Positions 1 through 36,314 of a stretch of 36,314 nucleotides of DNA are shown in pieces. The position numbers were made by a program, and so were the translations under genes. Under the pieces are notes generated by a model. The model was not told where the DNA came from. It did no database searches and saw only the letters and a list, made by a program, of their open reading frames with translations. Origin of the DNA: a virus. The DNA lies in IMG/VR virus record IMGVR_UViG_3300036985_002071, positions 1-36,314 of that record; one strand, 5' to 3'. Numbering within the stretch: the stretch's first letter is position 1; the number at the start of each line of letters is the position of its first letter.

Positions 1-1
1 T

Positions 2-79
2 CACACAACAGACGTCGAAGACTTCGCGATTGCTTACATGAGCGCCTACAACGCGCTGATCAAACCCAACACGTTTTAG
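2..79 (+). CDS. 3' part of small early protein (continues from the right end)
   Basis: This open frame enters from the window edge and ends at TAG 77-79. It encodes the last 25 residues (from HTTDVEDFAIAY to the end ALIKPNTF) of the 67-residue protein found whole at 36063-36266. It is the same gene seen twice because the contig is circular, not a second copy. The function is unknown. Confidence 0.9.
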   Translation, partial: HTTDVEDFAIAYMSAYNALIKPNTF

Positions 80-85
80 CTAACC

Positions 86-105
86 AGCCCCCCGCAAGGG
101 GGGTT
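86..105 (+). promoter_or_regulatory. GC hairpin with GCAA loop in an early leader
   Basis: CCCCCC 88-93 and GGGGGG 98-103 pair around a GCAA tetraloop, and A86-T105 and G87-T104 extend the stem to 8 bp. It lies 7 bases after the stop of the first early gene and 18 bases before the ATG of the next. There is no U-tract, so strong intrinsic termination is unlikely. An RNA-stability, attenuation or translation-control role fits better. The same hairpin reappears at the right end within the overlap. Confidence 0.6.
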
Positions 106-127
106 AACCAAGGACACCAGAACATGA
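106..127 (+). repeat. Duplicated translation-initiation leader
   Basis: The 22 bases from AACCAAGGACAC to ATGA match 36045-36066 with a single mismatch (CCAG against CAAG). Both copies carry the AAGGA ribosome-binding core and lead straight into the ATG of a small early gene. The duplication suggests either a shared regulatory sequence or a small duplication of the early leader. Confidence 0.75.
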
Positions 128-489
128 ACTACAGTTACAGCCAGATGTTTATGAACATCAACACCGGGACCGTCGATACCGTTGACGGTTGGTATCCCTA
201 CCACCCGGATGACGAGAAAGAGCTGGTCCCGGTGGTGCGCAACGCCATGGGCAACTGGGAGGAAGGCGAGGAGCCATCAGATGTGCGTTACGTCTACACG
301 GTGGGGGTTGGGTCTTCCACGTACCGCAACGGCAAGCCAGCGCCCGACAAGACCTGCGGCCACGCTCACCGAACGCACGCCGCAGCTGAAAAGTGTGGTG
401 CCAACTTGTACCAAGCCAAAACGGTCCGGGGCAGCTGGCAAGCCTGCGCTGCTTGGCACAATTGGTACGTGATGAAGGATCAAGCGTGA
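124..489 (+). CDS. Hypothetical early protein, 121 aa
   Basis: This soluble, aromatic-rich protein has no signal peptide or membrane segment. It begins MNYSYSQMFMNINTGTVD and has scattered Cys and His residues (CGHAHRTHAAAEKCG) that could bind metal, although the pattern is not a standard zinc finger. The start is supported by AAGGAC 110-115, ahead of ATG 124. It is the first full gene after the circle junction in the rightward early unit, and its stop overlaps the GTG of the next gene. I do not recognise the family. The position suggests early host interaction or DNA metabolism. Confidence 0.75.
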   Translation: MNYSYSQMFMNINTGTVDTVDGWYPYHPDDEKELVPVVRNAMGNWEEGEEPSDVRYVYTVGVGSSTYRNGKPAPDKTCGHAHRTHAAAEKCGANLYQAKTVRGSWQACAAWHNWYVMKDQA

Positions 490-662
490 AGGACTACAAA
501 TTTCAGATCTACTACAAGAACGGTCTGGACTATATCAAGGCGCCCATCCCGGTCTTCGACGACCACCGGGAAGCCTGCGCCAAAATGAACGAACTTAACC
601 GGTTTTTTACCATCCCCTACTACCACGTGCTGATTGCACCGGAGAGCTTTGATGCAAACTAG
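486..662 (+). CDS. Hypothetical small early protein, 58 aa
   Basis: The start is GTG 486, which overlaps the upstream TGA as GTGA, the coupling pattern used throughout this unit. In-frame ATGs further upstream lie inside the preceding gene. The protein is VKDYKFQIYYKNGLDY... with many Tyr, Phe and charged residues, and looks like a small folded alpha/beta domain. Its 3' end overlaps the ERF gene by 11 bases. The family is unknown. The GTG start is chosen on overlap grounds and is not proven. Confidence 0.6.
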   Translation: MKDYKFQIYYKNGLDYIKAPIPVFDDHREACAKMNELNRFFTIPYYHVLIAPESFDAN

Positions 663-1218
663 CGAACAGATTGACCTCATCAGCGCCGCCATGTCGGCGT
701 TCACGGGGGAGGTTCAGGACGTCTCCAAGAGCGTTCAAGGCTTCGGCTACAAGTACGGAGCCATTGACGCCTACCTGCGCGTGGCCCGCCCCTTGCTCGC
801 CAAGAATGGGCTGGCGCTGGTGCAGGCCCCATCGGCAAATGGGGACCTTGTTACGGTCGACACCTTGCTGTCGCATTCCAGCGGCCAGTGGATACGATCG
901 GCCATGACAATGACCATCGAGCCTAAAAAAGGCATGTCGGTCGCGCAGTGCGCCGGAATGGTAATCACCTACGCCCGCCGGTACGCCTTGGCTGCAATGC
1001 TTGGGATGGCAAGCGAGGATGACGACGCAGCGAAGGACCGCACCAAGATTGAAGTGCCATCGGCTGATGATTTTATGGGCGAGCGCGAGACCATCTCCGC
1101 ATGCGAGTCCGTGGCCGAACTGGCTGACGCTTGGAAACTCTTGTCGGTGCCGGCCCGCATGGCGCTGAACGAGCACAAGAACCTTCGCAAAAAGGCCCTC
1201 GACCATGCGCAAGGTTAA
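652..1218 (+). CDS. erf: ERF-family single-strand annealing protein
   Basis: This is an ERF-superfamily recombinase (P22 Erf type), which pairs complementary single strands during phage recombination and genome circularisation. The family signature is visible from VSKSVQGFGYKYGAIDAYL through ARPLLAKNGLALVQ to AGMVITYARRYALAAMLGM, where the YARRYAL motif is the most characteristic. ATG 652 is preferred over an ATG 18 bases earlier because GGAGAG 641-646 sits at good spacing. The product is 188 aa, close to compact ERF proteins. It is followed at once by a YqaJ exonuclease and SSB, a classic two-component recombination module. Confidence 0.92.
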   Translation: MQTSEQIDLISAAMSAFTGEVQDVSKSVQGFGYKYGAIDAYLRVARPLLAKNGLALVQAPSANGDLVTVDTLLSHSSGQWIRSAMTMTIEPKKGMSVAQCAGMVITYARRYALAAMLGMASEDDDAAKDRTKIEVPSADDFMGERETISACESVAELADAWKLLSVPARMALNEHKNLRKKALDHAQG

Positions 1219-1834
1219 CTGCGAGCAGGGGACGCAGGAGTGGCTGCGCGCCCGTCTGGGTGTTGCGACCGCCTCGCGGGCTGCGGAAGCCTTGTCCAAA
1301 CTCAAGTCTGGCGCGCCAGCAAAGGCGTCAATGGACTACGCCATCGAGCTTGCCTTCGAGCGTGTGAGCAATCGGATGCTGGATAAAGCCGTCACGCCCT
1401 CTATGCAGCGCGGCAGCGAGCTTGAGCCGGAAGCCAGAGCCGCCTACGAAGCCAAGACAGGCGTTTTGGTGGATAGCATGGGCTTTGCCCTGCACGACGT
1501 GCTGCAGGCCGGTGCAAGCCCCGACGGGCTGGTCGGCGACAACGGGCTGATCGAAATCAAGTGCCCATTCAGCCAGGTCAACATTGCCCGCATCTGGGCG
1601 TCCGAGGACATCTCGGACTACATCCCGCAGGTTGAGTGGCAGATGTGGATAACCGATTCCTACTGGTGCGACGTCGTCATTTACGACCCGCGCCTCCACG
1701 AATCGGGAATGAGCACGCTGATCGTGACCCACCACATGACCGAGAAAGCAGCCAACCGGCTGAACGCCGAGGTGCCAGAATTTCTGGCGCTGGTGACCGA
1801 CATCGAAACCACAATAAGGAACCGACGCAAATGA
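1205..1834 (+). CDS. YqaJ/lambda-exonuclease-like recombination nuclease
   Basis: This 209-aa protein resembles YqaJ viral recombinases, PD-(D/E)XK 5'-3' double-strand exonucleases that feed single strands to the annealing protein. Key features are GTQEWLRARLG near residues 9-19 (family start motif), the acidic motif RGSELEPEAR at 69-78, D107 in GASPDGL and the E-x-K pair in LIEIKCP at 115-121. These are the expected metal and catalytic residues. It overlaps the ERF gene by 14 bases and ends in an ATGA overlap with ssb, so the three are probably co-translated. Confidence 0.93.
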   Translation: MRKVNCEQGTQEWLRARLGVATASRAAEALSKLKSGAPAKASMDYAIELAFERVSNRMLDKAVTPSMQRGSELEPEARAAYEAKTGVLVDSMGFALHDVLQAGASPDGLVGDNGLIEIKCPFSQVNIARIWASEDISDYIPQVEWQMWITDSYWCDVVIYDPRLHESGMSTLIVTHHMTEKAANRLNAEVPEFLALVTDIETTIRNRRK

Positions 1835-2181
1835 ACTCCATCCAACTGACAGGCCGGCTAGGCAAAGACCCCGAACTGAGAACAACGTCAAGCGGGTTGC
1901 CCGTGTGCTCCCTCGCGCTGGCGGTTTCAACCGGCAAAAACGAAACCATGTGGGTGTCTTTGGTCTGCTGGGATAAGCAGGCAACGCTGGCCAAAGAGTA
2001 CCTGCTCAAAGGCGCGATGATCGGGGTTACCGGCCAGCTGCAGATGCGCAAGTACACCGACAAGGCTGGCCTCGAGCGCAGTTCGACCGAGGTCCGGGTC
2101 CAGACTCTGGACTTCCTGTCGCCAAAAGCCTCGAAAACCGCCGAGGACGCGCCGTTTTTTGATGATGAAATCCCGTTTTAG
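1831..2181 (+). CDS. ssb: Single-stranded DNA-binding protein
   Basis: This 116-aa OB-fold SSB starts MNSIQLTGRLGKDPELR, has the typical core VSLVCWDKQATLAKEYLLKG and ends in the acidic tail DDEIPF used to recruit partner proteins. The ATG at 1831 overlaps the exonuclease stop as ATGA and is preceded by AAGGA (1816-1820). An open extension upstream in the same frame is only antifunctional overlap with the exonuclease. It is shorter than chromosomal SSBs (about 170 aa) because the flexible linker is brief, as in many phages. Confidence 0.95.
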   Translation: MNSIQLTGRLGKDPELRTTSSGLPVCSLALAVSTGKNETMWVSLVCWDKQATLAKEYLLKGAMIGVTGQLQMRKYTDKAGLERSSTEVRVQTLDFLSPKASKTAEDAPFFDDEIPF

Positions 2182-2189
2182 GAGGCTCC

Positions 2190-2363
2190 ATGAAAACATT
2201 ATTTTTGATCTTAGCTATCTGCGCCGGCGCGTACCTTGAGCACAGCGACGCAGACGACGCTGCCATCCAGTACTGCGAGATGATCAGCATCTGGAAGAGC
2301 ACGCACGGGGCTGCGGGCTGGCCCCCGTATCGCGGCAGGTGCGAGGTGGCCCATGCCGATTGA
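2190..2363 (+). CDS. Small secreted or membrane-anchored protein, 57 aa
   Basis: ATG 2190 follows a strong AGGAGG (2180-2185), and the frame stops at TGA 2361-2363. The N-terminus MKTLFLILAICAGAYLE is a hydrophobic signal-like segment, and the rest is hydrophilic with two Cys (positions 29 and 51) that could pair in the periplasm. The 3' end overlaps the next gene by 11 bases. Small proteins of this form occur near recombination genes in proteobacterial phages, but I cannot assign a function. Confidence 0.65.
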   Translation: MKTLFLILAICAGAYLEHSDADDAAIQYCEMISIWKSTHGAAGWPPYRGRCEVAHAD

Positions 2364-2685
2364 TCGCGGCGTCACGCGCACATCGGATGAATCGTTCCGG
2401 TATTACTTTGCAGATCCGATGGAGTACCGGCGTGCGATGGAACGCGCCGCCTACTTGGAATCAATCAAGTGCCCCCTGCGGGCTTGGCGAGTGCGGCTAA
2501 ATCTGGACGGCCAGATCCCGCGCTACGAGCCGCCAGTCGCCGAACCGGACGAGGAGATCATCGAGAAACCCAAAAAAACCTACGCCCGGAAACCGCGGGA
2601 CCGATCAAACGAAAAGCGAAAGTCTCGCGCTGGCGAGCATAAAAAAGGCAACAAGCATGGTCACTCAAATCGAAGCATGGGCTAA
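2353..2685 (+). CDS. Hypothetical basic-tailed protein, 110 aa
   Basis: The protein begins MPIDRGVTRTSDESFRYYFAD. Its second half, after PPVAEPDEEIIEKPK, is strongly Lys/Arg rich (KKTYARKPRDRSNEKRK) and probably disordered and nucleic-acid binding. It overlaps both neighbours. No catalytic motif is visible and I do not recognise the family. Confidence 0.6.
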   Translation: MPIDRGVTRTSDESFRYYFADPMEYRRAMERAAYLESIKCPLRAWRVRLNLDGQIPRYEPPVAEPDEEIIEKPKKTYARKPRDRSNEKRKSRAGEHKKGNKHGHSNRSMG

Positions 2686-2848
2686 AGTCGGCCCGACGAT
2701 ACGCGCCACAGCTGCGGCTGAAGCGGCGGTTTTAAAAGCCCAGACCGCTGAGGAGTGGGCCGCAGCAAAAGCAATTTGGGAGCATGCCAAAATTGTCGAA
2801 GCTGCTGCGTGGGCATTGGCCGAACAGCAAACGGAGAAACCAGAATGA
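2657..2848 (+). CDS. Alanine-rich helical protein, 63 aa
   Basis: This small protein is almost wholly Ala/Glu/Lys with Trp spaced along one face (EAWAKVG, EEWAAAK, AIWEHAK, AAWALAE), which implies a single long amphipathic helix or helical hairpin. The start lies within the preceding gene (29-base overlap), and the stop forms ATGA with the next ATG. The function is unknown. Existence is supported by the tight overlaps on both sides. Confidence 0.55.
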   Translation: MVTQIEAWAKVGPTIRATAAAEAAVLKAQTAEEWAAAKAIWEHAKIVEAAAWALAEQQTEKPE

Positions 2849-3303
2849 GCAACGAACTGGCGAGCGAACGGGTGTCCGAAATAGTCCAGGGGATTCGATG
2901 TGCGCAGGAACGCGCTAGCCAACAGTTCATGGTCATTGGGGCCTACCTGCTGGAGGTGAAGCAGCAGCAGCTGTTTAGATTGTGGGACGCCACTTTCACG
3001 TTTGATGATTTCTGCGAGGATATCGGGATAGGACGTACCACCGCCTACAACTGCATGAAGGTGGTGGAACGTTTCGGCGAGCACGACCTGGAGGGGATAG
3101 CGTTCGACCGTTTGGTGCAGCTGCTGCCGCTGGAGACCGACGACCTGGCGCCGTGGATTGATAAAGCGCGAGAACTTCCATCCCGTGGCCTGCGAGATGA
3201 AATCCGGGAGGCTCGCGGGCTGGAAGGTGAACGGCCCATCGATACGTGCGACCATTCATCCATCAAAAAAACCTGCGCTGACTGCGGGATAAATCTAGGG
3301 TGA
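2845..3303 (+). CDS. HTH protein with C-terminal Cys/His cluster
   Basis: This is a 152-aa protein. The middle segment DDFCEDIGIGRTTAYNCMKVVERFG (about residues 53-77) reads as a helix-turn-helix of the kind found in phage DUF3102-like or replication-initiation proteins. The C-terminus has CDH, six residues, then CADC, a plausible single zinc-binding knuckle. ATG 2845 makes an ATGA overlap with the upstream stop. It could act as a DNA-binding regulator or replication accessory. The HTH call is moderate and the zinc site is inference. Confidence 0.65.
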   Translation: MSNELASERVSEIVQGIRCAQERASQQFMVIGAYLLEVKQQQLFRLWDATFTFDDFCEDIGIGRTTAYNCMKVVERFGEHDLEGIAFDRLVQLLPLETDDLAPWIDKARELPSRGLRDEIREARGLEGERPIDTCDHSSIKKTCADCGINLG

Positions 3304-3530
3304 CTATGGACTTTCAACTACTGATCAATTACGGCTTGTCAGCTTCCCTCGCGGTCGCCGGCTGGCTCGCCCGAGAACTTTGGGGTGCGGTTCGCGAACT
3401 CAGGACCGACCTGTCCAAGCTGCGCGAGACTCTCCCGGTTGCTTACGTCCTTAAGGACGATTATAGGCGCGACATTTACGAGATTAAGGCGATGTTGACC
3501 AAGCTGGTCGATCGCGTGGACCAGCTATGA
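3300..3530 (+). CDS. Small membrane protein with coiled-coil tail (lysis cassette)
   Basis: GTG 3300 overlaps the upstream TGA. ATG 3306 is a possible alternative, giving 74 rather than 76 residues. Residues about 6-30 (LLINYGLSASLAVAGWLARELW) form one transmembrane helix, followed by a charged coiled-coil-like segment (RTDLSKLRETLP and DIYEIKAMLTKLVDRVDQL). A single N-terminal membrane anchor with a coiled coil, directly ahead of endolysin and holin genes, suggests a lysis accessory such as a holin partner or spanin-like factor. No lipobox is seen. Confidence 0.65.
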   Translation: MTMDFQLLINYGLSASLAVAGWLARELWGAVRELRTDLSKLRETLPVAYVLKDDYRRDIYEIKAMLTKLVDRVDQL

Positions 3531-3562
3531 TCGAAACCTATGATCGGATTGATAATCTATGA
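3527..3562 (+). CDS. 11-codon bridging mini-ORF before the endolysin
   Basis: ATG 3527 overlaps the upstream TGA (ATGA), and the frame MIETYDRIDNL ends at TGA 3560-3562, overlapping the endolysin ATG (ATGA again). The sequence ATGATCGA(A/G)ACC occurs at both starts, so this looks like a duplication of the endolysin start that now acts as a stepping stone for ribosomes. It may tune endolysin translation rather than make a functional peptide. Confidence 0.45.
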   Translation: MIETYDRIDNL

Positions 3563-3909
3563 TCGAGACCCTCGGCGAGAAGCAGCGGCGGTTCGCCCGC
3601 CTCGTTGGCTTGCTGATCGAATGGTCCTACGCCAACGGGTTTGAGCTGACTTTTGGCGATGCATACCGGAGCGTTGAGCAGTCCAAGGCAAACGCTGCGG
3701 CAGGCAAAGGCATTATTGGAAGCCTGCACTGCGAGCGCCTAGCCATCGATTTGAATTTGTTTAGGCATGGGGAATATCAGACAGGTAGCTCAGCCTATGA
3801 GCCACTAGGGGTGTACTGGGAGTCACTTGGGAGTGATTGCGCATGGGGCGGCAGGTTCACCAAGCCAGACGGGAATCACTTTTCGATTCGATTCGGAGGT
3901 CGCGCATGA
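3559..3909 (+). CDS. Endolysin, M15-type peptidoglycan peptidase
   Basis: This 116-aa enzyme resembles LAS/M15 peptidases such as the T5-type L-alanyl-D-glutamate endopeptidase, which cut peptide cross-links of the murein. The zinc ligands are visible as H57 and D64 in SLHCERLAIDLN (the H-x6-D motif) and H107 in GNHFSI. The W-x-S-L-G-x-D-x-x-WGG stretch before it is also typical. There is no signal peptide, so export depends on the holin. Its stop overlaps the holin ATG. Confidence 0.88.
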   Translation: MIETLGEKQRRFARLVGLLIEWSYANGFELTFGDAYRSVEQSKANAAAGKGIIGSLHCERLAIDLNLFRHGEYQTGSSAYEPLGVYWESLGSDCAWGGRFTKPDGNHFSIRFGGRA

Positions 3910-4328
3910 TTGCAGACTTAATCGTCGGGCTGGTCGGTTCGGTCATTGAAAAGGTGTGGCCAGATCCTGCGCAGAAAGCAGCCGCCGCCCTAGCTATTGC
4001 CGAACTGCAGCAGAAAGGCGAACTCGCAGAGCTTGATGCCCAGCTCCGTCTGGCACTCGCTCAGGTACAGGTGAATGACTCCGAGGCTAAAAGTGGCGAC
4101 CCATTTGCGAGCCGCTGGAGACCGTTTATCGGCTGGGTGTGTGGCTTCGCCTTTGCGTGGAATTTCATCGGATTGAGCGTGGCGCGTTTTGTCATGCAGG
4201 CAACGGGGCATCCGTTTGAGTTCGCGCCGGCCGACATGGGCGAGATGATGCCGGTGCTTTTGGGCATGTTGGGATTGGGTGGCATGCGCACGTTTGAGAA
4301 GGTTGCTGGAGCCGCCAAAAAGGCGTAA
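3906..4328 (+). CDS. 3TM-type holin
   Basis: This 140-aa membrane protein resembles the 'holin of 3TMs' family. It has an amphipathic N-terminal helix (MIADLIVGLVGSVIEKVW), an Ala/Gln/Glu-rich helix, then RWRPFIGWVCGFAFAWNFIG as a transmembrane helix (about 72-95) and MMPVLLGMLGLGGMRTFEK as another (about 108-126). The motif RPFIGW followed by GMRTFEK is characteristic. ATG 3906 overlaps the endolysin stop, and a longer in-frame start lies inside that gene. It would form inner-membrane holes that release the endolysin. Confidence 0.88.
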   Translation: MIADLIVGLVGSVIEKVWPDPAQKAAAALAIAELQQKGELAELDAQLRLALAQVQVNDSEAKSGDPFASRWRPFIGWVCGFAFAWNFIGLSVARFVMQATGHPFEFAPADMGEMMPVLLGMLGLGGMRTFEKVAGAAKKA

Positions 4329-4339
4329 TTTTAATTTGT

Positions 4340-4370
4340 GGCGGTGGGGAGTGTTCAGCTCCCCACCGCC
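4340..4370 (+). terminator. Perfect 12-bp GC hairpin after the holin gene
   Basis: GGCGGTGGGGAG (4340-4351) pairs perfectly with CTCCCCACCGCC (4359-4370) across a 7-base loop. It begins 12 bases after the holin stop. There is no U-run after the stem, so it may be a Rho-assisted or pausing terminator, an mRNA 3' stabiliser, or the first helix of the structured RNA that follows. Confidence 0.7.
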
Positions 4371-4696
4371 TACCGAGACCGGTAGACACGGCGACTCGGC
4401 GGTAGAACAGGGCATTGCGCCCGCGTCTATTCTACCCCCCCTAATCCCTGTGTCCACCCGTACCCGCCGCGTTAGCGATGAGCCTGAATGGGCTGCTGCG
4501 GAGAGAACACAGGGACTGAGCACACCCGTCTGTCCCGAGCGAACTTGTACGAGGTATCGCAGAACCCTGTTGATCGTGGCTTGGACAAGCATCAGGGGAT
4601 CGAATCGTAACGTCATGCGGGCTGTGGGATTGGGAGGTAACCCAGTCTGGCAGGGGATGGTATAGGCCACCCTTGGGAGAGCTTTAACTAAAATAA
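4371..4696 (+). ncRNA. Candidate structured non-coding RNA, unknown family
   Basis: This is the only long stretch without a convincing gene. Several nested helices can be drawn on the plus strand. CTACC 4370-4374 pairs with GGTAG 4381-4385. GGTAGAA 4401-4407 pairs with TTCTACC 4430-4436, enclosing GGGC 4410-4413 with GCCC 4419-4422. TCCCTGTGT 4445-4453 pairs with ACACAGGGA 4507-4515, enclosing a CCGC/AGC/AGCC arm paired to GGCT/GCT/GCGG. CCCT 4565-4568, TGAT 4571-4574 and GCTT 4579-4582 pair with AAGC 4587-4590, ATCA 4591-4594 and GGGG 4595-4598. GGG-A-TGG 4654-4660 pairs with CCACCC 4667-4672. It matches no tRNA, tmRNA, RNase P or intron core that I can recognise. Confidence 0.45.
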
Positions 4697-4706
4697 AGGG
4701 GGATTT

Positions 4707-4913
4707 ATGGACAGGTTAGACGGTGACACAACGAACGCACGGGTTGAATCTTGGCACGAGATACTCAAGGCTTTGCGCCAGCAGATGACCAAAGAGGTCG
4801 ACGCAGACCTGACCGGTTTGAATGATCTGCAAATCACTCAGATCATGGATGCCCACCGCCACCTGCTGCAGGCTGAGCTTTGCTTGCGGCACTACTGGGA
4901 GACAGAACAATGA
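4707..4913 (+). CDS. Hypothetical small protein, 68 aa
   Basis: ATG 4707 is preceded by the strong ribosome-binding site AAAGGGGGA (4696-4704). The protein is helical and charged (RVESWHEILKALRQQMTKEV, ITQIMDAHRHLLQAELCLRHYWETE), with no membrane segment. It ends in ATGA with the next gene, so it may be a partner of that replication-like protein. The family is unknown. Confidence 0.7.
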   Translation: MDRLDGDTTNARVESWHEILKALRQQMTKEVDADLTGLNDLQITQIMDAHRHLLQAELCLRHYWETEQ

Positions 4914-5542
4914 GCTTCGACAATTTCTGGGAAACCTTCGGACGCGACGAGAACCTGACCCAAAAAGGCTCGCGCCGGGAAGCAGCAAAGGCTTGGGACA
5001 AGATCAGTCACGCTTGGTGCAAGGAGATCAAAGTCGAGTACAGCGACGCCGCCTTCAGCCAACACGTGGCTCGAATGTACGGACTGGCTTCACGCAATCG
5101 AGCCGCAGCTTTGAAGGCAAAGCAGTTTGTGCCCCGGCTTCCAATGCTCACGACCTGGCTTAATCAATGGCGGTTCGATGATGCTTTTGAAACTCCGATC
5201 GGCGACCTCAAAGCCAAAGCCGCTGCTCTCGAGCAGGTTTGCAAGTGCGGCAAAAAAGCCATTGGGCGCGATGCTGTTGGCGGTTGGATCTGCCAGCCCT
5301 GTTTGGAGCAGGAGTGGTACGAGTCGGTGAAAACATCGACCAATCCGACGGTCCAAAAATGGCGTCCTGCAAATTTGGTCAAAACCCATCCCAAACTGCC
5401 GGAGGAAACGTGGTCCAAGTGGTCGCTGCGGGTTGCCAAGCTCACGATGCGCAACGCACCCGCCAGCTCGCCGCTTAGCGCCTTGGTAAACGAGCGTCAG
5501 AGCGACAAGGACTGGTTTGCCGCCAGAGGCTTCAAAGCGTGA
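4910..5542 (+). CDS. Replication-associated protein with zinc ribbon
   Basis: This 210-aa protein has an N-terminal helical domain (MSFDNFWETFGRDENLTQKG, then REAAKAWDKI and LPMLTTWLNQWRFDD) of the sort found in phage replication and helicase-loader-like proteins. A treble-clef or zinc-ribbon signature follows: CKCGKKAIG...GGWICQPCL (about residues 113-133, C-x-C and C-x2-C). The start is in an ATGA overlap with the previous gene, and the stop overlaps the Ref nuclease. No helicase or primase motif is present. I infer a role in replication initiation, presumably loading host enzymes. The specific function is unproven. Confidence 0.6.
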   Translation: MSFDNFWETFGRDENLTQKGSRREAAKAWDKISHAWCKEIKVEYSDAAFSQHVARMYGLASRNRAAALKAKQFVPRLPMLTTWLNQWRFDDAFETPIGDLKAKAAALEQVCKCGKKAIGRDAVGGWICQPCLEQEWYESVKTSTNPTVQKWRPANLVKTHPKLPEETWSKWSLRVAKLTMRNAPASSPLSALVNERQSDKDWFAARGFKA

Positions 5543-5805
5543 AATACCTGTCCAAGGTCGCTGACTTAGGTTGCATCCTCTGTCAGCGTCTTGGGCATCA
5601 CAACACGCCTGCCGAGATTCACCACCTGCGGGCTGGGAGAGGCTTGTCACAGCGTTCTAATGACAGGGAGGCTATACCCCTATGCCCGGAGCACCACAGA
5701 GGCTCTACGGGCTTTCACGGGCTTGGGAAGCGAGCGTTTGAATTGCGCTATGGGACCAGCGAGAGCGAGTTGCTGGTCCAGACTCTGGACCTACTTGGAC
5801 GCTAA
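5539..5805 (+). CDS. Ref-type RecA-dependent nuclease / HNH protein
   Basis: This 88-aa protein matches the phage P1 Ref family (RecA-directed HNH-type nuclease acting at D-loops). The visible pattern is KVADLGCILCQRLG (C-x2-C), EIHHLRAGRG, IPLCPEHHRGSTGFHGLGK, then AFELRYG near the end. The paired Cys and His residues form the zinc and catalytic centre. It lacks the N-terminal extension of P1 Ref, as do many small phage versions. It is the last gene of the rightward unit, starting inside the previous gene. Confidence 0.85.
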   Translation: MKYLSKVADLGCILCQRLGHHNTPAEIHHLRAGRGLSQRSNDREAIPLCPEHHRGSTGFHGLGKRAFELRYGTSESELLVQTLDLLGR

Positions 5806-5812
5806 GCGCCAG

Positions 5813-5843
5813 ACTTGGGACGGCATCAAAGCCAATCCCAAGT
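5813..5843. terminator. Symmetric hairpin between converging transcription units
   Basis: ACTTGGGA (5813-5820) pairs perfectly with TCCCAAGT (5836-5843), and an inner GGC/GCC pair narrows the loop to six bases. It lies in the 50-base gap between the Ref stop (5805) and the tail-fibre stop (5856), so it can serve both strands. There are no clear U-tracts. Bidirectional termination or collision control is inferred from position and symmetry. Confidence 0.65.
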
Positions 5844-5855
5844 TGGTTGATTGGG

Positions 5856-6962
5856 TTAAATCAGACCCGGAGTTCCAGAGTCTGTTGTCGCAGCTGGTGG
5901 AGCACTTTGGAGTGCTGCGAGTTGAGTTTCCAGCGCCACCACCCGCGCCGATAATTCCTGTATGCCTTTCGCCATCACTGAGACCATATTCCCGTAATAA
6001 AGCGCATCGGGTTGGCCCGAATCATTGTAGGAAACAAACTCGGTAAGCCCTGCTTCGTGCACTTCCTCAGCGATGAAACCGCCGAATGTGATCGCGCCGT
6101 CGTTGTTGCCCTGATAGGTCACCGGTCGCAATTTGAGGATGTCGGCCAGACCGTGTTGGGCATCTTGGATGTTGTGTTTATAGCGCCTTGAGGATGTCGA
6201 TCGCAGCATGGCGCCAACGTTGTTGATCACCATGTTTGCGGCTGCACCCGTGGTGTAGTTGTAGGGCGCAAAGGTCAAGGTGGCGTCGCTGCCGGTGCTG
6301 ATAAGCCCATCATCGCGAACTAGAAACGTCTGGAAAAACGCTGAGTTCTGATTCCGAAGTGTGTTTGTCGCTGAGCCTGTGCCAGATCCGCGAATGATTA
6401 CCTGCGAATTTGTTAGAGCAGTTGTTCCGAAGCCCGCGATCGCAGTAACCGCAAGCGTGTCGGTCAGCGCATTGCCCAAAGTCACGTTGCCGCTCGCAGC
6501 CAGCGTGGTGCACCCAACGCCCGCAAGGGTGCTGGTGCTGCTCACAGTTAACGTGGTCAGCGCGGTCGTGGTGGCTGTCAACGAGGTCGTGGCGCTCAGC
6601 GTCGTGAACGCGCCGGTGTTGGGGACCACGTTGCCGATCGCTGGAGGAGATCCAAGCGACAAAACGGCGACATCGTTAATGCTCGAAATATTGTCCACCG
6701 TCGCCAACAGGTTGTTGTTTGAGTCTCGGATCAGGACTTTTATCGACACCCCGCTGAGCGTCCACACGCTTGTCGTGAGTCGCCCAGACGAGTCGAGGAT
6801 GATTGGGTTGGCATTGGTGACAGCCCCGCCAGAATCGGCGTAGGTGGCCACTGGTGTCGTTGTGCCGGCAGTGTATGTGTAGATTTTCCCACCGGCCAGA
6901 ATCACGCCCTGATTGGTAAAACTTTGCAGTTGGAAGGCTATGGGAGATTGGTAGTAGGCCAT
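5856..6962 (-). CDS. Tail fibre with S74 intramolecular chaperone domain
   Basis: This 368-aa protein starts MAYYQSPIAFQLQSFTNQG, an adaptor-like N-terminal domain (KIYTYTAGTTTPVATYADS) that anchors fibres. A Thr/Ser/Ala-rich shaft follows (repeated TTLSATTSLTATTTALTTL). The C-terminal S74 domain begins SSRRYKHNIQDAQHGL, with the Ser-x4-Lys pair (about S257, K262) that performs self-cleavage after trimerisation. A coiled coil (ELSARVVALETQLAALQ) closes it. A TTG start 15 bases upstream is possible, but ATG 6962 just after the preceding stop is preferred. It is the last gene of the leftward unit. Confidence 0.88.
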   Translation of the reverse strand: MAYYQSPIAFQLQSFTNQGVILAGGKIYTYTAGTTTPVATYADSGGAVTNANPIILDSSGRLTTSVWTLSGVSIKVLIRDSNNNLLATVDNISSINDVAVLSLGSPPAIGNVVPNTGAFTTLSATTSLTATTTALTTLTVSSTSTLAGVGCTTLAASGNVTLGNALTDTLAVTAIAGFGTTALTNSQVIIRGSGTGSATNTLRNQNSAFFQTFLVRDDGLISTGSDATLTFAPYNYTTGAAANMVINNVGAMLRSTSSRRYKHNIQDAQHGLADILKLRPVTYQGNNDGAITFGGFIAEEVHEAGLTEFVSYNDSGQPDALYYGNMVSVMAKGIQELSARVVALETQLAALQSAPPAATTDSGTPGLI

Positions 6963-6963
6963 T

Positions 6964-8178
6964 TTAGTGGTACTCAAATTCGAGCGCGAAACCGTGCTCT
7001 TGGAGTTTAGGGAGTTCGTCTGTCTCGCCGATGTGGTCCGGGTAAATCATGTCTGGGATGTGCAGCTGCTGCACCGTTTTGTAGGCCCGCTCAGCTGCCT
7101 GCGCGATGCTGCGCCCCGTCCCAAAAACAGTGCACGAGTAGTCGCCCGCAGTCGCCCACATCTCGCGCTCGACCAGATCATCTCCGTCCATGTCCGGCAT
7201 GGTGGCCATCTTCACGCTGTGTGGCGCGATATATTTTCGATTCTTCGCGGTCACGCCATAAATCGGGACGTCGATGTCTCGGCTCTGCACCAGCACGCCC
7301 ACCGCAATCGCCGTGCTCGTTTCCAGCGTGTCTTCACCCTCGCAGGCATCCAGCATCCACTGCGCTGGGTCGCCCTTATGAGTCGCTAGCATCGAACTAA
7401 ATGCCGGCCAGCTGGGCCGCGCCGTAAACCCTAGCGGCCACGCTTTGCCATCTTCATCGATGATGCAATCAATATGGATTGCGCCGTAATGCTCCAGGGC
7501 AACCAAGGCATCCTCTAGGGGTCGCAAAACCATCTCGAACAAGTCGGACCGAGTGCAGTATTTTACTACAGCACAATCCAAGCGGCCCAGCTGCTCATTA
7601 GGCAGGCCGCTGAATCCTTCTTTGCCCATCCAGCCGCCAACCGTCAAGCCACTGCCCACGATGAATTTCTGCAACATGCACGGACCATTCATTCCTGCGC
7701 GCTGCCACCGCTGCAGCAGCGCCACAAGGTCGGCAGGAGACTTGGCACAATAGGATTTGGATTCCGTCTTCACAACCCACCGCTCGCTTGATTTGCGGGC
7801 AAACGCCTCTGCTTCAACCAGCGTTTCAAATGGCTGGTGCTCCGGGCATTCGATCCAATGGTCCTCTAGAAACTCCATGCCGAAATCGATGTCGGTTTCC
7901 AGCTTTGCGGATTGCACCGATGGAGCGAACACCGCGACACCCGCCCGCCGGAAGTACTCCAGTCGCTCGAGGTATTTTTCGTTGCCGGTGGGAAAAACCA
8001 AGTCGGCCCACTTGGCGCTTTGGGTCCAGTTCTGCACGAACTCCACGCCTTTGAATCCCTGCCCGATATGTGGCGATGCATTGGGCGATAGCCAGTAGCG
8101 AACCTGATGACCTGCAGACACGCAGCGCAGAACAAAATCTAATCCAGCGTCCTCGCTTTCAATCACGAGGATTTTCAT
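6964..8178 (-). CDS. PurD-like ATP-grasp protein
   Basis: This 404-aa protein has the architecture of phosphoribosylamine-glycine ligase: an N-terminal Rossmann-like domain (MKILVIESEDAG), an ATP-grasp core (WVVKTES at 134-140, CMLQKFIVGSGLTVGG at 167-182, YGAIHIDCIIDEDGK at 231-245) and a PurD-type C-terminal domain (AAERAYKTVQQLHIPDMIY at 361-379). The start is odd for PurD because the GGREHA nucleotide-contact motif is replaced. The usual E-x-N-x-R-F-G-D metal motif also appears as LGFTARPSWPAF. It may have a changed substrate or weak activity. It overlaps the ejection-protein stop (TGATG) and sits among virion genes, not in a purine operon. Purine supply or ligation of a small molecule are both possible. 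Confidence 0.75.
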   Translation of the reverse strand: MKILVIESEDAGLDFVLRCVSAGHQVRYWLSPNASPHIGQGFKGVEFVQNWTQSAKWADLVFPTGNEKYLERLEYFRRAGVAVFAPSVQSAKLETDIDFGMEFLEDHWIECPEHQPFETLVEAEAFARKSSERWVVKTESKSYCAKSPADLVALLQRWQRAGMNGPCMLQKFIVGSGLTVGGWMGKEGFSGLPNEQLGRLDCAVVKYCTRSDLFEMVLRPLEDALVALEHYGAIHIDCIIDEDGKAWPLGFTARPSWPAFSSMLATHKGDPAQWMLDACEGEDTLETSTAIAVGVLVQSRDIDVPIYGVTAKNRKYIAPHSVKMATMPDMDGDDLVEREMWATAGDYSCTVFGTGRSIAQAAERAYKTVQQLHIPDMIYPDHIGETDELPKLQEHGFALEFEYH

Positions 8179-11100
8179 CAGAAACCCATGACCGACTGCA
8201 GCGTGTTTTCCTGCACTCCCGGTGCTTTCAGCGCCTCGCGCAGCAGATCCTGCTTAACTGGTGCGCCGCCGCCGAATATGTCGCCTTGCTTCGGATCGCC
8301 CGCGGCGTCCACGAGGTCGTAAAACTTCACGATCAGCTGAGATATGCGATTCGATGACCTGGCGTTCGCCTGCATGAATTCCAAAAGGGTCCGTGCGTCT
8401 GGTGTTAGCGATTCGCCCAGCATCTCGCCCTGCCTGAGCCATTCGCCCACGTTGGTGCCTTCTGACTTTAGCTTGCGCAGCATCTGCGCCGCGCTGGCGA
8501 TGTCGTTGGAGATGTCCAGGTCGTACCGAGCACCGGATTCGATCATCGATTTGACCTCGGCTACCTTGGGCGATGCTTTGATCAGCGCGCTGCCCACGTT
8601 CTTCGAGGTCTCGTCTGTGCTTTCCAAAAATGACGCGAGCACGTCCGTCTTTTTGCCGAACGCTTGATGAAGTAGCGCGTTGCGAAACCGGCTAGTCCCC
8701 ACTTGCGACAGTTCGCCATCGCTATCCAGCAGGGTGGCTTGTTCTTCTTTGGAGAAATTCCCCATCCAGCGCCGAATCAGATCTGCATTTTGGCGCATTG
8801 AAATGCTGCCATCTTCCGCAATCGATAAGTCGGCGATGTTGCCTAGCTTTTCCGAATCGATTGCCGCCTGCTCAGTTGGGGACTTGCCTAGCCCCACTTC
8901 CTCGTTCGACGCGATCGCCAGCTTTTTAACATCCACGGGCTTGTCAAAAACGCGCACGAGGACAGGCTTACGCATGCCTTGCGCTGCGTCCTGCGGGATC
9001 CCGTATTCCTGCAGCTTGGCGATGATTTCCGAGGTGTATTTGCCCGCGTTGTTGATGTCGTAGGCGCGAGAGATTGCCGAGAATCGGCCATTGCCGGCAA
9101 CAATCTGACCGTCCCGAGTGATCGTCGGCGCGCCCATGCCGCCAACCGGAGAACGGCCCAGCAGGTTCGGATCTAGCTGCAGCGCGATCTTGCTGACTTG
9201 CGCCGCCGATGCCGCCCGCGTGCGGTCCCGAAACTGATTCTCGGCCAGCGTCATGGTCGCGCTAATTTGGTCTGCGTCCACGACGGCCCACTGCACCCCG
9301 TGGTACTCGTTCCCGATCTTCACGTTGTCTGGCGCGCCCTGCGGCCTAATGCGGCCTGCCACAGTTCCGAGCGTCTGCGAGCCAGCCGGTTCGGATAGAC
9401 TTTGCAGCGTTGGCGCTGGCCCTTGCGGAGCAGTATTGCGCAGCGTTGGCGCTGACGGTCCTCCCGCTGGTGGCCCAGACGGTGGTGGCCCAGACGGTCC
9501 AGACGGTGGTGGACGAGACGGTGGAGGTCCAGCTGGAGGGGTTGTTGGTGGAGGCTCAGCCGGCGGTTCTCCCGGTTTCCCTTTTCTGCGGATCCCAGCA
9601 AAAGGCTCTAGCGAGTCGCGCACGAACCGCCGATTAGCCAGCGTGCTAATAATGCCCTTGCCAAACTTCACAACCCCAGCCGGCACGCCCACAGACTGCA
9701 AAGCAGCGTCGGTTGCTGCCGCCCCAACTGCGCCTGCTTGCTCGCGGAAAATGTCCGACGCCGCAGACACTGTGGTCCCAGAATAATTGACGTACCCGCC
9801 CGAGCCAGTCTGCTGGGTGTAGCGCATGACTTCGCCCAAGGTATTCAACTGCGCGGCTTCTTCCGGGTTGAACACGATGTCCAGCACCCCGGAATCCTTT
9901 AAGCCCCGAAACGTGCGATCGTAGCCGGCGGCGGTCATGTTTCGCGATTGCGTGCGATCCCCCGGCGCGAATGCCATCGTGCCGGTCTTGTCGTCGAGCT
10001 TTTTGAGCAGCGCCAATTTAGCTAGCTGCTGCGCATCGGTGCCGACCAGAGTCTGCAGCACCCTAGCCGCGCCGCCTTCGCCCGCGTTAGTGACGTGCTT
10101 GTCCAAAAACTTGTCGGCGCGAGCCGTGCCGTTGACCACTGACGCAAACGCCGGATCGGCCTCAATCAGCTGAAACCGTGCGCGAGCTAATGCCCTTGCC
10201 CGATCTGCCGCAATTTTTATGTCTCCCACTTCGCCAACCAGCGGCATGTCGGCCAGTTGGCGCTGAAAGATCCCAGCTGCATACGCCTCGTTTCCTTTCC
10301 CACTCCGCTGGTAACCTTTGATCGCACGACCTAATACGCTTTGCAGCTTGTCAATCTGATCAAATGGGATCTGGCCCTTCGCCGTCATGTCGGCCAGTTC
10401 GGCTTTGAATTCTTCCGGAAGCCAGCGAAACGATCTGTTCGCCTGCAACGCATCAGTCACCAGAGATTCGATGCCGGTGACATCGACCATCATGTCCCGC
10501 CCGCCCATCAGCGTTTTGATTTCCCCGTAGGCCGCGCCAATTTCACCCGTTAGACCTGCGTCGTGCGCCTCGTAAAGCTTGATGAAATCCTTGCCAAGGT
10601 TGTTAGCCGTTGGCTCGCCGAAAATGTCTGGCGCCATGGAATCACGCAGGAGCGTGAAATTTTCTTGGAATAATTGAGGATATTGATCGAGCCGTTCGGC
10701 AAGCGCCGGGAGTTTCGCCCGCAAGTTTCGCTCTTCGGAGAACAACGCAGAATCTGCTGTCGCCATTCCCCGCGTCAGCGGCACGGGAGCCGGCAGCGAG
10801 CTTGCTTTCGCGTGCCGGTCTAGCGCCGTGGTTTGGACCTCCTCTACCGGCACGCCCTGCAATGCGGTCCTGACGGCCTGTGGGGCTTCGTCAATCGATG
10901 CCTGCACCATCGCCGCATCAGGCGTCTGTGCCGCGCCCATGCTTTGCCTGCGAGCGTCTGGCGTCATTCTTGGGTCTACACCGTCAAACGCCCCGCGCCT
11001 TTGCGGCAAACCTAATTGTGACTTCTTGTAAGGCGCGAGCGTTTCCGCGCCCATCCTGCCGCGCAGAAATGGCGTAGCCGCGAGCGCCGCTTCCGGGACA

Positions 11101-11585
11101 CCCGATAGCACAGCGCCAGCGACCCGGGTTGCTTGGCTTGGCTCAATGCCTAGCGCCGGGATGCCTTGTTCGGCCAGTGCAGATCCTGGCTCACGCGCCG
11201 CCTCGATTGCCGGCATCATTGTTTCGCCCAGACCGCCGATTGCCGCCCGACCTGCGGCGGTGAATGGTTGCCCGCCGATCGTTTCCTGAGTCTGGCGCAC
11301 GAACTCTGCGCCTTGGCCCGGAGGACCGGGGAGCACAGCACCAGCAAGGCCAGCAAGGCCCGATGCCGGAAAAGCTACCGCTAGCCTAGCCATGCTTAAA
11401 CCCACGTCTGCCGGTGAGGTTGCTAAGCCAGCTCCAAGCGTGGCCGCACCAGCCACAGCGCGCTGCCCGACCGACATTTCTGGCGCTGGTTTAGCTTTTA
11501 AAGGCGCTGATTCCCACGCGGCTTTTGTTGTCCCGCTATTGGCTGGCCCGCTTTTTAACGGCGCAGATTCCCATGCCGCAGCCAT
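8178..11585 (-). CDS. Very large ejection/internal virion protein with DdrB-like ParB domain
   Basis: This 1,135-aa protein is in the position of P22 gp16, the largest ejected protein. It opens with a duplicated AAWESAPLK segment and an Ala/Gly-rich amphipathic region (about 40-190) that could interact with membrane. A long helical body and a Pro/Gly-rich hinge (about 665-720) follow. The next part resembles the DdrB-ParB domain of polyvalent proteins: the segments QFRDRTRAASAAQVSKIALQ and GQIVAGNGRFSAISRAYD (about residue 830), then a helical tail. Such multi-domain proteins are delivered with DNA to condition the host cell. The assignment as ejection protein rests on order and size, and the ParB-like domain on motif reading. 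Confidence 0.75.
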   Translation of the reverse strand: MAAAWESAPLKSGPANSGTTKAAWESAPLKAKPAPEMSVGQRAVAGAATLGAGLATSPADVGLSMARLAVAFPASGLAGLAGAVLPGPPGQGAEFVRQTQETIGGQPFTAAGRAAIGGLGETMMPAIEAAREPGSALAEQGIPALGIEPSQATRVAGAVLSGVPEAALAATPFLRGRMGAETLAPYKKSQLGLPQRRGAFDGVDPRMTPDARRQSMGAAQTPDAAMVQASIDEAPQAVRTALQGVPVEEVQTTALDRHAKASSLPAPVPLTRGMATADSALFSEERNLRAKLPALAERLDQYPQLFQENFTLLRDSMAPDIFGEPTANNLGKDFIKLYEAHDAGLTGEIGAAYGEIKTLMGGRDMMVDVTGIESLVTDALQANRSFRWLPEEFKAELADMTAKGQIPFDQIDKLQSVLGRAIKGYQRSGKGNEAYAAGIFQRQLADMPLVGEVGDIKIAADRARALARARFQLIEADPAFASVVNGTARADKFLDKHVTNAGEGGAARVLQTLVGTDAQQLAKLALLKKLDDKTGTMAFAPGDRTQSRNMTAAGYDRTFRGLKDSGVLDIVFNPEEAAQLNTLGEVMRYTQQTGSGGYVNYSGTTVSAASDIFREQAGAVGAAATDAALQSVGVPAGVVKFGKGIISTLANRRFVRDSLEPFAGIRRKGKPGEPPAEPPPTTPPAGPPPSRPPPSGPSGPPPSGPPAGGPSAPTLRNTAPQGPAPTLQSLSEPAGSQTLGTVAGRIRPQGAPDNVKIGNEYHGVQWAVVDADQISATMTLAENQFRDRTRAASAAQVSKIALQLDPNLLGRSPVGGMGAPTITRDGQIVAGNGRFSAISRAYDINNAGKYTSEIIAKLQEYGIPQDAAQGMRKPVLVRVFDKPVDVKKLAIASNEEVGLGKSPTEQAAIDSEKLGNIADLSIAEDGSISMRQNADLIRRWMGNFSKEEQATLLDSDGELSQVGTSRFRNALLHQAFGKKTDVLASFLESTDETSKNVGSALIKASPKVAEVKSMIESGARYDLDISNDIASAAQMLRKLKSEGTNVGEWLRQGEMLGESLTPDARTLLEFMQANARSSNRISQLIVKFYDLVDAAGDPKQGDIFGGGAPVKQDLLREALKAPGVQENTLQSVMGF

Positions 11586-13096
11586 TACGGCTTTGTCCTC
11601 TCGACGCCAGTCGGATCGATGAAATCCTGACCAGATTGCAACCGCCCATAATCTTCGTCGGTTTGGATCTGGACTGGTGCCCCACTTGCCGCCGCGCCCG
11701 GAGGGGGAGGAGGGGAACCGGACGGCGGCGGGGTGGGACTTTGTCCAAGAGATGGCAGAAAAATTTCAGGTTTCATGGCGTTTTGCGCAGCCCGTTCTGC
11801 CGCATGCGCCTCGGCCGTGATGGCTTCAATCGCCACTTTATAAACTTCGGCACTTTGCGCATTGCCGAGCAATTCTCGGTTGTGCTGCTGCCCTTCGAGG
11901 TTGCCAACACCGCCACGCGCCGCCACTTGGTTGTACGCGTTAAGAACAGACTGAGTATTCACGAACAGACGAGCCAAGTCTGGATCGCTTATATTTTGTT
12001 CTCCCATCTGCAGCAATTTGTTAAATGGTACAAAGCTCGTTCGTTTTACCTGAGCTGATGCCGAAAGCGCCAAAGGCGTAAACTCAATCAACTCTTGAAT
12101 TGCAATTGCAATACCACCCGCTTGCAGACCCACCTTGTCCATAGCTTTGTACATGCTACGCATCTGCCCACGCTTGGCGACAATCATGGCCGGCGACAAG
12201 CCACTGTCCCTCATCTGCGTATTCATTTCGTTCATCACTTTCGCCTTGTCTCTTGCGCTTAGTCCCGCAATAACTTCTCGAGGTGGAACGCCTTGCACCA
12301 TCTGCCCCGCCAACATCGAAGCGGTTTCTTCATCGATACCGCTTGTTGCCGCGTTTTGCTGCGCGGCGGTTTGCGGGATGCCGCCCATGTATTCCATTTC
12401 GCCGGTCTTTGGGTTTTGCCGGTAAACGCCAGGTCCTTGCGGCCCCACCATCTGCGTAGTTTTGCCGTAGGTCGGCTGCTGAGACTTCAACCACTCGCGG
12501 GTCTGTTGGTTCTGCCCCAGCGCCCCTTCAATGTTTTGCAGGATGTTTCCTTGCGACAGATGCCCGCCCAGCTGTTGGATTTGATTCGGATCCATTGCGG
12601 GCTTGCCATTGGGCAACATCGTCGCGCCGAGCATCTTTAATGCTTCGCTTGCCGGCCCCAGCAGTGCTGCGTCAATCTGATCTTGTGAAGCGCCTGCTTG
12701 GCGCATCTGCTGGCCTTGCAGGTACAAAGGCTCCAGCGCGTTGCCGTACATCTCGTGCTGTTTGGTCAGGATGTCGTACTGGCTCTTAAGCTGCTCCGCT
12801 TCGCCTGATTGCAAATCGCTGAATTGCTTTTGCAGCTTGATGCCCATCTCTGGGTTGACCTTGATCGCTTCGCCCGCAAACGCCGTCTGGCCCTCTGGCG
12901 TGCTCAGGTCGTGCTTACCGGACAGCGACCGTAATGTCTGCAGGTCGTTCTGCGATTGCTTCTCGGCGTTCAGCTGCATCCTGCCGATCTGCTGCTTGTC
13001 GACGATGTCGGACAGCTGATAGCCACGCGCCGTGGCGCCAGCGATGTCAGCGCCTTGCCCGCCGATTTTTGAAATAATGCTAGGCTCTAATTCCAT
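11585..13096 (-). CDS. Ejection protein, gp20 position
   Basis: This 503-aa protein is rich in Gln, Ala and Met and mostly helical, followed by a Pro-rich stretch (PTPPPSGSPPPPPGAAASG) near the C-terminus. It is similar in size and place to P22 gp20 (471 aa), an ejected DNA-transfer protein. ATG 13096 (MELEPSIISK) is preferred over ATG 13102 because the AAGGGG ribosome-binding site abuts the latter but stands 6 bases from the former. The stop forms TAATG with the next gene. No enzymatic motif is seen. Confidence 0.72.
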   Translation of the reverse strand: MELEPSIISKIGGQGADIAGATARGYQLSDIVDKQQIGRMQLNAEKQSQNDLQTLRSLSGKHDLSTPEGQTAFAGEAIKVNPEMGIKLQKQFSDLQSGEAEQLKSQYDILTKQHEMYGNALEPLYLQGQQMRQAGASQDQIDAALLGPASEALKMLGATMLPNGKPAMDPNQIQQLGGHLSQGNILQNIEGALGQNQQTREWLKSQQPTYGKTTQMVGPQGPGVYRQNPKTGEMEYMGGIPQTAAQQNAATSGIDEETASMLAGQMVQGVPPREVIAGLSARDKAKVMNEMNTQMRDSGLSPAMIVAKRGQMRSMYKAMDKVGLQAGGIAIAIQELIEFTPLALSASAQVKRTSFVPFNKLLQMGEQNISDPDLARLFVNTQSVLNAYNQVAARGGVGNLEGQQHNRELLGNAQSAEVYKVAIEAITAEAHAAERAAQNAMKPEIFLPSLGQSPTPPPSGSPPPPPGAAASGAPVQIQTDEDYGRLQSGQDFIDPTGVERTKP

Positions 13097-13106
13097 GGCC
13101 ATCCCC

Positions 13107-13871
13107 TTAAATTGTCATCGGCGGCTGGATCTGACTGGGACCGCCCATGAATCCACCCTGATAAGATCCAAAACTTGATGGCTGCTGCAGACCTTGCAAC
13201 GTTCTCAGCGTCTGCTGGTTTTGGTAGCCTTGATTCAGCGCCGTCGACACCCCGGAAATGGCGTTTGCCCCGATGTTGCCCATCGCGTTGCCTTGGTTGG
13301 TCGCAATGTTTGCCAAATTCGTGCCGCGATTGGTCGCAATGTTTCCGAGATTATTTGCACCGGCTTGAATCATGGACGCTTGCCCCGCAGACGATGCCTG
13401 CCCGACATCGATGGGCTGCAACAGGTTCTGCAGCTGCTGCTGGTAACTGGTGCTGGCTAGCCCTTGGTTGTAATCGCTCAGCGCCTTGAGGGTGTTGCCT
13501 GAAAGCCCCAGACCCATAGCCGAGGCTTGGCGCTTGGTCGCGTCGTTGCCTTGCTGCTGCTGGAACTGATAGCCGGGCATCTGAGCCAGCTGAGCATTCA
13601 TCTGCGCTGGGTCTTGCTGTCCACCTGCCCCAATGCCGAGCAAACGCTGATAAGCGGGAATCGCAGATTCGCCGAGACCGCGATACGGCGCGCTCATTTT
13701 GGCGCTTTGCTCGATCGCATACTTTTGCTGATCTGAGGCTGTTTGCGCGGCGTCTTTAATTGCCTTGGCCGATATTCGCGCCACCTCTGTGGCAGCGTTT
13801 GCTTGGATCTTCGCGCTGACCATCGATCCTGCGGCTTGCGCAATCCCGCCGATTCCAAACATGTCGCTCAT
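13107..13871 (-). CDS. Ejection/DNA-transfer protein, gp7 position
   Basis: This 254-aa Ala/Gln/Gly/Asn-rich protein begins MSDMFGIGGIAQAAGSMVS, then a helical segment. The family-like run LAQMPGYQFQQQQGNDATKR is followed by AMGLGLSGNTLKALSDYNQG. A C-terminal region repeats a short motif (NLGNIATNRG, NLANIATNQG, AMGNIGANAI). This fits podovirus gp7-like DNA-transfer proteins (P22 gp7 is 229 aa). GGAG lies about 8 bases before the ATG. It probably travels with the genome and helps build the channel through the envelope. Confidence 0.75.
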   Translation of the reverse strand: MSDMFGIGGIAQAAGSMVSAKIQANAATEVARISAKAIKDAAQTASDQQKYAIEQSAKMSAPYRGLGESAIPAYQRLLGIGAGGQQDPAQMNAQLAQMPGYQFQQQQGNDATKRQASAMGLGLSGNTLKALSDYNQGLASTSYQQQLQNLLQPIDVGQASSAGQASMIQAGANNLGNIATNRGTNLANIATNQGNAMGNIGANAISGVSTALNQGYQNQQTLRTLQGLQQPSSFGSYQGGFMGGPSQIQPPMTI

Positions 13872-13872
13872 G

Positions 13873-14316
13873 TTAATCTCCGATCCATTTGCCGTAATAC
13901 GTTTCCGTTAGCCCGTAGTCTAGTCTTCTCAGCACCGCCGACGCATCTTTGTGAGATTTCACACCCACGAAAATTCTGTCCACGCCTCGCCGCCGCGCTT
14001 CCGCTTCCACCGCCCGAAACAGTTTCACGCCCGCAAACTTGCCTCGCGCCTTGGGATGCAGGAAGAACGATCCGGTGGTCAGCGTCATCACCGTTTCGTA
14101 GTGCAGCCCGGGCGCCACGAATCCAAGGTAATACCCCACCAGCTCGCCCGCTTCACGCGCCGCAATCAACAGCAAACTGCCCAGCGTTTCAAGATTCAAA
14201 TACGCCGCGTAGTTCGGTGCCAGCGCCGCCTTGTCGCTCGCTATTTCATCGTGGCACAGAAAGAACAACGGCTTTAATTCCTCCAGACTGTCGGCGAATT
14301 TTTCCACGTGGAACAT
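13873..14316 (-). CDS. GNAT-family N-acetyltransferase
   Basis: This 147-aa protein has the GNAT fold pattern: LLIAAREAGELVGYYLGFV (beta strands 2-4), a strand/loop TTGSFFLHPKARGKFAGVKL holding the acetyl-CoA pyrophosphate loop (R/Q-x-x-G-x-G/A type), then a helix VEAEARRRGVDRIFVGV and the terminal strands. ATG 14316 overlaps the upstream TGA as TGATG, and a GTG one codon earlier is also possible. GNAT genes occur next to tail or ejection genes in several podoviruses. The substrate is unknown. Confidence 0.85.
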   Translation of the reverse strand: MFHVEKFADSLEELKPLFFLCHDEIASDKAALAPNYAAYLNLETLGSLLLIAAREAGELVGYYLGFVAPGLHYETVMTLTTGSFFLHPKARGKFAGVKLFRAVEAEARRRGVDRIFVGVKSHKDASAVLRRLDYGLTETYYGKWIGD

Positions 14317-14885
14317 CACGATATTTTGATCAGGCTGGCGATCACGCTTGGGGTGTAAGGTATGTTGGGATCTGATATGGCTGCAAAAGCAAACAGCACC
14401 ATATCAACGCTGCTGGCCTGCCACGCCATTTCTATGTAATCGCCCGCTGCCATACTTAACGTAAACGAGTACTGAGCAAAAAATACCGCCTCCGGTGCCA
14501 GCGTGAACAATCGGCCTGAGTAGTTCACATCGTTGCCATTGAGCCGCAACAACAAGGCTACAGTTTGCGAATCCAGCACATCGTAGTTCGTGAACTGGAT
14601 TGACGCTTCGAGAATAAACACGCCGGCGTTGACCACTGTCATCTTGCCAGCCCCATCAGAAATTACGTTGTTGGATTCAAAAGTTTGACCAAGTTTGATG
14701 ACATAAACTTCGTCGTACGCGGTTGAAACTTGAGTAGTCGTATCAAAAAACGATCCGTAATCCCGAGCTAAAACATTCTGCTGGATTACCGTCAGCAACC
14801 AGTCAAACCATGCGCGCCACGGTGCCGTTAAAAAACTGCTTTTCTCCTGCGTGATGTTGTTGCCGGGAACCGGGAACAGGTTCAT
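14316..14885 (-). CDS. Jelly-roll-like virion protein (tail-tip or needle position)
   Basis: This 189-aa protein starts MNLFPVPGNNITQEKSSFL. The second half looks like a C1q/TNF-type beta sandwich: alternating strands GVFILEASIQF, TVALLLRLNG, FFAQYSFTLSMAAGDYIEMA and SVIASLIKIS. The order portal...gp4-gp10-this gene-ejection proteins puts it where P22 encodes the gp26 tail needle, whose relatives can end in a TNF-like knob. It lacks a long coiled-coil shaft, so the needle idea is tentative. The start overlaps the gp10-like stop (ATGA). Confidence 0.6.
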   Translation of the reverse strand: MNLFPVPGNNITQEKSSFLTAPWRAWFDWLLTVIQQNVLARDYGSFFDTTTQVSTAYDEVYVIKLGQTFESNNVISDGAGKMTVVNAGVFILEASIQFTNYDVLDSQTVALLLRLNGNDVNYSGRLFTLAPEAVFFAQYSFTLSMAAGDYIEMAWQASSVDMVLFAFAAISDPNIPYTPSVIASLIKIS

Positions 14886-16303
14886 TGTGGGCGCGCTGAG
14901 TACGCGGCCGCGCCGTCAGTGATCACGAACTTGACCGGATCTGTCAGCCGAAACCGAAACACGAAATCCCGCGACGATCCAAACCTGCGCGCAATGACCC
15001 GCGTGCTGTACTGCCCGATCTGGCCCATCGACAACATGCGAGGGTTGGACCATGTGCGCCCGTTGTCCTTGCTGACTTCCAACGTGATCATCGGATCTGA
15101 CCCTTGCCCAGACTGCAGACCCACACCCGTCTCCATGTCCAAGTACAACTCGGACAAGCTAAAAACGTTGTGGTCGGCGACCCCGTGACGGGTGACCACC
15201 TCGCGCAGGACGGTCTGCCCGTTGTCGGTGTAGGTGGTCTCCGATAACGAATAAATTACTGCCGCAGCGTAATCCGAAACCACCGCGTTGTTGGCCAGCG
15301 TGGTGGCAAATTGGCCGAGGTGCCGCTGCGCATAGCCGGTGGCAATCCCGCTCTGAACCTCGGACCAGATGCCACTGGTAAGGTCGTAGAGGAACGAACG
15401 GTTCGCGTTGGGAAATGTCAGCTGATACATCGAATGGCCGTTCGTCACATAGCTCAGCGCCACCGCATTGCCCACATACCCAAACGTGCCGATGATCTGC
15501 TCAATGTCAGCCGTGCTGATTACTTGCGCGTTATAGCCGGTCAGCGCCACCACCTGACTGGTGCCTTGCGGGTTCTGCGACAAGAACAGAATGGAATTGC
15601 CGATGTGCGCCCGCGACCAGATTGCTTGGATCCCAAACTCGCTGGTGGCCGACAAGATCGGCGCAAAGGGTTGCGGCTGGTTGCCGATGTTTTGCCAAAA
15701 CTCAATGTGGCGCTCGCTGAACACCACCAAATTGCCCGACAGCGCGTCCACCGCTTGGATGCGGTCCGGGTATTGGGACGCACTGGCAAACGCCAATCCG
15801 TTCCACGTGGTAGCGTCATACGGATCTGACACCCAAAAATATTGAGTGCCAGGTTGCTCCACCACAAAATACCCGCCCACCATCGTGCAGGTCTGCGCCC
15901 CGAACGGGAACCCTGTCGAGGTGATCACCGCAAACAACGAACTGACAAGGTTGAACGTGTAGGCAGATGCGCCATCCACGAGCAGCAGCTGGTCGTTGTC
16001 AATCGTCATCGCGACGTTGTTTGATGATGTCCCGATTGCAGCACTGCCCAGCTGCGTGCCCGCGGAGTTGTACCACCGGAAAAATGCGCCTTGGACCGTG
16101 TACAGGTAAGCCTCGGTCCCAAACATCCCGCGCACCACCGCCGTGGTGTTGAACTGCGACACCAGCCCCGGCGTTCCAAATATTGCGACCTTCGTTTTAT
16201 CGCCGTCTTCGCGGTTTTCCATGTAGCAGTTCACCCGCCGCTGGCGCGTGACAGGGTAGCTGTGTCCCGCCACCCCATTGCCAAACATTGGCACGATTTT
16301 CAT
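14882..16303 (-). CDS. gp10-like packaged-DNA stabilisation (tail hub) protein
   Basis: This 473-aa protein is almost the same length as P22 gp10 (472 aa). It begins MKIVPMFGNGVAGHSYPV, followed by RRVNCYMENREDGDKTKVAI and FGTPGLVSQF, the typical opening of this family. Repeated beta-propeller-like blades follow. ATG 16303 overlaps the upstream TGA. An open extension of 48 codons upstream in the same frame lies within the gp4-like gene and is not used. It would plug the portal channel and bind the tailspikes. Confidence 0.85.
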   Translation of the reverse strand: MKIVPMFGNGVAGHSYPVTRQRRVNCYMENREDGDKTKVAIFGTPGLVSQFNTTAVVRGMFGTEAYLYTVQGAFFRWYNSAGTQLGSAAIGTSSNNVAMTIDNDQLLLVDGASAYTFNLVSSLFAVITSTGFPFGAQTCTMVGGYFVVEQPGTQYFWVSDPYDATTWNGLAFASASQYPDRIQAVDALSGNLVVFSERHIEFWQNIGNQPQPFAPILSATSEFGIQAIWSRAHIGNSILFLSQNPQGTSQVVALTGYNAQVISTADIEQIIGTFGYVGNAVALSYVTNGHSMYQLTFPNANRSFLYDLTSGIWSEVQSGIATGYAQRHLGQFATTLANNAVVSDYAAAVIYSLSETTYTDNGQTVLREVVTRHGVADHNVFSLSELYLDMETGVGLQSGQGSDPMITLEVSKDNGRTWSNPRMLSMGQIGQYSTRVIARRFGSSRDFVFRFRLTDPVKFVITDGAAAYSARPQ

Positions 16304-17277
16304 AACTGATTCGGCTGAAAATAGATTTCGGTGCGGTCCGGGTTGGCCGACCGAGCGTAGGTAATCGATTCCTGATAGTTCGAGTCCATCTCCGGCGTCC
16401 AGACTGCGGAAAACATTGGGCAAATCTGTTTGCTCAGCCCCCAGCACAGCGCGTTAAACCACTCCGCTGCGTACTCCGGGTTGTCCAACGGGTTGTTGAA
16501 ATCCTGAATGGGCCGCAGGTACACCACATGAATTTGCTTGGTCACGTCCTGCGCGCCGGCGCAATCGATATACAACTGGCCGTTGGGTAGCTGCGCCTCG
16601 TAGTAAATGGCTGTCGGATCTGACACAGCCCCCGGTGCCGTCTTGGTCGGCAGCGCCTCGTAGGCCTCCACCGTCATGTAATCCAGCGGCGTGTCGTTGC
16701 TCACGTTGTCGCGCAATATCGCCGTGACGATTTCTAGCGGGCGCTGGCCCTTCGTGGTGTAGTTGTAGAGGTTGTTGCCTGCAGACGCGGCAGATGGCAA
16801 GCCAGAGGCTATGGTGATGAGACCGCTGCCCACCGTGGCAACCGTGGTGCTGAAAATGTCACCGCTATCCAGCTGCACCACCAGATAATCCCCAGCTGTG
16901 AAGTCAGTTGCCGACAACATGTAAAGCGTGGTGGCAGCAGGGTTGGCGTAATTGGTCAGCGGGTTGGTCGCAAAGTTAGCGCCGGGGACCGCAGTCACCC
17001 CCGCGGCCCAGTTATCGCCCGATGACCCTAGCTCATACCGGTACTGCGTCGAGGACAAGAACAAATCGGCGCGCTGCCTAGTCCAAATCTTTAGCCCGCT
17101 GGCAAAGTCATAGCGCCCCATCCACTGCTTGCAGAGCATGTTCAGCTTGCGGGCGCAGTCTGTGGTCTCCTGCGGGTCGATGCTCCCGTAGGCGTCCAGC
17201 TTGCCGATGTTTAGCATCGCCTCGCGGATGATGTCGTCACGCGTGACGGTAAAAGTGTAGGTGCCGGACGTGCTCAT
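16300..17277 (-). CDS. gp4-like tail accessory (head-completion) protein with insertion
   Basis: This 325-aa protein opens VTRDDIIREAMLNIGKLDA, then a helical pair (ETTDCARKLNMLCKQWMGRYDF), as in P22 gp4-type adaptor proteins. C-terminal PLDNPEYAAEWFNALCWGLS also fits. It is about twice the size of P22 gp4 (166 aa) because of a Thr/Ala/Gly-rich beta insertion (about residues 70-220). It joins the portal to gp10. The start overlaps the glycosyltransferase stop (ATGA). Confidence 0.8.
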   Translation of the reverse strand: MSTSGTYTFTVTRDDIIREAMLNIGKLDAYGSIDPQETTDCARKLNMLCKQWMGRYDFASGLKIWTRQRADLFLSSTQYRYELGSSGDNWAAGVTAVPGANFATNPLTNYANPAATTLYMLSATDFTAGDYLVVQLDSGDIFSTTVATVGSGLITIASGLPSAASAGNNLYNYTTKGQRPLEIVTAILRDNVSNDTPLDYMTVEAYEALPTKTAPGAVSDPTAIYYEAQLPNGQLYIDCAGAQDVTKQIHVVYLRPIQDFNNPLDNPEYAAEWFNALCWGLSKQICPMFSAVWTPEMDSNYQESITYARSANPDRTEIYFQPNQL

Positions 17278-18935
17278 TTCAGCCTCTTTTTAATTAGCGG
17301 CGCAATGGCATCGTATGCCATATCTGCCGTGATTTCAGCCTGACACTGGGCGATGCCCATCGGCAAACCATCTTCGCCGTTTGCCTGCTTGCAGTGCGAC
17401 CAGTCGTAGTGCAGCTGGTGGCACGCGGAAACCTCATTCTGTCCACGCCCTGGACAATGCGTTTCACGCGCCCACAGACTTTTGGTGTTGGTCCAGTCCC
17501 GCGTGAGGTTTTCCACTGTGCTGTGGCTGAGGAAACAGACCTTGGGCATTGGCTCCTGAGAAACCGCATTGAGCACGCCGGTCTCCGGCCCGATGACCAT
17601 ATCGGCATGCAAGGCAAACGTCATGGTCTGCCGAATGGACCAGTCGCCGCAAAACGGATGCACGCGCCGTTCGGTCTGCATCTTCTGGCCGTCCACCCGC
17701 TTGGGTTGGCCGTTCTCGTCTGGCTCAAACCATCCTTGCTCGAGGATTACGCCCGCAGGCCCGCCCACGAACACCACGTGCACATCCTCAAAGTCGATCA
17801 TGAGACGCGCCACGATCTGATCTACGTAGGGCCAGACTTTGTGCACGGATGACCCCGCCAGCGACCACACGACCACGAACTGGCCCATCTTGACGCGGGT
17901 CTCTCGCGCCCACTGGTTCTCAGCCGGCAGCGCATAAAACTTAACCGCCGGACGGTGCGCAATGCCTGCGGTGGCATGTTGGAACCACAGATAATTTTCG
18001 TTGCACATCTTGTGGCGTAATTTCGGTGGCGCCTGATGCATGAACCGCCCCGGTATTGGTAGCAGGGTTCCTTCGGCAGATTCCGATAGGTTGATCCAAC
18101 GGTCGTATTTCTTCTGATGCCAATCCCAGAACAGGCCCAGTTGAGCGTTCGGGACTTGGTTCACGTCTTGAAGGTAGAAGTCGTCGATATTCGGATCGTG
18201 CTCGATGATGTCCGAGCCGGGAGGAGAGCACAGCACGGTCACGTGATAGCCTTCCTTTTTCAGCCCCGCAAACACGCTGGAGGCTTGCAGGATGTCGCCG
18301 AACGCGCCATACCGCACTACTGCGGCAGTCTTGGTGGGTTTCGGTTTGCGGCAGCTGTAGCGCCATTCAAGCGCCTTGTCGGCCATCTCTGAATGCTCAG
18401 GCTCTGCCAGTTTCTCAAACACGGCAAACAGGCTGTATTCCATGCGCTCGTTGCGCTGTTCCAGCACTCGGCAATCCCAGCTACCTACCGTCTGCATGGC
18501 GCTGATCAGAGCGTCCTCGCTGACATTCCACTTGTGATCTGGGTTAGCGTGCGGCTCGCCGACCTTGGGATATAAATCCTCATGCGGTAAGTAGAGCACG
18601 AGGTAACCACCCACCTTGAGCACGCGCCACCATTCCGCAAGGCATGCGCTCACCTTGTCGTAGTCGATGTGCTCGAGCAGGTGCGAGGAGTAGACAGCGT
18701 CGTAGGCGGCTGTGTTGAATAGGTCGAGGTTGCAGGCGTCTCCGATCCAAATATCGGGCTTTACATCAATCCCGAATAGCTGGATGTCGATGCCGGAATC
18801 CAAGCCGATGAAGTGCGGGAAACCCTTGTTCCTGCCGCACCCGATGTCGAGCACGCGGCCCCGCGTCCAGCGCACCAGCTCCCACGTAATCTTGCCCGAT
18901 TCGTTCCCTTGCGGGTCTTCTAATCTCCAAACCAT
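17274..18935 (-). CDS. Methyltransferase-GT9 glycosyltransferase fusion
   Basis: This 553-aa two-domain enzyme has an N-terminal class I SAM-dependent methyltransferase (about 25-160) with motif I VLDIGCGRN, an aspartate at the end of the second strand (IDVKPDIWIGDA), SSHLLEHIDYDK and WRVLKVGGYLVLYLPHEDL. The C-terminal half (about 185-553) looks like GT9, the ADP-heptose:LPS heptosyltransferase family, with VRYGAFGDILQASSVFAGLK, VVWSLAGSSVHKVWP, VVFVGGPAG and HADMVIGPETGVLNA. The start has GGGGGA at correct spacing. A 47-base gap upstream, unusually wide here, suggests an acquired unit. It sits between capsid genes and the gp4-like gene. The likely role is transfer of a heptose or similar sugar and methylation of the product. 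Confidence 0.82.
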   Translation of the reverse strand: MVWRLEDPQGNESGKITWELVRWTRGRVLDIGCGRNKGFPHFIGLDSGIDIQLFGIDVKPDIWIGDACNLDLFNTAAYDAVYSSHLLEHIDYDKVSACLAEWWRVLKVGGYLVLYLPHEDLYPKVGEPHANPDHKWNVSEDALISAMQTVGSWDCRVLEQRNERMEYSLFAVFEKLAEPEHSEMADKALEWRYSCRKPKPTKTAAVVRYGAFGDILQASSVFAGLKKEGYHVTVLCSPPGSDIIEHDPNIDDFYLQDVNQVPNAQLGLFWDWHQKKYDRWINLSESAEGTLLPIPGRFMHQAPPKLRHKMCNENYLWFQHATAGIAHRPAVKFYALPAENQWARETRVKMGQFVVVWSLAGSSVHKVWPYVDQIVARLMIDFEDVHVVFVGGPAGVILEQGWFEPDENGQPKRVDGQKMQTERRVHPFCGDWSIRQTMTFALHADMVIGPETGVLNAVSQEPMPKVCFLSHSTVENLTRDWTNTKSLWARETHCPGRGQNEVSACHQLHYDWSHCKQANGEDGLPMGIAQCQAEITADMAYDAIAPLIKKRLK

Positions 18936-18982
18936 GTGATCCCCCGTTTGTTTTACCCCGACGGGAGTTTACACCAAGGGGA

Positions 18983-19363
18983 TTAGTCCCAAAGAACGTT
19001 CCAAATGCCGGGAGTGCCAGCCGTCACCAGAACCAATTGGCCGTTGAAACGCACGCCAGTCCCGCCAGGTCCGGGGTTGGCTTGGAAACCCACCGCTGTG
19101 GCCGTCTGCACGGCATGCAAGGCGTTAGTGGTTGTCACGGTCCCCACGGCATAAACGTCAAACGGCGCAGCTGTCCATGCCGTGCCAACAGCGATGCAGT
19201 TCAGACCGTAGTAAACGCCGCCGGTGGCGGGATGGACGGTGGCGGTTCCAGCAGTTGAAATCACCGCGTAATCCGCGCAGCCGACGGAGTACACAAGCCC
19301 GCTGCCGGCATCCATGCTGCAAACGGCCAAAGGCATTGCATTACTTGGGGGTGAGATTGGCAT
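18983..19363 (-). CDS. Hypothetical virion-associated protein, 126 aa
   Basis: This Gly/Ala/Thr/Val-rich beta-type protein begins MPISPPSNAMPLAVCSMDAG and ends GTPGIWNVLWD. It lies directly after two small paralogous proteins and before the glycosyltransferase, within the capsid cluster. Decoration or minor head protein is possible. The start forms TAATG with the previous stop. I do not recognise the family. Confidence 0.65.
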   Translation of the reverse strand: MPISPPSNAMPLAVCSMDAGSGLVYSVGCADYAVISTAGTATVHPATGGVYYGLNCIAVGTAWTAAPFDVYAVGTVTTTNALHAVQTATAVGFQANPGPGGTGVRFNGQLVLVTAGTPGIWNVLWD

Positions 19364-19779
19364 TACATTCGTTCCGTGAAATTGTTGCGCTGAACGAATC
19401 CGCTAACGTCGTCGACCAAGCGGTAATCGTCATCGGTTTTTAACTCGGCTTTCTTGTCGAAACCTGTGCGCAGGGATACCGCGTTGACTTCTTTGTTGGT
19501 GAAGTCGCCGTAGGCATACCCCTCGCACAAGTTGCCCGAGATGCACGTGCCCATCTGTCGGATGTCCGAAAATTCTTGATCTTCGATGTCCATGCCCGGA
19601 GGCAGGGAGTTCACGAATAGGGTGTTGGTCCCATATCTGGACAAACAGTCATCACCGGCGCGGCCCTCCCGCCCCGGGATGTCTTTCTTCGCTCTGGATT
19701 CCATGTCCGTCTGCCAGCCATGCTCCTCGGTTACATCCGGGAAATCTACTTGAAACTTCTCTTGCACTATCTTGAGCAT
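19363..19779 (-). CDS. Capsid-cluster protein, paralogue A, 138 aa
   Basis: This charged, soluble protein carries a block at residues 54-76 with core PGMDIEDQE and DIRQM that is nearly repeated in its neighbour (18 of 23 positions identical). The flanking sequence is not obviously alike. It lies between coat-proximal genes and ends in TAATG with the next gene. The shared block may bind the same partner, for example the capsid surface. The function is unknown. Confidence 0.65.
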   Translation of the reverse strand: MLKIVQEKFQVDFPDVTEEHGWQTDMESRAKKDIPGREGRAGDDCLSRYGTNTLFVNSLPPGMDIEDQEFSDIRQMGTCISGNLCEGYAYGDFTNKEVNAVSLRTGFDKKAELKTDDDYRLVDDVSGFVQRNNFTERM

Positions 19780-19792
19780 GGCTGGCTATCCC

Positions 19793-20272
19793 TTAGATTT
19801 TGGCTGTGCCGACGTGACTGACCATAGGACCGCGCCCCATGTCTTTCTCGTCCGACCCTAAAGAGCCTGCGGTCCGGGTGGTCCAACCATCGCCGGGGAA
19901 ACCCATACCGCCCTCGTAGACATTCATCTTCATCTGACGAATATCGCAGTTCTCTTGGTCTTCGATGTCCATGCCGGGAGAGAGCGAGTTGTAAAAAGCG
20001 TTTACCCCGAATTCCAGCCCTTTCTTGGCTAAATATCCGTTCTGCTTCACGCCCACCATCTCGTTATTCACCATCATCGCCGATTCCGGCATGTTGTCGA
20101 TGTCAGCCACTTCCGTGTTTTTCATCTCATGCCGAGTTTGACCACGAGCATTCGCGCTCTTGATCACGTCCTGCATTGTCGGCGCAGTCTCGCCGTACAT
20201 CGGCGTAGCAAGCTGGGCCGCAGTCACCTGCGGCGTCTCGTACTGCTTTTTGCTTTGGGTAATTTTAGGCAT
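19793..20272 (-). CDS. Capsid-cluster protein, paralogue B, 159 aa
   Basis: The protein begins MPKITQSKKQYETPQVTAAQ and contains the shared block at residues 92-114 (NSLSPGMDIEDQE then DIRQM). GGGGGA stands before the ATG. The N-terminal half is polar and helical, and the C-terminus is Gly-rich. Together with paralogue A it forms a divergent duplicate pair in the head region. No catalytic motif is visible. Confidence 0.68.
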   Translation of the reverse strand: MPKITQSKKQYETPQVTAAQLATPMYGETAPTMQDVIKSANARGQTRHEMKNTEVADIDNMPESAMMVNNEMVGVKQNGYLAKKGLEFGVNAFYNSLSPGMDIEDQENCDIRQMKMNVYEGGMGFPGDGWTTRTAGSLGSDEKDMGRGPMVSHVGTAKI

Positions 20273-20281
20273 CTGTCCCCC

Positions 20282-20815
20282 TTATCCGGTCACGTTAGCG
20301 AGCGGCTGTACTTGGTAATCGACCACAAAATGCGACACCGCAGTTGCGTCCGTCCCGCCGTTAATTTGGAACGTATCGCCCTGATTGATGGCGTAACCGT
20401 AAAGCCCCGCCGTGCCCGTGCCGGTGTTGAGAGCCTGACGAAAACTTGCGCCAATCTGCCCCGTCCCAGTGCCAGAGGTTGAATACAGATCAGGCGAAAA
20501 CCTTGCAAGCGTGTCAGTTGCCAACGCGATGGCAGCGCCCACTGCAGCCGTGTTGTAAATTCGCAGGCACGTGTACTGGTTTGCCGCGACATGGACCGTC
20601 ATGGTCGTGCCGTTCGGATAGTACTGGGTCTGCGTGTAGGTGCTGGTGCCGACTGTCGACGCCAAACCCGAAACCGACATCAACTGCAGGTTAGCGTGCG
20701 CAACAAACTTCAGAATGCTGCTCGCGCCCGCGGCCATCGTAGCGTTGAAGGTTCCACGCGACTGATATGCCGGGTGGTCATAACCAAAATTGGTCAGCGT
20801 ATTAGTTAAGCTCAT
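20282..20815 (-). CDS. Putative head decoration protein, 177 aa
   Basis: This Thr/Ala/Gly-rich beta protein begins MSLTNTLTNFGYDHPAYQSR and lies directly downstream of the coat gene with the clear AAGGAG ribosome-binding site. Small beta-rich proteins in this place are often capsid decoration or cement proteins. That role is inferred from position and composition, since no specific family signature was recognised. Confidence 0.65.
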   Translation of the reverse strand: MSLTNTLTNFGYDHPAYQSRGTFNATMAAGASSILKFVAHANLQLMSVSGLASTVGTSTYTQTQYYPNGTTMTVHVAANQYTCLRIYNTAAVGAAIALATDTLARFSPDLYSTSGTGTGQIGASFRQALNTGTGTAGLYGYAINQGDTFQINGGTDATAVSHFVVDYQVQPLANVTG

Positions 20816-20826
20816 TTTCTAGCTCC

Positions 20827-21798
20827 TTAAGCCAAGCTATCCCACTTCACGATACGAACGTTCGTAGCGAGAGTGTGAACAATGCCGAAACCGCCGAGGT
20901 AATACCACGCGATGCCCTTTGAGCGACCGTAGTCGGTCGGGATTTTGCCGCGCATTTCTTCAGGAACAGCGATTGCCTCTGCCACCGTGTCGTTGCCAAA
21001 GAAAAAGCACCAATCCGACTTACCGTTAGTCCAGGCCGTAGTGGTCACGCCATCCGTGCCGGTGCCCTTGGCAATGTTGGTCTGCTCAATGAAACGGACG
21101 TTCTCATAACGCCCAATCTCGCCGTTCATGATCAGCGCAAAGCCGGTGTCCGAGTACTGGTGGATGGTTTCGAGGTTGTTTTTGAACGTCCGCAGGGTTG
21201 TTGGCCACGCGATGGAATAATAATCGTCGGCGATGAAAGCCGGGATATTGCGTTCCTTCATGGCGTCCACGATCGACTTCACATGGCTGTTGTTGAGAGC
21301 AATGTTGTTTGTGCCAGTGACCGTGCCGTTGGTGAACAGCTGAATTGCAGCCGTGTCCGTGCCGCTTGATGCGATCACTCGGATCAACGTCTGGTTGAAC
21401 TGGGTCCACGCACCGCGGTCTAGGTACTTCACGCAGTCATTCTTGAGAACCTTCTTGATCACGTCCTCGATGGGAAACTTCGACAGGTTGTCGAGCTTGC
21501 CGGAGTACGGGACCGAGTTGCCGGCCTCAGTAATGGTCAGCGTGCCCTGCACAATGGTGAAATTGGTCTCCGGCATCGTGTTGGTTTCCACCAGCACCGC
21601 GCCAGCTGTGGCTACGTCAGAGAAAACGTCCCAAGTGAACAGGTCGCCCTTCTTTTTGCCCTGCTGACTGATGTCATGGACGTCGGCGAACTGACGGAAT
21701 TTTACGAGCGGCTGCACGTTGGCGCGCAGAACATTGGATAGCTGGCGGCTGTACATAAAGCCCCCCAGCGAGTTAACAGCCCAAACTTGTCCAGCCAT
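20827..21798 (-). CDS. Major capsid protein (N4-gp56-like)
   Basis: This 323-aa protein fits the N4-gp56 family of HK97-fold coat proteins: RQLSNVLRANVQPLVKFRQF, KKKGDLFTWDVFSD, a typical GTLTITEAGNSVPYSGKLD followed by LSKFPIEDVIKKVLKNDCVKYLD, then NNSHVKSIVDAMKERNIPAF and GEIGRYENVRFIEQTN in the second half. It follows scaffold, and the ribosome-binding site AGGAGGC (minus strand, 21811-21805) is the strongest in the cluster, as expected for the most abundant protein. Confidence 0.88.
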   Translation of the reverse strand: MAGQVWAVNSLGGFMYSRQLSNVLRANVQPLVKFRQFADVHDISQQGKKKGDLFTWDVFSDVATAGAVLVETNTMPETNFTIVQGTLTITEAGNSVPYSGKLDNLSKFPIEDVIKKVLKNDCVKYLDRGAWTQFNQTLIRVIASSGTDTAAIQLFTNGTVTGTNNIALNNSHVKSIVDAMKERNIPAFIADDYYSIAWPTTLRTFKNNLETIHQYSDTGFALIMNGEIGRYENVRFIEQTNIAKGTGTDGVTTTAWTNGKSDWCFFFGNDTVAEAIAVPEEMRGKIPTDYGRSKGIAWYYLGGFGIVHTLATNVRIVKWDSLA

Positions 21799-21809
21799 GG
21801 TATGGCCTC

Positions 21810-22775
21810 CTAAGTGCGTCTATGGATAATCGGTCGGCCTTGGCCCCGAGCACTTGCAATCTTTCCGATCGCGCTCTCGTAGCTTTCGCCGTCGTCTTCG
21901 TCTTCTTCCCCGGCTTGTCGTTGACCAGCCACGGGAATCGAACGAACTGACGCTTTGCGTGCTTCCTTTTGGCTTCGCCCAGTATCGTCTGCCCCAAATT
22001 GCCGCCGCAGTTGCTGATGGTATTGACGCGCATCGTCGCCCACCTGCTTCAGCCGCGCCTTAAAATCCATATTCGGATCTTGCTGCGCCATCTCTGCGTC
22101 TACCAACACAGCCCGTTCCCGGACCGCATCAATTTTCAGAACATCACCATACTCGGTTTCATACCAAGCGGCCGCTTCGCGGAACGTCAACCGACCATCT
22201 ACGCGCCCGTCCACTGCTTTCAACACGTCCTCTCGGGATAGTGTTCCGTCCAAATGCAGTGCCAGCTCATCTATGGCGTCTTGCTCACCCATTAAAGCGC
22301 GGGTTAGCATTTCGCGCACCCGGCCCTTAGCCGGCATCGCAGGCTCGTCTTTCGATGGAGCTTGCGCAGTTATATTTCTAACAGCTTCTTTCGCGTTGCG
22401 CAAATATTCGTCTGCGGCGGTGACTTTCGAGCTTGTGTCCCGCAGCTGCTGCAGCGATAACCACTTCTCTTGGCCGTTGACGATGATCCGGTAGTAGTTC
22501 TCGCCGTTGGTCACGCGCACATCTTCAGGCTCGGCAGCTGCTTCGGCTTGCAATTCTTCAGCCGGGGCTTCCTCCTCCCAGTCTGTCGGCTCGTCGATGT
22601 CCTCCAGGTCGTCCTTGTTCTCGTCTGCGCTGTTCGCGATGGCGTTTAGCCGTTCTAGCCGTTCGTTGTTGCGATCGGTGTTCGCTTGTCGCGCTTCCTG
22701 CAGCCGTTTCAAATCATCCTCAGACCGTTGCGCGTTCAACAACGGCGCCTCGTCTGCTTTTTGCTTCTTGCTCAT
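21810..22775 (-). CDS. Scaffolding protein
   Basis: This 321-aa acidic, highly helical and Glu/Ala/Arg-rich protein begins MSKKQKADEAPLLNAQRSED, has a disordered acidic stretch (EPTDWEEEAPAEELQAEAAA) and a basic C-terminal end (GRPIIHRRT) that may contact the coat shell. Its place between portal and coat and its composition are typical of P22-like scaffolds (303 aa). It directs shell assembly and leaves before DNA packaging. Confidence 0.8.
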   Translation of the reverse strand: MSKKQKADEAPLLNAQRSEDDLKRLQEARQANTDRNNERLERLNAIANSADENKDDLEDIDEPTDWEEEAPAEELQAEAAAEPEDVRVTNGENYYRIIVNGQEKWLSLQQLRDTSSKVTAADEYLRNAKEAVRNITAQAPSKDEPAMPAKGRVREMLTRALMGEQDAIDELALHLDGTLSREDVLKAVDGRVDGRLTFREAAAWYETEYGDVLKIDAVRERAVLVDAEMAQQDPNMDFKARLKQVGDDARQYHQQLRRQFGADDTGRSQKEARKASVRSIPVAGQRQAGEEDEDDGESYESAIGKIASARGQGRPIIHRRT

Positions 22776-23056
22776 TCTTCCCCCTCTAACATCGTTAGCG
22801 CCTGCAGCCCATCCTGCACGGCATACCCCAGCCAGTCCCGGAATCCCCGCGACCTGGCAATGATTGATTGTTCGGCCAGCACTTCTTCGTGGCTCATGAC
22901 GTGCGCCCGCTCGACCAGCCGCTCGACCGCGTCGTTCTCCTCACCCGTGCATTTCTTGATGAGGTAGGCACCGATGTCGGAGCGAATGAAGTCCTCGACC
23001 TGCTTGCCGAACACCGCCGAGTTGACCACCGGATCTGCAGGGTCCAAGTGCCTCAT
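22772..23056 (-). CDS. Small protein between portal and scaffold, 94 aa
   Basis: This helical, charged protein begins MRHLDPADPVVNSAVFGKQV and includes DFIRSDIGAYLIKKCTGEE. It overlaps portal and scaffold by four bases each. Proteins of this size in this place occur in N4-gp56-type podoviruses, but I do not know their function. A portal or scaffold partner is possible. Confidence 0.7.
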   Translation of the reverse strand: MRHLDPADPVVNSAVFGKQVEDFIRSDIGAYLIKKCTGEENDAVERLVERAHVMSHEEVLAEQSIIARSRGFRDWLGYAVQDGLQALTMLEGEE

Positions 23057-25257
23057 GAATAGTTTGCCATCTGCTCAGAGGTCGGCATGCCTTGTCCCGG
23101 CATTGCCTGCGCTGGGCTTAAAGCCTCTGGCATGGCCTCTGGCATGGCCGATGGCATGGCCGATGGCATGGCCTGCGGCATGGCCTGCGGCATGGCCTGC
23201 GCCGGCATCTGCATCGACTGAGGATTCTCAGCCAAATCTTTCATGGCCAAGTGTTTTGCGTACATCTGCACGTTCTGGTGCATGTCTTCCTTGTCGGCCA
23301 ACAACAATTTAACGATGTTGTTCTCGCGGTTCGTGTCGACCTTCACGGCGTTGGCTTCGCTCTTGTCTTTCCGTTCTGCCATCAGTTTCTGCATCGCCGC
23401 CATTAGCTGCTGGTTTTGCTGTTGCAGTTTGACGTGCTCAGGATCTTCGCCCAGCGTGAATCTCTCCCCATCGGCATAGCCAGACAGCGCCGCAATTTCC
23501 TTCCAGACTTCCGACAGGTTCATGCCCGGAGGAGGAGCCGCTGCCACCGCGGCAAACGCTTGCACGCCCGCTAGGAATTTCTGCAACTTGGTCACGGGGT
23601 CGGTGTTGCCCATGCCCACGTTCACGTTGACGACCATCTCGCGCTCGAGCATGTCGTCGGTCACCTTGTCCATGCCGAATTTCTGAAACTGCTTTGACCG
23701 CTGGCCCGCAAGGTTGAGAATATTCTGGTCGGTCTCGTAGAACTGCTCCAGCAGCACTAGCTGCCGCAAGATTGGCGAGATGAACGTTTCGGCATAGGTC
23801 ATCAGCGCGTACTCGGTCAGCATCGTGGCTGGTGCCTGCAGCAGGGTCATCGCTCGCGCCGGCTCTCTCGGGCTGCGGCTTGTCTGCACCGATGCCGCCG
23901 AGAAATTGCCCACCAGCTCGTCGAAGTTGGCGGTGTTGCGGTCCTCCTCAAGGTAGGCAGACTGGGTCACATCCTGCCACTGGTTCTCGACCACATCCTC
24001 CTGCGGATTATCCATCAGGACCACGCGACCGGGAACGTTGCGCACCAGCGCCGGCAGGTCCACGTTCTTGCCACGCTTAGCAAAGTAGCCTTTGTTGAGG
24101 ACAAACTTCACGTTGTCCATGCGCTGGTTTTTGATCTCGTTGATTTCGTCCTGGAGTCCCTTCACCAAGATCGGCAGCGGGGTCGGCAGCGGCTTGTGCG
24201 TCTCGATCATCATCTGGCCCATGACATAGGGCCGCTTGCCGTGAAACACGGTCGATTCTAGAGGCTCAGGATCGGTCAGCATGCGCTCGCTGCGCAGGGT
24301 ATAGAACTCGTAGTCCGTGCCGTTCCAGCGATGGATGTGCCGGTGGACGAAACAGATGTCGTAGTCCGAGACCGTGCGCCGTTCGAGCGCCGGATCTTGC
24401 TGATTGCCCACCCGCGTGCGCCGCGTCGAATCGTCTGTCTCGCCGGCCAGCAGCGCGGAGTCTGGATACTCGCGCCACTGCCGCCCCTTGGGGTCTGGCC
24501 TGCTCATGCGGGCTTTCACGTCGGTGACGTACATCGGCATGATGTGGATTAAATACGGGCTAGAGTTAATCGGGTCGGTCCATAGCGCGGATGGGTCGAA
24601 ACGAAAATTCTCGATTGGCACGAGATCCACCACAGGCTTGTCGTCGGACCGTACCAGCTTGCCTTTGGCGTCCTTGCGCATGGTGTAGCGCCAGTGCACG
24701 TGCGCGATGGCAGCGCCTTGTGTCTGCGCGTCCTGCATGCCGCCCATGACCAGCTGAAACCACGGGATGCTTTTCGTCAGCCGGTACTGCAGCAAAGCCT
24801 GCATCACTTCCGCAGACACCCGCTCCTGCGCGTCGTTTGCATTCTGCGCAGTGACGCTGATCCGGTCCATGTTGGAGAAAAACGCAGACGCCGCCGCGGC
24901 TTCATTCTTCCGGATGATGCTGCGGGTCTTGGGGACAAATATGTTGGACCGCTTGCGGAATATCTCGCTGTTGTATTTCGAGTCGCCGGGGTGCTGGTTG
25001 TTGAACGCCCGGATGGAATCGTCCCACTGGCGTCGGTAGTTCGAGTCAACAAAAGAGGTCGAGAACCGCCACGCATCCTTGGCCCGCCGCGCCCAGTTGG
25101 GCTGGCCCTTTTCAAACTCGGCGTCGTCGTCGTCGGCCTGCTCAGGCATGGGGCCGTCGTCGTCGTACTCCTGCCCAAGATACTCGAGGTCCATTTCTGC
25201 AGATCTTGGATCTGCGATAGATGGCGGCTGCGGCCTGCTTAGTGTGCTTTCGCTCAT
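23053..25257 (-). CDS. Portal protein
   Basis: This 734-aa protein compares with P22 gp1 (725 aa). It has an acidic N-terminus, then the portal core: SIIRKNEAAAASAFFSNMDR, HWRYTMRKDAKGK and LVPIENFRFDPSALWTDP. A helical barrel follows, and a C-terminal tail built of short AMP repeats. ATG 25257 overlaps the upstream TGA, and an ATG ten codons earlier lies inside that gene. It forms the dodecameric DNA channel at the head vertex and binds TerL and the gp4-like protein. Confidence 0.9.
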   Translation of the reverse strand: MSESTLSRPQPPSIADPRSAEMDLEYLGQEYDDDGPMPEQADDDDAEFEKGQPNWARRAKDAWRFSTSFVDSNYRRQWDDSIRAFNNQHPGDSKYNSEIFRKRSNIFVPKTRSIIRKNEAAAASAFFSNMDRISVTAQNANDAQERVSAEVMQALLQYRLTKSIPWFQLVMGGMQDAQTQGAAIAHVHWRYTMRKDAKGKLVRSDDKPVVDLVPIENFRFDPSALWTDPINSSPYLIHIMPMYVTDVKARMSRPDPKGRQWREYPDSALLAGETDDSTRRTRVGNQQDPALERRTVSDYDICFVHRHIHRWNGTDYEFYTLRSERMLTDPEPLESTVFHGKRPYVMGQMMIETHKPLPTPLPILVKGLQDEINEIKNQRMDNVKFVLNKGYFAKRGKNVDLPALVRNVPGRVVLMDNPQEDVVENQWQDVTQSAYLEEDRNTANFDELVGNFSAASVQTSRSPREPARAMTLLQAPATMLTEYALMTYAETFISPILRQLVLLEQFYETDQNILNLAGQRSKQFQKFGMDKVTDDMLEREMVVNVNVGMGNTDPVTKLQKFLAGVQAFAAVAAAPPPGMNLSEVWKEIAALSGYADGERFTLGEDPEHVKLQQQNQQLMAAMQKLMAERKDKSEANAVKVDTNRENNIVKLLLADKEDMHQNVQMYAKHLAMKDLAENPQSMQMPAQAMPQAMPQAMPSAMPSAMPEAMPEALSPAQAMPGQGMPTSEQMANYS
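23122..23203 (-). repeat. Twelve-base tandem repeats in the portal C-terminus
   Basis: Units of the type GGCATGGCCTCT, GGCATGGCCGAT and GGCATGGCCTGC follow one another, in adjacent like pairs. They encode QAMP, SAMP and EAMP four-residue repeats. The paired arrangement points to stepwise replication slippage. The tract is in the barrel/tail end of the portal and does not break the frame. Confidence 0.85.
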
Positions 25258-25616
25258 GCCCAGTTTCGCTCCTGTCGATACCGCCATTCCACCGGGACGA
25301 TGGGCTGCTCACCGTGCCACGCGCCCCGCGGCATCCCGAACAGTTCCAGCATCTGCCCGCCAAACTCCACCGCGCTGCGATGGACCTCTTTCGGCGTGCC
25401 GAGCTTGTCCTTCGGCAGCAGGCTCGCAAACCCCTCGCGCCCGATTGTCTCGGCCACGGCGCCAGCGATGACCAAGTGACGGATCACAATCCCGCCAGAC
25501 TGGAAGCCCACGATCCAAGGATGGTTCGGGTAGTGCTCGTTGAGCGCCCTGCCCACTTCCAGCGCCAGTTCCATGTGTGAGCGTTCTTCCGGGTCTCCCC
25601 GTTCCATGATGTGCAT
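25254..25616 (-). CDS. Hypothetical protein, 120 aa
   Basis: This compact alpha/beta protein begins MHIMERGDPEERSHMELALE and includes HPWIVGFQSGGIVIRHLVIA and a Trp/Arg-rich end. Its ATG forms TGATG with the previous stop, and its stop forms ATGA with the portal start. It is conserved in place ahead of the portal. I see no recognised motif, and a head assembly accessory is a guess from position only. Confidence 0.68.
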   Translation of the reverse strand: MHIMERGDPEERSHMELALEVGRALNEHYPNHPWIVGFQSGGIVIRHLVIAGAVAETIGREGFASLLPKDKLGTPKEVHRSAVEFGGQMLELFGMPRGAWHGEQPIVPVEWRYRQERNWA

Positions 25617-26053
25617 CAGGTCACCGGTGGTTCGTAGAGGCCCGTGTCGCCCCTGTCAGTTGAATCGAAGCCACGCCCAGAGCTGAACTCGTAGGCGCGA
25701 CGGTCGGGCGCTGAAAACTCGCTGCCCCATGCGCGGATGACCATTTCCTTCCAGCTGAATTGTCGCGAGGAAACCGGCAGACCCAAGCTGGATGGCACCC
25801 CTCGCGGCTGGCCCAGCGCCGGGAATAGATAGGTGCTGTAGAAGCCGTCTGCGCTCCACTGCGCGTAGGTGCCGCCAGAGACCGGTGTGCTGGGGCTTTC
25901 CTTGTGACCTGGAGAACCGCTGGCGTTGATGATGGCGCTGTCGGCGGTGAACGTGTCGTGGATGGCCGTGCTGTTGTCGGCGTAGGAAAAAGTGACATCA
26001 GCCGACGGTGCCAATTGCGACGCGAGCCACGGGCGGTCGGTTACCAGACCCAT
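25616..26053 (-). CDS. Hypothetical protein, 145 aa
   Basis: This Ser/Thr/Gly-rich, mostly beta protein begins MGLVTDRPWLASQLAPSADV and contains FSWKEMVIRAWGSEFSAPDR. GGGGG lies shortly before the ATG. It overlaps the small membrane-protein gene by 13 bases and the next gene by one. A virion role is plausible from position. No family is recognised. Confidence 0.65.
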   Translation of the reverse strand: MGLVTDRPWLASQLAPSADVTFSYADNSTAIHDTFTADSAIINASGSPGHKESPSTPVSGGTYAQWSADGFYSTYLFPALGQPRGVPSSLGLPVSSRQFSWKEMVIRAWGSEFSAPDRRAYEFSSGRGFDSTDRGDTGLYEPPVT

Positions 26054-26334
26054 TCGTTACCCCCCGCAATCGCGAGCACTGCGGCAATAGGCAGCGCCAG
26101 GTTCCAAAACCACGAATGAAAGTCCCACATCTTCGGCTCAAACGCGTCCCACGGGTGGAGATTGGCTCGCTTGTGCTGGCCCACCTGCTCGATCCAACGG
26201 TACTCAGCCTGCGCGTGCTCGCGGCCAATGAAGATGCCGGCCGACAAGGCAGCGCCGGCCCACCAATTGCCGGTGACCAAGCCGACGAAGGCTTGGAGTA
26301 GGACGGCGATTGCTAGGTGCTGGAGGTTGGTCAT
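26041..26334 (-). CDS. Two-helix membrane protein, 97 aa
   Basis: Hydrophobic segments lie at about residues 5-37 (LAIAVLLQAFVGLVTG, then WWAGAALSAGIFIG, perhaps a hairpin) and 73-91 (WFWNLALPIAAVLAIAGGN). Between them is a conserved-looking charged stretch with GREHAQAEYRWIEQ and RANLHPWDAF. Such proteins occur near portal/terminase genes in phages of proteobacteria and are sometimes called holin-like. The real lysis holin is elsewhere here. A broken copy of its start remains at 28183-28212. Confidence 0.75.
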   Translation of the reverse strand: MTNLQHLAIAVLLQAFVGLVTGNWWAGAALSAGIFIGREHAQAEYRWIEQVGQHKRANLHPWDAFEPKMWDFHSWFWNLALPIAAVLAIAGGNEWVW

Positions 26335-26353
26335 GGGTTAGGCATGGGTTAGG
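26334..26353 (-). repeat. Tandem CCTAACCCATG repeat at the start of the membrane-protein gene
   Basis: On the minus strand the 11-base unit CCTAACCCATG occurs twice in a row between the tailspike stop (TAA 26351-26349) and the membrane-protein ATG (26334-26332). The first ATG opens a four-codon frame (MPNP) whose TGA overlaps the real start. The duplication creates a second reinitiation site and marks an insertion junction. Confidence 0.75.
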
Positions 26354-28175
26354 CAAGGTTTACAAAGGGGGACAGGATCCCAGAGCCGGGATAATTTGTG
26401 TTAGTGCTCATAAAGGTAACTGCATACGCATAAGTGCCGCCGAGTCTGTTTTCGATGTATAGCCGATTGGTCGCCGTGTCTGCGCTAACTGTTAGCCTCC
26501 CGATGGTGCCAGTCGTGCCGGTCAATTGGCCGGTGGTAGCGTTTAAATTGGCGGTGACGGACATAGAGGTTAATGATCCAGACGCTCCAACCCTGAACGT
26601 CAATAATCCGCTTTGAGCGGCAGCGGCATTTCCCCCAATTAACACCAGCCCTTTGGTCACATCATCGTATTCAAAATATCCGGCTTTGTCATTCAGCAGG
26701 GTAATTACATCGGGCTGTGCAGATCCGTTTTGTACTCCGCCAGATGCCATCTGTTGCGTCTGAGCCGTAATGTTTGCGCCGTTGAAACGTTCTTCCCATA
26801 GCGTGTTGAGAGGACGATTTGTTAATACCGCAATCCCCGCCGCAGACGTTGCGTCCCCTTGGTTGCAATCAACGAGGACGCCGCGAACACCAGAGCTAGA
26901 ACCAATCGAAACAACAGGGTTAAAATACCCCGCGCCGCCGGTGCTATTCACGACGTATAGTCCGGTTATTTCAACGCCGCGAGAAAATGTGGCCGTTGAT
27001 GGCGCAGGCGCTACAACATACGCAGCCGGAGTTGTGCACTGGATCATCCGATGGTTAATCAACTTGATATTGACGCCGCGAATGACCGCGCTTGACGTTG
27101 CGGGCGCATTGCTTGGGAACTCTGCCCTGCCGTCAAATGCGCAAGAAATAAGCGTGTGCGACAAACCACTTAAATAAAGATTTGCAATTGCAGGCGTGGA
27201 AATGCAATTTGCGGCAATAATTGTGTTGTAAAAAGATTCAAATTGGATGGCAACCACGCGATAACAAGCGTCGGTCCCGTCCACTTCGGCAGCGCCGCCG
27301 CCCACGCGCAAGCCATGGCCACCAGTCCATGCTGACGTGCAATTTAAAAACGTGACCATGCCTGTTACAACGCGATTGGTAAACGAAACGTAAGAGCCGC
27401 CCGCCACCATGAAGCCGGAGCCTTTTACGCAGTTAACTTCGCAGTTTTGCACAATGCTATTGACCACATCGTTGGCAAACAAAATCCCGTCGCCGTTTTG
27501 ATTCATGACCCGCAGATTTATTAGGCTGGCATGTCGAGCGGTCTGATAGCCCGCTGCGTCGTTAGGGCAAACCATAACGCCGGCATCAGCTATCGCAAAA
27601 CTTGCTGCGTAGGCTGTAGCCGATCGCGCAATGGTCATGTCTGAAACCGTGCAACCTTGCGCTTTGATGCGAATTACTGCGCCGCCGTTAAAATCCCCAA
27701 TGATTTGAGTTGCGCTTACATTAAGCCCAGTTCCAACCACGCCGGCGCTTCCCGTTGCACTCCGCGTATTTCCGCCGCCGCCATCGCCTATAAATGACAT
27801 CCCCACGGCATCCATGATCAATGAGGAAGTGACGCGGTAACTCCCCGCTGGGAAACTGAGTATTTTCCCCGCGTTTTTTGTTGCCGTAATCGCCGCCTGA
27901 ATCGCCGCAGTGTCATCCGTCACCCCATTACCAACAGCGCCAAAATCCAAAACGCTCACGCTTTCGCGCAGCTTGGATTGGACCGTGGTGGCAACAGCGC
28001 CGGTGCCTGATGCAATGTGCCCGATTAGCGAGGAGCCAGTAGACGCAGACAGGCCCGGAAGCGCCCCCGCGTAGACTTCGGTGAAGTTCGCGTTGACCTT
28101 CTGGAAGGCCGTGCGGGCTTGGTCGCCGGTCTGGTCGTTAGGGACGGTGCCGACGTTGATCGTTTGCTGTGTCAT
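26349..28175 (-). CDS. Tailspike 1, pectate-lyase-type beta-helix
   Basis: This 608-aa protein has the N-terminal anchor MTQQTINVGT..., with TGDQARTAFQKVNANFTEVY shared with tailspike 2. It is followed by VSVLDFGAVGNGVTDDTAAI, the hallmark opening of a pectate-lyase-like right-handed beta-helix. Repeated short strands (for example VNSIVQNCEVNCVKGSGFMV) make up the helix, and a beta-rich C-terminal domain follows from about residue 480. The enzyme would bind and probably cut a host surface polysaccharide. The base composition is more AT-rich than in neighbouring genes, suggesting exchange between phages. Confidence 0.88.
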   Translation of the reverse strand: MTQQTINVGTVPNDQTGDQARTAFQKVNANFTEVYAGALPGLSASTGSSLIGHIASGTGAVATTVQSKLRESVSVLDFGAVGNGVTDDTAAIQAAITATKNAGKILSFPAGSYRVTSSLIMDAVGMSFIGDGGGGNTRSATGSAGVVGTGLNVSATQIIGDFNGGAVIRIKAQGCTVSDMTIARSATAYAASFAIADAGVMVCPNDAAGYQTARHASLINLRVMNQNGDGILFANDVVNSIVQNCEVNCVKGSGFMVAGGSYVSFTNRVVTGMVTFLNCTSAWTGGHGLRVGGGAAEVDGTDACYRVVAIQFESFYNTIIAANCISTPAIANLYLSGLSHTLISCAFDGRAEFPSNAPATSSAVIRGVNIKLINHRMIQCTTPAAYVVAPAPSTATFSRGVEITGLYVVNSTGGAGYFNPVVSIGSSSGVRGVLVDCNQGDATSAAGIAVLTNRPLNTLWEERFNGANITAQTQQMASGGVQNGSAQPDVITLLNDKAGYFEYDDVTKGLVLIGGNAAAAQSGLLTFRVGASGSLTSMSVTANLNATTGQLTGTTGTIGRLTVSADTATNRLYIENRLGGTYAYAVTFMSTNTNYPGSGILSPFVNLA

Positions 28176-28182
28176 TTTTAAC

Positions 28183-28212
28183 CTATGCGCTCAGGTGTTG
28201 GAGGTTGGTCAT
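28183..28212 (-). pseudogene. Remnant start of the membrane-protein gene (MTNLQHLSA)
   Basis: The minus strand from ATG 28212 reads MTNLQHL then SA and TAG. Seven residues and nearly all bases match the true gene start at 26334 (MTNLQHLAI), across 22 bases with one mismatch. Its ATG overlaps the stop of tailspike 2 as ATGA. The remnant shows where the membrane gene once followed tailspike 2 before tailspike 1 was inserted. The mini-ORF may now help ribosomes reach tailspike 1, which has a weak ribosome-binding site. Confidence 0.8.
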
Positions 28213-30218
28213 GGCAAAACTTCGTAAGTAACTGAGCCTATAAGATTTAATGTTCCTGCGGATGGCGTGTCGGCCGCTACAACAAAAGAAGCCCCAACAG
28301 CAGAACCGCTTGCTTGGATATTAATTTGAGTATTGCTTGATTCTTTTCTGCACGCAAAATTAGTGTATGTGGCTTTTGTAATTCCACCAAAAACCAAAGC
28401 GCCAATCGATGGGGTAACAACAGTAGTTGAAATCACTGGTAGCCCCGTTATAAGCAAATTTCCCGACGCAGTTGTGAACGTAAACGATGCCGTGAGAATC
28501 GTGAACGTGACGGTGCACAAATTGCCCTTTTGCATAGAACGGCCAATGCGAGTCGTATAGGTGACGGCCAAGTCCCCCGGCACAGCAAACGTAATGGTTG
28601 GAGAAAAGGCTACCGGAAGCCCAATAACTCGCGTCCATGTAGCAGTATTGGTAATGTTGACGGTATTTAAATAGAAAGCGTTGTTTTCAATTACGCCATA
28701 GTTACTTGTGCCGCTAGTAGAAATTGCGCTTGCGCCGGTGTTGCCAATGCCGCTAAACGTATTGTTGGTAATGACAGCAGACGCCACGGTTGAAACGCTA
28801 ACGCCACCAGTGGTTACTGTCACTTCGCCCACATCGCGAAACTGACATGCGTCTACAATTAACTCGGTAGTTGTGTTAGACCCAACAAAATCTATGGCCC
28901 AATTGTCTATATTGGCAAATTTGGTTCCGCCCGTGAACGAAACTTGATACACGTTTTCACCGCAAACAACGCCTTTGCCCGAATAATTGCCAATAAATCC
29001 GTTGTTAAAAGAAACGGAAAAAACAGTCCCTAACGCAGAAACTGGAAAGTTAATCCCGTTTCGATTAGCCGGCGCTGCCGCCATTCCAATGCCGTCTAGG
29101 TAAACGTTCTCAAAGGCTAAATTTGCAACGTATTGCGCCGCCGTAACTACTTTTATGAACACTTCGTCGCTGTAAGCGCCGTTAAGGTACCCGTTAGTTA
29201 TGTGCAGCCCATCGCAAGACTCGACTCGAATGCCTTTATCCAAGCAACGATTTGCGCCGACTATGATATTTGTAACTTCGCAGGTGTAACAGTTTTGATA
29301 AAGACCGCCGTCGATTGGAGCTTCGCAAAATCGCACAGCTTGACTGTTTGCCACTGGCGCCCCGGTTAGCACAGCGGAAGACGCAAAGATTGTGGCCGCG
29401 TTAAAAACGTTTAGCTGCCCGCCGGACACCAACAAACCTTCTGGGTGATTTTGAATTTGTACACGATCTAAGCGAAAAACGTTGCATTGCAATGCATAGA
29501 CGCCAGCGCCAGCAGTTTTGTTGGCGATAGAATAAATTAGCATGTCGGCAATGCCGCAATTGTTTAAAAATACGCTTGTCGCTGTTGTGTTGTTGGGGAA
29601 AAATTTTAGCGCATGTCCCGTTAAGGACGTGTTTTTAATAATTGTTCCAACCCCGTCGCCTTCCAATCTCGTATTGGAGCTAACGATGGTTAATGCAGAC
29701 GAAATAATGTAGGTAGCCGCCGGAAAATACACTTTTTTCCCCGCCCCAGCCGTAATTGCAGCTTGAATCGCCGCCGTATCGTCCGTGAACCCATCGCCCA
29801 CAGCGCCGAAATCCAAAACGCTCACAATCGGGATAATTTTCGACGGGATAATCTGGAACCGCGTGCCGTCGTAGGTCGCCATCACAATCTGGCCCAGCTT
29901 GATGTCGCCCTGCGTTAGCGCCGTGCTGCCCTGCTTGGTGATGGGCTTGGCACCTAGCCCGTTGATGTTGAGCGTGGTGGCCCCTGTGTTGGCTCCTGCG
30001 GCCACGAACGACACCGTGCTGCCCGTGAAGTAGGCCGTGTAAGTTGTCGAGGTTGCCGTGACGGTGTTGGTGCCGGCCACTGCAGACAGCAGGATTGCGC
30101 CGCCGATGCCGTTGTAAAGCTCGCCGAAGTTGCTGTTGATTTTCTGAAACGCGGTGCGCCCCGGATCGCCGGTGTTGTCGCCGATGAGCGTGCCCACGTT
30201 GATCAATTGCTGCGTCAT
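28209..30218 (-). CDS. Tailspike 2, pectate-lyase-type beta-helix
   Basis: This 669-aa protein has a longer anchor than tailspike 1: MTQQLINVGTLIGDNTGDPG, then about 90 residues of Thr/Ala/Gly-rich beta structure ending QIVMATYDGTRFQIIPSK. It then shares VSVLDFGAVGDGFTDDTAAI with tailspike 1. A beta-helix follows with repeats such as GVVCGENVYQVSFTGGTKFAN, and a C-terminal beta domain. It begins immediately after the TerL stop (TAGATG). The AT-rich composition again differs from TerL and portal genes. The two spikes may recognise different glycans. Confidence 0.88.
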   Translation of the reverse strand: MTQQLINVGTLIGDNTGDPGRTAFQKINSNFGELYNGIGGAILLSAVAGTNTVTATSTTYTAYFTGSTVSFVAAGANTGATTLNINGLGAKPITKQGSTALTQGDIKLGQIVMATYDGTRFQIIPSKIIPIVSVLDFGAVGDGFTDDTAAIQAAITAGAGKKVYFPAATYIISSALTIVSSNTRLEGDGVGTIIKNTSLTGHALKFFPNNTTATSVFLNNCGIADMLIYSIANKTAGAGVYALQCNVFRLDRVQIQNHPEGLLVSGGQLNVFNAATIFASSAVLTGAPVANSQAVRFCEAPIDGGLYQNCYTCEVTNIIVGANRCLDKGIRVESCDGLHITNGYLNGAYSDEVFIKVVTAAQYVANLAFENVYLDGIGMAAAPANRNGINFPVSALGTVFSVSFNNGFIGNYSGKGVVCGENVYQVSFTGGTKFANIDNWAIDFVGSNTTTELIVDACQFRDVGEVTVTTGGVSVSTVASAVITNNTFSGIGNTGASAISTSGTSNYGVIENNAFYLNTVNITNTATWTRVIGLPVAFSPTITFAVPGDLAVTYTTRIGRSMQKGNLCTVTFTILTASFTFTTASGNLLITGLPVISTTVVTPSIGALVFGGITKATYTNFACRKESSNTQINIQASGSAVGASFVVAADTPSAGTLNLIGSVTYEVLP

Positions 30219-31844
30219 CTAGCTGTACTCCGGTTCCATTATGTCGCTGTCGATATATTCGGGGGCACGCGGGTCCATGTCGTAAATCCGGGACACCGCG
30301 TCGATCAAATCCTTCAGGCCGCAGAACGGATAATACGCCACCTGCATCCTCAGTCTGTCGCTCAGGTTGTACAGCTGGCCGTTCTCATCCCGATGCATGA
30401 TGGGCTTTGCGACTCGGTAATCATATCCCTGCGCCACCATGCGCTCCTGCAGCTCCGTGCGGTCTGGGTCGTTTAGGCCCGGATCCCGCGGGAGGAAGAA
30501 CGCGTGATTGCGGATGTCGGGCAGCAGGCGCTGCACGCGGTCATCCTTTGAGCCGGGGGAATCGTGCGGCCACTCCAGAGGCTCGATGCTCAGGCCCACC
30601 ACGTTCTCGGTGCGGATTCGCTCGAGGAAGTAGTCCATATCCGCGATTGCGCCAAAACGCTCGTAGCCGACCTTGATGCCGATAATGCCAGGTTGCACCC
30701 GCCACTTGCGCCAGAGGTCGCGCATGTAGGTCCAACGCTCCAGCAGGTCCATTTTGTGGTCGTGGCCGTCGAGCAGGTACTTGTTGCCCTGCGCATCGAT
30801 GCCGATGACCGCCATCGCGGTATTCGCGCTGCCTTTTTTCTTGGACCGTGCTGGGTCGATCATCAGGTAGCACATCAAGGTCTCAGGCCGCGCCTCGTAG
30901 GTCTGCAGGTCGTCTGGGTTAAACCATCTCTGTGTGCCGGCTAGCGGGTTCTGGAGCATCTGGCAGGCGATGGTGGCCTCCAGCTGCGTGCGGAGCCTGC
31001 GCTCCCATTCGTCATCGTTGAACAGGACCGGGTTGCCGTCCTTGGTGCCGTCGTCCGTTGCTGGGTGAACTCGCGGCTTGATGCCGGTGCTCATGATGTG
31101 CGCGTAGGTGTCGGCGAAGTTGTAGCGCGTGCCGATGTGCCAGAACCTACCGCCAGCCGTGCCGAGGTTGTCGCTCATGGACCACGCCTCGGTGGTCTTG
31201 GTGATTTGCTCAGGCGTGCTCACGCTCTCCATGGTCACGACATCGTCGTACACGCGCAGCTGGAAGTGCCGGGAGGTAGGCTGGCCGTCGACCAGTCCGT
31301 GCGCCTCGATGGTCATCTCCTTGGGATTACCCCGGCGCTTAACGAGGATGCCAGCATCCAGCGACCAGACGGGCGCCTCCTTTTGTGGGTTCGCCCAGAG
31401 CACATCAGGAAACAGCGACTTGAGCAGGTCGTTGCCCTCGAACTCGCGCTTTATCTGGGCGAGGAAGGCTTTGCTGATGGGCTTGGTGTGCGAAAACAGC
31501 CCGACGGTAATCTCGGGGTTCTTCAGGATTTCTTGAATAATGCCCGCGAAGGTGATGATGGTGGACTTGTAGTGCTCACGCGCCCAGAGGTCCAAGCAGT
31601 TGTCGGGCTGGGCCTCTACCTCACGGCATCGCTCATAGAGCCATGGGTGCCAAACGTCGGTTCGGCCCAGCAGCTTGACCAGCAGGTAGTAGCGGTCCGC
31701 AGTCGCGAGCCAGCGCATCGCTGAGTGGTCTGTGCCCCGGCTGTCCAGTGCATCCCAAACGCGCAGGATGTCATTGAAGCGAGTGCTCCTCAGCTGCTGC
31801 CCTACCTTCGAGAGCGGAGTCGAGACGGTTGCGGAGGTCTTCAA
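30219..31844 (-). CDS. terL: Terminase large subunit
   Basis: This 541-aa packaging motor has ATPase features: a variant Walker A WAREHYKST (residues 87-95), Walker B LRVYDDVV (196-203, acidic pair D200-D201) and a coupling motif around FWHIGTRYN. The nuclease domain starts with YLMIDPARSKKKGSANTAMAV (about 326-346, with D330 as the first metal ligand), and the later acidic site is near FCGLKDLIDAVSR. The AREHYKST motif is typical of a podovirus group. The start lies 74 bases inside terS. An internal ATG at residue 43 would remove that overlap but shorten the usual N-terminus. Confidence 0.92.
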   Translation of the reverse strand: MKTSATVSTPLSKVGQQLRSTRFNDILRVWDALDSRGTDHSAMRWLATADRYYLLVKLLGRTDVWHPWLYERCREVEAQPDNCLDLWAREHYKSTIITFAGIIQEILKNPEITVGLFSHTKPISKAFLAQIKREFEGNDLLKSLFPDVLWANPQKEAPVWSLDAGILVKRRGNPKEMTIEAHGLVDGQPTSRHFQLRVYDDVVTMESVSTPEQITKTTEAWSMSDNLGTAGGRFWHIGTRYNFADTYAHIMSTGIKPRVHPATDDGTKDGNPVLFNDDEWERRLRTQLEATIACQMLQNPLAGTQRWFNPDDLQTYEARPETLMCYLMIDPARSKKKGSANTAMAVIGIDAQGNKYLLDGHDHKMDLLERWTYMRDLWRKWRVQPGIIGIKVGYERFGAIADMDYFLERIRTENVVGLSIEPLEWPHDSPGSKDDRVQRLLPDIRNHAFFLPRDPGLNDPDRTELQERMVAQGYDYRVAKPIMHRDENGQLYNLSDRLRMQVAYYPFCGLKDLIDAVSRIYDMDPRAPEYIDSDIMEPEYS

Positions 31845-32151
31845 GGTTCGGTCCTTTGATCGTCACGTCTTCGTAGATTATTTCATGCTTCTCTCGCCAG
31901 CCGGCCTGCGCCTTGAGCCAAAAGATAGCTGCCGCGATGTTGCCGTTGATGGCTTCGCGGAACAGCATCTTGGCGACCTGCGCGTTGGCTTTGGCCTTGC
32001 CTAGGTCCAGTTCGTCCCGGTAACGGTCGTAGAGCGTCACGTGCGAGATGCCGATAAGGCGCGCAATGTCCCGGTGTGGCACTCCCACCGCAGCGTAGGC
32101 TTCCACCTCGGTACGCTGGCGCTCTGTGGGCTTATGCAGTTTCGCAGGCAT
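31771..32151 (-). CDS. terS: Terminase small subunit
   Basis: This 126-aa protein has an N-terminal helix-turn-helix, VEAYAAVGVPHRDIARLIG with ISHVTLYDRYRDEL, which binds the packaging site. A helical oligomerisation segment follows (AKANAQVAKMLFREAING), then NIAAAIFWLKAQAGWREKHE, a family hallmark. It overlaps the methyltransferase gene by 20 bases and terL by 74. It selects phage DNA and hands it to TerL. Confidence 0.9.
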   Translation of the reverse strand: MPAKLHKPTERQRTEVEAYAAVGVPHRDIARLIGISHVTLYDRYRDELDLGKAKANAQVAKMLFREAINGNIAAAIFWLKAQAGWREKHEIIYEDVTIKGPNLEDLRNRLDSALEGRAAAEEHSLQ

Positions 32152-33367
32152 GGGTCACTAGCTCATCGTAGGTCTTGCCGCTGGACGCCAGCACAGCCGC
32201 CTTGCCGGTGAAGTTCTGCCACCGCTTGATGGCGACATCGACATAGGCTGGGCTTAGCTCGATGGCATGGCAGCACCGGCCCGTCATCTCAGCCGCAATG
32301 ATCGTAGTGCCGCTGCCGCTGAATGGTTCGTAAACCGCCTGTCCGGGACTGCTGTTGTTCTCGATGGGACGCTTCATGCATTCCACGGGCTTCTGCGTGC
32401 TGTGGCCGGTGTCGTTCTTGATGTGCTCAATTCGCCAGACCGTCGATTGCTTCCGATCACCAGCCCAATGCGCTGTCTCGCCTTTCTTCACCGCGTAAAG
32501 CGCCGGCTCATGCTGCCAATGGTACGCGCCACGCGAAAACGCTGGGCGTGTCTTTACCCACACGATCTGAGCACGGAGACCAAACTTCGATGCTTTGAGA
32601 GAGTCGGCCACGGTCGCCGCGTGCAAGCCGTCATGCCAAACGTACGCCACAGCGCCCGGAAACAGCGCCCACGCCTCACGCCAGTCTGCGCGGTCATCGT
32701 TCAAAACCACTCCCAGCGCAGCGCCCTTGGACCCAGCGCCTACGGAATTTCGCCATGATGGATCGTAGTTAACGCCGTAGGGTGGGTCGGTCACCATTAG
32801 GTGCGGAGTCGCGCCGGCCAGCGCCATATCGACCACTAGCGCATCGGTGCAATCCCCGCACACCAGCCGGTGCTTGCCCAGCAGCCACACATCACCCAGC
32901 ACGGTGATGGGGTTGTCGGTGGCAGCTGGCGCATCGTCTGGATCTGTCAGGCCTTCGGTAATCGTGGCCAGCAGCGCCTCCAGTTCCTGCTCCGAGAACC
33001 CCACCAGCGACAAATCGAAGTGCTCCTCCTGCAGCGCCTCTAACTGCTCGCGCAGCAAATCAGCATCCCAGCCGGCATTGACCGCAATCTGATTGTCGGC
33101 GATGACCAGTGCCCGCTTCTGAGCCGGTGTCAGGCCGTCCATTACGATGGCAGGTAGTTCTAGCAGCCCCTCTGCTTGCGCCGCCTGTAGCCGCCCGTGG
33201 CCCGCCACAATCAGCCCGTCCTCATCCACTAGGATTGGGTTGGTGAAGCCAAACTCCCGGATGCTCTTTCGGATCTGCTCAACTTGCCCTGCGCTGTGCG
33301 TGCGCGGGTTTTTCTCATACGGCTTGAGGTCCGCAATGGGAATTTGTTTGTAAGTGTAAAACTTCAC
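32132..33367 (-). CDS. ParB-like domain fused to DNA N4/N6 methyltransferase
   Basis: This 411-aa protein has an N-terminal ParB/Srx-like domain (IADLKPYEKNPRTHS, with VAGHGRLQAAQ at 54-64) that precedes a DNA methyltransferase of the beta group. Motif IV DPPYG is at 194-198 and motif I EPFSGSGTT at 347-355, and the order IV before I defines the group. HSTQKPVECMKR before motif I is the conserved partner. It is an orphan, with no restriction gene near. Masking of packaging-proximal DNA from host restriction is the usual suggestion. It overlaps the terS start by 20 bases. Confidence 0.92.
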   Translation of the reverse strand: MKFYTYKQIPIADLKPYEKNPRTHSAGQVEQIRKSIREFGFTNPILVDEDGLIVAGHGRLQAAQAEGLLELPAIVMDGLTPAQKRALVIADNQIAVNAGWDADLLREQLEALQEEHFDLSLVGFSEQELEALLATITEGLTDPDDAPAATDNPITVLGDVWLLGKHRLVCGDCTDALVVDMALAGATPHLMVTDPPYGVNYDPSWRNSVGAGSKGAALGVVLNDDRADWREAWALFPGAVAYVWHDGLHAATVADSLKASKFGLRAQIVWVKTRPAFSRGAYHWQHEPALYAVKKGETAHWAGDRKQSTVWRIEHIKNDTGHSTQKPVECMKRPIENNSSPGQAVYEPFSGSGTTIIAAEMTGRCCHAIELSPAYVDVAIKRWQNFTGKAAVLASSGKTYDELVTHACETA

Positions 33368-33516
33368 TTTTTCGGCTTTGCCGTTTTCGCAGACTGCTTG
33401 AACGCCTTGGCGGTCGGCGCGCCTTCCGCTCCAGGCTTTCGCATTTTCTCGCCGCTGCCGGCTTCAATGCGTTTCCGTTTTGCGTTGATGTTTGAGTACA
33501 GCCCCGGTTTCGTCAT
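33364..33516 (-). CDS. Small basic protein, 50 aa
   Basis: The frame runs from ATG 33516 to TGA 33364-33366, overlapping the methyltransferase ATG (ATGA). The sequence MTKPGLYSNINAKRKRIEAG then SGEKMRKPGAEGAPTAKAFK is very Lys/Arg rich. I recognise this pattern as a common small protein of aquatic and proteobacterial phages. Its function is unknown. Nucleic-acid or virion binding is likely from charge. Confidence 0.8.
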   Translation of the reverse strand: MTKPGLYSNINAKRKRIEAGSGEKMRKPGAEGAPTAKAFKQSAKTAKPKK

Positions 33517-33517
33517 G

Positions 33518-33763
33518 TCAGCAATCCCATTTGCGTAAAGCCTTGTTTATGCGGGAGTTTGGGTCGTTAGCGGTTTTTGCGCTGGTGAGCTTCTTTTTCA
33601 TGCCGCCCATCCGGGCGCAGAACGAGTCCTTGCGTGCCCCACCCTCTGGCTGTGGTGGCTTGAGGTTCATCCCCTCGGCCTTAGCACTCGCTCTGCCCTT
33701 GGCATTCAAGCCACCCTCGGGGTTCTTCCCTTCTTTCCGGGTCCAAGCGGGTGACTTTGCCAT
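33518..33763 (-). CDS. DUF6321-like small basic protein, 81 aa
   Basis: The start MAKSPAWTRKEGKNPEGGLN followed by AKGRASAKAEG matches the conserved opening of DUF6321 proteins, and ARKDSFCARMGGMKKKL with the end INKALRKWDC fits the rest. This family occurs in many phages with unknown function. It is highly basic. It lies one base from the 50-aa gene in the same cluster. Confidence 0.8.
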   Translation of the reverse strand: MAKSPAWTRKEGKNPEGGLNAKGRASAKAEGMNLKPPQPEGGARKDSFCARMGGMKKKLTSAKTANDPNSRINKALRKWDC

Positions 33764-33901
33764 TTACTTCATCCCCTTTTTCGGGACTCCAGCCGTGCGC
33801 AAGGCGATAGCCACAGCTTGTTTCTGTGGCTTGCCACGAGCCATCTCGGTCTTGATGTTGGCCGAGATGACCTTTTTGCTTTTTCCCTTTTTGAGGGGCA
33901 T
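33764..33901 (-). CDS. Small basic protein (DUF6496-like), 45 aa
   Basis: This product begins MPLKKGKSKKVISANIKTEM and continues ARGKPQKQAVAIALRTAG. That segment is a recurring signature in phage small basic proteins (DUF6496-like). The stop TAA abuts the ATG of the DUF6321-like gene, and the ATG forms TGATG with the previous stop. The role is unknown. Confidence 0.82.
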   Translation of the reverse strand: MPLKKGKSKKVISANIKTEMARGKPQKQAVAIALRTAGVPKKGMK

Positions 33902-34032
33902 CAGCTTTTGGTTTTCATCGATGACTTTTCCATTTTCATGGGCTTGGACATCTTCGCCGCGACCATTGGCTTTTTCTTCTGCTTGACCATGGCCGGTGGC
34001 GGCGCGTTCTTGTCGGCCTTCGGATATTTCAT
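33901..34032 (-). CDS. Small Lys/Met-rich protein, 43 aa
   Basis: The frame is MKYPKADKNAPPPAMVKQKK followed by repeated Lys/Met motifs (KPMVAAK, KPMKMEK, SMKTKS). It is a very short, basic, probably disordered peptide. It starts 27 bases after the kinase stop and overlaps the next ATG (TGATG). It is the first of four consecutive small basic genes. The evidence is the compact arrangement and biased composition. Confidence 0.65.
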   Translation of the reverse strand: MKYPKADKNAPPPAMVKQKKKPMVAAKMSKPMKMEKSSMKTKS

Positions 34033-34059
34033 TACTTGTCCCCTCGACGGTTTAAAGGA

Positions 34060-34875
34060 TTAGGGCGCGGTATAACACGCCAATAAAGTATCGTCTATTT
34101 CCTCCGCAGAAACCAAAACTTGAACCGGACAGACGGCGGTCCCCGGCTGGCCCACAACATACCCTGCGGCCACGTTCGCCAGCACGGCTGCATCCTCCAG
34201 TGATTTGCCGATAGCCAGCATCGCTGCCAGCACAGCCACCACCGTATCGCCGGCCCCGGTAACGTCGTAGACCTGCTTCGCCTTCGCTTCAATCTTGATG
34301 GAATCTTTACCTTTTTGGTCCAGCCACATGCCTCTAGAGCCTAGTTTGTACAAGATGTTTGGGGACTCCACGGTCATTGTTTTGGCCTCTAATTCGTTCG
34401 GGCAGATGACCGTGGCGCCTGCGTACTTCGCCCAGTCGTGTCCTTTTGGGTCCACGACCACTGGGATCCCGCGCTTGTTCGCCTCGCGGATGAGCGTCTG
34501 GCACTGCTCAAACCCACACCAGCCCTTGGCGTAATCGCTGATGATCAAGCAATCGATGTTCTGCCGCAGCTCAGCGCGCCCCGGCTTTGACATCTTGTCG
34601 GCGTCCACGCGCAGCAGCTGGTGACCCGCGACCAGATATCGGTGCTTCTCGGACCAGTCGCAGAACTCCGATAGCGTGCTGATGGTTCGGACCCCCAGCG
34701 TGTCCAGATTCCGGACAACATTGGCTGCGCCCCCGGCCCGCGAGTCTCGCGAGGTTTCCACAAAAACCGGGACAGGCGCTTCGGGACAGATTCGGTCGCT
34801 CTTGCCGTGGTGGTAGATGTCCAGAATCCCATCGCCCCAAACTTGCACCCGAGCCTTGCGCAGCGCCTCGATCAT
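34060..34875 (-). CDS. Heptose kinase (HldE/RfaE N-domain type, PfkB family)
   Basis: This 271-aa PfkB-family sugar kinase is closest to the kinase domain of HldE, which phosphorylates D-glycero-D-manno-heptose 7-phosphate at C1. Signatures are SDRICPEAPVPV (26-37), SRAGGAANVVRNL (45-57), ISDYAKG (112-118), VVDPKGHDW (140-148) and VYDVTGAGDTVVAVLA (202-217, catalytic D210). It lacks a block of roughly 40 residues found between the GGAAN motif and the QLLR motif of cellular enzymes, and the nucleotidyltransferase half is absent. It is coupled to gmhA (ATGA), so the two likely act in sequence. Confidence 0.88.
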   Translation of the reverse strand: MIEALRKARVQVWGDGILDIYHHGKSDRICPEAPVPVFVETSRDSRAGGAANVVRNLDTLGVRTISTLSEFCDWSEKHRYLVAGHQLLRVDADKMSKPGRAELRQNIDCLIISDYAKGWCGFEQCQTLIREANKRGIPVVVDPKGHDWAKYAGATVICPNELEAKTMTVESPNILYKLGSRGMWLDQKGKDSIKIEAKAKQVYDVTGAGDTVVAVLAAMLAIGKSLEDAAVLANVAAGYVVGQPGTAVCPVQVLVSAEEIDDTLLACYTAP

Positions 34876-35420
34876 CGGGGTATCCCCTTCTCAATCCCGC
34901 TCAGCAGCAGGTGCACGATCAGCAGGTGCAGCTCTTGGATCCGCGCCGTGCTCTGGCTTGGCACGATGAGGTCCACATCGGTGTGGGCCGGGAAACCTTT
35001 CTTGCCACTGATGCCCAGCACCCCCATCCCTTTCTTGTGCGCTACCGCCAGCGCCTCGCAGACGTTCTTGCTGGTCCCGCTGGTGCTGAAAGCCACCAGA
35101 CAGTCTCCAGGTTGCCCGATGGCTTCGACCTGGCGCGAGAAAATGCGATCAAACCCGTAGTCGTTTCCGCAGGCAGTAATAGCCACCGCGTCAGCCGAAA
35201 GACTCGCCGCAGCCATGGCGCGCCGGTCTCCCAGAAACCGAACCGTCAGCTCTGCCGCCAAGTGACTGGCCTGCGCCGCGGAGCCGCCGTTGCCGCAGGT
35301 GAGGATCTTGCCACCCTCGGCCAGCGTGCGCAGAAGCATGAAGGTAGCCGGCTCCAGTCGCAGGCTCAGCATCTCCTGCGCGTCGGCCAGCACCGCCAGG
35401 TGTTCTTGGATCTCACTCAT
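34872..35420 (-). CDS. gmhA: Phosphoheptose isomerase (GmhA-like, SIS domain)
   Basis: This 182-aa enzyme converts sedoheptulose 7-phosphate to D-glycero-D-manno-heptose 7-phosphate. The SIS motifs are CGNGGSAAQASHLAAEL (42-58), GNDYGF (85-90), STSGTSKNV (112-120) and STARIQELHLLIVH (157-170). Residues E57, Q162 and H170 fall where E. coli GmhA has its catalytic set. DiaA/YraO-type SIS proteins are related, but these residues favour GmhA. Its neighbour is the heptose kinase, so the pair gives heptose 1,7-bisphosphate. Phosphatase (GmhB) and nucleotidyltransferase steps would need host enzymes. Confidence 0.9.
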   Translation of the reverse strand: MSEIQEHLAVLADAQEMLSLRLEPATFMLLRTLAEGGKILTCGNGGSAAQASHLAAELTVRFLGDRRAMAAASLSADAVAITACGNDYGFDRIFSRQVEAIGQPGDCLVAFSTSGTSKNVCEALAVAHKKGMGVLGISGKKGFPAHTDVDLIVPSQSTARIQELHLLIVHLLLSGIEKGIPR

Positions 35421-35743
35421 TTCCTTCCCCCCTTGATGATCGTCAGCGGCCCGTACTTTTCCTCGAACAGCTTTTTCTTGATCTTGAAAACGGCGGTCTC
35501 CACGCCCTTCACGTCCTCGACGGTGATGTGGCCATCGCCCCAGATGACCAGAAAGTCGGCGATGTACCGGACCCCGCCCGGAAGATCAAAACTAGGCTGG
35601 CGAATAAACCACCTGACTGAATTGGCGGTGTACACCGTGACGGCGCGCTGCAGTAAACACAGCTCCTGATACCGCCGCGACTCTGCCTTGCTGGCGAAGC
35701 GCAGCCCATCGACCACCGTCGGAATGTTCCGGTACTTGCTCAC
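35417..35743 (-). CDS. DUF1064 nuclease-like protein
   Basis: This 108-aa protein matches the DUF1064 pattern: SKYRNIPTVVDGLRFASKAE, ESRRYQELCLLQ, then FDLPGGVRYIADFLVIWGDG and VEDVKGVETAVFKIKKKLFE. The E-x-x-R, D and E-D-V-K-G residues resemble a PD-(D/E)XK core. This family is proposed to include phage Holliday junction or structure-specific endonucleases. It is the second gene of the leftward unit, coupled on both sides by ATGA. Confidence 0.85.
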   Translation of the reverse strand: MSKYRNIPTVVDGLRFASKAESRRYQELCLLQRAVTVYTANSVRWFIRQPSFDLPGGVRYIADFLVIWGDGHITVEDVKGVETAVFKIKKKLFEEKYGPLTIIKGGRK

Positions 35744-35937
35744 AGTTTCTCGATCCTCTGCACCCGCTCGAAGCCGAGATAAAGCAGCAGCCGGTCCGGG
35801 ATAGGCTTCCTACCGACAACAACGTGCGACAGCATCGAGCGACTCATCCCGCACTGGTGCGCCAGGTCGGTCTGGCTAATCTTTTGCAGCGCCTTGCCTA
35901 ATGCAATCCCCGCCGCGCCGTTGTCTATTTTTCTCAT
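35740..35937 (-). CDS. Cro/CI-type helix-turn-helix repressor
   Basis: This 65-aa single-domain protein has HTH helices in SQTDLAHQCGMSRSMLSHVV (about 21-40), the XRE pattern with Q-x-x-L-A and S-x-x-x-L-S-x. It lacks a C-terminal multimerisation or cleavage domain, so it is Cro-sized and probably not RecA-cleavable. It is the first leftward gene. No plausible Shine-Dalgarno sequence precedes it, and the candidate promoter puts the transcript start at the ATG itself. Confidence 0.85.
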   Translation of the reverse strand: MRKIDNGAAGIALGKALQKISQTDLAHQCGMSRSMLSHVVVGRKPIPDRLLLYLGFERVQRIEKL

Positions 35938-35943
35938 GCCGCT

Positions 35944-35973
35944 AGTTTAGCAAATAGTCGCAAACCAAATCAA
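35944..35973 (-). promoter_or_regulatory. Candidate leftward promoter giving a leaderless transcript
   Basis: On the minus strand TTGATT (35973-35968) and TAAACT (35949-35944) are separated by 18 bases, each matching four of six sigma70 consensus positions. The seventh base after the -10 box is A35937, the first base of the repressor ATG. That resembles leaderless cI expression from lambda PRM. The small inverted repeat CAAAT-CA-ATTTG (35966-35977) overlaps its -35 box. Confidence 0.45.
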
Positions 35974-35985
35974 TTTGCCCGCCCC

Positions 35986-36021
35986 AAACCGCTTGACATC
36001 GGTTTACCGTTTGGTCACTAT
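35986..36021 (+). promoter_or_regulatory. Rightward early promoter with operator-like inverted repeat
   Basis: A perfect -35 box TTGACA (35993-35998) is followed after 17 bases by CACTAT (36016-36021). The inverted repeat AAACCG (35986-35991) and CGGTTT (36000-36005) is centred on the -35 box, and the second arm also forms the palindrome CGGTTTACCG (36000-36009). A repressor bound here would block the promoter. The HTH protein encoded next door is the obvious candidate. Confidence 0.65.
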
Positions 36022-36062
36022 TAACGCCAGACGAGCTTAAACCAAACCAAGGACACAAGAAC

Positions 36063-36266
36063 ATGACTTACAATTTTTCCGTTGATGACTTGACCAGAAT
36101 GCACCACATGTTCGTTAGCGCCGGCCCCCGCGCAACGTTTCGCAAATTCCACAGCCTTGCACAGCGGGCCGTGTGGATGCAGGACATTCACACAACAGAC
36201 GTCGAAGACTTCGCGATTGCTTACATGAGCGCCTACAACGCGCTGATCAAACCCAACACGTTTTAG
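36063..36266 (+). CDS. First rightward early gene, 67 aa
   Basis: The protein begins MTYNFSVDDLTRMHHMFVSA and ends in PNTF. It is helical and charged, and its function is unknown. AAGGAC (36049-36054) supplies the ribosome-binding site. It lies about 35 bases downstream of the expected start of the rightward transcript. First-expressed small phage proteins often target host processes, but no motif supports a specific role. Its 3' end is repeated at the left edge of the window. Confidence 0.75.
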   Translation: MTYNFSVDDLTRMHHMFVSAGPRATFRKFHSLAQRAVWMQDIHTTDVEDFAIAYMSAYNALIKPNTF

Positions 36267-36314
36267 CTAACCAGCCCCCCGCAAGGGGGGTTAACCAAGG
36301 ACACCAGAACATGA
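36188..36314. repeat. Terminal overlap, right copy
   Basis: This sequence is identical to 1-127. The right end of the window finishes at the ATGA that starts the 121-aa gene at the left end, so joining the two copies restores continuous genes. It includes the third appearance of the early leader (36293-36314) and hairpin (36273-36292). Confidence 0.95.

Follow-up and report, generated by a model that had tools for sequence, protein, structure and literature searches.

A methyltransferase fused to a GT9-type glycosyltransferase in the head module of an uncultured phage lineage

ADP-heptose is a shared precursor of LPS. The closest described systems include the heptosyltransferases WaaF, WaaC and WaaQ (PF01075; TIGR02193/02195/02201), which carry the signature D(T/S)(G/A)xxH; in WaaC, Asp261 and His266 of this signature contact the heptose, and WahF, from a proven heptosyltransferase group, departs from it at the first position, with Ser261 (PMC3559599). 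TibC, a member of the BAHT family together with AAH, heptosylates proteins from ADP-D,D-heptose and possesses an iron finger formed by Cys339/342/358/370, with the spacing 2-15-11 (PMC4358343). Among phages, the capsid and tail tube of mycobacteriophages are glycosylated (Freeman et al. 2023, as cited in PMC12619734), and the summary given in PMC12619734 has a phage-encoded glycosyltransferase proposed to decorate capsid or tail proteins. A literature search for phage ADP-heptose or for GT9 enzymes in a capsid region yielded nothing on point; the Campylobacter paper PMC4283603 concerns host genes.

Here we describe a fused enzyme encoded in the viral record IMGVR_UViG_3300036985_002071, the whole of which (36,314 nucleotides) is referred to below as the window. 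The enzyme resembles WaaF, WaaC and WaaQ in its GT-B fold, which spans the entire domain (Z 20-23 against WaaF and WaaC), and has in common with them the catalytic Asp of the GD motif, the Lys of HKxW and the TG of the donor-binding loop, at 10-15% identity; unlike these proteins, it has Glu and Asn for the Asp and His of the signature, a four-Cys element and a fused methyltransferase, and is encoded in a phage head module. With TibC and AAH it shares the GT9-like fold, the approximate location of four Cys near the C-terminus and, in some relatives, ADP-D,D-heptose genes without an epimerase, a protein acceptor being only proposed for the phage enzyme. It differs from them in having a methyltransferase instead of a beta-barrel at the N-terminus, in the Cys spacing, in the TIGR04414 profile, which it does not match, and in its surroundings, where no autotransporter is seen. 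The enzyme would be TibC-like in logic, yet it is outside the BAHT family. The mycobacteriophage systems, as summarized in PMC12619734, belong to other hosts, and a virion glycan in the phage family considered here is a prediction.

Domains and active-site residues

The features of the fused protein are as follows.

17274..18935, minus strand: fused SAM methyltransferase and GT9-fold glycosyltransferase, 553 aa, intact frame with an ATG start
18402..18935, minus strand: class I SAM methyltransferase domain, residues 1-178, with motif I (LDIGCG) at 29-34 and the acidic Asp46
18342..18401, minus strand: linker, residues 179-198, model confidence low
17283..18341, minus strand: GT-B domain of the GT9 type, residues 199-551, as judged by fold and by PF01075 matches of relatives
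18294..18296, minus strand: Asp214 in the motif RYGAFGD, equivalent of the catalytic base WaaC Asp13 / TibC Asp110
17838..17840, minus strand: Lys366 in HKxWP, equivalent of WaaC Lys192, aligned to KRWP of WaaF
17568..17585, minus strand: ETGVLN, residues 451-456, standing where the heptosyltransferase signature is expected
17343..17456, minus strand: four conserved Cys (494, 505, 515, 531), a candidate site for metal binding whose location resembles that of the iron finger in TibC

The first-pass annotation recognized a SAM methyltransferase and a GT9-like domain in this single frame, a reading that is confirmed by the intact ORF, the profile matches and the fold, so that the identity of the enzyme is hardly in doubt. 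A profile search with the window protein identifies PF08241 (E 2.2e-9, residues 29-114), and comparison of the predicted model with known structures retrieves 3dli with Z 16.2 (164 aligned, rmsd 2.8). Motif I, the presence of Asp46 after strand 2 in 17 of 17 rows, and the Rossmann-type fold are those of class I SAM methyltransferases. The existence of 79 fused homologs and the values of dN well under dS in both domains argue against a chance frame.

The GT9 assignment stems from the profiles of the relatives and from the fold, not from profile matches of the window protein, which itself matches no GT9 profile in Pfam or NCBIfam. In a profile search, PF01075 is matched by 30 of 56 relatives (best 8e-11) and TIGR02193, heptosyltransferase I, by 31 of 56 (best 9.9e-8); the best NCBIfam matches of the relatives are heptosyltransferase profiles, and the BAHT profile TIGR04414 is reached by 1 of the 56, at E 0.15 only. 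A search of PDB profiles started with a 13-sequence profile identifies only 3tov and 1psw, both with E >1; the search started with a 56-sequence profile gives 3tov with E 0.014. HHalign comparisons with single E. coli sequences give low probabilities (WaaF 7.5, WaaC 0.4, WaaQ 9), and the probability of 76 obtained for WaaU applies to a 49-column piece only. The motif alignment with WaaF is of low probability, is anchored by the motifs and serves only as a guide. The predicted model of the whole protein has pTM 0.80 and the AlphaFold2 model of the glycosyltransferase domain alone has pLDDT 95.1 and pTM 0.92. The latter model matches 3tov (Z 23.9, 286 aligned, 3.8 A), WaaF (Z 23.1, 275 aligned, 3.9 A), WaaC (Z 20.2, 263 aligned, 4.0 A) and TibC (4rap; Z 20.3, 268 aligned, rmsd 3.3). 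A plant NDH-complex subunit also matches, with Z 19.2-19.6, and unrelated GT-B folds reach Z 14.2 or less, a clear step below GT9. By predicted fold and by sequence, then, the domain is a member of the GT9 clan.

A degenerate donor pocket in the predicted structure, named earlier as a refuting outcome, was not observed: the key positions stay conserved throughout the family, two of them with a uniform change. Asp214, aligned to the GD of WaaF, is kept in 55 of the 55 rows that have a letter at this position, and Lys366 in 56 of 56. Every complete member (98/98) has ETGxxN in place of the signature D(T/S)(G/A)xxH, and the family is therefore filed in the GT9 clan rather than as a heptosyltransferase proper. 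Judging by motif spacing, Pro300 and Trp305 of TibC could occupy the same two signature sites. The four C-terminal Cys are kept in 55-56 of 56 rows, mostly with the spacing 10-9-10 to 15.

Place in the head module and inheritance

The neighborhood of the enzyme gene includes the following features.

14882..16447, minus strand: head closure Hc3 / P22 gp10-like protein, phrog_578, E 3.3e-90
16300..17277, minus strand: gp4-like / head-tail adaptor-type gene, phrog_12985 (function unknown)
18936..18982, minus strand: intergenic gap of 47 nt with a G-rich ribosome-binding-like stretch
18983..20815, minus strand: four small head-cluster ORFs of 126/138/159/177 aa, candidate acceptors
20827..21798, minus strand: major capsid protein, phrog_1357

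The location inside a head-completion cluster, claimed by the first-pass annotation, is upheld by the capsid gene upstream and the P22 gp10-like head closure gene downstream, and the stop of the enzyme frame shares 4 nt with the start of the gp4-like gene. The virion or late-gene position proposed for the window gene extends to the relatives, which keep the same place in the head module: all 72 loci that are long enough on this side have the major capsid gene upstream of the enzyme, and 91 of 93 have the gp4-like gene downstream of it, within 60 nt in 80 of these, although the loci were collected with the enzyme as the query and this positional conservation is hence conditional on homology. 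The gap that separates the enzyme from the upstream ORF 18983-19363 is, at 47 nt, wide for this operon, as had been remarked. No promoter-like site was found in it (18936-18982) and its hairpin is not above chance (z -0.77), so the gap was dropped as a candidate regulatory element.

Several observations concern the neighboring genes in their own right. With the GTG start listed for it, 14882-16447 would share 148 nt with the gp4-like gene; as the match to head closure sets in only at residue 56, translation probably begins close to 16303. The adjacent small genes 19363-19779 and 19793-20272 match each other, both containing the motif PGMDIEDQE..DIRQM, and this pair is conserved in the lineage but belongs to no known family. 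In many relatives, the interval just upstream of the enzyme is variable and contains varied ORFs, some of them Ser/Thr/Gly-rich or fibre-like. In one locus, the row of small head genes is interrupted by a gene for a GT2-family glycosyltransferase (L040:2398-3441; PF00535, E 1.6e-16), and in other members a small protein with the approximate pattern RSxPFGTIxGHxxAxxEQDGxLFD is often encoded directly before the fused gene (L018:9279-10004, L037:9609-9965, L040:5891-6214, L105:8608-9462). The late tail/ejection cluster includes a conserved PurD/ATP-grasp-like gene (6964-8178, minus strand, in the window; L145:4839-6155), in which GARS_C is weak in the window (E 0.005) and GARS_A is over the cut-off in L145; this is a second non-structural enzyme among the virion genes. 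Elsewhere in the window, 32132-33367 (minus strand) encodes an N6/N4 DNA methylase with a ParB-like domain fused at the N-terminus (PF02195, PF01555; phrog_498).

Two scans, one of them with a single diverged query, identified about 100 homologous loci in uncultured viral contigs. A genome scan added four homologs in bacterial genomes, namely two Paraburkholderia genomes, a Nevskia MAG and a Methylophaga MAG; there were none among 50,697 phage records or 72,556 plasmid records. In a Burkholderiaceae sample, one of 398 genomes encodes the enzyme, the same copy that was found in the genome scan. The copy in Paraburkholderia sp. C35 belongs to an integrated prophage, with phage genes followed by ordinary host genes on the same contig.

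Among the non-duplicate loci, the two domains are fused in 79 and encoded by two genes in 15, a further 7 are truncated 5', and L108 shows only the glycosyltransferase. The split state is present at least twice on the glycosyltransferase tree, and in one case is nested among fused forms, which makes fission the simpler reading in that case. In L088 (7384-9784), where the two domains are separate genes, a tail-spike-like gene intervenes. In unsaturated close pairs, dN/dS is about 0.02-0.1 for both domains. Glycosyltransferase distances track those of the capsid (Mantel rho 0.78) and of the gp4-like protein (Mantel rho 0.71), with 0 of 500 permutations as high in either comparison. Given this purifying selection, the constant position and the co-inheritance with head genes, the enzyme seems to belong to the ancient core of the lineage and to have been passed on vertically, rather than being a transient gain. 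There are also 55 capsid relatives without the enzyme, e.g., Escherichia phage PTXU04, in which small genes occupy the interval.

ADP-heptose genes and the donor

Two genes of the ADP-heptose pathway are present in the window, about 16 kb from the enzyme.

34872..35420, minus strand: GmhA-type sedoheptulose-7-phosphate isomerase (TIGR00441 E 3.2e-52, PRK13936 E 4.6e-56, below the curated cut-offs)
34060..34875, minus strand: HldE domain I-type heptose-7-phosphate kinase, shortened (TIGR02198 E 1.3e-63, below the cut-off)

These are the only ones of the four ADP-heptose genes in the window, which is possibly incomplete. GmhA is encoded by the window and by 12 of 37 related viral contigs. Of the 38 contigs that include the window, 12 encode the HldE-type kinase and 14 have at least one ADP-heptose gene. 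Seven contigs, among which G031/G032 and G033/G034 look like near-duplicates, hold all four genes (GmhA, HldE kinase, HldE adenylyltransferase and GmhB), e.g., as a tandem operon in L142:2690-5115, on the contig of L099. As judged from sequence, this set is a complete predicted route from sedoheptulose-7-phosphate to ADP-D,D-heptose; the epimerase HldD was found in none of the 23 contigs examined. The background among the 50,697 phage records is 12 for GmhA and 33 for the kinase, and those of these records that carry an informative organism name, all except one titled only 'Bacteriophage', are distinct from the 55 enzyme-less capsid relatives. Heptose genes are thus very strongly enriched compared with phage records at large, although the p-values exaggerate the effect because the contigs are interrelated.

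Most of the enzyme-bearing contigs, including several longer than 35 kb, show no heptose genes; such contigs may be incomplete, or the phages may draw on the host pool. On the glycosyltransferase tree, the heptose genes are scattered over several separate parts. Their distribution takes 5 changes, where shuffling gives 7.0 on average and a count as low in 57 of 500 cases; a single origin is not indicated, and the signal is not a strong one. The pairing of the enzyme with a phage GmhA and kinase, suggested by the first-pass annotation, accordingly holds as far as it recurs in relatives and falls short in the distance and in the absence of these genes from most contigs: it is a tendency, not a rule.

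These observations make a donor of the ADP-heptose type probable. The rather improbable alternative is that the enzyme, through its Glu/Asn pair, prefers a different ADP- or nucleotide-sugar and that the heptose genes of the relatives serve something else. The invariant ETGxxN, at sites whose WaaC counterparts both contact heptose, speaks for this alternative, all the more as uniform fixation argues for a specific function, not decay, and most contigs have no visible heptose genes. However, the departure of WahF at the first site, the possible placement of TibC Pro300/Trp305 at the same sites, inferred from spacing, and the enrichment of heptose genes argue against it.

Proposed role and acceptor

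We tentatively propose that the protein acts late and decorates a virion protein with a heptose-like sugar that bears a methyl group. The GT9-type domain would move the sugar onto a hydroxyl of a virion protein encoded in the same operon. The donor would be a nucleotide sugar, most likely a D,D-series ADP-heptose, made by the phage pathway where present and possibly by the Gram-negative host elsewhere. The methyltransferase domain would then cap the attached sugar, or the acceptor, with a methyl group. The donor is deduced from the recurrence of phage heptose genes; gene position alone is what points to late expression, to the acceptor and to the reaction order. A virion protein as the acceptor we rate at even chances, the candidates being the four small ORFs (18983-20815) and the tail spikes (26349-30218). 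The earlier suggestion of heptose on virion proteins, LPS or another acceptor is in keeping with the GT9 fold, the catalytic residues, the position and the link to heptose genes, but the counterparts of WaaC Asp261/His266 are Glu/Asn throughout. For virion heptosylation in particular, this altered sugar-contact signature in every member is an argument against, as is the fact that the four-gene sets are found only in contigs that also hold thymine-hypermodification genes.

The first-pass annotation also considered the host LPS core as the target, with superinfection exclusion as the outcome. In this reading, the enzyme would add and methylate a heptose there and so block the adsorption of further phages, or of released progeny to debris. 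The known GT9 enzymes act mostly on the LPS core, the best profiles of the relatives are those of LPS heptosyltransferases, the identified hosts (Paraburkholderia, Nevskia, Methylophaga) are Gram-negative, and with at least one member being an integrated prophage, lysogenic conversion is possible. The fixed place of the enzyme inside the head module and its shared inheritance with the capsid and gp4-like genes make this target less favoured, and HldD, needed for the L,D-heptose of the inner core, is missing from the phage pathway, although the host can supply it; we consider an LPS acceptor unlikely.

Phage thymine hypermodification brings in another acceptor, a hypermodified DNA base, with (methylated) heptose placed on bases of the 5-hydroxymethyl-deoxyuridine type. 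A thymidylate-synthase-like gene and a gene for the 5-hmdU DNA kinase helical domain (HMUDK_hel) are present in 9 of 38 contigs, all seven complete heptose sets are in such contigs, some of them near these genes, and DNA-glycosylating phage glycosyltransferases are among the enzymes covered by the PMC12619734 summary. Yet the hypermodification genes are not general companions of the enzyme: 29 of the 38 contigs, some possibly incomplete and the window among them, show none. Moreover, heptose genes occur without the DNA genes in G000, G006, G009, G018, G027, G029 and G030, DNA-modification genes occur without heptose genes in G002, and the enzyme sits among head genes. DNA is not required as the acceptor and we hold it to be quite unlikely overall, although it may apply to the contigs that carry the hypermodification genes. 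Finally, a pseudo-enzyme, that is, a head protein that keeps the enzyme folds for a structural role, would fit the fixed place between capsid and neck genes but is highly improbable given the two conserved active sites, the purifying selection on both domains and the 15 loci in which the domains are separate genes.

Virion decoration, as the favoured reading, has a more specific form, which we regard as doubtful: a large podovirus-like uncultured lineage with its own ADP-D,D-heptose pool, in which the fused enzyme O-heptosylates and methylates capsid or neck proteins as a phage counterpart of TibC. The four-gene phage set is notable by itself, given the place of its product among LPS precursors, and the enzyme marks a phage lineage that is absent from cultivated phage records; its presence in Paraburkholderia prophages opens the question to experiment. 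Phages with both the enzyme and the donor genes may decorate their own particles by a hitherto undescribed route. Should a virion protein prove to be the acceptor, the range of protein heptosylation, a modification described for bacterial autotransporters, would widen to phage particles, and a Gram-negative case would join the few phage virions known to be glycosylated.
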